Positions 1-44,973 of a stretch of 44,973 nucleotides of DNA are shown here, piece after piece (the stretch's first letter is position 1; every line of letters begins with the position of its first letter). The notes beneath the pieces were generated by a model that was not told the DNA's origin, did not search any database, and saw nothing but the letters and a program-made list of their open reading frames with translations. Source of the DNA: Mariprofundus sp. (GTDB lineage: Bacteria > Pseudomonadota > Zetaproteobacteria > Mariprofundales > Mariprofundaceae); NCBI GenBank assembly GCA_027019785.1, contig JALUWF010000232.1, positions 1-44,973 of the forward strand, in the 5' to 3' direction. The position numbers were made by a program, and so were the translations under genes.

Positions 1-124
1 CATGAAAACAGCGCATGAACTGGCGAGTCAATCACGATGATGAAACTACCGACTGGAAAGCCGTATGCGGGAGAACCGCACGTACGGTTTGGAGGGCGGG
101 GAGGTCATTCTTCCCGACCCCTAT
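1..124 (+). mobile_element. 3' end of a group II intron (domains V and VI)
   Basis: Positions 58-91 read as a group II intron domain V: the catalytic AGC triad in AAGCCGTATGCGG, a GAGA tetraloop, then CCGCACGTACGGTTT closing the helix. A GC-rich hairpin (GGGCGGGGAGG ... TTCCCGACCCC) follows as domain VI, and the expected intron end is near CTAT at 121-124. The intron starts outside the window, so its reverse transcriptase ORF and class cannot be seen. The element is on the plus strand, upstream of the first gene cluster. Confidence 0.85.
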
Positions 125-162
125 CGGTACAATGATCCCCATTTTGTTACTCAAGAGGCAAC

Positions 163-197
163 ACAAAAAAAGCCACCCAAGATAAATTGAGTGGCTA
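163..197 (-). terminator. Intrinsic terminator of the 41-aa ORF transcript
   Basis: Read on the minus strand, AGCCACTCAA pairs with TTGGGTGGCT across a six-base loop and is followed directly by a run of seven T. It lies about 80 bases beyond the stop of the 41-aa ORF, so it probably ends that transcript. It also separates that transcript from the intron. Confidence 0.7.
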
Positions 198-275
198 ATA
201 TTATTTAGACAATTAAAGCTTAAATTTTACAGAAGAACGGAGCAGTTTATGATTGTTCCTTCTCCTAAAAGGAGA

Positions 276-401
276 TTAGACTTTATCTATTTCATTCATG
301 CGTTTGACAGCGGGTGATGCACACATGTAAATTACAATAACACTGGTATAAAAGATAATAGCAGCGATGATAAAGGTAGTAAGCTGTGAATTGAGATCCA
401 T
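276..401 (-). CDS. Small single-span membrane protein, 41 aa
   Basis: This ORF is too short for the supplied track. It starts with ATG at 401 behind a strong ribosome binding site (GGGAGG, six bases upstream) and ends in TAA. The product is a short polar N-terminus, one hydrophobic segment of about 20 residues (TTFIIAAIIFYTSVIVIY) and a basic tail (AVKRMNEIDKV), the layout of a small bitopic membrane protein. An intrinsic terminator follows downstream. It is divergent from the 624-3938 membrane cluster, so it may be a co-regulated respiratory subunit, but that is inference. No family was recognised. Confidence 0.6.
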   Translation of the reverse strand: MDLNSQLTTFIIAAIIFYTSVIVIYMCASPAVKRMNEIDKV

Positions 402-623
402 AGAATCCCTCCCGTTAGAAAATGTTTGCAAATAATAACTACTGTGATCGCAGAAGCAACTACTATTTTACCTTTCACATTCAAGGGTGGTAAATATACA
501 GGTGCTGGTTATACTCCCGCCTGCCCTGTAAGCGTTCTCAGGTGCGCTGTTGCAATTGTAAGATTCAACACATTAGTTGTCATGTTGCACTGAAAATAGA
601 GTGATGGTATTAGGATTGAATAA

Positions 624-938
624 ATGGATGAATTAAAACGGCGTGTTATCACGAGCACAGCAATGATGGTACTATTGCTATCATGTTTGTCCTTCATGCC
701 TGAAGCGGCACTGGCCTATGGTATTGATGATATGGTTGGAGATAAGTGGCGCGTGGGCACCTTTCTCTTTTTAGTCTTCGGTATGATATTATACGCAGCA
801 TTCGTGGTTGTTTATATGCGAAGCGCACATGGCAAGTTGAAAAAAGGTGAATTCATTATGTTGTCCACCATACTTGGCGGTGTCATGCTTGGATTTGTTG
901 TAGCATTTGTTCAGTTTGTTGAAGGATTCTTGCTGTGA
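624..938 (+). CDS. Small membrane protein with signal sequence, first gene of respiratory-type cluster
   Basis: This 104-residue protein has a basic N-terminus and a hydrophobic segment ending in EAALA, which looks like a signal peptidase I site. Two further transmembrane segments follow (about residues 46-65 and 79-102), joined by a short basic cytoplasmic loop (SAHGKLKKGE). An AGGA ribosome binding site lies eight bases before the ATG. I recognise no family. Its position at the head of a same-strand run with a cytochrome c and other small membrane proteins suggests a subunit or assembly factor of a membrane electron-transfer complex, which is inference. Confidence 0.65.
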   Translation: MDELKRRVITSTAMMVLLLSCLSFMPEAALAYGIDDMVGDKWRVGTFLFLVFGMILYAAFVVVYMRSAHGKLKKGEFIMLSTILGGVMLGFVVAFVQFVEGFLL

Positions 939-1025
939 TACAGCAAGAATTAGCAGTTACATGCAGATGACACAAGATTAATAAGCCATGCCTGTTGGTC
1001 AGGCAGGTTAATCAGGAGAGTAATA

Positions 1026-1316
1026 ATGCAAGGTATTGATCAATATTTAAATCAATTAGGTGAAGGCTGGACGATTTACATCTGGATCATATCTGGCGTT
1101 GCCATTGTGATTGCTGCGATTGTAGGAATTATATGGGCATCCAAGAATCGTCAGTTTGATGAAGACATCAAATATCTGGTGTTTAATGAGGGTGATAAAG
1201 ACCGCATGGATCCCAAAGAATATAAAAAGAGTCGCGAAGTACTGGCAGATCAGATGAAACAGCGTGAAGATGTTCTGGAAGAGCAATATCGTAAGCAGCA
1301 TAATGAGCGGTCCTGA
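1026..1316 (+). CDS. CcoS/FixS-like small membrane protein
   Basis: The 96-residue product has one transmembrane helix (about residues 16-38) followed by WASKNRQFDEDIKYLVFNE. That resembles the start of CcoS/FixS, the small cbb3-oxidase maturation protein, in which a single helix is followed by a QFDDL-type motif. The C-terminal half is highly charged and probably a coiled helix, making the protein longer than usual CcoS (about 50-70 aa). AGGAGAG precedes the ATG. The next gene starts three bases after its stop, so the two are translationally linked. The link to cbb3 maturation rests on one motif and should be treated as tentative. Confidence 0.55.
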   Translation: MQGIDQYLNQLGEGWTIYIWIISGVAIVIAAIVGIIWASKNRQFDEDIKYLVFNEGDKDRMDPKEYKKSREVLADQMKQREDVLEEQYRKQHNERS

Positions 1317-1319
1317 TTC

Positions 1320-1838
1320 ATGGCGCTTCGCCGAGGCGAAATAGGCATATATGCCCTTATTGCTGTAGTGGTTACAGGTTTTGGCATCTATAATTTTATT
1401 GAACTACAGTTGCATCCGCTCAGTGAGGATCCCGGTGTTCCCTTTTATTCGACAGCCAGCCATGAAGTAGAACGCGCTGCCACGGATATTATTCATCGTG
1501 AAAACTGCCGGGATTGTCACACCTTATGGGCAGTTCGCAATGTTATGCAAGCGGTTCCCTCTCCGCCGCTGGACGGCATGGGATCGCTACACAGTGAGCA
1601 GTGGTTGTATGATTACTTCAGCGCCAGTGATCCTCAATCTATTGTCCCGTCCCGGCTGAAACCGAAATACCGCATGAAATCGTATGCAGGATTGCCGGCA
1701 CATCAACGGCGTTTACTGGCGCAATATATTGCGAGTCTGAAGGTGAAGGATTGGTATCTGCAGGAGGTCAAGAAAACAGAATATGAAAAACTCACAGGTC
1801 ATTCCATGGTGGACATGGGGAAGCCTTCTTCAAGGTAG
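1320..1838 (+). CDS. Membrane-anchored monohaem cytochrome c
   Basis: The 172-residue protein has an uncleaved N-terminal transmembrane anchor (about residues 9-28) and one haem c motif, CRDCH, at about residues 63-67. The rest is a periplasmic globular domain with several methionines that could be the distal ligand (for example in KYRMKSY). The tail (VKDWYLQEVKKTEYEKLTG) is charged and helical. The anchor-plus-single-haem plan is that of CcoO or of monohaem quinol-oxidising subunits, but it is shorter than CcoO (about 200 aa). Its 3' end overlaps the next gene by 56 bases in another frame. It is the only cytochrome in the 624-3938 cluster and the best clue that the cluster transfers electrons. 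Confidence 0.8.
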   Translation: MALRRGEIGIYALIAVVVTGFGIYNFIELQLHPLSEDPGVPFYSTASHEVERAATDIIHRENCRDCHTLWAVRNVMQAVPSPPLDGMGSLHSEQWLYDYFSASDPQSIVPSRLKPKYRMKSYAGLPAHQRRLLAQYIASLKVKDWYLQEVKKTEYEKLTGHSMVDMGKPSSR

Positions 1839-2238
1839 TCTTGCATTTGGAGCAGTTTTACTGATTGATCATTTCGGTCTGCGTTTGCTGGGTGTTCGTA
1901 TCGAACTGTTTACCGGCATTCAGTATTTCAATCTGACTTGGTTTATTGCACTTTTTCTATTGCCTCTGTTCGGTGGTATAGTGATATCACTGATGTATGG
2001 GTTGGGTGGCAAGATTCTTGCCTATTTTCCACCTCTGCCCGTACTCGGATTCGATTATTACGTATCCCTGCATCATCTTGGCCAGTTGCCGTCGGGGTCG
2101 CAATTAATGCCGCTGGGCTGGTGGGGATTTTTCGTGATTCTGGCCATTGAATCGTCAGCAATCGGCGGCGTATTTGGTGAAATTTTTAATAAACGGATTT
2201 ACGGCAGAGACCTGCCAGCTCCAGGGAGGAAGAGATGA
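1783..2238 (+). CDS. Multi-span membrane protein, unknown family
   Basis: This is a 151-residue hydrophobic protein with three or four predicted membrane spans (about residues 14-32, 50-72 and 110-130) and a basic tail. The ATG at 1783 follows AGGAGG at a suitable distance, inside the preceding cytochrome gene, so I accept the 56-base overlap. An in-frame later start would remove the first span. It contains several His and Trp residues near membrane interfaces (DHFG, SLHHLGQ). I recognise no family. Context suggests an integral subunit of the same complex as the cytochrome c. Confidence 0.6.
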   Translation: MKNSQVIPWWTWGSLLQGSLAFGAVLLIDHFGLRLLGVRIELFTGIQYFNLTWFIALFLLPLFGGIVISLMYGLGGKILAYFPPLPVLGFDYYVSLHHLGQLPSGSQLMPLGWWGFFVILAIESSAIGGVFGEIFNKRIYGRDLPAPGRKR

Positions 2239-3245
2239 AATTTCAGGCGGACAAGTCTCCTCTGGCACGGAAAAAACGCAAACACCTGCTGTTGATTACG
2301 CTAACTACCTGTATTGCCGGTGCCTTCCTCAGTGGTGCAATACATACAATCTGGCTTGCTGCAGCCAGAGTCGACCAGATGCAGCAGCACTCCACCTACG
2401 ACGCAACCAGTCCTGATGAAGTCGCCAAGCATCTACAAGCGGCAGGTGAATTCTTTGATGCCACCACACGCAATACAGGTGTCGCTGTCTATTCAGTGGC
2501 ACGAGCTGAATCCCTGTTGCGCGATGATCTCTGGAAACGTCTGTCTGCACAGGTTGCTGTTCCTGCCGGGCCGTTCATCATGGGTACGAACAAACCTGAC
2601 AGTGATGAGCAGGACAGACCGCAACATACAGCACGGACAGGCGCGTTTATGATTGACAAGTTTCCTGTCACCAATGCGCAATATGCGATGTTTGTGGCTG
2701 ATACTGCGCATAAGTCCCCCTCGCACTGGAAAACCGGAGTCATTCCACGCGGTTTTGAAACTAATCCGGTGGTCATGGTGACATGGCAGGATGCATCGGA
2801 TTATTGCACATGGGCTGGCAAGCGGTTGCCCTCTGAAGCAGAGTGGGAAAAAGCTGCCCGTGGTACGGATGGCAGGCGTTGGCCATGGGGTAATCGCATG
2901 GATCCCAAACTGCTGAACACCTACAACACACGTGGAACGACGACCTCGGTATTATTGCACATCAAGGGTGCCAGTCCGTATGGCGCTGTGGATATGGCTG
3001 GCAATGTTTCTGAATGGACTGCGGATGATTTTACACCGTACAAGGGTAGCCATGCCCCGACGTCCATGTTTATGGTTGATCAGTCAGGTAGCTCTTACGG
3101 AGCGGCAGAACATTATAAACCACTCAGAGGCGGATCATGGAAGAGTGATCCTTTTTCAACTTCTACCTACCATCGAAGTTATGCCTTGTATGGCGATGCA
3201 TCCAATTTTGTTGGATTTCGCTGCGCCAGTTCGAAAACCAAATAG
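2235..3245 (+). CDS. Membrane-anchored SUMF1/formylglycine-generating-enzyme-fold protein
   Basis: The 336-residue protein has a basic N-terminus, one membrane anchor (about residues 19-41), a helical linker and a periplasmic SUMF1 domain (about 107-333). Signature segments are GPFIMGTNKPDSDEQDRPQH, FPVTNAQYAMF, GKRLPSEAEWEKAARG, DMAGNVSEWTAD, PLRGGSW and VGFRCA. In true FGE the segment after GGS(F/W) carries the two copper-binding cysteines. Here it reads KSDPFSTSTYHRS without either, so sulfatase activation is unlikely. A structural, ligand-binding or maturation role is more plausible. It overlaps the preceding gene by four bases and sits in a respiratory-type operon with no sulfatase nearby. 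Confidence 0.85.
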   Translation: MKFQADKSPLARKKRKHLLLITLTTCIAGAFLSGAIHTIWLAAARVDQMQQHSTYDATSPDEVAKHLQAAGEFFDATTRNTGVAVYSVARAESLLRDDLWKRLSAQVAVPAGPFIMGTNKPDSDEQDRPQHTARTGAFMIDKFPVTNAQYAMFVADTAHKSPSHWKTGVIPRGFETNPVVMVTWQDASDYCTWAGKRLPSEAEWEKAARGTDGRRWPWGNRMDPKLLNTYNTRGTTTSVLLHIKGASPYGAVDMAGNVSEWTADDFTPYKGSHAPTSMFMVDQSGSSYGAAEHYKPLRGGSWKSDPFSTSTYHRSYALYGDASNFVGFRCASSKTK

Positions 3246-3258
3246 AGGAATCCTATTC

Positions 3259-3537
3259 ATGCGTAAAATTATTAACCCCCTGACGGGTTGTCTCACTCTT
3301 ATTACCGTGGCAGTAATTGCCCCGACTTCTGCCATGGCTGCCGGTGTGCTGGGAGAGTATAGCTTTCTGCATGTAACTTTTGGTTCTGTATGGCATCTGT
3401 TTCTGTTTATTTTTGCATTGGTTATGATTCCGTTTGTACTGATTATTGTTATGTCGTGGCGTTTTCGGAAAATTAAAGAAGAGGAGATCACTGACACTGA
3501 GAGTGGCAACGCCCCATCTGATGGAAAAAAGGAATAG
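3259..3537 (+). CDS. Small membrane protein with signal peptide, 92 aa
   Basis: I start this gene at ATG 3259 (MRKIINPLTG), behind AGAGGAA, rather than at the track's 2932 start. The longer ORF only runs through the SUMF1 gene in another frame. The product has a signal peptide ending near AMA/AGV and one transmembrane helix (about residues 46-68) preceded by two His (SFLHVTFGSVWH). A charged cytoplasmic tail of about 24 residues follows. The plan resembles the 624 product. No family was recognised; it is likely a small subunit of the cluster's complex. Confidence 0.6.
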   Translation: MRKIINPLTGCLTLITVAVIAPTSAMAAGVLGEYSFLHVTFGSVWHLFLFIFALVMIPFVLIIVMSWRFRKIKEEEITDTESGNAPSDGKKE

Positions 3538-3545
3538 TCAACACT

Positions 3546-3938
3546 ATGTATCTGCCACGTCTGTTGTTTACCATGATGGTTGTTATTACGTTCGGGCTTC
3601 TTGCTACCCCTGTTACTGATGTGAATGCGGCTCCCGATCCTGGCGGGCAGGCTGCCACAACCAGTTCGAGTGAGGATATTCAGGCTATTCAGACCTTTAA
3701 TAAGCTGCGCGATAATGAGGTGGGCATCCTGAAGGTGGAAGCGCAGAAGAAACACAAGATTTTGTTTATCATGGGCGTTGGCCTGCTGTTAGGTATATTG
3801 ACCACTGCAGGACTAGGCCTGGCGATGGTATTGGGGGATAAGCCAGTGTTTATGTGGCATATGGCGGTAGCTGGTATCACAGTCACTTTAGCCATCGCTC
3901 ATGCTGTCACCTCGATGATATGGTTTTTCCCCTTTTAG
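3546..3938 (+). CDS. Small membrane protein with intramembrane histidines, 130 aa
   Basis: The product has a signal peptide (cleavage near VNA/APD), a periplasmic stretch of about 45 residues, and two transmembrane helices (about residues 71-95 and 104-128). The second helix carries two His 14 residues apart (MWH ... AIAH), and a third His lies at the start of the first helix. Spaced intramembrane His can ligate haem b, but two helices are few for that, so this is speculation. It starts eight bases after the preceding stop and is the last gene of the cluster before the repeat-filled gap. Confidence 0.6.
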   Translation: MYLPRLLFTMMVVITFGLLATPVTDVNAAPDPGGQAATTSSSEDIQAIQTFNKLRDNEVGILKVEAQKKHKILFIMGVGLLLGILTTAGLGLAMVLGDKPVFMWHMAVAGITVTLAIAHAVTSMIWFFPF

Positions 3939-3944
3939 TTTAGT

Positions 3945-4355
3945 AAAACAAACCTGGCCACGAATGACACGAATGAACACGAATTAAAAGGCAATATGCA
4001 GATGGAGCTTTGAAGGTTTTATAATCAGTGCTAATTCGTGAAATCAGTGGCTAAATGGGTTAGATTTTACTGTCTGGTTATGGCTACACTGGTTTAGGTT
4101 ATTTATATATCCAACCGACATAGACGGAAGCAAACAAAGAGTGAACTTGTAACGAGGAAAGAGCATGTCAAAGGCAGGAACCGCAGATGAACGCAGATAA
4201 ACGCAGATGAGAAGCAACGGCAAAACATTTGCATTCGATTGCGGTTTTTCTCTGCCTTTCTCTGTGCTCTCTGTGGTGAACGATTCTGACTTGTTTTTTT
4301 TGAACCACAGAGAGCACAGAGTAAATCCAGATCTTCTCATATATGCTAAGGGACT
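3945..4355. repeat. Gene-free gap with short phased repeats (CACGAAT and CGCAGA/CACAGA types)
   Basis: The 423-base space between two genes holds CACGAATGACACGAATGAACACGAATT near 3960, a partial inverted copy (CTAATTCGTGAAATCAGTGGC) near 4030, CGCAGATGAACGCAGATAAACGCAGAT near 4184, and an inverted pair around CTCTGTGCTCTCTGTGG and CCACAGAGAGCACAGAG at 4262-4321. The unit spacing is close to 10 bases. The 98-aa minus ORF offered here is made of these repeats and I do not accept it. Confidence 0.75.
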
Positions 4356-4361
4356 AGTTCT

Positions 4362-7151
4362 ATGAACAAATCGGAGACTGCCCCCACCCGTAAAGTTGCA
4401 GAGAAGTATGGGTATTCATACGCATTACTCATGCTTTACAGTATCTCCGGGTTTACGTCGCTGGCCTATGAGGTGTTGTGGATGCGGCTGGTTTCCACCC
4501 TCAGCGGTGCGACCAATTTCGGCATGGTGGCGACCCTGATTGCATTTATGGCAGGTCTTGGCCTGGGTGCATGGTTGGGGGCTCGGCTGCGTTTGCGATT
4601 TGAAGCCGCATTGATGCTGTTTGCCGCGATTGAGATCGGTGTTGCAATCACATCCATGCTGATGCCGGACGTCGTTGCAGTGCTGGAGCACGGTTTTGAA
4701 GCCATGGCGGCAAGCATGGGCATGCGTGGCTGGCATATATTTCATCTGATGGCCTGCATTTTGTTGCTGACGTTGCCGGCAACAGCGCTTGGCCTTACCT
4801 TTCCTGTGATGTTGCGCTTGCTGGGAAATCATCAGATCGGCGTGGCACGCATCTATGGCTATAATACCTTGGGCGGTGTTCTGGGGGCGCTGGCACCGTT
4901 GTTGCTCCTGCCCACCCTGGGCTGGGCCTATTCGCTGCGGTTGATTTCCGGCGTCGGTCTGATGACCGGCGCAATGACGCTGACGCTCATCTGGCTGATC
5001 CGTAGCGGCTTGGTAGCGTCGAATAGCGGTTCAAATTCCGCTATTGGAGCAAACGCGTCGGCAACCTCAACACAGACGGCAGCATTATCAAGACCATCGT
5101 GGGGTGAGATGGCTGCCTATGCCGGCATCGGCGCAGCGGCCCTGATGCTGGAAGTGGGCTGGACGCGCCTCTACAGCGTGGTGTTTATGCGTACAGAATA
5201 TGTGCTGGGCGTCATTCTGGCCGTGGTTTTGCTCGGCATAGCGCTCGGCAGCCTGCTTTCCAGACGTGTCGGCACGGAGCTTGTTCGTATCCTGCCGCCA
5301 TTATCGGCGCTGTCGGCGCTATTGCCGTTAGCGCTGTTGCCGGCTGTTTCGGCATGGATGGAAGTTTCCAGCTTTAGCAGTCTGTCGATCTCTATGGTGG
5401 TTCAGGGCATGGTGATGCTGGCGTTGACTCTGATGGCGACTGTGGCGCTGGGGGCCTGGTTGCCATTAATCGCCCGTCGTCATCAGGAGGGTTCAGCAGC
5501 ATGGTTGTATGCGGCCAATAGCCTCGGGGCTGCGGCTGGCGCCGGCTGTGCTGGCTGGGTGTTGACGCCGTGGTTCGGCAGCGCCGCAACGGTGGTCGTT
5601 GCATCAGGCCTGTTGCTGCTATGTGGCATGTACTGGATGAGGGGACGAATCCGCTTGTTGTCGCTGTTGATTGTACCGATGATGGTGTGGTTATGGTCGG
5701 TGCCGCCCGTCTCGAAGCTGCTGCCCCGTCACTATGCCAATGCTCGCACGTTGTCCCATTTTGAGGATGCGCTTTCCATGACGGATGTGGTTGTAAACCC
5801 TGATGGCAACCGTGTTCTACTCAATGATTTACAGCGCATTGATGCATCCAGCGATCCGACCGCCGTTGCCGTTCAGCGCAATCAGGGACGCCTGCCGCTG
5901 TTGTTGCGGCCGGGTGCCGGTCATGTGCTGTTTCTGGGACTGGGCACCGGAATTACAGCTTCCCCTGCACATCAGATTGACGGATTGAAAGCGGTGGCGG
6001 TGGAATTATCCGAAGGCGCTATCCAGGCGGCAGGACGCTGGTTTGCACCGTTTAATGATCATGCGGCCGACTGGCTGGATATTCGCCACGATGACGCCCG
6101 TCGTTTTCTTAAAGCCGATCAGCATCGCTACGATGTGATTGTGGGCGACCTGTTCCATCCGGATATGGCCGGCCGGGGATTGCTACTTTCCGTACAGCAA
6201 TTTGAACGCGTTCGCGAGCGCCTCGGGGATTCCGGGGTTTATGTGCAGTGGCTGGCATTGAATCAGTTTGATCTGGGCAGTCTGAAAATTGTACTGGCGA
6301 CATTCCGCAAGGTGTTTCCGCACAACAGTCTGTTTCTGGACGGCTTCCATCTGGCTATGGTCGGTTTTCGCAGTGCGCGACCATCTGTGGCAGCTATCAA
6401 GGTATGGGCGCAGGCACATTCTAAGGCGCTGACCGGCGATGAGGGTTGGCAGACATGGATAGGGCGTGATATGGGCGCAATTCCCGCATCCAATGCGCCG
6501 CTGCAGGATGAGTGGCGGCCGATGGTAGAGTACAGGCTGGCGCGAGCGCGGGTGGAAGGAAAATTGCATATTGCCAAAATCATGGCCTGGTTGTCAGCTA
6601 TCCGACCGCATCCGGCTGCTCTGATGCAACGATGGCATGTGGGCAAAGCCGATCAGGCCACGCTGGTGCGGGCAGTGCTTTCCACCGATGCGATGATGCA
6701 TGCATGGGAGGGGATGTTTTCCGGTCGTTCGCAGCAGGTGTCCAGATTCATTAAGCTGGCCTACCAGGCCAATCCGCGTGATCGTTGGGCCGGATTCGCC
6801 GTGGCTGATGCGATGGCGGATCAGTTGCGTAACAAAAACAGCGGGATTGTGGATAAGCGAAATTTAAATCCGATATTATCGGCTATTGGTAAAAATAGAA
6901 CGCCGCATCAGGTTGCAAGGCCGGCAGTTGCGCTGTTGCAGAAAAAACAACTGTTAAAAAACAAGCAGGCATGGCAACGTATTCTGTCCATTCGACCGGA
7001 TCATGTGATGGCGCTGCGTATGCTCTGGCGGATCGCGCAGCAGCAAGGCGATGATCAACAGGCTGCTGCGCTGTTGCGGCGTTTGCAGTCGATTGTGCCC
7101 TTCGATCCGGAAGTGGTTGCAGCTGTCAGGAAGGTGAAACATGGCGCTTGA
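4362..7151 (+). CDS. Fused membrane transporter-like / spermidine-synthase-like protein
   Basis: This 929-residue protein has a long polytopic membrane region (about ten spans, residues 18-450), a spermidine-synthase-like Rossmann domain (about 470-690) and a soluble helical, TPR-like C-terminus (about 750-929). The nucleotide-binding loop FLGLGTG is near residue 525. A GDLFHPD segment near 594 matches the catalytic aspartate region of SpeE proteins. Fusions of this kind are common but poorly characterised; the membrane half may be a substrate channel, and the real amine product is unknown. It opens a run of overlapping genes with ccoG, whose ATG lies inside its last codons. An AAGGGA site precedes the ATG. 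Confidence 0.8.
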   Translation: MNKSETAPTRKVAEKYGYSYALLMLYSISGFTSLAYEVLWMRLVSTLSGATNFGMVATLIAFMAGLGLGAWLGARLRLRFEAALMLFAAIEIGVAITSMLMPDVVAVLEHGFEAMAASMGMRGWHIFHLMACILLLTLPATALGLTFPVMLRLLGNHQIGVARIYGYNTLGGVLGALAPLLLLPTLGWAYSLRLISGVGLMTGAMTLTLIWLIRSGLVASNSGSNSAIGANASATSTQTAALSRPSWGEMAAYAGIGAAALMLEVGWTRLYSVVFMRTEYVLGVILAVVLLGIALGSLLSRRVGTELVRILPPLSALSALLPLALLPAVSAWMEVSSFSSLSISMVVQGMVMLALTLMATVALGAWLPLIARRHQEGSAAWLYAANSLGAAAGAGCAGWVLTPWFGSAATVVVASGLLLLCGMYWMRGRIRLLSLLIVPMMVWLWSVPPVSKLLPRHYANARTLSHFEDALSMTDVVVNPDGNRVLLNDLQRIDASSDPTAVAVQRNQGRLPLLLRPGAGHVLFLGLGTGITASPAHQIDGLKAVAVELSEGAIQAAGRWFAPFNDHAADWLDIRHDDARRFLKADQHRYDVIVGDLFHPDMAGRGLLLSVQQFERVRERLGDSGVYVQWLALNQFDLGSLKIVLATFRKVFPHNSLFLDGFHLAMVGFRSARPSVAAIKVWAQAHSKALTGDEGWQTWIGRDMGAIPASNAPLQDEWRPMVEYRLARARVEGKLHIAKIMAWLSAIRPHPAALMQRWHVGKADQATLVRAVLSTDAMMHAWEGMFSGRSQQVSRFIKLAYQANPRDRWAGFAVADAMADQLRNKNSGIVDKRNLNPILSAIGKNRTPHQVARPAVALLQKKQLLKNKQAWQRILSIRPDHVMALRMLWRIAQQQGDDQQAAALLRRLQSIVPFDPEVVAAVRKVKHGA

Positions 7152-8424
7152 ACTCGAATCTCCTCCATTGCAGGCGCCAGCCTCAAAGCATTTGCATCTG
7201 TTGCGTCGAATGTCGCAATTTGGCTTTCTGTTGCTGTTGATTCTGGCACCGATGCTGGGGTTGTTCCGTATTGATATATTGACCGGCGCTTTTGTTATCG
7301 GTCAGTACCAGATCTGGTTTTCCGATTTTGCCATCGTATTTGGAGCCTGGTTTCTCTTTGCCGGAGTGCTGGTGTTGAGTTATTCGTGGCTGGGGTCGGT
7401 ATTTTGCGGCTGGGCCTGTCCGCAGGGCTTACTGTCGGAGTTGGGCACAGGCTGGATGCACCGACTGCTCGGGCGCAAGGCGGAGCTTTCTGCGGATGGC
7501 GCAAGCGTAGAGGTTGCCCGACGCAAACAAAAACGGGGCAACTGGGTGTTGCTAGGTTTTGCTTTTGTGGCGACATCCATGTTGCTGGCGCTGATACCCG
7601 TGCTCTACTTTTACCCGCCGCTGGTCGTATGGCATTTTGTTACATTTCAGCGTGATATCGCCATGCCGTTATCGATGTACTGGATCTATTTTGTTTTTTG
7701 CATGGTTATTTTGCTGGATATCGCTTTTATCCGTCATTTGATGTGTCAGAACTTCTGTATTTATCGTATCTGGCAACATTCATTCAAGACCAAAGAGACG
7801 ATGCGTATCGGTTATGACACGCTGCGCTCTGATGAATGTGTGAAATGTGGATATTGTGCCAGTGCTTGCGCCGTCGATCTGGATCCGAAACATACGGAAG
7901 TCTACTCTGGATGTACTGCGTGCGGGGAGTGTATTGTGGCTTGCGATCGACTGCATGAGGGCAAGGGTGAAGCTGGGCTGCTCTCATTTATGTTCCCCTC
8001 CGCTGACGAGTCTCCTGACCATATGGCCAGTATGGCTGGTCGCTTTCGCGGCGTATTGCCGTTTCTGCTCATCGGAGCACTAATGCTGGGATTTGGCATT
8101 TCGACATACAGCCCTTATGAAGTCAGTGTCGGTAATATCGGCGCGCGTCATACCGGGATGAGCGATTATGTGGTACACCTGTCCAATAAACGCTATCGTG
8201 CTACGGATATACGGATTTCGGTGCAGGGGTTGAAGCAGCATCAGTTCAGGCTGGACAAGTCCGACGTTCACTTTGATTCTGCAGGGATGGTGAATGTTGG
8301 CTTGCATCTGAACGCCAAAACGATTGCGCATGGCATGCATCGAGTTGTGGTACATCTGGAGAGTGCTGATGGATGGCGTGAGGATTTTCCTGTGCAATAT
8401 TATCGTGTAGGAGATATGACATGA
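7141..8424 (+). CDS. ccoG: CcoG/RdxA/FixG, cbb3 oxidase maturation ferredoxin
   Basis: The 427-residue membrane protein shows the CcoG plan: N-terminal membrane helices, a FCGWACPQG motif between helices (about residues 88-96), and two [4Fe-4S] motifs, CVKCGYCASAC (about 233-243) and CTACGECIVAC (about 261-271). A final transmembrane helix and a periplasmic immunoglobulin-like domain follow. CcoG proteins act in copper reduction for assembly of cbb3 oxidase. It is slightly shorter than the usual 450-480 residues. It overlaps both neighbours by a few bases. No CcoN, CcoO or CcoP gene lies in the window, so its oxidase must be encoded elsewhere or upstream. Confidence 0.92.
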   Translation: MALELESPPLQAPASKHLHLLRRMSQFGFLLLLILAPMLGLFRIDILTGAFVIGQYQIWFSDFAIVFGAWFLFAGVLVLSYSWLGSVFCGWACPQGLLSELGTGWMHRLLGRKAELSADGASVEVARRKQKRGNWVLLGFAFVATSMLLALIPVLYFYPPLVVWHFVTFQRDIAMPLSMYWIYFVFCMVILLDIAFIRHLMCQNFCIYRIWQHSFKTKETMRIGYDTLRSDECVKCGYCASACAVDLDPKHTEVYSGCTACGECIVACDRLHEGKGEAGLLSFMFPSADESPDHMASMAGRFRGVLPFLLIGALMLGFGISTYSPYEVSVGNIGARHTGMSDYVVHLSNKRYRATDIRISVQGLKQHQFRLDKSDVHFDSAGMVNVGLHLNAKTIAHGMHRVVVHLESADGWREDFPVQYYRVGDMT

Positions 8425-8831
8425 GTGAAAATAAAAACAGTGCAGACTCTGCCTTACAGGCAGAGGAAACATCTGAACAGATGAAGAACCACTACGGTTA
8501 TGCCAGCGATGAAGAGCGGCGGCGCAAACGTGGGCTGGAAGACTGGGAGTTGGTGGAGAGTATTCCGACCTCGCAAAAGCCCATTCCAAAATGGTTCATT
8601 GCAGTGATTGTCGGTGTTGTCTTTGTTTCCATCAGTATGAGTTTTCCGTTTTTCGGACGACGCGCTTTTTCGGTATTTGACTGGTCTCACTGGAGTATGG
8701 GGGTGATTGGTGCGGTGGTCTGGATTATTGCTGGCAGCATATTTATTTTTTTCATGACGCGAATGTATGGCAGCAAGACAGGAGGTCGTCTGGATAATGA
8801 TCCCGAACAGCACCCGGATGGCGATGAATGA
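8421..8831 (+). CDS. Two-span membrane protein, unknown
   Basis: This 136-residue protein has a charged N-terminal cytoplasmic region (about residues 1-52), two membrane spans (about 54-75 and 90-113) and an acidic tail. ATGA overlaps at both ends (8421-8424 and 8828-8831) show tight translational coupling with ccoG and with the following lipoprotein cytochrome. No domain was recognised. Its position next to ccoG suggests a role in cbb3 or cytochrome assembly, which is inference. Confidence 0.7.
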   Translation: MSENKNSADSALQAEETSEQMKNHYGYASDEERRRKRGLEDWELVESIPTSQKPIPKWFIAVIVGVVFVSISMSFPFFGRRAFSVFDWSHWSMGVIGAVVWIIAGSIFIFFMTRMYGSKTGGRLDNDPEQHPDGDE

Positions 8832-9145
8832 GGTGGCTAAAGAGAGGCTATATTGCCCCACTGTGCCTCTGTATGGCATATCTGGCGTTGGCTGGCTGTA
8901 ATAATGACGCAGGGGATAAATCGGCTCATGGAGAATCATCTGTCAGTTCGGTTGATGCAGGGCCGCTTCAAGCACTCTGTTCACAATGTCATGTGCCGCC
9001 CTCGCCCAAGCTGCATACTGCCGATCAATGGCCGGCTGTGGTGAGGCGAATGGAGCATCATCGCATGGATGCCAGAATGCCACCTGTTCCAGATGCAGCG
9101 CGTAAAATATTACTGACATGGCTGCAATCGCATGCAAAGCTTTAA
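8828..9145 (+). CDS. Lipoprotein monohaem cytochrome c
   Basis: The 105-residue precursor has a lipoprotein signal with lipobox LAGC (Cys about residue 24) and one haem motif, CSQCH, at about residues 51-55. Several Met follow (RRMEHHRMDARMPPVP), of which MPPVP is the likely ligand region of a class I-like small cytochrome. It would sit on the periplasmic face of a membrane as an electron shuttle or acceptor. The start overlaps the preceding stop as ATGA. Its stop codon lies inside the 5' arm of a perfect hairpin. Confidence 0.85.
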   Translation: MRWLKRGYIAPLCLCMAYLALAGCNNDAGDKSAHGESSVSSVDAGPLQALCSQCHVPPSPKLHTADQWPAVVRRMEHHRMDARMPPVPDAARKILLTWLQSHAKL

Positions 9146-9170
9146 TTTGCATGACCCATGCAAATTAAAG
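9140..9170 (+). promoter_or_regulatory. Perfect 14-bp hairpin linking two lipoprotein genes
   Basis: CTTTAATTTGCATG (9140-9153) is followed by a three-base loop and its exact reverse complement CATGCAAATTAAAG (9157-9170). The upstream cytochrome's TAA is in the left arm. The right arm ends in AAAG, which forms half of the AAGGAG ribosome binding site of the next gene. No T-run follows, so it is not a normal terminator. The layout fits translational coupling. Confidence 0.75.
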
Positions 9171-9179
9171 GAGAAAAAG

Positions 9180-9599
9180 ATGCTTAATCGAACAAGATTT
9201 ATGATGGCTGCAGCGATGCTGGTGATTGGTCTGTTATCGGCATGTAGTGGTGATGATGGCACATTTTTTCAACAGCGGCAGTGGAATACGCTGGATATCA
9301 AGCTCGAAACCCGGCCTCATCCGATACAGGCCGGGCATAATGAATTTTTACTGCATCTGACGGGGCCAAAAGGAGCTCGCTTGGCTGTTGGCGCGGTAGT
9401 GCATTATCGGCTTCACCCTGATGATGCGTGGATTCAGGCGATGCCTGATGGAATGAGCGATGTGTTTCGCAGGGCGCTGGATATTCAGGATCCGAAGCAT
9501 GCCAGGCTTTATGTGCGACTGCGCTTTCACGGGAAAAAAACGCAGTTGGAGTTTAATCTGTCGGATGCATCGGAGCATCAGTCCGGAGGTAAGTCATGA
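9180..9599 (+). CDS. YtkA/CcoH-like lipoprotein
   Basis: I start at ATG 9180 (MLNRTRF), behind AAGGAG, not at the track's 9132, which would run through the hairpin. The 139-residue product has a lipoprotein signal (lipobox LSAC, Cys about 21). It then has a beta-rich domain of about 90 residues: RPHPIQAGHNEF, a GARLAVGAVVHYR strand pair, MPDGMSDVFR, and a final strand region. This layout resembles YtkA-like and FixH/CcoH extracellular domains, which assist copper or oxidase assembly. The match is by pattern only. It overlaps the next gene as ATGA. Confidence 0.65.
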   Translation: MLNRTRFMMAAAMLVIGLLSACSGDDGTFFQQRQWNTLDIKLETRPHPIQAGHNEFLLHLTGPKGARLAVGAVVHYRLHPDDAWIQAMPDGMSDVFRRALDIQDPKHARLYVRLRFHGKKTQLEFNLSDASEHQSGGKS

Positions 9600-10000
9600 G
9601 AAAGATATGGGTGGTGGCATTGCTGTTGATGATGCTGGCAGGGTGCTCATCGGCACCTCAGCATGAGGATCAGGCAGCTGCAATGGTGAACAAGCTCTAT
9701 ACCGCGCTGCAGCAGCAACAGTGGAATCAGGCTCTGGATATGTATGGCAAAAAGTTTTATGGCGGTCATTCACGCGATGCGTGGTTGAAGAAATTAAAGT
9801 CCATTCAGCAGAAGCTGGGGCCAATGCAGGGACGCACCCTGATATTCAAAAGCAAGGATCCCCGTTTTCATTATGATGCGTATATTTTTTCATATCGGGT
9901 GAAATATGCCAGGGGAGAATCTACCGATATCATTACCCTGTTTCAGGATGTGAACGGGGGAGACTTAGCCCTGGTTGGCCATAAAATCACAGTGAAATAG
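9596..10000 (+). CDS. Lipoprotein with NTF2/DUF4019-like domain
   Basis: The 134-residue precursor has lipobox LAGC (Cys about residue 17). The mature part begins with a helix (AAAMVNKLYTALQQQQWNQALDMYG) and continues with strands, ending GGDLALVGHKITVK, similar in plan to small NTF2-like or DUF4019 periplasmic proteins. No catalytic motif is visible. It is coupled to the preceding lipoprotein by ATGA and lies nine bases before the next cytochrome. It is probably an accessory factor of the same operon. Confidence 0.65.
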   Translation: MRKIWVVALLLMMLAGCSSAPQHEDQAAAMVNKLYTALQQQQWNQALDMYGKKFYGGHSRDAWLKKLKSIQQKLGPMQGRTLIFKSKDPRFHYDAYIFSYRVKYARGESTDIITLFQDVNGGDLALVGHKITVK

Positions 10001-10008
10001 GGCAGTTG

Positions 10009-10461
10009 ATGTTATTGTTTACATCTCTGTTGGATCGGCGGTTACCGTACCGGCTATTGCTGATCTGCACCCTTGCAGGGTCGCTGCTGGTTGGGCCGAT
10101 GGCGCATGCGGCTGATGCAGCGCGTGGAGCCGTGGTGGCGCGGGTGCGCTGCATGCCCTGCCATTTTCTGAATCGAACGGAGAAGAGAATTGGGCCGGGT
10201 TTGCTTGGCGTGTACGGTCGTGCGCCGTCGATTACCGGCGTTCCGTTTTCCCGCTGGGATGCGCCAGCACTGGATGCATGGCTGGCCAATCCGCGTCGGA
10301 TCAAAATCAATACCACTATGTTTCTGCCGCCGCTTCAGCAGCGGGATCGTGCCGATGTGATTGCCTGGCTACGTGAAAAAGATGCTGGGTCTGCGGGAAT
10401 CAAAACTAACTCTCGCAAAGCCGCCAAGAGCGCAAAGAAAACCCGATCTGGAAAGTTATAG
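10009..10461 (+). CDS. Periplasmic monohaem cytochrome c with repeat-derived tail
   Basis: I choose ATG 10009 over TTG 10006 because AGGG then sits six bases upstream. The 150-residue product has a signal peptide ending near AHA/ADA, then RGAVVARVRCMPCH (haem motif about residues 48-52), a KRIGPGLLGVYGR segment typical of class I cytochrome c, and TTMFLPP providing the likely Met ligand. From about residue 132 the chain becomes a basic tail, SRKAAKSAKKTRSGKL. This tail is encoded by a CGCAAAG-type intergenic repeat, so the ancestral stop was probably earlier. Confidence 0.85.
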   Translation: MLLFTSLLDRRLPYRLLLICTLAGSLLVGPMAHAADAARGAVVARVRCMPCHFLNRTEKRIGPGLLGVYGRAPSITGVPFSRWDAPALDAWLANPRRIKINTTMFLPPLQQRDRADVIAWLREKDAGSAGIKTNSRKAAKSAKKTRSGKL

Positions 10462-10556
10462 GTGGGACAATAAACGGCACTTTATAATAGTTGAGAAGCA
10501 ACAGTAAATTAACGCTGGGTTGTGGTTTTCTTTGCGTTCCTGGCGGCTTTGCGAGA
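10411..10556. repeat. Inverted pair of CGCAAAG-type repeats forming the ends of two convergent genes
   Basis: The arms at 10411-10444 and 10524-10556 match as reverse complements over about 33 bases with two mismatches (GCAAAGCCGCCAAGAGCGCAAAG type). Each arm codes the C-terminus of one convergent gene, and the loop contains both stop codons. No separate intrinsic terminator is seen, so the pair may serve as one. Confidence 0.85.
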
Positions 10557-11093
10557 GCCGTTTTTCATGGCTTCTTTTGCTTTGAGTTTTTTCAGGCCTT
10601 TGCTGATTTTTTCGCTTGGCGTCCAGTGGCGCAGCAGCATGATTTTGTTGCCGCCGCGCTGTTCAGCGCAGAGCGGGCAGGTGAGATAGGCGAGATAGAC
10701 TTCCAGCGGTTTTCGTCCTGAACTGATCAGGCGGCTCTGCATGTTGCGTAGTAGCGGGCGCATGCCGCCGATATCGCCATGATGCAGTGCGACGCGCAGG
10801 CGAAACGGATTGGGCAGGCGATGTACTCGCCGGGCCGGGCAGGTTTCATCGTCCAGTAGCCTGACAATACTACCGCGAAAAGAGGCGGATCGGGTAAGAG
10901 CCAGCCCCGGCCATGTTTCATGCAACTCCAGCGTGGCGATATCATCCATCTGGCGCTGGCGGTAGAGATCAAAAGCTATCGGCATATGCAAAAACATGGG
11001 AGCTGTCTGTTCATGTACCAGATGCCCTCCCAGGTTGATATCCTGATCATCCCAGTCGGGGAATGATTCCGGGCAACCGCAGGGCAGCGTCAT
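10509..11093 (-). CDS. Conserved-looking Cys-containing protein of unknown function
   Basis: This 194-residue soluble protein has a Cys pair near the start (LPCGCPE), an acidic DWDDQDINLGGH segment, and a CPLC motif near residue 146 after YLAYLT. The paired cysteines could bind a metal or form a redox centre. The last 16 residues (SRKAARNAKKTTTQR) are encoded by an intergenic repeat and mimic the tail of the convergent cytochrome. It overlaps the oxidase-I-like gene upstream by ATGA, so the two form an operon. I recognise no family. Confidence 0.7.
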   Translation of the reverse strand: MTLPCGCPESFPDWDDQDINLGGHLVHEQTAPMFLHMPIAFDLYRQRQMDDIATLELHETWPGLALTRSASFRGSIVRLLDDETCPARRVHRLPNPFRLRVALHHGDIGGMRPLLRNMQSRLISSGRKPLEVYLAYLTCPLCAEQRGGNKIMLLRHWTPSEKISKGLKKLKAKEAMKNGSRKAARNAKKTTTQR

Positions 11094-11599
11094 GATTTAT
11101 GGTGTTGAATATCCCGGACAGTCAACAGAACATTGGCCAGATATATCCAGAATCCGACAGCGAGTACGGAGGAGGCGATAGAGACCATCGGCCCGTAAAA
11201 ACGGTGAATGGAGGGCACGACAGATGGATCATGCAGCCAGTAGTAGCCTTCCACACTGCCGAAAATAAGCAGCAGCACATAAAAACTTCCGACGCCGAAA
11301 ATCGTCCACCAGTAGGAGTGTTCAGCCATGCGCAGCGAGTGCAGCGATCTGCCGGTTATAGCTGGTAGCATATAATAGGTGACAGCCATGCCAAGCATGG
11401 TAACGCCGCCAATGAGGTTGATATGGGCATGAGCCAGCGGATCAATCATGTGGCCGGGACCGCCGTAGGGGCTGCCGATGGAGTCCAGCCACGCCCGCAC
11501 CGGCGGCAGCACCTGCAAGACCCCTTGCAGGGTGCCGATGAAGAAGGAGATGGCTGATGTGACAAGAAATTTAATGAGATAACGGTGCTCGGATGGCAT
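11090..11599 (-). CDS. Short haem-copper oxidase subunit I-like membrane protein
   Basis: The 169-residue protein has four membrane helices. Segment PLAHAHINLIGGVTMLGMAV, followed by TYYMLPAITGR, resembles a helix pair of CcoN/NorB-type oxidase subunit I. Later spans begin at HSYWW and HRFYGPMVSI. At about a third of the length of a catalytic subunit it lacks most of the six ligand His in their usual setting. It is therefore either a distinct small family built on one oxidase module or a remnant. Good codon structure and a coupled downstream gene argue for a working gene. It is divergent from the 11721 gene. Confidence 0.7.
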   Translation of the reverse strand: MPSEHRYLIKFLVTSAISFFIGTLQGVLQVLPPVRAWLDSIGSPYGGPGHMIDPLAHAHINLIGGVTMLGMAVTYYMLPAITGRSLHSLRMAEHSYWWTIFGVGSFYVLLLIFGSVEGYYWLHDPSVVPSIHRFYGPMVSIASSVLAVGFWIYLANVLLTVRDIQHHKS

Positions 11600-11720
11600 G
11601 AGCGGAAGCTAACGGTCGTTATTGCGGATGCAAGCATTCGCTTGCATGATTTGAATTGAATAGTGCTTGACGTGTGGGCGAGGATGCAAAAGCTTCAGCG
11701 CTGCTCGTAAGGAGAAATGT

Positions 11721-12104
11721 GTGTTGAGTTCACCGGTTCTGATCGCTTCGTTGCTGACATGGTTTTTGATGTTGGCTGCATATTTGTTTCATCGTCCCCG
11801 TGTGGTGCATGTCTGTGTGATGGGACTGTGTATGTGCTATGACATTGGGGTGCCATTTCTTCTCTACTTCTCACGCAACTGGCCGCATCGCCTGATTGAT
11901 CAGGGGGGCATCTTTAATTACTTGGTGTGGATGCATGTTGTGCTCGATATTCTGCTGTTCACGTTGTATGCCATGCAGATCAGGGAAGGGTTGCGCCTTT
12001 GGCGTGGTGGAGAAGAATCGCGGGAGATACACGCACAGCAGGGTAAGGTGATTTTGGCGGTGCGATTGCTGGTTGTCGTCACCGGTGGATTGCTGGCACC
12101 ATAG
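11721..12104 (+). CDS. Four-span membrane protein
   Basis: I start at GTG 11721, six bases after AAGGAG, giving 127 residues; the track's 11667 start would run through the ribosome binding site. Spans lie near residues 6-24, 30-49, 64-85 and 107-126. Histidines sit near the membrane (FHRPRVVHVC, WMHVVLDI, REIHAQQG), somewhat like DUF420-type oxidase-associated proteins, but I cannot assign a family. It is divergent from the oxidase-I-like gene and shares about 120 bases of upstream region with it. Confidence 0.65.
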   Translation: MLSSPVLIASLLTWFLMLAAYLFHRPRVVHVCVMGLCMCYDIGVPFLLYFSRNWPHRLIDQGGIFNYLVWMHVVLDILLFTLYAMQIREGLRLWRGGEESREIHAQQGKVILAVRLLVVVTGGLLAP

Positions 12105-12218
12105 AAAGCGGACTTCCGGGCTATGCCGATCTCACATTACATGTGCAAATAAATACTTGCATTGCATCGGAATGCGAGCGTAGCATACGCACTTAGTTAC
12201 ACTTAAGGAGGGTTACCA

Positions 12219-12359
12219 ATGGAAAGTTTTGTTGAAGCATCTGTTAATTTTCAGTCAGGAACGGTCTGGTCATTTTATTTCTGGATATTCGTGGTCTTTT
12301 TCGGCTGGGCTATGCTGATGCTGCGTAGCGGCATAAATCGGGATAAGCATTTCGACTGA
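12219..12359 (+). CDS. 46-aa CcoQ-like single-span membrane protein
   Basis: This ORF is too short for the track. ATG 12219 follows AAGGAGGG at seven bases, a near-perfect ribosome binding site. The product has an amphipathic start (MESFVEASVNFQSG), one aromatic-rich membrane span (SFYFWIFVVFFGWAMLML) and a charged tail (RSGINRDKHFD). Size, single span and tail resemble CcoQ/FixQ of cbb3 oxidase, although short proteins give little statistical support. It precedes a cytochrome c4 gene, separated by about 135 bases that hold a promoter. Confidence 0.65.
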   Translation: MESFVEASVNFQSGTVWSFYFWIFVVFFGWAMLMLRSGINRDKHFD

Positions 12360-12436
12360 TTAGGTTATTCTAACCAGCTATCCGAGCTCGTGCTGAAATG
12401 GGTGAAGTATGCGGTCGCAAAATTAAAAGTTGTATC

Positions 12437-12466
12437 TTGTTCGATTGAAAATAATAAAAATATTAT
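12437..12466 (+). promoter_or_regulatory. Candidate sigma-70 promoter of the cytochrome c4 gene
   Basis: TTGTTC (12437-12442) and TATTAT (12461-12466) are 18 bases apart in AT-rich sequence, about 30 bases before the cytochrome ATG and upstream of a GGGAGGG ribosome binding site. It is assigned by consensus similarity only. Confidence 0.4.
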
Positions 12467-12494
12467 CTAATTCTAAGTAAGGGAGGGTTTATAC

Positions 12495-13244
12495 ATGCGG
12501 TATTTGATGTCAGCGGTTGGCGCAGTGGCGGTGTTCACTATGACGCTTATTGTTTCGGTTCCGGTTCAAGCTGAGAATTTCTTGGCGGGGGACATTGTTA
12601 ACGGGCGTAAAATTTTTACGCAGGGTAAAGGGGATGCTGTTCCTGCTTGCCAGAGTTGCCACGGTGTGGATGGCATGGGTCAGGATGATATGGGTACCCC
12701 GAGGTTGGCGCACCAGGTGTTTACCTACGAGCTGAAACAGCTTACGGATTTCGCCAACGATAAGCGCATCGACAATACTCTGGATGCCATGAATGGTATT
12801 GCCAAAGCATTGACAGCGCAGGAGCGCAGAGATGTGATCACTTATGTGGAATCCCTGAAGACGCCATTTCTGGGCTCCGATCTCAGGGCGTTAAAAGCGG
12901 CTGGTGATGTAAAAATAGGAGATCGTGCACGTGGTGCCATGATTGTAGAATATGGTGCTGAAGGCATTATTTCCTGCAAAAGCTGTCACGGCTTCCATGG
13001 CCGCAGTGCTGGCCGTATGTTCCCGATGCTGGGCGGTCAGCGATATGTTTACTTGCTCAATCAGTTGCATGCATGGAAAAATGGCACAGTGGCAGATGGT
13101 CGCGCCAATGATCCCAGAGGCATGATGCGTAAGGTAGCCAAATCCATGAGCGAGAAAGATATGCTTGATGTCGCATCGTTCCTGACTGGCGCATTGCCAT
13201 ACACCATCGGCAACCCGATGGCGCCACCACGCGGCACTGATTAA
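12495..13244 (+). CDS. Dihaem cytochrome c4-like protein
   Basis: The 249-residue precursor has a signal peptide (cleavage near VQA/ENF) and two similar cytochrome c domains with haem motifs CQSCH (about residues 53-57) and CKSCH (about 161-165). Each is followed by a G-rich segment and a Met-containing region (MGTPRLA, MFPMLGGQ). This is the cytochrome c4 plan, a periplasmic two-haem electron carrier that typically feeds cbb3 or aa3 oxidases. It has its own promoter and a strong terminator, so it is probably an abundant monocistronic product. Confidence 0.9.
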   Translation: MRYLMSAVGAVAVFTMTLIVSVPVQAENFLAGDIVNGRKIFTQGKGDAVPACQSCHGVDGMGQDDMGTPRLAHQVFTYELKQLTDFANDKRIDNTLDAMNGIAKALTAQERRDVITYVESLKTPFLGSDLRALKAAGDVKIGDRARGAMIVEYGAEGIISCKSCHGFHGRSAGRMFPMLGGQRYVYLLNQLHAWKNGTVADGRANDPRGMMRKVAKSMSEKDMLDVASFLTGALPYTIGNPMAPPRGTD

Positions 13245-13251
13245 CTCAAGC

Positions 13252-13286
13252 TACTGAATCTGCCAGGCTTCATCAGGCAGTATTCA
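13252..13286 (+). terminator. Upstream hairpin of a double terminator
   Basis: ACTGAATCTGCC pairs with GGCAGTATTCAGT across an 11-base loop with one bulge, just after the cytochrome c4 stop. There is no T-run, so it may protect the transcript end or act together with the terminator at 13294. Confidence 0.5.
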
Positions 13287-13293
13287 GTTCGAG

Positions 13294-13330
13294 CAAAAAA
13301 AGAGCGGGGCATAGCCTCGCTCTTTTTTTG
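13294..13330. terminator. Bidirectional intrinsic terminator after cytochrome c4
   Basis: AAAAAAAGAGCG and CGCTCTTTTTTT form a 12-bp stem around GGGCATAGCCT. The T-run on the plus strand and the A-run opposite allow termination in both directions. It isolates the cytochrome c4 gene from the aerotolerance operon. Confidence 0.85.
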
Positions 13331-13371
13331 CAGCCTTTGGATGCCAACAACTGGGACAGGAAGATTATCAT

Positions 13372-13602
13372 ATGAAATCTGATATTTGGAAATGCATGAT
13401 TCGGCGTTATGCTATCGCCAGTGCTATCGGTCTGGTGATCTGCGCTGTTCTCTTTACGAAACTGGCGAATATTCCCGCCGGGCAACCCATTCCCGGCTGG
13501 TTGTTGCCTGCCATCGTGGTAGGCGGATTATTGCTGTTCGGTGGGCTGTTTGGCATTGCTGTGTCGGTATTTTTTCGAATCCTGGGTGGACAAAAACCAT
13601 GA
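13372..13602 (+). CDS. Small two-span membrane protein heading the Bat operon
   Basis: This 76-residue protein has two hydrophobic segments (about residues 15-32 and 43-68) separated by a short loop (ANIPAGQPIPGW), with a basic N-terminus. ATG 13372 follows AGGAAG. Its stop overlaps the next start as ATGA (13599-13602). No family was recognised; position and coupling place it with the membrane glycosyltransferase-like protein that follows. Confidence 0.65.
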   Translation: MKSDIWKCMIRRYAIASAIGLVICAVLFTKLANIPAGQPIPGWLLPAIVVGGLLLFGGLFGIAVSVFFRILGGQKP

Positions 13603-15026
13603 TATCCCGTTTTTCAGAATGGGTGCATGCCATTGCTCCCCGCCATATTGCACTGGCGGGGCTGTGCGGGTTGTCGGTGGTTTATCTGGCTTGTTTCCGT
13701 TACGATCTTTATGGTGTGGAAGAAGGTGCGGCCAGAGCACTGTTGCTGAATTGGTCGCTGGGTACGCATATGCTCAATCCGGTTGCTATTATGGGTTTTC
13801 CGGATATGCGTGCTCTGTTGCTGGCGCCACTAAATTTTCACTGGATTGGTGACCTGACTGCGGCCAGGACGCTGGCGATGTTTTTGACGCTGGCGACCGG
13901 GCTTATGCTATACAGTTGGGCGGAGAAACAACTGGGGGATGAAACCGCTCTGTTTGCAAGTGGGTTGTGGCTGATTGCACCCTTGACTATATCGCAGGCA
14001 GGCAGCATCGGGGCCGGGAATTTTTTGGTTCTGGCCGGTATTCTCTGTTACTGGTCGTCGGGCTATTATCGTGCTTCAAAGCATGCCACACCGGGCAACT
14101 ATTTTGTTTTGCTGTTATTGATCGCCCTCGCTGCCAGCATGCATCCGGCTGGTCTGGGTATGGCTGCAGCACTACTCTGGCATGAAACCCTGATTCAACG
14201 GCCGGCCAGGCGTAAACGGGTTGCACTCTATATTGGCCTTGGGTTGATGTTGTTTTTAATTCTGGCCAGTCGGGCAGGGTGGCCAACTCTGTCCTTTTTC
14301 GTCAATCCTCTACCGGCGTTGACGACAGTGCTGACAGGCGGTTCTGTTGCCGATCCATCTTTAGGAGCTGGCTTGCTAGCACTTGGCTTGCTGTTGATTG
14401 CTTTGCTGTCGGGCATTCGGCGTAGCCGGGATGATCTGTTTTCCGCCATGTTGCTTGGGGGCGTCATGGCCGGGCTGGTCAGCGCTAACGAGGCTTGGGC
14501 GGAGTTGGCATTGACCTATATTCTGTTCGAAGGATTGCGGGGACTGATTCAGTTGAACAATCGTTTTGGCGGGAATGGGCTATTGCGGCGTAGGGGCATG
14601 GCGATTTTTCTGGTGATGCTGCTCAGCACAGGATTTATGATCGCAGACAAACAATATTTTCTATCCAATCGGACTAATCAGTTGCATGGAGTAGACAATG
14701 TGATTGCCCGTCTGGGAGAGATAACTGCGGCAATGGATGAGCAGACGATGGTGGCTACCCAGTGGCCAGGCCGCACCATGCTTGCCACAAGGCGAGGAGC
14801 ACTACCGCTGCCACCCTTGCGTAAGGATAATCCTGATGCATTTCTGCATCAGATGCGAGGCGTAAGCTTCCTGGTTTATGATCCCAACTCGTCGGGAATG
14901 AAGGGTATGAACAGGCAGGTTGCAGAGCTGAGCAATCGAATCAGGACTGAAGCCATGCTGCCCGGTGGCATTATTCTAAGGCTACCTGATCAGAGGGTAG
15001 AGAATCAGGGAGCAGGAAAGAGATGA
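13599..15026 (+). CDS. Polytopic GT-C/PMT-like membrane protein
   Basis: I start at ATG 13599, which overlaps the previous stop. The track's 13386 start only reads the upstream gene in another frame. The 475-residue protein has about nine to ten membrane spans. Its first periplasmic loop holds YDLYGVEEGAARA, an acidic motif placed like the catalytic Asp/Glu of GT39/GT83 glycosyltransferases. A soluble C-terminal domain (about 350-475) is periplasmic. That fits a lipid-linked sugar transferase, but the substrate cannot be told and the match is by topology. It overlaps moxR by ATGA. Confidence 0.6.
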   Translation: MISRFSEWVHAIAPRHIALAGLCGLSVVYLACFRYDLYGVEEGAARALLLNWSLGTHMLNPVAIMGFPDMRALLLAPLNFHWIGDLTAARTLAMFLTLATGLMLYSWAEKQLGDETALFASGLWLIAPLTISQAGSIGAGNFLVLAGILCYWSSGYYRASKHATPGNYFVLLLLIALAASMHPAGLGMAAALLWHETLIQRPARRKRVALYIGLGLMLFLILASRAGWPTLSFFVNPLPALTTVLTGGSVADPSLGAGLLALGLLLIALLSGIRRSRDDLFSAMLLGGVMAGLVSANEAWAELALTYILFEGLRGLIQLNNRFGGNGLLRRRGMAIFLVMLLSTGFMIADKQYFLSNRTNQLHGVDNVIARLGEITAAMDEQTMVATQWPGRTMLATRRGALPLPPLRKDNPDAFLHQMRGVSFLVYDPNSSGMKGMNRQVAELSNRIRTEAMLPGGIILRLPDQRVENQGAGKR

Positions 15027-15982
15027 AGGTGGATTGTTTGGCCACGCTGGATGCGCTGCGCAGTGCGATTGGTCGTGTGGTGATCGGTCAGCAGGCGCTG
15101 ATTGACCGGCTGTTGATCGGTCTGCTTGCAGGCGGCCACTTACTGCTGGAGGGCGTGCCAGGACTGGCCAAGACAACGCTGGCCAAAGCAGTGGCGGACT
15201 GTATTGATGTGGATTTTCATCGTATTCAGTTTACGCCGGATCTGCTGCCAGGCGATTTGATCGGCACGGATATCTTTCGTCCGGAGAATGGCAGCTTTGA
15301 GTTTATGCGCGGTCCGGTCTTTCATTCCATCCTGCTGGCCGATGAAATCAACCGTTCGCCTGCCAAAGTGCAATCGGCGCTGCTGGAAGCGATGGAAGAG
15401 CGTCAGGTGACGGTGGGCAACACCACCTATGCGCTGCCCGAGCTGTTCTGGGTGATCGCTACCCAGAATCCGGTGGAACAAGAGGGCACATTTCCGCTGC
15501 CTGAAGCCCAGATCGACCGTTTTATGATGATGCTGGTGCTGGATTATCCGAGCCGAAACGAGGAGATGGATATTCTGCGTATGCATGAAAGCGATGCAGG
15601 ATCGTCCAGGGTTACGCCGGTAATACATGCCGATGATGTGTTTGCATTGCGCCAGCAGATTCGTCGCATCCATCTTGCGCCCGAACTCAATGGCTATATT
15701 GTAGATATGGTTGCATCTACGCGCCATATTGAGCGTTTGGATAAGCAGCTCGAAGGCATGTTGACGCTGGGTGCATCGCCGCGCGCCAGTATTGCACTGA
15801 GCATCTGCGCCCGCGCCCATGCCGCTATTCAAGGCCGGGACTATGTCAGCCCGCACGATATTCAGTGTATCGCGCCGGATGTGCTGCGCCATCGCATTAT
15901 CCTCGGGTTCGATGCATTGGCCGCCGGTTGGGACAGGGAACGACTGATCGAACGACTGATCGAACTCACGCCTGTACCGTAA
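15023..15982 (+). CDS. moxR: MoxR-family AAA+ ATPase
   Basis: The 319-residue protein has Walker A (GVPGLAKTTL, about residues 43-52), a Walker B region (ILLADEINRSP), sensor 1 (FWVIATQNP) and the FPLPEAQIDRF motif typical of MoxR. A C-terminal helical lid domain follows. MoxR ATPases act with vWA-domain proteins as chaperone-like remodelling systems. Here it precedes DUF58 and BatA/B vWA genes, the usual order. It overlaps the preceding gene by four bases; a short repeat-bearing gap follows. Confidence 0.95.
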   Translation: MKVDCLATLDALRSAIGRVVIGQQALIDRLLIGLLAGGHLLLEGVPGLAKTTLAKAVADCIDVDFHRIQFTPDLLPGDLIGTDIFRPENGSFEFMRGPVFHSILLADEINRSPAKVQSALLEAMEERQVTVGNTTYALPELFWVIATQNPVEQEGTFPLPEAQIDRFMMMLVLDYPSRNEEMDILRMHESDAGSSRVTPVIHADDVFALRQQIRRIHLAPELNGYIVDMVASTRHIERLDKQLEGMLTLGASPRASIALSICARAHAAIQGRDYVSPHDIQCIAPDVLRHRIILGFDALAAGWDRERLIERLIELTPVP

Positions 15983-15998
15983 GCGCTCGTCCAAGCTG

Positions 15999-16052
15999 GT
16001 TAGCAAAACAAACCTGGCCAAGAATGTCACGAATTAGCACGAATTGGATGAT
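15999..16052 (+). repeat. CACGAAT-type phased repeat within the Bat operon
   Basis: The sequence AAACCTGGCCAAGAATGTCACGAATTAGCACGAATTGG is nearly the same as the copy at 3947-3985 (AAACCTGGCCACGAATGACACGAATG). It occupies the only real gap (about 128 bases) between moxR and the DUF58 gene. Confidence 0.75.
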
Positions 16053-16110
16053 AATTACAGAAGGTTCTATCAATGAAGCAAACAACGTGTATCAGAGGTT
16101 CTGACCCGCA

Positions 16111-17049
16111 ATGAAGGCGTTGCTGGCGATGCACCGGGAATTTCTGCCAGGTAGTAATGAACTGGCCAGGCTGGCCGCACATGCTGCGAACATGCGTATC
16201 GTTTTTGCCCGCCTTAGTCACGAGTATCAGGTTAATGATTCTGTCTCGCGTTTTTTTGGGCGCGGTCTGGAGTTTGAGGAATTGCGCGCTTATCAGCCCG
16301 GCGATGATGTGCGCAGTATTGATTGGCGGGCGACGGCGCGCACGGGCAGGCCGCATGTCAAAAAATATCGCGAAGAACGGCAACAGGTATTGATACTGAT
16401 GTTGGAGGTGCGCAAAAGCATGCTCTTTGGTAGCGGGCAAACTACCAAATGCGCACAGGCTGTGCGCGTTGCCGCCCTGTTGGCATATGCTATGAAACAT
16501 AGGCACCATCGAGTTGGGGTGTTGCTGTGGGGTGATTTTGGCAGTCTGGCCATTGAGCCTGCTGCCGCCGCCGATACCCTGAATCGGTTGCTGGACGCGC
16601 TTTCCGGGGATGCGCATTCTATGAATATGCTTACAGGCACCATCACCGCAGATGCTGGAGCCTCGGACTTGATTCGTTATACAGAACGTATGCCTCGCGG
16701 GCGCAAACTCGCATTTATATCCGATTTTATGCAGTGGCAGGCTGATGAGTGGCAAATGATCGGCCGCTTGCGCCAGCGCCACGAGACATGCGCTGTCCAG
16801 ATCACAGACCCAAGAGAAGAGACGATGCCGGATGTTGGCCTGGCACGCATGACTGATATGAGCGGTGACGATATGATTGTGGTGGATAGCGGGAGTCAGG
16901 CCTGTCGCGATGCCTATGCCGCCTGCTGGAAACGCCATCTGGAGTCGTTGCAGCAGCGCTTAAACGAGGTCGCCATTCCGCTACGCCGCATCTCCACACG
17001 CGATGGCGTTGCCGCCCTGACGCGTCATATCACAGATCTTGCCATCTAA
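16111..17049 (+). CDS. DUF58 protein of the MoxR/Bat system
   Basis: The 312-residue cytoplasmic protein has the DUF58 hallmark: RGLEFEELRAYQPGDDVRSIDWRATARTG near residues 51-77, followed by a vWA-like domain (VLILMLEVRKSM, about 92-103, then strands and helices). The classical MIDAS motif DxSxS is altered here to EVRKS, so metal binding is uncertain. DUF58 proteins are standard partners of MoxR. The gene runs directly into the DUF4381 gene. Confidence 0.9.
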   Translation: MKALLAMHREFLPGSNELARLAAHAANMRIVFARLSHEYQVNDSVSRFFGRGLEFEELRAYQPGDDVRSIDWRATARTGRPHVKKYREERQQVLILMLEVRKSMLFGSGQTTKCAQAVRVAALLAYAMKHRHHRVGVLLWGDFGSLAIEPAAAADTLNRLLDALSGDAHSMNMLTGTITADAGASDLIRYTERMPRGRKLAFISDFMQWQADEWQMIGRLRQRHETCAVQITDPREETMPDVGLARMTDMSGDDMIVVDSGSQACRDAYAACWKRHLESLQQRLNEVAIPLRRISTRDGVAALTRHITDLAI

Positions 17050-17556
17050 ATGTTTGCATTATTGCTTGTTTCACTACCCTTGATTGCAGGCCCGGACGCG
17101 CCGGTTACAGTCGGCTGGTGGCCGTTGCCTCCGGGCTGGTGGTTGCTGGGATTGACACTGTTTCTTGGTTTGCTGTGGTTGGCGTATCTTTTTCTGCGGC
17201 GCTTTATACGTCCGGCCAGAGCCGGGGGGGAGCGTACGCTCCCGATTCGTGCTCGCGCTTTGGCGGCGCTGGATGAACTTGAGCAACGTCGCGGTCTGAA
17301 CGCGCGTGAAGCAGCCTATCGCCTCAACGAGATTTTACGGGCAGCGTTGCCGACTGAGAAAAAAATGGCTCCTTTTGATCAGGAGGAATGGCAGCATTTC
17401 TGGCAAGAGATGGAGATGCGTTATCAGCCTGATATGACAACCGGAAGAGCAGATGTAGAGCGTTGGCTCAGTCTGGCGCGTGGCTGGATTGAACAATTGC
17501 CGTTGAGTGATGTGAGTGATACCAAAAAAGGGATTCACCGGAGATTGAGGCAATGA
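17050..17556 (+). CDS. DUF4381 membrane protein
   Basis: The 168-residue protein begins immediately after the DUF58 stop. It has a short periplasmic-side start, a proline/tryptophan-rich segment (WWPLPPGWWLL) leading into one transmembrane helix (about residues 28-54), and a cytoplasmic helical domain with LNARLAAYR-like pattern (LNAREAAYRLNEILRAALP) and WLSLARGWIEQL. This plan and its place between DUF58 and BatA match DUF4381 proteins of MoxR/Bat operons. The exact role is unknown. Confidence 0.8.
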   Translation: MFALLLVSLPLIAGPDAPVTVGWWPLPPGWWLLGLTLFLGLLWLAYLFLRRFIRPARAGGERTLPIRARALAALDELEQRRGLNAREAAYRLNEILRAALPTEKKMAPFDQEEWQHFWQEMEMRYQPDMTTGRADVERWLSLARGWIEQLPLSDVSDTKKGIHRRLRQ

Positions 17557-17621
17557 AGGAAGTCTCCAGGATTGAACCCATCGCAATGGATAGGCTCTTC
17601 GCTAAAGAGGGTATTGCCTGA

Positions 17622-18695
17622 ATGGATATGCTGGGTCATCTGCGTTTGTTGCATCCGTGGGGATTGTTGGCGCTGGCGCTGTTGCCGTGGCTGCTGTGGC
17701 AGAGGAGATCCGGTGATTTGCAACCGCGTGCACTGGCACATCCATCGCTGGCATGGATACGTCAGAGCTTCCCCGCCCGGCGCATGGTGAGTATGCGGTG
17801 GTTGCGTGTGTTGGCGGTGCTGACGTGGTCGTTGTGGTCGCTGGCGCTGGCGGATCCGCAGTGGGTTGACGGGGAAATATCGGTTAGTCGCGAAGGGCGT
17901 GATGTGATGTTGTTGGTAGATCTGTCCGGCAGTATGGTGATTCGTGATTTTTCACTCTCCGGCGAGTCCATGAATCGCCTGCAGACGCTCAAATATGTGT
18001 TGAATAATTTTGCTCATCGTGATGTGGCACTGGAATCTGGCACTGCTCTCAATCGCTTGCAGGCGATTCAGCATGTGCTCGCCCCTTTTATTATGGAACG
18101 CGGTGCCGATCGACTGGGTTTGGTGGTGTTTGGCGATGAGGCCTATATCCAGACGCCGCCGACTTACGATCATGAGCTGGTTCGGAAACTGCTGTTGGAT
18201 GAACGGATTGGGCGGGTGGGCGAGAAAACAGCTATCGGAACGGCCATTGCTCTGGCTGCCAAACATCTTGAAGATGTGGCCCGCGTGCGCAAAATGGGAG
18301 GCGGGCAGGTGATGATTCTGCTCACTGACGGTCGCAACAACGCCGGTGTGATATCGCCATTACAAGCGGCCAGACTGGCACAGTCGCACGGAATTCGTAT
18401 TTATACAGTGGGTGTGGGCTCGCGTTTGCAACATGCCAGTGCAGCCGATGTGGCCTCTCTCGACGAAAAAACATTGAAATCTGTCGCAGCCCTGACATCC
18501 GGAGCCTATTTTCGCGCCACCGACACCGGCGCGCTGGCGCGTATTGCCGCACAGATCAATCAACTGGAAAAGGTGGAGGATCAGCATACCGATTACCTGT
18601 CATCGGTTACGCTCTATCCGGCCCTGTTACTGGCAGGTCTTGTGGTGGGATACCTGATGGTTTGGCTGGCGCGCGGTCGGGAGGCGATTCCATGA
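17622..18695 (+). CDS. batA: BatA, vWA membrane protein with internal duplication
   Basis: The 357-residue protein has two N-terminal hydrophobic segments (about residues 9-26 and 60-77), a periplasmic vWA domain (about 93-300) and a C-terminal transmembrane helix (about 332-352). The MIDAS residues are intact (DLSGS at 100-104, then TDGRNN). After the MIDAS loop the first helix appears twice: NRLQTLKYVLNNF at 118-130 and NRLQAIQHVLAPF at 144-156. That is a 26-residue insertion relative to the usual DRL...DRLGLVVFG spacing. ATGA overlap couples it to batB. Confidence 0.9.
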   Translation: MDMLGHLRLLHPWGLLALALLPWLLWQRRSGDLQPRALAHPSLAWIRQSFPARRMVSMRWLRVLAVLTWSLWSLALADPQWVDGEISVSREGRDVMLLVDLSGSMVIRDFSLSGESMNRLQTLKYVLNNFAHRDVALESGTALNRLQAIQHVLAPFIMERGADRLGLVVFGDEAYIQTPPTYDHELVRKLLLDERIGRVGEKTAIGTAIALAAKHLEDVARVRKMGGGQVMILLTDGRNNAGVISPLQAARLAQSHGIRIYTVGVGSRLQHASAADVASLDEKTLKSVAALTSGAYFRATDTGALARIAAQINQLEKVEDQHTDYLSSVTLYPALLLAGLVVGYLMVWLARGREAIP

Positions 18696-19819
18696 TGGAT
18701 GCATTGTCGCAATCATGGCTGCTGTTGTCGGCGCAACTCAACTGGCGCTCGCCGGCTTGGCTGGCACTGATTCCAGTGGCGGTGGTGGTGGCGCTGCTAT
18801 GGCAGTATCGGGTCAAGCCGACTCGCAATGTACTGGCTCGTGTGCGCTGCTATGCCGATGTGGATGTGTGGCCGCTGGTGGTGCGCGGTAGAGCAGACGA
18901 GGATGAGAAACAGTCCCGCATTGTCCGGATTCTGAAGGATCTGGCTGGCTGGCTCGGTCTGATTTTGCTGTTGTTGGCGTTGGCCGGGCCGCGCTGGCAA
19001 CACGAGGATGAAACCGTATTCAGGCAAGGGGCGGATATCGCCGTAGTTATGGATATGTCGCGTTCCATGCGTGTTGGCGATGGGCAGCCGGGCAGTTCGG
19101 GGCGTGGGGGCGGTTGGATGCATGAGGGTAGGTTAGCGCAAAAGGATCGGTTGACGCGGGAAAAAAATGAATTGCATGATTTTCTGTTGCGCTTGCAGGG
19201 TGATCGTGTGGCGCTGGTGGCGTTTGCCGGGCGTGCATTTCTGCTCTCGCCATTGACGCCGGATTATGGTGTGGTGATGCATCTTGCCCGGCAACTGCGT
19301 CCGGATATGATTACTGATCAGGGCAGTGATCTGGCGGCGGCATTGCGACGAGCCATGCAGGCATTGAAACCGGCGCGCGGCCATGGACGGGCGGTGGTGT
19401 TGCTGACGGATGGGGAGAATGTTAATCAGGGTGAGCTGAAACATGTGGCAGCCAGTCTGGTCAAGGCAAATATTCCCGTCTTTGTGTTGGGAATCGGGAC
19501 GTCGGAAGGTGGTCTTGTGCCAGCGGGTGACGGGCGTTTTGTGCATGATGCAGCGGGGCGGGTGGCGCAGAGTCATCTGCATGAACAGCGATTGATGGCC
19601 CTGGCTAAGGCAACGGGCGGTGTCTATGCGCACATGCAGCCGGATGACAGCGATTGGGATGCACTGTACGACAGCGGTATTGCGCAGATGGTGAAGCGTA
19701 CGCGAGTCGCTTCCCGCCAAAGGTTGCGCTGGCGGGAAGCCTTTGCCTGGGCGCTATTGCCGGCCATGCTGCTATTCGGACTGTGGTGGAAATCACGCAT
19801 GCGGGCGTGGCAGACATGA
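18692..19819 (+). CDS. batB: BatB, vWA membrane protein
   Basis: I use ATG 18692, which overlaps the batA stop and follows GGGAGG; the track's start is 30 bases earlier. The 375-residue protein has N-terminal spans (about residues 20-37 and 78-96), a vWA domain with intact DMSRS and TDGENV motifs, and a C-terminal helix (about 346-364). A glycine-rich insertion (GSSGRGGGWMHEGRL) follows the MIDAS motif. BatA and BatB are thought to form a membrane-tethered periplasmic complex with BatC/BatD. The stop overlaps batC as ATGA. Confidence 0.9.
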   Translation: MMDALSQSWLLLSAQLNWRSPAWLALIPVAVVVALLWQYRVKPTRNVLARVRCYADVDVWPLVVRGRADEDEKQSRIVRILKDLAGWLGLILLLLALAGPRWQHEDETVFRQGADIAVVMDMSRSMRVGDGQPGSSGRGGGWMHEGRLAQKDRLTREKNELHDFLLRLQGDRVALVAFAGRAFLLSPLTPDYGVVMHLARQLRPDMITDQGSDLAAALRRAMQALKPARGHGRAVVLLTDGENVNQGELKHVAASLVKANIPVFVLGIGTSEGGLVPAGDGRFVHDAAGRVAQSHLHEQRLMALAKATGGVYAHMQPDDSDWDALYDSGIAQMVKRTRVASRQRLRWREAFAWALLPAMLLFGLWWKSRMRAWQT

Positions 19820-20574
19820 CGGGGTCAGGTGTGAGGTGTCAGGTGCCAGGCGTCAGGGGGCAGATGATTGCTCTGGTTGTGATATTATTCTGCGGCTCCG
19901 GGCTGGCTGATGCGGGCTGGTTTGTGCCTGAAAACCGGATTGCGTGGCAGGCCTGGCAGCGCGGCGATGATGAGGCATCGTTGCAACATTGGGATTACAG
20001 CAGCAAAGGCATCTTTGGCCGCGCCACTGTGTTGCTTAAAATGGGGCGTCTGCGTGAAGCCGAACGCGGTTTTCGACAGGCGCTGAATGCAGCGGCGGGG
20101 CTGAAGCCTGCCTATATTGCCAGCATCTGGTACAATCTTGGCAATTGTTTGTATCGGGAAGGGGCGCTGCAACCGGCGAGGCAAGCCTGGCGGCAGGCGT
20201 TGCAATATCAGCCTGGGCATGTAAAGGCGGCGCATAATCTCGCCCTGCTGGAGGGGCTGCTTAAACGCAGGCGCAAGCATGAGCCAAACAGTTCCAGTTC
20301 ACTTTCATCTGCGCCAAAGCATAAGGACAAGGGTGGAAAACAGGATCATGGCGATCAACAGCAGGCGGAGAACGGCATACCGGGTGCAGACAAGAGCGGT
20401 AAGCAAAGCAAGACCGGAGAGGGGAATGGTGGCGGTGAAGAAGAGGAGGCGGGCATGAAACAGGCAGAGCAGGCAGCGGCCAGTGTTCGCGATAGCATGG
20501 ATCTGTTTCTCCGTAATCGCATGGCGGAGAAAGCTGCGCCTGCGATGCCATCACGCCGAGGCATGCCATGGTAA
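19816..20574 (+). CDS. batC: BatC, TPR protein with repeat-like N-terminus
   Basis: ATG 19816 overlaps the batB stop and gives 252 residues; ATG 19864 (MIALVVILFCGSGLADA) gives 236 and begins directly with a signal peptide. The 48 bases between are GTCAGGTGTGAGGTGTCAGGTGCCAGG-like repeats, so the real ancestral start may be 19864. The mature protein has TPR helices (GRLREAERGFRQAL; SIWYNLGNCLYREGALQPARQAW; KAAHNLALLEGLL). A low-complexity charged region rich in K, S, E and G follows, then a final helix. This is the usual BatC plan. Confidence 0.82.
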   Translation: MTGSGVRCQVPGVRGQMIALVVILFCGSGLADAGWFVPENRIAWQAWQRGDDEASLQHWDYSSKGIFGRATVLLKMGRLREAERGFRQALNAAAGLKPAYIASIWYNLGNCLYREGALQPARQAWRQALQYQPGHVKAAHNLALLEGLLKRRRKHEPNSSSSLSSAPKHKDKGGKQDHGDQQQAENGIPGADKSGKQSKTGEGNGGGEEEEAGMKQAEQAAASVRDSMDLFLRNRMAEKAAPAMPSRRGMPW

Positions 20575-22316
20575 GGCGGCTGTTGTGCATGATGGCATGG
20601 CTGGGTTTGTCAGCCGCGTTGCCGGCTGCAGGCATGGCGGCAACATTCGCTGTGACGGTGGATCATACCATTACAAGCAGTGACCACACCTTACAGATGG
20701 TGGCGCGACTGGAGGGAAGTAGCGATAATTTTAGTCTGGATATCACGCCGCTGGAGAAGGATTTTTATGTGACTGCCGAACCCGATTTAAAACGGGCCGG
20801 GCAGTGGCGGGAAAAGCATTACCGTATTGGAGCCAAACGCCATGGGGTGCTCAAAGTGCCGGCGCTTCGTGTGACGGTTGGCGGCAAGAAGCTGTTCAGT
20901 CAGCCGTTTCAGATCACCATACTGGCTGCAGACGGCGATGTCGATGATGTGCGTTTGTGGGTGGAAGACAGGCTTGGTGGAAAACACGCATGGCTGCATC
21001 AGCAACTGACATGGCAGATGCGGGTGTTAAGTACCTATCCGTTTGCCGCCGTACCGGATGTTCAGTTTCCTTCATTTGAGGGCTTTGATGTGCGCAAGCT
21101 GGATAGTGCGGTGGCTGGCAGTGTGGTGAAGAACGGGCGCAGGCTGTTTACCATGACGTGGGTCTATTTATTGTACCCCCGGCATACGGGCGATCTGCAT
21201 ATCACACAACCTGCGGTGTCCGCACGTCTGGCACAGCATGTAAAAACACACCGTATTGCTTCCGGCAACCCCAATTTCGATGCCGGTGAAACACGGATAC
21301 ATACAAAGAAGGCGCATGGAAAACCACTGCTTATTCGAGTGCGCACATTGCCATTGGCGGCGACAGGTCTGCCTGTCGGTCACCTGGCGATTACATCGGA
21401 GCTGCCGGATGCGCATGCCTTTGCTCTGGAGCCGCTGACCTGGAATATTCACCTGAGCGGTCAGGCAATTCGGCTCGCCGACATGCCAGTGCTGTGGAAA
21501 TATTTATCGCTGGATGATGGGCTCCAGACTGTGCGTGAAAAGCCGCTTGTCACGATGGGAAGAGATGGATTACAGACGAAGGTGGATGTCCTGTATCGTC
21601 TTATATTGACACCATCGAAAGCAGGGAACTTACATATTCCGACCGTTGATATTGCATTTTTTAATCCCGATCAGGGTCGTATCGAGCATGCAATGCTGGC
21701 TTCACGCAGTGTGCAGGTGGCCCCGCCTCGCCAGTCCCAAGGCGATGAAGGTTTTGCGCTCTCCGTGTCTGGGTCAAAGCATGGGTCTGCGCGTCAACAT
21801 AGCGCAACAGTGTGGTGGAAATGGTTGGCAATCGGTATGTTTATATTATGGTCGCTGACGATTGTGGCATGGTTTTGTTGGGGGCGTGCGAACAAACCCT
21901 GCTGGCGCTTGCCAACGTGGCGTTACAGGGCGCGTGCGCCATCCATGCGTAAGTTGCTGGCTGAGCGCGATGCGACGGTGCAATTTTCCGCTATCAAGGC
22001 TGTCTCCGGTCTGCCTGCGCGTATTACGCCGCTTGGGTTGCTGGCTTTTTTTCCTGATTTACAGGATGGCGCGGGGGAAGTAGATGGCCCCGGAAATGAG
22101 GGTGGAGCGATTGCGACATGGCTTGCGGCGCTGGAGCGTGGTCGCTGGCAGCATGGCGAGCTTCCGCCGCCATTGGATGAGTTACAGGTGCGGGAGATGA
22201 TCAGGGTGATCGATGCCGCCATTCACAGCGGGGATAAAGTAGGAACGGCGGCATTTGACCCTGCCGAGTTTGGCCGTATCGGCAGTTATATGGAGCCAAC
22301 GACAGTTATGCATTGA
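20568..22316 (+). CDS. batD: BatD, periplasmic beta-rich membrane protein
   Basis: The 582-residue protein has a signal peptide (cleavage near GMA/ATF), an extended periplasmic part of repeated beta domains (about residues 27-415) and one transmembrane helix (about 420-442). A cytoplasmic helical domain of about 140 residues follows. The N-terminal domain with LEGSSDNFSLDITPLEKDF and the LTWQMRVLS ... VPDVQFPSFEGF region match the BatD/BatE oxygen-tolerance family. It starts seven bases inside batC and closes the operon. Confidence 0.88.
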   Translation: MVRRLLCMMAWLGLSAALPAAGMAATFAVTVDHTITSSDHTLQMVARLEGSSDNFSLDITPLEKDFYVTAEPDLKRAGQWREKHYRIGAKRHGVLKVPALRVTVGGKKLFSQPFQITILAADGDVDDVRLWVEDRLGGKHAWLHQQLTWQMRVLSTYPFAAVPDVQFPSFEGFDVRKLDSAVAGSVVKNGRRLFTMTWVYLLYPRHTGDLHITQPAVSARLAQHVKTHRIASGNPNFDAGETRIHTKKAHGKPLLIRVRTLPLAATGLPVGHLAITSELPDAHAFALEPLTWNIHLSGQAIRLADMPVLWKYLSLDDGLQTVREKPLVTMGRDGLQTKVDVLYRLILTPSKAGNLHIPTVDIAFFNPDQGRIEHAMLASRSVQVAPPRQSQGDEGFALSVSGSKHGSARQHSATVWWKWLAIGMFILWSLTIVAWFCWGRANKPCWRLPTWRYRARAPSMRKLLAERDATVQFSAIKAVSGLPARITPLGLLAFFPDLQDGAGEVDGPGNEGGAIATWLAALERGRWQHGELPPPLDELQVREMIRVIDAAIHSGDKVGTAAFDPAEFGRIGSYMEPTTVMH

Positions 22317-22367
22317 CATCAGCGACCTGGCCTGTAAAGATTCATGCCAGATACCTCAATTATGGGT

Positions 22368-22406
22368 ATTAATGATTAAAATTAATGATTAACGCATATG
22401 AGCGTT
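22368..22406 (+). promoter_or_regulatory. Direct repeats plus palindrome upstream of haemoglobin genes
   Basis: Two exact copies of ATTAATGATTAA (22368-22379 and 22381-22392) are 13 bases apart, and the second runs into the palindrome AACGC-ATATGA-GCGTT (22391-22406). Five bases later the GGAGG ribosome binding site begins. The layout is what an operator would look like, but I recognise no known box. Confidence 0.45.
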
Positions 22407-22421
22407 AGATGGAGGATAATA

Positions 22422-22787
22422 ATGAGTACGGTCTATGAGCAGTTAGGTGGTGAGCCAGCAATTGATGCGGCGGTGGATAATTTTTATCGCCGGGTATTGA
22501 ATGATCCCTATGTTACGCCATTTTTTGAAAATACGGATATGGAAAGACAGGCGGCCAAGCAGAAAGCTTTTTTAACCATGGTGACCGGAGGTCCGAACAA
22601 ATATACAGGTATGGACATGCGTGAAGGACACAAGCATCTGGTAAAAATGGGCCTGGATGACACCCATTTTGACCATATTGTCTGCCATTTGCGTTCCACG
22701 CTGGCTGACCTGAGTGTTCCGGCGGAGCTTATTAAAACTGTCATTGGTGTCGCGGAATCCACGCGCGCAGATGTGCTGAATCGCTAG
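22422..22787 (+). CDS. Group 1 truncated haemoglobin, soluble
   Basis: I start at ATG 22422, seven bases after GGAGG, giving 121 residues, the normal size of a trHbN/GlbN. The B-helix FYRRVLND supplies Tyr B10, the phenylalanine cluster (PFFENTDM) is present, and the proximal His F8 is in REGHKHL, with the following FDHIVCHL helix. Such proteins bind O2 and NO and often act in NO detoxification or O2 buffering. A membrane-anchored paralogue follows 11 bases later. Confidence 0.93.
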   Translation: MSTVYEQLGGEPAIDAAVDNFYRRVLNDPYVTPFFENTDMERQAAKQKAFLTMVTGGPNKYTGMDMREGHKHLVKMGLDDTHFDHIVCHLRSTLADLSVPAELIKTVIGVAESTRADVLNR

Positions 22788-22798
22788 GGGGTAATTGA

Positions 22799-23293
22799 AT
22801 GGGATTCCTTGAAATCATACTGCCGCTGATTCTGTTGGCGGCTATTCTGGTTGGTTTTATCAAGTTGACAAATCAGCCTTATGAGGCGCCAAATCCGGTT
22901 GCCAGCGGAGATGCATATAGTGGCGGAAATGAGACACTGTTTGCACAGTTGGGCGGCGCAGGCGCAGTAGATGCAGCGGTGGATATTTTTTACCGACGCG
23001 TACTGAATGATCCGTATGTCGTACCGTTCTTCGAAGGCGTGGATATGGAGAAGCAGGCAGCCAAGCAGAAGGCATTTTTGACTATGGCATTCGGCGGCCC
23101 GCATAACTATACAGGCAAGGATATGCGTGACGGGCACAGACACCTGATAAAAATGGGGCTGAATGGCACCCATTTTGATCATATCCTGATGCATATCCGC
23201 TCCACGCTGGCGGAGCTCGGCGTAGGCAAGGATTTGATTACACAGGTGATCGCTGTTGCTGAATCCACGCGTGATGACGTGCTGGATCGTTAG
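22799..23293 (+). CDS. Membrane-anchored group 1 truncated haemoglobin
   Basis: The 164-residue protein has an N-terminal transmembrane helix (about residues 4-22), a linker of about 20 residues and a complete truncated-haemoglobin domain (about 44-164), closely similar to the preceding product (DIFYRRVLNDPYVVPFFEG; DGHRHLIKMGL). Tyr B10 and His F8 are kept. The helix has a short N-terminus, and the linker carries few positive charges, so the side of the membrane is uncertain. The gene pair probably arose by tandem duplication followed by gain of an anchor. Confidence 0.9.
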   Translation: MGFLEIILPLILLAAILVGFIKLTNQPYEAPNPVASGDAYSGGNETLFAQLGGAGAVDAAVDIFYRRVLNDPYVVPFFEGVDMEKQAAKQKAFLTMAFGGPHNYTGKDMRDGHRHLIKMGLNGTHFDHILMHIRSTLAELGVGKDLITQVIAVAESTRDDVLDR

Positions 23294-23313
23294 ACGGAAT
23301 CCCGAAATCCGCA

Positions 23314-23338
23314 TAAAGGGGGCCTTTGGCCCCCTTTA
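23314..23338 (+). terminator. Hairpin terminator after the haemoglobin pair
   Basis: TAAAGGGGGCC and GGCCCCCTTTA form a perfect 11-bp stem with a TTT loop, 20 bases after the stop. Only a short AT-rich stretch follows rather than a clear T-run, so some read-through towards the reductase gene is possible. Confidence 0.7.
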
Positions 23339-23443
23339 ATATGAAATGAACAATATTAAGTGAATAATTTGAAATGAACAATTTGAAATTCAACGTGCCT
23401 GTATGGTCTTTGCTGGCGCAAGACGTACGGGAAGGGATTATAA

Positions 23444-24412
23444 ATGCCGACAATACGATTTGAAGGTAACGATTATTTTTGTGCTGAAGATGAAACGCTG
23501 CTGGATAGCCTGGAACGGCACGGGGTCATGTTGCCATCTTCCTGCAAGTCGGGCGCATGTCAGACCTGTCTGACGCGGGCGTTGGAGGGCGTGCCTCCTG
23601 TTGCTGCTCAAAAAGGCGTCAAGGACACGCTGGCCGCACAGGGCTATTTTCTGGCCTGTATGTGCAAGCCAGTGGAGGATATGGAAATTGGGCTGGCCTC
23701 GGTGTCGCCCAAATATGCGACACAGGTGCTTGCCAAAGATCAACTTAATGAGTCGGTTGTGCGCCTGCGTCTTGAATTGCCGACCGATTTTTCATACAGA
23801 GCTGGTCAGTTTATTAATGTTATCCGGGCTAGTGATGATCTGACTCGCAGCTATTCTCTGGCCAGTATTCCCGGCGATGATTTTCTGGAACTACATGTGA
23901 AACGTGTGCCGGAAGGGCGCATGAGTACCTGGTTGTTTGATGAAGTGGCTGTTGGCGATGCACTGAATTATTTCGGCCCGTCCGGAGACAGTTTTTATCT
24001 GGCCGATAAGCCTGAGCGACCACTACTGCTTGCCGGCGCAGGTACAGGGCTGGCGCCGCTCTACGGGATTTTACGTGATGCACTGGCGTGTGGGCATAGC
24101 GGCCCCGTGCATATCTTCCATGCCAGCCTGGCGACGGCCGGCTTGTATCTGATGGATGAGTTGCGCGCTCTGGCTGATGGACACGATAATGTCCATTATA
24201 CCCCGTGCGTGTTGCACGGCGAAGCGCCTGCTGGCGGCATGCAGGGGAATATCGTTGATATTCCGGCTAAAGAGCTGGGCTCATTGCGTGGTTATGGCGT
24301 GTATCTGTGTGGCGATCCGCCCATTGTGAATGCACTGCGCCAGAAAATATTTATGGCCGGCGCGTCTATGAAGGATATCCATTCCGATCCGTTTGTGTTT
24401 GCGCCGGCCTGA
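23444..24412 (+). CDS. 2Fe-2S ferredoxin / flavin oxidoreductase
   Basis: This 322-residue protein has an N-terminal plant-type [2Fe-2S] domain (CKSGACQTC about residues 34-42, fourth Cys in FLACMC). An FAD-binding barrel (RSYSLASIP, about 133-141) and an NAD(P)H-binding domain (GAGTGLAPLYG, about 197-207; CGDPPIV) follow. It resembles the reductase components of ring-hydroxylating oxygenases or methane-type monooxygenases and the reductase half of flavohaemoglobin. No oxygenase gene is nearby; the adjacent gene pair encodes truncated haemoglobins, so it may reduce those. The start is ATG 23444, with GGGA upstream. Confidence 0.88.
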   Translation: MPTIRFEGNDYFCAEDETLLDSLERHGVMLPSSCKSGACQTCLTRALEGVPPVAAQKGVKDTLAAQGYFLACMCKPVEDMEIGLASVSPKYATQVLAKDQLNESVVRLRLELPTDFSYRAGQFINVIRASDDLTRSYSLASIPGDDFLELHVKRVPEGRMSTWLFDEVAVGDALNYFGPSGDSFYLADKPERPLLLAGAGTGLAPLYGILRDALACGHSGPVHIFHASLATAGLYLMDELRALADGHDNVHYTPCVLHGEAPAGGMQGNIVDIPAKELGSLRGYGVYLCGDPPIVNALRQKIFMAGASMKDIHSDPFVFAPA

Positions 24413-24429
24413 TGCGCCCGGATATTTAA

Positions 24430-24580
24430 CCCCAAATTACACAGAGTTTCACAGAGTAAAAACACAACCGGATTGACTTTGGTTTATGAAGCGAAAAGCA
24501 AAGTCACGCAAAGGCGCAAGGAACGCAAAGAAAACGGAGCGTCAGTAATCTCCCTTGGCGGTCTTTGCGCCTTTGCGTGA
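24430..24580. repeat. CACAGAG and CGCAAAG phased repeats, inverted pair
   Basis: ACACAGAGTTTCACAGAG lies near 24440. TCACGCAAAGGCGCAAGGAACGCAAAG (24504-24530) has an inverted partner, CTTGGCGGTCTTTGCGCCTTTGCGTGA (24554-24580). They fill the 270-base space between the reductase gene and the rimP promoter. Confidence 0.75.
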
Positions 24581-24601
24581 GGTGGTTTTGATTTTAAACT
24601 G

Positions 24602-24630
24602 TTGCTTTTTTAGTGGTTGGCCTCTAATAT
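24602..24630 (+). promoter_or_regulatory. Candidate sigma-70 promoter of the rimP-nusA-infB operon
   Basis: TTGCTT (24602-24607) and TAATAT (24625-24630) are 17 bases apart. Transcription would start near 24637, just before a hairpin with a T-run, and about 50 bases before rimP. Confidence 0.6.
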
Positions 24631-24640
24631 GCGCCCTGTT

Positions 24641-24675
24641 AAAAAGTGAGCTGCGGCTCGCTTTTTTTGTTTTTT
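24641..24675 (+). terminator. Leader terminator (attenuator candidate) ahead of rimP
   Basis: AAAAAGTGAGC and GCTCGCTTTTTTT form a stem with a short loop and one G-T pair, followed by a T-rich run (CTTTTTTTGTTTTTTG). It lies between the promoter and the rimP start, so transcripts must read through it to express nusA. In E. coli the equivalent operon has leader terminators and is controlled by NusA. Confidence 0.65.
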
Positions 24676-24685
24676 GAAGGTGGTT

Positions 24686-25183
24686 ATGGCTTTGGAATCT
24701 GTTATTGCATCACTGCTGCAGCCGATTACTGACGATATGGGTGTGGATATTCTGAAGATCAGCATTGGTGGCGGTGGTCGCAGCCAGCTGGTCAGGGTGA
24801 TAGTTGATTGCGCTGGCGGTATTGGTTCGGACAGGCTGGAGCGGATCAGTCGCGGACTGGCATTGCAACTGGATGCGGAAGATCTGATCAAGGGCGCGTT
24901 TCGTCTGGAAGTGACTTCGCCGGGGCTGGATTGGCCATTGCAAACCGTAGCTGATTTCAGACGTTACAAGAATGAGTGGATTAACGTATCGTTTCTGGAT
25001 GGCAGCAGTCAGGAAGGCAGAAATCTTGGCCTTGTTGATGCAGAAGATGGATCTGGCTTCAGGTTGTTGGTGCCTGGGCGTAAAGCCGCTGGTGATAAAG
25101 AAATAGTGGTTGATATGGTTGATGTATGCAAAGTAGTACGGGCGATCAACTGGCAAGAAGTAAGCAGGAAAAGTAAAAAATAG
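24686..25183 (+). CDS. rimP: Ribosome maturation factor RimP
   Basis: I start at ATG 24686 (MALESV), behind AAGGTGG; the track uses TTG 24674. The 165-residue protein has the RimP N-terminal domain, with the conserved VRVIVDCAGGI and LERISRGLALQLD segments, FRLEVTSPGLDWPL at about residues 73-86, and the C-terminal SH3-like domain (EWINVSFLDG). RimP assists 30S subunit maturation. It is the first gene of the translation operon and precedes nusA, as is usual. Confidence 0.92.
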   Translation: MALESVIASLLQPITDDMGVDILKISIGGGGRSQLVRVIVDCAGGIGSDRLERISRGLALQLDAEDLIKGAFRLEVTSPGLDWPLQTVADFRRYKNEWINVSFLDGSSQEGRNLGLVDAEDGSGFRLLVPGRKAAGDKEIVVDMVDVCKVVRAINWQEVSRKSKK

Positions 25184-25253
25184 TGTAACAAATCAGTGGC
25201 GATCTGAGTAGTTGCAGGCGTATAGGAAGAATCGGAGTAGTGAGAATGCAGTC

Positions 25254-26723
25254 ATGAATGTAGAGATATTACAGGTAGCGGATGCAGTTGCGCGTGAGAA
25301 ATCAGTGGAGCGTGAGTTGGTGCTGGAAGCGATGGAGCAGGCACTGAAGACAGCTGCGCGCAGAACTTATCCGGGCAAAAATATAGTGGCGGAGATTGAT
25401 CGCACCACGGGAGAGATTCGTCTGTTCCATGTGCGTACGGTGGTCGAGGAAGTGGAAGAAGAGGTTAATGACCTGACCATTGAACAGGGCCGGGAACTCG
25501 ATGGGGATGCTGAAATAGGCAGTGAATTTCGTGAATCGTTGCCGCCGATTCCGCTGGGGCGTATTGAAGCCCAGACTGCCAAGCAGGTGATTAACCAGAA
25601 AATTCGTGAAGCCGAGCGGGATCGTGTGATCGCTGAATACGAACCGCGCGTGGGCGAGCTGATTACCGGCATCGTCAAGCGGGTGGAGCGGGGCAACGTC
25701 TATGTTGACCTGGGGCGTGGCGAAGCGGTGATGTATCGCGAGGATCTGCTGCCGCGCGAAACCTTCCGTCAGGGAGATCGTGTGCGCGCCTATTTGAGAG
25801 AAGTGCGCAATCAATCCAAGGGCCCGCTGGTATTTATTTCGCGTTCGGATGCCGGCATGGTATTGCGTCTGTTTGAGCAGGAGGTGCCGGAAGTTCAGGA
25901 TGGTACGGTATCCATTCAGGCCATCGCCCGTGATCCGGGGTCACGCAGCAAAATTGCTGTGATTTCCACAGATTCGACCGTAGATCCGGTTGGTGCCTGT
26001 GTCGGCATGCGTGGTGCGCGCGTGCAGGCCGTGGTGAACGAACTGCATGGTGAAAAAATTGATATCATCGAGTGGACGGAAGATCCGGCAGCCTTTGTTG
26101 TCAATGCATTGGCGCCGGCCGAGATTGAGCGTGTACTGGTTGATGAGTCGAGCAATACCATAGAAGTGGCGGTGAGTGAAGAAAACCTGGCCATTGCCAT
26201 TGGCCGCCGGGGCCAGAATGTGCGTCTGGCCTCCGAGCTATCCGGCTGGAATATCGAATTGATGAGCAGTGGTGAAGAGAAAGAACGGCGTCAGGAGGAA
26301 GTAGTCAAGGCTCGTCGCATCTTCCAGCAGGGGCTGGATGTGGATGAGGATTTTGCCTCGGTACTGGTGGCTGAAGGGTTCTATAGTCTGGAAGAGCTGG
26401 CCTATTGTGATGCAGCGGATATTGCTGCCATTGAAGGGCTGGACGGTGAAGTGGCTGGCGAACTGCAGAATCGCGCTCGCAATGCGCTGCTGGATCAGGC
26501 CTTGCAGAAGAGTGAGTCGGAAGGCGAAGCTGCGGTGTCGCTACTCGATTTGGCCGGCATGACGCGTGAAATTGCCGAGCAACTGGCGGCTCTGGAGATG
26601 GTCAGTGTCGATGCGCTGGCAGATGCTGGCGTGGATGAGCTGGAAAATATTGAAGGCTTGAGCCGGGAGCAGGCGGAAGTATTGATTATTGCTGCCCGTG
26701 AAGCCAGCGGTTGGTTTGACTGA
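25254..26723 (+). CDS. nusA: Transcription termination/antitermination factor NusA
   Basis: I start at ATG 25254 (MNVEILQ), the conserved NusA start, giving 489 residues (E. coli 495). In order: N-terminal RNA-polymerase-binding domain, S1 domain ([21 protein letters not shown], about 132-200), KH1 and KH2 ([29 protein letters not shown]), and two C-terminal helix-hairpin-helix acidic repeats ([28 protein letters not shown]). It controls pausing and termination and may regulate its own operon through the leader terminator. Confidence 0.97.
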
Positions 26724-27369
26724 TTCTGTTCGGGCGCAGCAGCCTCACAGGCGCTGCATAGCCTGTCGGCAGTCGCTGGCCAAGCAGGATATGCTGCGGT
26801 TGGTGGTAGATGATGACGGACAGGTTTGGCCGGACCTGTTGCAAAAGGCGCCGGGCCGGGGCATCTACCACTGTATGAGCAAGGCATGCCTTGCTCGCAT
26901 GAACGACAAACGGTTGCAGGTGCTGAAGGCCCGTTTCCGCATAGCCCTGCCGCAATGGACAGCGCTGTTGCTGCGCATGCGGGCTGCTTTGCAGCAGCAG
27001 TTGGAACGCATGTGTTCGTTGCAGCGTGGATCAGCAGCTATAGGCAGGGATGCAGTGATGCGCCGACTATGGAATAATGCGCCGCTGCTGTTACTGCGGG
27101 CGCCAGATGCCGGAGCGGCATTGGTTCGCCAGGTTGATGACGGGGTGAGCAAAAGGGCGGAGGCGGGCTACTGCTCCGAACTGGTGAATGTGCCATCCAG
27201 GCAATGGCTGGGTGAGATGTTCGGGCGTGATGATGTGTCTATTGTGGCGATGGATGCTGCAGGTGCTGCATCTGCAGTGGCAGACAGGTTGAAAAAATAT
27301 TGCGTCTGGTATGGGCGCATACAGATCATGATGTTGCAGGAAAGTCATGAATCAAGGGTATCAGGGTAA
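26716..27369 (+). CDS. ylxR: YlxR (DUF448) fused to an L7Ae-like domain
   Basis: The start is uncertain. TTG 26716 overlaps the nusA stop and gives [21 protein letters not shown] 26698 is an alternative. The N-terminal YlxR domain shows RRCIACRQ, LLQKAPGRGIYHC and ACLARM, a nucleic-acid-binding fold, followed by an L7Ae/L30e-like domain (about 110-205; NAPLLLLRAPDAGA, VNVPSRQWLGEMFGRDDVSIVAM). In Firmicutes these are two genes (ylxR and ylxQ) at the same place. Here they are one protein, as seen in Alphaproteobacteria. Confidence 0.85.
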   Translation: MTDSVRAQQPHRRCIACRQSLAKQDMLRLVVDDDGQVWPDLLQKAPGRGIYHCMSKACLARMNDKRLQVLKARFRIALPQWTALLLRMRAALQQQLERMCSLQRGSAAIGRDAVMRRLWNNAPLLLLRAPDAGAALVRQVDDGVSKRAEAGYCSELVNVPSRQWLGEMFGRDDVSIVAMDAAGAASAVADRLKKYCVWYGRIQIMMLQESHESRVSG

Positions 27370-27378
27370 TTAGAACAG

Positions 27379-30300
27379 ATGGCAAAGCGTATTCTAGATT
27401 TGGCAAAAGAACTGGGCGTAGAAGCGGCTGAAATTCAGCGCGTTGCTGTGCGCTGTAATGTGGCTGTGAGTGGGCCGACCAGCACACTGGATGCGGATGA
27501 CCAGAAAAAGATCAAGGCGGCTCTCAACGCCGGCGCGACGCCGAGCGCCGGCAAATCCGGTGGCAAAACATTGACCTTGAACCGGCCTATGGTTGCCGGT
27601 CAGGCGCGTAGTGGTTCTCAGGTAGAAGGGCGTGGTCGAACCGTTGAGGTAGCCGTGCGCCGACGCCATGCGCGCGTGAAGCCTGCCGTGTCGAAATCAA
27701 ACGTGTCGAAATCAACCGTATCGAAGCCGGATCAGACGGAGTCCGGACGTGCTTCAAGCGCCGCCGCATCTGCCAGTTCAGGTACCGGGGGCAGCAAGCC
27801 TGCCACACCGGCTCAGCGTGCTGCTGCGGCGCTGGAAAAGAAAAAACAGGATGCCGCAGCCCGTCAACGCGAGCAGGGGGTGGCAAAACCAGCCGCCGGG
27901 ACTGCAAAAACGTCGATATCAACAACTGCGGCAACAGCGCCTGCGACAGTAGCATCTGCTACAACCGCTCCAACGACGACGACAGCACCCAGAAAGACCG
28001 GAGAAGCGGCTCAGCGCGCTGCTGCTGCTGTGGCCAGAAAAGCTGCGGAACGGGAATCTGCGAAAAAATCTGCGAAAAAACAGTCTGCAGGCAGACCCAT
28101 TGCCAACAAGGCTGCGCCGGGCAGGCCTGCCGCCGGTGCAGGGGTGAGAAGAGGCGGACAACCTGTCCAGTCTGGTGGCGTCAGAAGAGGCGGACAACCT
28201 GTCCAGTCTGGTGGTGCCAGAAGAGGCGGACAGCAGCCCGCTCATAAAGGACCGCGCACCACGATTCGACGGGGATTAACGCCGGCGCAAATTGCTGCCA
28301 TGAAGGCGCCCAGTTCATCAGTGAAACAGATTGAGAAAAAAATATCGGATGAGCGCGCCGCGCAGCGTAAAAGCGCCAACAGAGGTCAGCGTCCCGGCGC
28401 GCGGCCAGGGTCTGCTGCGCCCGGCGCGCAACAGGGCATGCGCCGCTCGCCTTCGGTTGCAGTTGCACCCGGCGCAGGAGCGCCGCCACCGCCAACAGGT
28501 CAGCAGCGTCGCCGGGGGCCGGGTGGTATGCGTCCTCAGCGTCGTCTGTCTCCGGCTGAAAAGGCGGCTCGGCGCGCCTATGCAGCCAAACGTCATGAGA
28601 TATTATCGCCGGAAGAGGAAGAGCGTCAGGCCCGGCTGGCCCGCGGCTCCAGGCGTTTTAGTAGTCTTATTACCAAGGATGATGAAGCATTTGTCGTGCG
28701 TACGGTCGAATTTACAGATCCTATTCTGGTTTCGGAACTGGCCAGTCGCATGGCTATCAAGAGTTCTGAAGTGGTGAAGAAACTGTTTGAAATGGGTAAT
28801 CCAACCACGGTAAACGAGGCGATTGACGGCGATACTACCGCCCTGATTATTGAAGAGTTCGGTCATAAGCCAAAATTGATAAACGCCGCCGCAGTTGAAG
28901 ATGTGCTGGTTGAAGATGTCTCGGAAGATGACGAAGCCGATCTGCAGCCGCGTCCACCGGTCGTGGTGGTCATGGGGCATGTCGATCACGGCAAGACCTC
29001 GATTCTGGATGCCCTGCGCAAAGCCAATGTAGCAGCAGGCGAAGCTGGCGGCATAACCCAGCATATCGGCGCCTACATGGTGAAACTTAATGGCGGTGAG
29101 AGGGTGGTATTTATTGATACGCCAGGCCATGAAGCCTTTACCGGACTGCGCGCCCGAGGGGCGAGCATGACCGATGTGGCCGTACTGGTTGTGGGTGCTG
29201 ATGATGGCGTGATGCCGCAAACGGTGGAAGCGATCAATCATGCGCGTGCAGCTGGCGTGCCGATGATTGTGGCGGTCAACAAGATGGATAAAGAGGGTGC
29301 TGATCCCGAAAAAGTGATGCGTCAGATGGCCGAGCATGAAGTGGTGCCGGAAGATTGGGGCGGCGATACGATTTTTGTGCAGGTTTCGGCGCATACCGGA
29401 CAGGGGCTGGATGATCTGCTCGAAATGCTGGCACTGCAGACAGAAATCCTGGAGCTGAAAGCCAACCCGAAACGCCGAGGCAAGGGTATCGTGGTGGAAT
29501 CGCGTCTCGATCGGGGACGCGGTCCGGTGGCGACCGTACTGGTGCAGAACGGCACCTTTAATCAGGGTGATACCGTGGTTGTCGGTTCGGCGACTGGTCG
29601 TTTGCGCGCCATTATTGATGAGAATGCTGTGCAGCATCGCACAGCCGGCCCCTCCATTCCGTTCGAACTGTTGGGGCTGGATTCCGTGCCGGAAGCAGGC
29701 CAGGAAATTTATGCTGTCGAGAATGAGAAGCAGGCTCGAGATATTGTACGCTACCGCAAGGATCGGGAGCGCGAGATCGGCGCAGAAGCGCAAAAACGCG
29801 CCAGCCTTGATGAACTGTTTGCCAATCTGCAGAGCGGTGTCAAGGAAGTACCCGTACTGATCAAGGGCGATGTAACCGGTTCAGTTGAAGCCATGGCAGA
29901 GTCATTGGTCAAGGCCGGCACCGATGAAGTGAAGGTGAAAATTGTCCATAAGGCGATCGGCGGCATTACCGAATCGGATGTGATGCTGGCATCGGCGTCC
30001 AATGCCATCATTATCGGCTTTAATGTACGTCCTGAAGCCAAAGCCAAGAAAGTGGCCGAAGCTGAAGGTGTGGATGTTCGCTTTTATAAGGTGATCTACG
30101 ATGCCATTGACGAGATTAAAGCGGCCATGGCAGGCGTATTGGCACCGGATGAAGTAGAGAAGGTCACCGGCATGGCTGATGTGCGCGAAGTGTTCCAGGC
30201 GCCGAAGGTGGGTGCGGTTGCCGGCTGTTATATGACCGATGGTTATGTCACACGTGGATCGCATGTGCGCGTGCTACGCGAAGGTGTGCTGGTCTATGAT

Positions 30301-30453
30301 GGCGTTCTGGCCTCGCTGCGTCGCTTCAGGGATGATGTCAAAGAGGTCAAGTCCGGATACGAATGTGGCATGAGCGTGGAAAAATTCAATGATGTGAAAG
30401 AGGGTGATACCTTCGAGTTTTATATCATTGAGGAAGTGGCGGCGACGCTCTGA
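27379..30453 (+). CDS. infB: Translation initiation factor IF-2
   Basis: The 1024-residue protein has an N-terminal IF2 helical motif ([16 protein letters not shown]), then a long Ala/Arg/Lys/Gly-rich linker (about residues 50-400). The linker includes a tandem 12-residue repeat ([12 protein letters not shown]) near residues 257-285. The second IF2-N motif ([16 protein letters not shown]) follows, and then the GTPase domain with GHVDHGKTS (about 533-541), DTPGHEAF and NKMD. Domains II-IV bind fMet-tRNA. The linker is longer than average, which raises the total above E. coli's 890. Confidence 0.97.
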
Positions 30454-30497
30454 TTGTCACATGAAACAAACCATGCGCGTTATCCGGAGCATATACG

Positions 30498-30842
30498 ATG
30501 CGCGGTAACCCTGCCGGTCAAAAACGCTTTCTGGCCGATATCCAGCGACTGTTATCCACATTGTTGATGCGGGAGGTGGCTGATCCGCGTTTCAATGGCG
30601 TCAGCATTACCCGCATAGAAACATCCGGGCGTCAGTTGTTGCATGTCTGGGTCTACCACAATGGTGAATCCGATCCCGAGCTCTGTGTGCAGTCGCTCAA
30701 TCGCATGGCTCCACATTTTGAGCATCTGTTGCGGCGTGCGCTGCCCCGACGCCGCTTGCCGAAATTGCAATTTCAGTGGGATGAAGCCTTTGAGAAATCC
30801 GGAGATGTATTGCAGATGCTGAGAAACCTGGAAACACCATGA
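30498..30842 (+). CDS. rbfA: Ribosome-binding factor A
   Basis: The 114-residue protein has the KH-like RbfA fold: a basic N-terminus (GNPAGQKRFLADIQRLLSTLL), MREVADPRFNGVSITRIE, LHVWVYH and a C-terminal LPKLQFQWDEAFEKSGDV segment. It helps 30S maturation and cold adaptation. ATG follows GGAG at eight bases. The stop overlaps the next start as ATGA. Confidence 0.93.
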   Translation: MRGNPAGQKRFLADIQRLLSTLLMREVADPRFNGVSITRIETSGRQLLHVWVYHNGESDPELCVQSLNRMAPHFEHLLRRALPRRRLPKLQFQWDEAFEKSGDVLQMLRNLETP

Positions 30843-31837
30843 AGATGTCTCCGACTCCATTATTCAATGATGTAGACTGGCAGCCGGTCATCGATGCCAT
30901 GGAACGAGCTGAACATATTGTCCTGATCACCCATTGCAATCCCGATGGCGACGGCATTGGCGCTCAACAGGCACTTTATGAAACACTCACATCTACAGGT
31001 AAGCAGGTGCGCATGCATAATCGGGATGGCGTGCCACGGATTTATCAGTTTCTTGAATATGCCGGCAAGGTCGGTCGTGGCGACTGGCAACAGCCGCAAT
31101 GGGCCGATCTGATTATTGCGCTGGATTGCGGCGCATTCGGACGCCTGGGCATGCCAGAATCCTTCTTTAACGGTGCGAAGATGATCAATATTGATCATCA
31201 TGCCAGCAATAAACTGTTTGGCGATATCAATGTGGTGGATGCCCGTTATTGCGCCACCGGGGCTATGATTTATGACCTGATCCTGGCCATGCAAGCGCCG
31301 CTGACTGCCAGCGCCGCAACGGCGATTTATGCCGCAGTGATGACCGATACGGCCAGTTTCAGATTATCCAGTGCCACCCCTGCAGTCTATCGGCTGGCGG
31401 CCTGTTTGATTGAGGCAGGAGCCGAACCATGGCCGATCAGTGTCAACGTCTATGAAAGCCGTTCCTTGGCCGGTATGAAGATGATGACAGCTTGTTTGGA
31501 TACGCTGGAAATTAAACATGAAGGGAAATCCGCCTGGATTTATGTCACTGAGGATATTTACCGGAACACAGGCGCGGATGTCGAGGATACCGAAGGGCTG
31601 ATCGATTATGCGCGCAGTATTGACGGGGTGGAAGTGGCCGTGTTTATCCGCGTCGATGAGCATGACAGCAGCCGCTGGAAAATCAGCTTCAGGGGTAAAA
31701 TATGGGCCAATGTCGGTCATCTGGCCGCAAGTCTGGGCGGTGGGGGCCATGCCTATGCGGCCGGCTGTGTGTTGCAGGGCGTATTCCATGATGTCTGTGA
31801 ACAGGTTGAGCAGGCGGTCAGCCGCACGCTGGGCTAA
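30839..31837 (+). CDS. nrnA: DHH/DHHA1 phosphoesterase, NrnA-like
   Basis: The 332-residue protein has the DHH family motifs: THCNPDGDGIGA (about residues 31-42), ALDCGAFGRL (about 95-104), NIDHHASN (about 117-124) and AAVMTDTASFR (about 160-170). A DHHA1 domain ends with LGGGGHAYAAG. NrnA proteins degrade nanoRNA and pAp. Its position between rbfA and truB is seen in several lineages outside the Gammaproteobacteria. It overlaps rbfA by four bases. Confidence 0.9.
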   Translation: MKMSPTPLFNDVDWQPVIDAMERAEHIVLITHCNPDGDGIGAQQALYETLTSTGKQVRMHNRDGVPRIYQFLEYAGKVGRGDWQQPQWADLIIALDCGAFGRLGMPESFFNGAKMINIDHHASNKLFGDINVVDARYCATGAMIYDLILAMQAPLTASAATAIYAAVMTDTASFRLSSATPAVYRLAACLIEAGAEPWPISVNVYESRSLAGMKMMTACLDTLEIKHEGKSAWIYVTEDIYRNTGADVEDTEGLIDYARSIDGVEVAVFIRVDEHDSSRWKISFRGKIWANVGHLAASLGGGGHAYAAGCVLQGVFHDVCEQVEQAVSRTLG

Positions 31838-31840
31838 ACG

Positions 31841-32749
31841 GTGCCGGGTATCATCTTTCTTGATAAACCATCCGGCTGGACATCACGCCGCGCCGTCAAT
31901 GAAGTAGCGCGGATCTTTTCCACGCCGGGGCAGAAACGGATCAAGGCCGGTCACGGCGGCACGCTCGATCCGCTTGCCACCGGCATGTTGCCCATCCTGC
32001 TGGGCGATGCGACCCGTTTTGCCGATATGGGGCTGAATGCCGAAAAAAGCTACCGTGTCAGTTTCGACCTCTCATTCCAGAGTGATACACTGGATATGGA
32101 AGGGGAAGTAACGGGTCGATTCGATGCCTCAGTCAGTCAGCAACAACTGGAGTCGGTATTGCCTGAATTTCGTGGTGCCATAGAACAGATACCACCCCAA
32201 TATTCGGCCATTCGCATTGATGGCAAACGAGCCCATGATCTGGCTCGCCGGGGCAAGCATGTAGACATGCAACCGCGACGGGTAACAGTGTATAGCTTAC
32301 GCTTGCTGGCCTTTTCGTTTCCACTGGTGACGCTGGCTGTGACTTGTTCGAAAGGCACCTATATACGCTCACTGGCTCGCGATATCGGTACAAACCTGGG
32401 TATGGGCGGTTGTGTCACCGATCTGCGCAGGCTATCGACCGGCGGCTGGCCGGAGGCGATGATGGTAAGTCCCAGGCAGCTGGCTGCCGACAGAGAGGCA
32501 TGTCTGCTGCCGCTGGCGCAGTGGCTACGGGATTTGGGTCGGCAGGTGTTGACCGCTGCTGATGGCCGGCGATTTTTGCAGGGACAGCGTATTCAGTTGC
32601 AACAAACAGAGGCTGATGCCGAAGAAACAAGTGTGACAGTATTCAGCCAAGATATGCTGCTGGGTACGGGGGTATTGAAGCCCGGTATGCGGCACATGGT
32701 GTTGCACCCGGTCAAAATTATGCCGTCAGCACAGAAGAGGTTGCTATGA
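31841..32749 (+). CDS. truB: tRNA pseudouridine-55 synthase TruB
   Basis: The gene begins with GTG 31841, three bases after nrnA. The 302-residue protein has KPSGWTSRRAVNEV, the catalytic GHGGTLDPLATGMLP (Asp about residue 47), EKSYRVSFDLSF, QIPPQYSAIRIDGKRAHDLAR and CSKGTYIRSLARDIG. It modifies U55 in the T-loop of tRNA. rpsO and pnp do not follow, unlike in Gammaproteobacteria; a cyclophilin gene overlaps its stop. Confidence 0.95.
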   Translation: MPGIIFLDKPSGWTSRRAVNEVARIFSTPGQKRIKAGHGGTLDPLATGMLPILLGDATRFADMGLNAEKSYRVSFDLSFQSDTLDMEGEVTGRFDASVSQQQLESVLPEFRGAIEQIPPQYSAIRIDGKRAHDLARRGKHVDMQPRRVTVYSLRLLAFSFPLVTLAVTCSKGTYIRSLARDIGTNLGMGGCVTDLRRLSTGGWPEAMMVSPRQLAADREACLLPLAQWLRDLGRQVLTAADGRRFLQGQRIQLQQTEADAEETSVTVFSQDMLLGTGVLKPGMRHMVLHPVKIMPSAQKRLL

Positions 32750-33360
32750 AAGGCCAACATGGAACGAATCAGGAACGAAAACTGAAAAGAAGAAATTATA
32801 TCATGATGGCGTTTGCATTTGCCGGCGTGCTGTTGATCAGCCAGTTCAATGCAGGTCATCAGAGTGATGCAAAGGAGCATAACGTGGGTCTATTTACAAA
32901 AGCACCGCAGGCAGGCGATAAGGATATTCCTGCAGGCAATCATATTAAAATCGAAACGAAACACGGTGAGATTCTGATCGAGTTATACCCGGATTCTGCC
33001 CCCAATACCGTGGCCAATTTCAAAGCGCTGGCCGGCAGGGGTTTTTACGACGGTTTAACATTTCACCGCGTGATCGCCGGATTTATGGCGCAGGGCGGTG
33101 ATCCGGATGGTACCGGCATGGGTGGCCCCGGTTATAAAGTCAAAGCCGAATTCAATGATCGAAAGCATATTCGCGGTACAGTAGCGATGGCGCGCTCGGC
33201 CAGTCCCGATTCAGCCGGCAGTCAGTTTTATATCTGTTTTGCTCCGCAACCGCATCTGGATGGCCAGTACACCATTTTCGGGCAGGTGGTTGAAGGTATG
33301 GATGTTGTCGATCAGATCAAACAGGGTGATATTATGACCAAGGTGTCTGTTCTGCCATAA
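32746..33360 (+). CDS. Cyclophilin-type peptidyl-prolyl isomerase, membrane-anchored or secreted
   Basis: The 204-residue protein has a basic N-terminus and a hydrophobic segment (about residues 19-34, MMAFAFAGVLLISQF), then a cyclophilin domain (about 65-204). Motifs are LYPDSAPNTVANFKALA, FHRVIAGFMAQGGDP, GPGYKVKAEFN, GSQFYICFAPQPHLDG and FGQVVEGMDVVDQI. The active-site Arg (FHRV) and the QGGD segment are present. It probably acts on periplasmic proteins as an anchored foldase. The start overlaps truB as ATGA and follows AGAGG. Confidence 0.9.
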   Translation: MKGQHGTNQERKLKRRNYIMMAFAFAGVLLISQFNAGHQSDAKEHNVGLFTKAPQAGDKDIPAGNHIKIETKHGEILIELYPDSAPNTVANFKALAGRGFYDGLTFHRVIAGFMAQGGDPDGTGMGGPGYKVKAEFNDRKHIRGTVAMARSASPDSAGSQFYICFAPQPHLDGQYTIFGQVVEGMDVVDQIKQGDIMTKVSVLP

Positions 33361-33468
33361 CTTCATAATTTGTAATAATCAATTCGCCTCCGCTACCAAC
33401 AGGTTCAGTCTGTCGGAAGTCGGCTTTGATCTCCGGGAGGGTTGCTGACAATACTCGAAAGGAGAACA

Positions 33469-34059
33469 ATGATGATTATAAAATGTGTACGGCGGGCCAA
33501 TTATCTTGCGCCTGTATTTGCTGTTGCACTGCTTGGTGCTTTAAGCGCATGTAGTACCAGCAGCGGCGGTGGTTTTTTCGGCCTTGGTAGTGCTGATGAG
33601 CCTGCTGCAAAATCACAGATGGGTGGTGCTACGATCAACCGTGGCATGTCACAGTCTGAATCTTATCTGACGGTGCAGGTGAAAGCTGCGGGTTCGGTAC
33701 CGTCTGTCGTGGCCAAGCTCAAGAATATGGTGCATAAGAATGGCATGATGGTGATGGGAGAGCTGCATCAGGGTAGAGTGATGTCCATGGTGGGTCTGAA
33801 TATTGAATCCGAAAGCATTTTTATCGGCAGCGCCGCAGTGGGCAAGAAGCTGTTTTCGGCCAATCCCGGTGTGGGCATCGCAGTTCCTGTCCGCATTAAT
33901 GTCTACAGGGATACGAATGGATCAACCATAGTGGCATATGTGCCACCTTCACGGATACTCTCTGTATATCATAACCCCATGATCAATAAAGTGGCCGGCA
34001 TGATGGATGGCAAACTGAAGATGATGACGGGTATGTTAAGCGGTTCGGGTGGTATGTAG
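33469..34059 (+). CDS. DUF302-domain lipoprotein
   Basis: I start at ATG 33469, behind AAAGGAG; a second ATG follows directly. The 196-residue precursor has lipobox LSAC (Cys about residue 28), a Ser/Gly-rich linker, and a domain (about 63-175) ending in VPVRINVYRDTNGSTIVAYVPPS, the hallmark of DUF302. The C-terminus is Met-rich (KVAGMMDGKLKMMTGMLSGSGGM), which could bind copper or simply be flexible. The gene has its own space on both sides and a terminator downstream. Confidence 0.8.
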   Translation: MMIIKCVRRANYLAPVFAVALLGALSACSTSSGGGFFGLGSADEPAAKSQMGGATINRGMSQSESYLTVQVKAAGSVPSVVAKLKNMVHKNGMMVMGELHQGRVMSMVGLNIESESIFIGSAAVGKKLFSANPGVGIAVPVRINVYRDTNGSTIVAYVPPSRILSVYHNPMINKVAGMMDGKLKMMTGMLSGSGGM

Positions 34060-34140
34060 GTGATATAAAGTCGATGCCATCTGTGTTTTGAGAAAGGCCC
34101 AGTGGGTGGAAAATCCATGTGCGTAAGCGCGGAATAAAAT

Positions 34141-34173
34141 AAAAAAACGTCTCTGCAATGGGGACGTTTTTTT
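34141..34173. terminator. Intrinsic terminator after the DUF302 gene
   Basis: AAAAAAACGTCTC pairs with GGGACGTTTTTTT around TGCAATG, and a T-run ends the plus-strand arm. The A-run opposite could also stop minus-strand transcripts coming from cmoB. Confidence 0.85.
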
Positions 34174-34260
34174 GTCATGATGCGGTTTTAAATCGATTTG
34201 AAAAAACCGGCTATCGTAAATGCCAACTTTTTCTTTCTACAGAGCAAATACGGTTATTAA

Positions 34261-34300
34261 CTGATCCTTCTGCGTCCTTCGCGCCTTCTGTGGCGAAAGG
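34261..34300. repeat. CGCAAAG-type repeat fragment
   Basis: TGATCCTTCTGCGTCCTTCGCGCCTTCTGTGGCGAAAGG lies between the terminator and the cmoB stop. It matches the family seen at 24504 and 41828 in unit spacing and core (GCGTCCTT, GCGCCTT). It is a single degenerate arm. Confidence 0.5.
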
Positions 34301-34301
34301 A

Positions 34302-35303
34302 TTATGCCTGTGCTGTGAGGATGGCGCGGACTGGGGCGGGATAGCCTTCGATGGTGCGGTCGGGATCGTCCGGGTCGAGAAAATCGGACAGCGATTCGAA
34401 TCGCATCCAGGCGGTGCTGCGCTGTTCTTCGCAGCTGGTAGGGCTGACATCGATCGCCTTGATATCTTTGAAACCGGCGCGTTTGAGCCACAGCCTCAAC
34501 ATCGCCACCGATGGGATAAACCAGACATTACGCATTTTGGCATAGCGCCCTTGGGGCATCAGGCAGTGCTGTTCATCGTTCCGGGCCTGCAGCGTATCGA
34601 GCACCAGCGTATCGAGCACCAGTTCGCCGCCGCTCTGTAGTAATGCCTTCAGTTCCAGCAGATGATCAATCGGCGAGCGGCGGTGATAGAGAATGCCCAT
34701 CGAAAACACGGTGTCGAAACAGCGCATGCCGCCCGGCATCGCTTCAATACCAACCGGCAGGATGAAAGCGGACGCATCTGGCAGGTAGCGCTTAATAGCG
34801 GCGAACTGCATCGAAAACAGGGCGGTCGGATCGATGCCGACGGCCAGCGCCGCCCCAGCGCCGAGCATGCGCCAGAGATGGTAACCGGAGCCGCAGCCAA
34901 CATCGAGTACGGTGCGTCCGGTCAGCGGTGTGATATCGTTGTTCAATCGATCCCATTTCCAGTCGGAGCGCCATTCGGTGTCGATATGTACGCCGAACAA
35001 CTCGAACGGCCCCTTGCGCCACGGGTGCAGCTGTTTCAGGGTCGATTCGATGGCTTGCTCTGGATCAGACGTATCGGAGGCAGTGCCTATACTGACCGTT
35101 GCGGCGTCCAGATGAACTTCGGAAGGGGGAGCATCGGGCAGGGCGTCCAGACCGCGCTGCCAGCGGCTGTAATCACCATGTTTCAGGATATTCGCCCAGC
35201 CGTTTTCGTTCACCTTGACCAGTTGCCCTGCGAACGCAGTCAGCGGCGAACGGGACAGGCAGTCGTGCAGTCGGGCCGCTTCAAGCTGTGAAAAGTTGCT
35301 CAT
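34302..35303 (-). CDS. cmoB: tRNA U34 carboxymethyltransferase CmoB
   Basis: I start at ATG 35303 (MSNFSQ), which overlaps the cmoA stop; the track adds 11 residues. The 333-residue protein has the CmoB N-terminal region (WANILKHGDYSRWQ), RKGPFELFGVHIDTEWRSDWKW, the SAM-binding motif VLDVGCGSGYHLWRMLG, and MGILYHRRSP. With CmoA it makes cmo5U34 in tRNA. A 15-base tandem duplication near 34591-34621 doubles LVLDT (GELVLDTLVLDTLQ). Confidence 0.95.
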   Translation of the reverse strand: MSNFSQLEAARLHDCLSRSPLTAFAGQLVKVNENGWANILKHGDYSRWQRGLDALPDAPPSEVHLDAATVSIGTASDTSDPEQAIESTLKQLHPWRKGPFELFGVHIDTEWRSDWKWDRLNNDITPLTGRTVLDVGCGSGYHLWRMLGAGAALAVGIDPTALFSMQFAAIKRYLPDASAFILPVGIEAMPGGMRCFDTVFSMGILYHRRSPIDHLLELKALLQSGGELVLDTLVLDTLQARNDEQHCLMPQGRYAKMRNVWFIPSVAMLRLWLKRAGFKDIKAIDVSPTSCEEQRSTAWMRFESLSDFLDPDDPDRTIEGYPAPVRAILTAQA

Positions 35304-36010
35304 CTCACGGCGATCATGGAGACGAAATTGAAACACTGAAACCAGGTGTGGGATGCGGAGAAGCCGGCCTGTCGCAGGCGGGCGTGATGAACATCCAGCG
35401 TTTCGGGAATCAATACATACTCCAGCGCCGTGCGTTTGCGGCTGATTTCCAGGTCTGAATAGCCCTGAGCGCGCTTAAATGCTTCGTGTAGCCGAATCTG
35501 TCGGCGTTGTTCATCGGCATCGTTGAAAGCGATTTTTTCGGACAGAATCAATACGCCGCCGGGCGCCAGCCCATCATGGATGCGCGCCAGCAGATCGAGC
35601 CGCGCTGCCTTGTCGATAAATTGCAGCACAAAATTCAGCACCACGACCGATGCATGCTCGATCCGGGTGTCGAGAATATTCTGACAACGAATCTCCACGG
35701 CTTCGTTGTTGAGCATTTCTTTACAGCGATCCACCATGGCGGGGGAGTTATCCACGCCGATGATGTGAGCCCCTTTGCCAGCGGCGCCCCGGCCCAGAGC
35801 CATGGTGGCTGCGCCGAGCGAGCAGCCCAGATCATACAGGTTGCTGCCGGACTGGGCATATTCATGCGCCAGCAACTCCACCATCTGCAATGTCTGCCCG
35901 TAGCCGGGCACGGAGCGGTTGATCATATCGGCGAAAACGCTCGCTACCTTGTCGTCAAAGGCGAAACCGTTGTGGTGAATGTCCGAGGTATAAATCGAAT
36001 CGCGCGTCAT
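35300..36010 (-). CDS. cmoA: Carboxy-SAM synthase CmoA
   Basis: The 236-residue protein shows FDDKVASVFADMINRSVPGY, the SAM-binding LYDLGCSLGAATMALG, and the conserved VVLNFVLQFIDKAARL and LSEKIAFND segments. CmoA makes carboxy-S-adenosyl-methionine from SAM and prephenate for CmoB. It lies directly upstream of cmoB in a two-gene operon with an ATGA overlap. Confidence 0.95.
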   Translation of the reverse strand: MTRDSIYTSDIHHNGFAFDDKVASVFADMINRSVPGYGQTLQMVELLAHEYAQSGSNLYDLGCSLGAATMALGRGAAGKGAHIIGVDNSPAMVDRCKEMLNNEAVEIRCQNILDTRIEHASVVVLNFVLQFIDKAARLDLLARIHDGLAPGGVLILSEKIAFNDADEQRRQIRLHEAFKRAQGYSDLEISRKRTALEYVLIPETLDVHHARLRQAGFSASHTWFQCFNFVSMIAVR

Positions 36011-36173
36011 GTGCCGAAACTATATGATGTAAAGTACAATATCACGGGTAACGACCCGAGTGAGAAGATACTATCTTGCCATTTTTTCGGGGTGACAGTG
36101 TGGCGTGCATCAGACCGCGCAGACTGCCATTGGCAGCTGGTTTGAAACCTGAGAGGCGCGGGCCGGACTGTTG

Positions 36174-36197
36174 CTGCCGGGGCTGACACCCCGGCAG
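36174..36197. terminator. Perfect 9-bp GC-rich hairpin downstream of rlmD
   Basis: CTGCCGGGG and CCCCGGCAG flank a six-base loop, about 80 bases past the rlmD-like stop and 160 bases before cmoA. There is no T-run on either strand. It may be a Rho-type or RNA-stabilising structure. The remaining 268-base gap holds a smaller hairpin (CTGCCATTGGCAG) and nothing else clear. Confidence 0.45.
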
Positions 36198-36278
36198 TGA
36201 TAATAAGCATAGAAGGGCGGCGATAACTTTCAGGCCTGTTTTACCAATGATGGCCCTGCATCAATGGGTGTTTATTGA

Positions 36279-37595
36279 CTATTCCGGCAGCCATAGGCTT
36301 ATTGTCTCCACATGGCCTGCGCCCGGAAACATATCGAGCGCCCGCAGCGCTGCCAGTTGATAGCCGTGCTGCTTCAGCAGAGCGCCATCACGCGCGCCAG
36401 CGGCGGCATCACAGGAGACCATGATGATCTTTTTCGGCAACAGGCGCGAGATCTGCTGGCAGATGTGCTTTGCGCCACGGCGCGGCGGATCAAGGATCAG
36501 CACATCTGCGCCGATATAGGGTTCCGGATTAAACGCATCGAACAGGTTGGCGACTACAAAAGTGGCATGCAGACCAAGCGATTTGGCATTTTTTGATGCT
36601 GCACGCACGCTGGCCGCATTCAGTTCCGCGCCATAGATTTGCGCGCCGGTCACCGCAGCCAGCGGCAGTGACAAATTGCCGATGCCGCAAAACAGGTCTG
36701 CGATTCTGTGGGTCGGCCCTGCCCATGCCTGAATCTGGCTGATCAGCTCCCGATTGCCTGCAGCCTGTCCCTGCACAAAATCATCCGGGCCGACAGCGGG
36801 CGTGATATCCACGCCTGCTGTCGGCAATGTATCGTGGAGGAGGCGGACAGGCTTGTGAAAAGGACGGGTAATGTGTTGCTGATCGCGCCACCACCATTGC
36901 AGCGGAAAATCACTGCAATGGCTGATATTCGTGTTATTGGGCTGCAGCTTCGCTTCCAGAATGATGTGTATGCCATCACTCAGTTGCAGCGCCTGAATAC
37001 TGGTGATTGTTTCCAGTTTGATATGCGCTTCAATCAGATGTCTGAGCGCGTTGAGTTCCGGCGTTACTGCCATGCAATCACCATGACGCACCGCCTGATT
37101 GCTGGCTGGCGTATAAAAGCCGAGAAAATCCCCCTGTTCATCATGCCCGACAAACCATCGTAGCCGCCGTCGGAATCGGTTATCGTTTGACTGTATCGGC
37201 ATCCAGTGTATTTGTTCACGCATCAGGGCTTTGAATGCATCAGAAACCCAGCTCGATTTTATCGTGGCTTGATCTGCCGCCGTGATATGCTGCAAGGCGC
37301 AGCCGCCGCACGCATGCGCCACAGGGCACGGCGCCTGCACGCGTTGCGCTGATGGCTGCACGATTTCAACGATTTCAGCCCGCATCACACCGCGCCGCTT
37401 TCCCGTCAATCTCAGGGTCAGTGCATCACCCGGCACAGCATTCGCCACCAGTGCCGTGGCCTTGCCCATGCGCACCAGTGTTTCTCCGCCGGGCAGGATC
37501 TTTTCCGCATGTCCGCTATAGGTAGTGGCGGAGCTCATCTTCGCAGACACCGTATTGATGTGTGTGGTTGTATGCTGATCCTTTTGCCCCGACAA
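36279..37595 (-). CDS. rlmD: TrmA/RlmD-family 23S rRNA m5U methyltransferase
   Basis: The 438-residue protein has an N-terminal TRAM domain (about residues 22-85), a [4Fe-4S] motif CPVAHACGGCALQH with a further Cys (HGDCMAV), and a SAM domain with IADLFCGIGNLSLPLA. The catalytic VSCDAAAGARD segment contains Cys; the family usually reads SCNPxxxARD, so the Asp after Cys is a small change. It methylates U1939 or U747 of 23S rRNA; which one cannot be told from this alone. ATG begins one base after the dut stop. An internal ATG (MSSATT) about 19 codons in is an alternative start. Confidence 0.88.
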   Translation of the reverse strand: MSGQKDQHTTTHINTVSAKMSSATTYSGHAEKILPGGETLVRMGKATALVANAVPGDALTLRLTGKRRGVMRAEIVEIVQPSAQRVQAPCPVAHACGGCALQHITAADQATIKSSWVSDAFKALMREQIHWMPIQSNDNRFRRRLRWFVGHDEQGDFLGFYTPASNQAVRHGDCMAVTPELNALRHLIEAHIKLETITSIQALQLSDGIHIILEAKLQPNNTNISHCSDFPLQWWWRDQQHITRPFHKPVRLLHDTLPTAGVDITPAVGPDDFVQGQAAGNRELISQIQAWAGPTHRIADLFCGIGNLSLPLAAVTGAQIYGAELNAASVRAASKNAKSLGLHATFVVANLFDAFNPEPYIGADVLILDPPRRGAKHICQQISRLLPKKIIMVSCDAAAGARDGALLKQHGYQLAALRALDMFPGAGHVETISLWLPE

Positions 37596-38054
37596 TCACC
37601 TTCGCCCTGACGATCCAAACCCGCCTGCGCCGCGTTCGGTTTCCGACAGGCTATCCACGGCCTGAAAATCCGCCTGCACAAATGGCGCGATAATCATCTG
37701 GGCGATACGGTCGCCGCGCCGGACGGTGAATGGCTCGTTGCCATGGTTGATCAAAATCACCCCGACTTCGCCGCGATAGTCCGCATCAATGGTGCCCGGG
37801 GCATTGAGTACAGTAATGCCGTGCTTCAACGCCAGCCCGGAGCGGGGGCGAATCTGCGCTTCGTAATTGTCCGGCAGCGCCATGGCGAAACCGGTCTTGA
37901 TCAGGGCGTGCGTTCCCGGTGTAATCGTAACATCCTCTGCCACTGCCGCGCGCAGATCGGCGCCGGCGGCATGGGTGGTGGCGTAGAAGGGGAGGTCGAT
38001 ACCTTCGCCATGCGGCAGTGTCTGGATATGAACGGTCGGATTGTGATTGCTCAT
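37596..38054 (-). CDS. dut: dUTP diphosphatase
   Basis: The 152-residue trimeric dUTPase has the five family motifs: [45 protein letters not shown] and the C-terminal [11 protein letters not shown]. It hydrolyses dUTP to dUMP and PPi. It overlaps coaBC by four bases, a pairing that is common in bacteria, and rlmD follows directly. Confidence 0.97.
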
Positions 38055-39301
38055 CGGTTAAACTCCCTTGGTTCCATTTCAATCATCTGTTGAATGTGTT
38101 GAATAATCTGCTTGGCGAAATCGAGCTTGGAGCCGGTTTCGATTACCGTCTGCTCGCCATGCCGGCTGATCCACCAGCCACCGGCCGCTTTGTGACCGCC
38201 CGCACCGCTGCCGTCCATGCCATTGCCTGCAGCTCTACCCATATTGCTGATGTCATTGGCAATGATGGCATCGGCATTTTTGGCGGCCAGTTTGGCTTTG
38301 GCATGGTCGATATGATGGTCGCTTTCTGCTGCAAAGGCGATGACTTTGGCCGGGCGGCGGGACATGGCGACGATATGGGCGACGATATCCGGATTGGCTG
38401 TCAGTTCGATGTTCATATGGGCGGTATTGCCGCGCTTGAGTTTGCCCTGATGCGATTTGGCGAAGCGAAAATCACTGACTGCAGCCGTGCCGATAAACAC
38501 GTTCGCACCGGCAGCTTCGATTTCGCAGATGGACAGCATTTCCAGCGCTGTCGATACATTGCGTCGCAACACGCCGGGATGTGATTCCGGGGTGCCGGGG
38601 CCGGCTACCAGTGTGACCGATGCGCCCATGAGGCAGGCCAGATCAGCCAGCAGAGCGCCGAGCGTGCCGCTGGCGCGATTGGTCAGGATGCGAACATCAT
38701 CCCATGCTTCCACGGTGGGGCCGGCATTGATTACCCAGTGCTGGCCGATCAACGGTTTGTCGGACAGCAGTGGCAACAGTGCCGAGAGGATGGCGTGAAT
38801 ATCAGCCATGCGTCCAGCGCCCTGCTCGCCGCAGGCCAGTTCGCCTGCGTCCGGGCCGATATGGTAGAGCCCGCGTTGCTTTAGCGTGTTGAAGTTGCGT
38901 TGGGTGGCCGTAGATTCCCACATGGATGTGTTCATGGCCGGCGCCAGCAGCACGGGCGCTTCGCAGACCTGCATGATGGTGGCGAGCAGGTCGTCGGCGA
39001 TACCATGCGCCAGCCGGGCCAACAGGCTGGCCGTGGCCGGTGCGATGATCACTGCATCCGCCCAGCGCGCCAGTGAGATATGACCCATTTGCTGATCGCT
39101 GGTCAGATTGAACAGTTTGGTATGCACAGGGTTGCCGGTCAGTGCTTCAAAGGTGAGCGGGTTAACGAATTCACAGGCGGATTTGGTCATCACGCAGCGC
39201 ACATCGGCACCCGCCTTGCTGAGCATGCGGGCAAGCTCGGCAACTTTATAGACGGCAATACCGCCGCCAATGCCGACAAGGATTTTTTTGCCGGTTAGCA
39301 T
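38051..39301 (-). CDS. coaBC: Bifunctional CoaBC (pantothenoylcysteine decarboxylase/synthetase)
   Basis: The 416-residue protein joins CoaC (about residues 1-185; [10 protein letters not shown] with the active His, [16 protein letters not shown]) and CoaB (about 186-416; [29 protein letters not shown] with the likely catalytic Lys). Some CoaB motifs differ from the usual forms: NRASGTLG instead of NxSSGKMG, and [20 protein letters not shown] in the late loop. The fold is complete, so I expect an active enzyme of coenzyme A synthesis. Confidence 0.94.
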
Positions 39302-39328
39302 GATGGCATCACCTCGCGCGATCGTTTT

Positions 39329-39417
39329 GGAGGTGCGGCTTTAGCCGCGCAAAAACAGGCAGTAAAATCTCTTTTCATGCCAATATAACAGCTCTGCGCG
39401 GCTGAAGCCGAACCTCC
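39329..39417. repeat. REP/BIME-like inverted pair of small palindromes
   Basis: GGAGGTGCGGCTTTAGCCGCG (39329-39349) and CGCGGCTGAAGCCGAACCTCC (39397-39417) are reverse complements with two mismatches. Each arm is itself a palindrome (GCGGCT-TT-AGCCGC). This is the architecture of REP elements arranged as a BIME, in the gap between coaBC and bcp. Confidence 0.7.
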
Positions 39418-39457
39418 GGCGCAGGTAGGCTGGTCACAGTAATGCACTGTCTGAAAT

Positions 39458-39940
39458 TTACGACTGCAATTCTTTCAGCGTATTCAGCACGGTTTCTACA
39501 TGCTCTTTGACGCGCACTTTGCGCCAGGCAAAGGCGATATTCCCTTCCGGATTGATGATGAAGGTGGAGCGCTCCACGCCGAGATACTCCCTGCCGTAAT
39601 TCTTTTTAAGCTGCAAAACGTCAAAGGCTTTGCATAGCGCTTCTTCGGTATCGGCCATAAGCGGGAAGTTCAGCCCCTGCTTTTCGGTAAAACGGGCATG
39701 CGATTTCACCGAATCGCGCGATACGCCGATCACGGCGGCATCGGCAGCCGAGAAATCGGGCAGCGCATCGCGAAAGCCGCACGATTCGGTGGTGCAGCCC
39801 GGCGTGCTGTCCTTGGGATAAAAATAGAGGATGACCCACTGGCCTTTCAGATCAGCCAGTTTCAGGCGACCTTCGGGCCATGTCTTCAGTTCAATGCCTG
39901 CCGGTGCGGCATCGCCGGGATTGATGTTGTAATCTGCCAT
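39458..39940 (-). CDS. bcp: Peroxiredoxin Bcp (PrxQ type)
   Basis: The 160-residue thiol peroxidase has YFYPKDSTPGCTTESCGFRD, with the peroxidatic Cys in PGCT and the resolving Cys five residues later, as in atypical 2-Cys PrxQ. GVSRDSVKSHARFTEKQGLNFPL and STFIINPEG follow. It reduces peroxides with thioredoxin. It is divergent from ispH across 63 bases. Confidence 0.95.
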   Translation of the reverse strand: MADYNINPGDAAPAGIELKTWPEGRLKLADLKGQWVILYFYPKDSTPGCTTESCGFRDALPDFSAADAAVIGVSRDSVKSHARFTEKQGLNFPLMADTEEALCKAFDVLQLKKNYGREYLGVERSTFIINPEGNIAFAWRKVRVKEHVETVLNTLKELQS

Positions 39941-40003
39941 GACTGTTACCTCGTTTCGAATTTGTTAGTGTTGGCGCGAAACCGTAGCGCAAGGAGCCAT
40001 TGA

Positions 40004-40969
40004 ATGCAGCAAGAAACCAGAACTGTCACAATCCAGCCGAAGTCGGTCTTACTGGCCGAACCGCGCGGTTTTTGCGCCGGCGTGGATCGCGCCATTGAAA
40101 TTGTCGAACGGGCGCTGAAGGTATATGGCGCACCGGTCTATGTGCGCCATGAAATTGTGCATAACCGTTTTGTGGTTGAAAACCTGGGCGCCAAGGGAGC
40201 CGTGTTTGTCGAATCGGTGGATGATGTGCCGGATGGTGCACTGCTGATTTTTTCCGCCCACGGGGTCAGTAGGCAGGTACGCGAATTAGGTGAGCAGCGT
40301 GGGATGCGGGTGATTGATGCCACTTGTCCGCTGGTAACCAAGGTGCATCTGGAGCTGTTGCGCCACTATGCCAACGGCCTCCAGGTGATTCTGATCGGCC
40401 ATGCCGGCCACCCGGAAGTAGACGGCACCATGGGGCAGGTGCCTGACGGCGCTGTGTTGCTGATTTCCGAGCCGGAAGATGTGGACGCTTTGCAAGTGAA
40501 TGATCCCGATAAACTGGCGTTTGTTACCCAGACCACCCTGAGCGTGGACGATACGCGTGATGTGGTGGATGCACTGAAACGCCGCTTTCCCAATATTCTG
40601 GGGCCGAAGCACGAGGATATCTGTTATGCCACCAGCAACCGGCAGGAGGCGGTCAAGGCGCTGGCCGCGCGCTGTGATGTGGTGCTGGTGATCGGCTCTA
40701 GAAATTCATCGAACTCCAATCGCCTGCGTGAAGTGGCGGAGCGGGCCGGTTCTCCGGCGCACCTGATTGACGGCCCGGACGATATTGATGCGGGATGGTT
40801 TTCACCGGATTCGACCGTGGGCATTACCGCCGGTGCCTCCGCGCCCGAGATTCTGGTCGGGCAGGTAACGGACTGGCTGCATCAGCGTGGGTTTTCAAAC
40901 ATCAGTACGCTGACCGTGAAGGAAGAAAATGTCGCCTTCACTCTGCCGGAAGTGTTGCGCTCACATTAA
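40004..40969 (+). CDS. ispH: 4-hydroxy-3-methylbut-2-enyl diphosphate reductase IspH
   Basis: The 321-residue protein has the three conserved Cys of the [4Fe-4S] cluster, in [17 protein letters not shown] (about residue 24), [11 protein letters not shown] (about 108) and ICYATSNRQ (about 207). HEIVHN and the Ser-Asn motif [10 protein letters not shown] are also present. It is the last enzyme of the MEP isoprenoid pathway. A GGAG site sits seven to eight bases before the ATG. Confidence 0.97.
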
Positions 40970-41005
40970 CCCCAACCCAGCATAGCCGGTGCCAAACAGG
41001 AAAAG

Positions 41006-41791
41006 TTACTGGCCGAAGTGTTTGTTGGCCAGCAGTTGCAGGCCGGATAAGGTCAGGTGGGGAAGGTGGTGGTCGATATCAGGCAAATCATCAATGAGTA
41101 GCGGGATCAGGCCGCCGGTGGCGATGATGGGAGATACTTCGTAACCGGACTGCTGACGCAAGCGTTTGATCAGGCCGGCAATGGCGTCGATGGCGGCCCA
41201 GTAGCTGCCGGACTGGATGCTGGTGACGGTATCCCTGCCGATGAATTCATCGGCGCGTTTGATCGATACTTCCGGCAATTTGGCGGCGCGTTTGCATAGT
41301 GCTTCCAGCGCCATTTCCACACCGGGTAAAATCAGGCCACCGGCATAATGGCCTTGCGGTGATACGATATCAAATGTGGTGGCTGTACCACAATCCAGCA
41401 CAATGGCAGGTGCGCCGAATTGTTCGCGCGCAGCTACCGCATTCACAATGCGATCCGCGCCCACTTCTCTGGGATTTTTGTAATCGACAGCCATGCCGGT
41501 TTTGACTTCGCCCGATCCGACAAAGGCAGGCTGCTTGCCGCAGATGCGCGAACATGCATCCGCCAGCGGCGCATCCAGGTGCGGCACCACGCTGGCCGCC
41601 ATAATGCCGTGTATTTCGCCGGCAGGTTGCCCGGACTGCTCAAACATACCGTGCAACTGCCAGGCCAGCTCATCGGAGGTTAGCTGCCGCTCACTGGAGA
41701 GCCGCCAATGCGTGATCAGCCGTTCCCCTGCAAACAACCCGAACACCATCTGCGTATTGCCGATATCAGCTACCAGTAACTTTTCATGCAT
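41006..41791 (-). CDS. coaX: Type III pantothenate kinase
   Basis: I start at ATG 41791 (MHEKLLVADIGNT), with GAGG just upstream; the track adds ten residues from the repeat region. The 261-residue protein has the P-loop-like DIGNTQMVFGLF, NPREVGADRIVNAVAA, IVLDCGTATTFDIV and GGLILPGVEMALEAL. CoaX makes phosphopantothenate, the first step of CoA synthesis; coaBC lies nearby. It is convergent with ispH. Confidence 0.95.
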   Translation of the reverse strand: MHEKLLVADIGNTQMVFGLFAGERLITHWRLSSERQLTSDELAWQLHGMFEQSGQPAGEIHGIMAASVVPHLDAPLADACSRICGKQPAFVGSGEVKTGMAVDYKNPREVGADRIVNAVAAREQFGAPAIVLDCGTATTFDIVSPQGHYAGGLILPGVEMALEALCKRAAKLPEVSIKRADEFIGRDTVTSIQSGSYWAAIDAIAGLIKRLRQQSGYEVSPIIATGGLIPLLIDDLPDIDHHLPHLTLSGLQLLANKHFGQ

Positions 41792-41824
41792 AGGATTGCC
41801 TCTTTTCATTACATTCAACATCTT

Positions 41825-41966
41825 TTACCGCAAAGGACGCAAGGTTTCGCAAAGTAACATAAAAAAGCCACCTGTACCGCAGGGGTTAAAATGAAGCGAA
41901 CATGTTGCACTATCTTCTGTTGTTTGTCCTTTGCGTTACTTTGCGTCCTCTGCGGTGAAAATCTTT
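41825..41966. repeat. Inverted CGCAAAG-type repeats between birA and coaX
   Basis: TTTACCGCAAAGGACGCAAGGTTTCGCAAAGTAAC (41825-41859) and GTCCTTTGCGTTACTTTGCGTCCTCTGCGGTGAAAA (41926-41961) form an imperfect inverted pair. It belongs to the same family as the copies at 10411 and 24504. The 133- and 185-aa ORFs offered here are repeat or antisense frames. Confidence 0.75.
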
Positions 41967-41971
41967 TGACT

Positions 41972-42931
41972 CTATATCAATTCCAGATCGCCAGCGATGA
42001 TGCGTTGCGTGCCGCTGGCGGTTTCCAGCAGCAGTGCGCCATCATTGTCCAACGCACGGGCGATGCCCTCAATATAGTTGCGCCCGTCATAGACGCTGAC
42101 CTTGGCGCCAGAGGCAGCGTGAGCCTGCCACCAGGCGCGATGTACGGGGGCAAAACCACCCCTCAAATAGATATCATACCAATCATCAAGTGCATGCAGG
42201 ATCGCAACAGCAAGATCTGTTTTGCTGACCTGTGTGGCGGTGATGCTGGCCAAGTCGGTGGCCGGTTTATTGATGTCAGTCGGCCAGCCGTCGGCGGGAG
42301 CGGCCAGATTGATGCCGAAACCGAGCACGACAGCATGTACACGCCCCGGCTCGGCCCTCATTTCGGTCAGAATGCCTGCCACCTTGGCGCCGTGATAGAG
42401 CAGATCATTGGGCCACTTGATGCGAATATCCGGGCAATAGCAACTTAATGCATCGTGCAGTGCCACGGCGGTGAGCAGGGAGAGCTGCGGCACCTGTTCC
42501 GGCGGCAGTTCGGGGCGCAGCAATACGCTGGCGGCCAGCGATTCGGGCATGGTGTGCCAGGTGCGCCCGAGCCGCCCTTTGCCGCCGGTCTGCTTGTTGG
42601 CGAAAATCACCAGCCCTTCCGGCGTGCCCGCTTCGGCCTCGGCCATGGTATCTCGATTGGTAGAGCCGGTTTCTTCGAGAATCATTATTCGTTTGCCGAT
42701 GCGTTGGGTGGAGAGTTTTGCCTTGATCAATCCGGCGCTGAACACGTCTTCGTTCAAGACATAGCCTTTTCCGGCCTGCGCCTCAATCGCGATGCCGGTT
42801 TTTTTCAGTATCTGGATATGTTTCCAGACGCCGGCGCGCGTTAGCCCCAGTTCGGCGGCAAGATCATCACCGGAGATCGGCGTGTTGCTCATGCCGAGCC
42901 GGGTCAGGATATGTTCACGCGCCTGATTCAT
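41972..42931 (-). CDS. birA: Biotin-protein ligase / biotin operon repressor BirA
   Basis: The 319-residue protein has an N-terminal winged-helix domain (ISGDDLAAELGLTRAGVWKHIQ, about residues 19-40), a catalytic domain (about 80-265) with ETGSTNRD, TGGKGRLGRTW and IKWPNDLLYHGAKVAGIL, and an SH3-like C-terminus. The DNA-binding domain indicates both ligase and repressor roles. It follows nadC by six bases. Confidence 0.94.
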   Translation of the reverse strand: MNQAREHILTRLGMSNTPISGDDLAAELGLTRAGVWKHIQILKKTGIAIEAQAGKGYVLNEDVFSAGLIKAKLSTQRIGKRIMILEETGSTNRDTMAEAEAGTPEGLVIFANKQTGGKGRLGRTWHTMPESLAASVLLRPELPPEQVPQLSLLTAVALHDALSCYCPDIRIKWPNDLLYHGAKVAGILTEMRAEPGRVHAVVLGFGINLAAPADGWPTDINKPATDLASITATQVSKTDLAVAILHALDDWYDIYLRGGFAPVHRAWWQAHAASGAKVSVYDGRNYIEGIARALDNDGALLLETASGTQRIIAGDLELI

Positions 42932-42937
42932 GGCCGT

Positions 42938-43774
42938 TTACAGGCTGCTGACGCGCATGGAGAGATCAAGCGCCGGGGCGGAATGGGTGATGGCGCCGAT
43001 GGCGATGCGGTCGACGCCGGTTTCAGCATAGGCGCGGGCGTTGGCCAGCGTGATGTTGCCGCTGGCCTCCAGCAGAATGGAAGCCGGCACGATAGCGCGC
43101 GCTGTTCTGACCAAATCGGGGCTCATATTATCGAGCAGGATGATATCCGGGCAGGCGGTGACCGCTTCTTCAACTTCGGCCAGTGTTTCGCATTCCACTT
43201 CGATCCAGACCGGGTGATTACTTGCCTGATTGCTCTGATAGCAGGCGTGAATGGCATCGGTGATCGACCCGCAAACTTCGATATGATTTTCCTTGATCAG
43301 CATGCCGCTTTGCAGATCCATGCGATGATTGACGCCGCCGCCGTGCACCACCGCCTGTTTCTCCAGATGCCGAAATCCTGGTGTGGTCTTGCGCGTATCG
43401 GCCATCTGACAACCTGTGCCATCCAGTGCATCGACAAAGTTGCGCGTGGCTGTGGCGATGCCGGATAAATGTTGCAGGAAATTCAGCGCCGTACGTTCCG
43501 CCGCCAGCAAAGCGCGCATCGGCCCATTCATCTCACAGACGATCTGGCCAACCTCAACCCTGTAGCCATCAGTGGCTTTCCAGTCGCAGGCAATAGCCTG
43601 ATTCACTGCGGAAAACACGGCATCTGCGACCGCAACGCCGGATAGTACGCCAGCGGCTTTGGCCGTGATGCAAGCCGAGCCATGCAGGTTGGCAGGCAGG
43701 GTGGCAGTGGCGGTCAGATCATTAAATGCGGCATCTTCAGCCAGCGCCAGTTCGATAAGCTGGGAAACATTCAT
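42938..43774 (-). CDS. nadC: Nicotinate-nucleotide diphosphorylase (quinolinate phosphoribosyltransferase)
   Basis: The 278-residue protein has ALAEDAAFNDLTA, LRAERTALNFLQHLSGIATATRNFV-type motifs (AERTALNFLQHLSGIA), DTRKTTPGFRHLEKQAVVHGGG, LIKENHI, IEVECETLAEVEEA and LLEASGNITLANARAYAETGVD. It makes nicotinate mononucleotide in NAD synthesis. With birA downstream it forms an operon. Its upstream side borders the AT-rich integron-like region. Confidence 0.96.
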   Translation of the reverse strand: MNVSQLIELALAEDAAFNDLTATATLPANLHGSACITAKAAGVLSGVAVADAVFSAVNQAIACDWKATDGYRVEVGQIVCEMNGPMRALLAAERTALNFLQHLSGIATATRNFVDALDGTGCQMADTRKTTPGFRHLEKQAVVHGGGVNHRMDLQSGMLIKENHIEVCGSITDAIHACYQSNQASNHPVWIEVECETLAEVEEAVTACPDIILLDNMSPDLVRTARAIVPASILLEASGNITLANARAYAETGVDRIAIGAITHSAPALDLSMRVSSL

Positions 43775-43850
43775 CTGCCCGACTCTAGGTGTCCGGCGGA
43801 CTCAGGACAATTTTTGTGTCGTAGACAGGCTGAATTTTTTGGCTAATATG

Positions 43851-44222
43851 CTATGCCTTCGTTTGCTTTAGTAAGCTTGTAATGAATTTATTTATATCGT
43901 TAAATAATGCATCTTCTATTTCAAAATCTATATCAAAGCTCATACCATTATCCAACCACAGTTGTAACGAATTCCTATCTATTTTGTAACTCAATATATT
44001 TGCACCTCCATCACTTTCGCTACCATCAAACCACTCTATACTCGGAATGATTGGGGGAAATTCATAACTTACGGAAATATCAAAATAAAATTTTGATGGG
44101 TTAATTGGGTCATCGTCACCATCCTCTTCAAAAGAAGCTTGGATAATGTCGCCATCAATGGCCTCGGTGTATGAGACATCATGTGCAGTAAATTTAATGT
44201 GCATAATTTTCCATAGGGGCAT
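43851..44222 (-). CDS. Integron-cassette ORF, unknown acidic protein
   Basis: This 123-residue (or 117 from ATG 44204, MHIKFT) acidic protein has no recognised domain; it appears mixed alpha/beta with many Asp and Glu. The track's ATG at 44222 lies inside the attC 3' core site (GTTATGC), typical for cassette genes that begin at the recombination point. The region is clearly more AT-rich than nadC. A second attC after its stop, which a complete cassette should have, was not seen, so this cassette may be truncated at its 3' side. Confidence 0.6.
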   Translation of the reverse strand: MPLWKIMHIKFTAHDVSYTEAIDGDIIQASFEEDGDDDPINPSKFYFDISVSYEFPPIIPSIEWFDGSESDGGANILSYKIDRNSLQLWLDNGMSFDIDFEIEDALFNDINKFITSLLKQTKA

Positions 44223-44297
44223 AACGCCGCCAGCAGGGGCCGAAAAACCAGAGCGAAGCGGCGGTTTTTTGGTCCCTCTGGCTGGCTTTGTTAGATT
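44222..44297 (-). other. Integron attC recombination site
   Basis: Read on the minus strand, the site begins TCTAACAAAGCCAGCC and ends GCTGGCGGCGTTATGC. These are the two core-site arms (TAAC and GTTA type), with the inner arms CCAGCCAGAGGG and CCCCTGCTGG imperfectly paired and a central ACCAAAAAACC/GGTTTTT stem. The upstream ORF stop (TAA) lies in the first core site, and the next ORF starts at the last, which is classical cassette architecture. No integrase gene is in the window. Confidence 0.85.
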
Positions 44298-44973
44298 TTT
44301 AATGCTCCAGTGTTTTCACTTTTAAACCCAAACAATGAACAATCTACAGGGCCAGCATACATCAACACCGAGTTTTCTCCCTCACCAACCATACTTAAAG
44401 GCTGCTCTAGCTCAGGCTTTATAAATGAGAGTGAATCTTCGGTAATAACAACAGCCTTTTCATTGTCAGCCCAGCAACCACATACTTTTACTACCCCAGG
44501 TTTGATCACTTCAAGCTCTAGTAAGACTATTTCCCCATTTGAAGCGAATTCCGGTTTCTGCACTCTCATTTTTTCTACAAATGATTCAGAAAGAAAGGAT
44601 TCGATTTCTGTAGTTGCCACTTTGACATGACCAGGGACCTGATTAAACGAGAGCGTAGTTGTGTCGTGTATTCGTACGTGGTTATCTGAGACTTTGAGCT
44701 TTTCATCTCCGTTCAAATCACTCACCTTTAGATTTAGCAGAGCGATATCCCCATCTAATATTCTAAAACTCAATTTGTTGTTTTCTGCAAGCTCAAAAAT
44801 TGTTGCCCCTTCGTTCTTTGATGAAAGTGCAATGCTTCCGGTAAGCAGCTTTATACTGTCTGCAGGCTCGATATATACATGGGATGCATTAGGTTTTTCA
44901 GTTCTCTCTATACCTTTCCATTCATAGAGGAGCTCATCACTAAACTCCAAGGATCCATGATGTATAGCATCGT
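44291..44973 (-). CDS. Integron-cassette ORF, partial, unknown
   Basis: The reading frame stays open to the window edge (GSLEFSDELLYEW). The track's TTG at 44950 is therefore unlikely to be the real start, and the 5' end lies beyond the window. At least 227 residues are visible. The protein is soluble, with many polar residues and beta-strand-like segments (GDIALLNLKVSDLNGDEKLKV; EIVLLELEVIKPGVVKV) and a CGCW motif near the middle. No family was recognised. Its stop codon is embedded in the attC site, marking it as a cassette gene. Confidence 0.6.
   Translation of the reverse strand, partial: DAIHHGSLEFSDELLYEWKGIERTEKPNASHVYIEPADSIKLLTGSIALSSKNEGATIFELAENNKLSFRILDGDIALLNLKVSDLNGDEKLKVSDNHVRIHDTTTLSFNQVPGHVKVATTEIESFLSESFVEKMRVQKPEFASNGEIVLLELEVIKPGVVKVCGCWADNEKAVVITEDSLSFIKPELEQPLSMVGEGENSVLMYAGPVDCSLFGFKSENTGALKI

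Follow-up and report, generated by a model that had tools for sequence, protein, structure and literature searches.

Truncated haemoglobins are widespread, but for most of them neither the native reductant nor the role is settled. What, then, are two such globins, one of them carrying a transmembrane helix, doing ahead of a flavin and iron-sulfur reductase in Mariprofundus, a marine iron oxidiser of the Zetaproteobacteria? We analyzed the 44,973-nucleotide contig JALUWF010000232.1 (hereafter the window), in which sHb, mHb and the reductase gene form a three-gene set at 22422-24412. A first-pass annotation had described two tandem group 1 haemoglobins followed by an NAD(P)H-FAD-[2Fe-2S] reductase, and both coordinates and Pfam domains bear this out. 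The features of the locus are as follows:

22313-22318, + strand: candidate sHb promoter -35 element (TTGACA), read from the sequence; it shares bases with the stop codon of the BatD-like gene upstream
22339-22357, + strand: candidate NsrR operator, GATTCAT-gccag-ATACCTC, with 12/14 specified bases of gATGyAT-N5-ATrCATc
22422-22787, + strand: sHb, a soluble group 1 truncated haemoglobin of 121 aa (Pfam PF01152, Bac_globin, E 3.2e-21)
22799-23293, + strand: mHb, a group 1 truncated haemoglobin of 164 aa with an N-terminal membrane anchor (PF01152 at residues 46-161, E 4e-18)
22805-22870, + strand: single transmembrane helix of mHb, residues 3-24 (hydropathy and charge bias in 26 orthologues, AlphaFold)
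23314-23338, + strand: strong hairpin AAAGGGGGCC-TTT-GGCCCCCTTT between mHb and the reductase gene (fold z -3.8; terminator-like, with a weak U-tract)
23444-24412, + strand: reductase of 322 aa with [2Fe-2S] ferredoxin, FAD and NAD(P)H domains (Pfam Fer2, FAD_binding_6 and NAD_binding_1)

The two globin genes are 11 nt apart, and 150 nt separate mHb from the reductase gene. Upstream of the set lies a Bat/MoxR operon (DUF58, VWA, TPR and BatD proteins) and downstream rimP-nusA-infB (RimP, NusA, YlxR and IF-2). Since these adjoining genes are Bat/MoxR and translation genes, the set stands outside any respiratory operon, and the earlier placement of it next to a respiratory chain had to be abandoned. 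An Rfam search gave no match within 20000-26000.

Both globins belong to group 1 (trHbN), as judged from the Bac_globin domain, His F8, Tyr B10 and group 1 proteins as closest relatives, and the nearest solved structures for sHb are cyanobacterial and algal group 1 trHbs. With pocket positions named by comparison with known group 1 globins, Tyr B10, Gln E7, Gln E11 and His F8 are invariant in 50 sequences, and Lys E10 is found in 49 of these 50. As far as sequence can tell, this heme pocket fits group 1 globins competent for NO dioxygenation. Family, fold (TM-score ~0.8-0.9, target-normalised), Tyr B10, Gln E11 and His F8 are shared with Mycobacterium tuberculosis HbN and Chlamydomonas THB1, and the conserved Lys E10 recalls the lysine that serves as distal heme ligand in THB1, a globin active as an NO dioxygenase (PMC4304232). 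Unlike mHb, HbN and THB1 have no transmembrane helix. To our knowledge, neither has a dedicated adjoining [2Fe-2S] flavoreductase. Covalent heme attachment of the kind seen in cyanobacterial GlbN was considered and discarded, the C-terminal histidine region being unconserved in the alignment (by eye). Two histidines four residues apart in the helix G region (mHb alignment positions 128 and 132) are present in 31/31 zetaproteobacterial globins, soluble and tethered, and position 128 is Ala or Thr in 19/19 globins from other groups.

In the reductase, the Fer2 cysteines 34, 39, 42 and 72 and the R135-x-Y-S motif are invariant among 35 homologues, and the AlphaFold model (pLDDT 94) matches GcoB, BenC, CarAd and T4moF, followed by the FNR domains of flavohaemoglobins. 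Its Fer2-FAD-NAD(P)H domain order and fold are those of oxygenase reductases such as BenC, MmoC, T4moF and GcoB; unlike these, it falls below every NCBIfam equivalog cut-off, showed no oxygenase among the neighbours scanned and has a globin as its partner gene. An oxygenase was rejected as the partner: no linked oxygenase component was found in the window or beside solo copies of the reductase, so that the first-pass statement that no oxygenase was in sight holds for the neighbours scanned, and a pairing with oxygenases elsewhere, which would have spoken against a split flavohaemoglobin, was looked for and not found. A paralogous reductase clade (~45% identity) does occur without globins, even in Mariprofundus genomes lacking the globin family of the set, which indicates that the reductase fold also serves another partner. 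This solo paralogue is retained without the set's globin family in the Mariprofundaceae genomes G001, G008, G012, G016, G020, G021 and G030, and the solo loci examined have as neighbours housekeeping genes such as hemC and dnaX, or glycosyltransferases. An apparent globin-reductase fusion in genome G037 (an open frame of 616) was dismissed as artefactual: it results from an upstream frame that is open, and the two genes lie in different frames.

Across 61 genomes (the window's own, those of its relatives and a few others of the phylum at large), reductase and globins occur together in most Mariprofundales, and the synteny of the three genes, conserved through this order, rules out a chance arrangement. 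The closest named relative is Mariprofundus sp. 131-447 (reductase 84% identical), and the other near ones are likewise Mariprofundus or Zetaproteobacteria. In a 399-genome sample of the phylum, a globin match adjoins 35 of the 39 top-scoring reductases on the same contig, and none of a lower-scoring band of ~18 reductases (the solo paralogue, from some Mariprofundaceae) has an adjoining globin. A scan of 84,980 species, one genome each, left 80 loci, and in 75/80 loci the gene immediately 5' of the reductase encodes a group 1 globin. These come from Zeta-, Gamma- and Betaproteobacteria, Acidobacteriota, Myxococcota, Armatimonadota and Rhodothermota (names as recorded, many being metagenome bins), and outside the Zetaproteobacteria the gap between globin and reductase is mostly <40 nt. 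Among the five loci without an upstream globin, L106 and L140 have ~1 kb or less of upstream sequence, and L110, L116 and L126 lie among housekeeping genes with no adjoining oxygenase.

The promoter region points to NO as the signal. Scored against the NsrR consensus (taken from PMC1274295), the candidate operator is the sole site of at least 12/14 in the 45-kb window (p ~0.007, dinucleotide shuffles), and it lies 64 nt 5' of sHb and 20 nt 3' of the TTGACA box, which is itself kept upstream of sHb in most relatives. Palindromes of at least 11/14 precede the globin genes in 30/39 non-zetaproteobacterial loci (1.4 in shuffles, max 5) and in 13/33 zetaproteobacterial ones (1.9 in shuffles, max 6), and half-sites of at least 10/11 are found in 16/33 zetaproteobacterial upstream regions, vs. 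1.1 in shuffles. An NsrR-like repressor gene is present in 53/80 loci, and 12 of 20 enlarged loci have a divergent Rrf2 gene 5' of a globin gene. The top equivalog for the NsrR-like Rrf2 protein, in the relatives and on contig C4 of the window's genome, is NsrR (NF008240) at 133 bits, which is below a 182-bit cut-off so strict that just 1/14 control genomes reached it. In the window's genome this gene is on a contig other than the set's, beside a third globin; in the sister genome G007 the triad is also apart from nsrR, and a perfect 11/11 half-site precedes sHb. In M. ferrooxydans PV-1, nsrR, sHb, mHb and the reductase gene share a single locus (L085).

The arrangement has a described counterpart. 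In Legionella, glbN-lpg2536 was the sole predicted NsrR target, and an NO oxidation similar to that of Hmp was proposed for it (Rodionov et al., 2005; PMC1274295), a case later taken up again in support of an electron-donor role of ferredoxin reductases (Gardner, 2012; PMC3820574). As in Legionella pneumophila, where a group 1 (cyano)globin gene is followed by a ferredoxin-reductase gene under NsrR control in a genome without Hmp, the locus here has a group 1 globin gene adjoining a ferredoxin-type flavoreductase gene and a predicted NsrR operator 5' of the globin (the 12/14 site, enriched in relatives). The two are likened by description, and no tethered second globin is mentioned for Legionella. 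Given the 2005 prediction, the soluble pair is of a known kind, here found to be widespread.

Other NO-handling genes were looked for in the window's draft genome (94.6% complete, which bounds the absences that follow). Since no 3/3 globin was detected in it, neither was a flavohaemoglobin (Hmp), and no hybrid cluster protein was found in the same draft. The sole full-length COX1-family protein found is a cbb3-type subunit, and accordingly no NorB (the NO-reductase-like oxidase subunit) was seen; NnrS is present. Because 3/3 globins are rare in the Mariprofundus-genus genomes searched (1/23), the globin-reductase module may be the main NO defence of Mariprofundus.

Taken together, the adjoining globins, the NsrR-like genes and operators and the lack of an oxygenase beside the reductase support the idea, already put forward in the first-pass annotation, of a flavohaemoglobin split into parts, and we consider it probable that the set encodes an NsrR-controlled two-component NO dioxygenase. 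As in Hmp, which is under NsrR control in many bacteria, a globin heme is combined with an FNR-type FAD/NAD(P)H reductase; unlike Hmp, whose single chain has a 3/3 globin but lacks a [2Fe-2S] domain, the set has separate genes, 2/2 globins that are partly membrane-bound, and an extra ferredoxin domain, and it is therefore not a flavohaemoglobin in the strict sense of a 3/3 globin fused to its reductase. NsrR would repress sHb-mHb as long as NO is absent, and damage of its Fe-S cluster by NO would open the promoter. The ferrous globin would then bind O2 in the Tyr B10/Gln E7/Gln E11 pocket, and the O2-bound form would react with NO, yielding nitrate and leaving a ferric globin, which the reductase would re-reduce by single electrons, from NAD(P)H through FAD and the [2Fe-2S] ferredoxin domain. 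sHb would act in the cytosol and mHb likewise on the inner membrane, at its cytoplasmic side. It is there that NO and O2 are expected to partition and that the respiratory chain would be exposed.

Several observations count against an NO dioxygenase, namely the globin-free reductase paralogues, the location of the NsrR gene on another contig, a half-site at the window's promoter that is weaker (8/11) than in many relatives, and the 150-nt gap and hairpin, owing to which strict co-transcription of the reductase with the globins can only be presumed. If the paralogues and the similarity to BenC, MmoC and GcoB types were given most weight, the reductase would serve another electron acceptor, an oxygenase or some unknown protein elsewhere, and the globins would adjoin it incidentally; with a globin directly upstream in nearly all homologues from several phyla, and no oxygenase among the scanned neighbours of the solo copies, we regard this as unlikely. 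Other NO-controlled chemistry, i.e., nitrite reduction, peroxidase activity or stoichiometric NO trapping, would be in keeping with the several in vitro activities of truncated globins (PMC4720485) and with the multicopper and cytochrome c genes, including a weak nitrite-reductase match, that some relatives carry beside the set. A dedicated NAD(P)H reductase, however, fits repeated turnover, and the pocket matches the families of the NO-dioxygenase-active THB1 and HbN, which makes such chemistry very unlikely as the main function.

The first-pass annotation had left the choice between NO handling and O2 delivery to an oxidase, and NsrR-type control favours the former. As an O2 carrier or buffer, mHb would supply the cbb3-type terminal oxidase at low O2, and the reductase would merely keep the globins ferrous. 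The hosts are indeed iron oxidisers of the Mariprofundus group, a cbb3-type oxidase is encoded in the window's genome, and membrane tethering would suit the task; moreover, a 2013 comparative study of freshwater iron oxidisers noted truncated haemoglobins and preferred a terminal-oxidase role for trHbN, suggested for that of Sideroxydans ES-1 (PMC3770913). The NsrR-like genes and operators nevertheless indicate NO rather than O2, no oxidase genes adjoin or travel with the set, and a soluble-only version is found in myxobacteria, acidobacteria and methanotrophs. We thus think O2 delivery quite improbable, and the NsrR signature, as read from sequence, argues against a terminal-oxidase role for this family.

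That one globin has its own transmembrane anchor was confirmed by hydropathy (2.3-3.2 for the helix across 26 orthologues) and by the AlphaFold model of mHb (pLDDT 86), in which helix 3-24 and a disordered linker, within an N-terminal extension of 45 residues, precede a group 1 fold whose top PDB match is Chlamydomonas THB1. The 26 mHb sequences have no K or R ahead of the helix and 57 within 15 residues behind it, and under the positive-inside rule this bias predicts an N-out/C-in topology, with the globin domain in the cytoplasm on the same side as the reductase. A globin with such a helix occurs in 27/80 loci, every one of them zetaproteobacterial, and the loci of other groups have soluble globins only; the membrane-tethered copy thus seems to be a special addition of the Zetaproteobacteria. 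Apparent transmembrane segments in L127, L148, L160 and L161 were dropped, as the likely start codon is downstream of them. Two relatives encode a TM-Hb-Hb tandem fusion (genome G022, contig C275, 7668-8534, and genome G029, contig C14, 147761-148624), and in G029 the reductase and the fused tandem globin are on separate contigs. A globin-domain tree (121 columns) groups mHb with sHb inside sub-lineages, and a single duplication was rejected as the sole origin of mHb, which is not one clade and for which the starred branches force at least two changes. This pattern would suggest that tandem copies underwent gene conversion or that mHb arose repeatedly.

Between the globins and the reductase, many zetaproteobacterial relatives have a similar hairpin in the same position, which is followed by a full T-run in L088, L089 and L108; in the window the U-tract is poor, which leaves termination at 23314-23338 uncertain. 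This intergenic hairpin could lower the reductase relative to the globins. It is tempting to speculate, although tentatively, that Zetaproteobacteria run an NO dioxygenase in two compartments, with a cytosolic and a membrane-docked globin sharing one diffusible reductase, in which the docked copy would act as a shield that destroys NO as it enters through the membrane and so protects the cbb3-type oxidase, and in which the hairpin would keep the globin in excess of the reductase.

We found no description of a tethered truncated globin in the open-access literature, nor one there of the tandem fusions or of the intergenic hairpin; as far as open-access papers go, mHb is without precedent as a truncated globin that has a genetically encoded single-pass anchor and lies beside its own reductase, and it makes NO detoxification at the membrane directly testable. 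More broadly, because reductases of this family accompany group 1 globins in several phyla, often together with an NO-sensing repressor, they offer a concrete native electron donor for these globins to test.

Some further observations concern the surroundings of the set. On the minus strand, a 176-codon open frame at 22784-23314 runs antisense to mHb; some relatives have a counterpart of it, and it is most likely a coding-bias shadow. In L066, L067, L070 and L076 (genomes G033, G026, G013 and G006), the set adjoins genes for c-type cytochromes and for multicopper oxidases weakly similar to NirK. Within the window, 10509-12104 encodes a 169-aa COX1-like membrane fragment and two small adjoining genes, and three relatives (L069, L070 and L076) have this three-gene group close to their globin locus.
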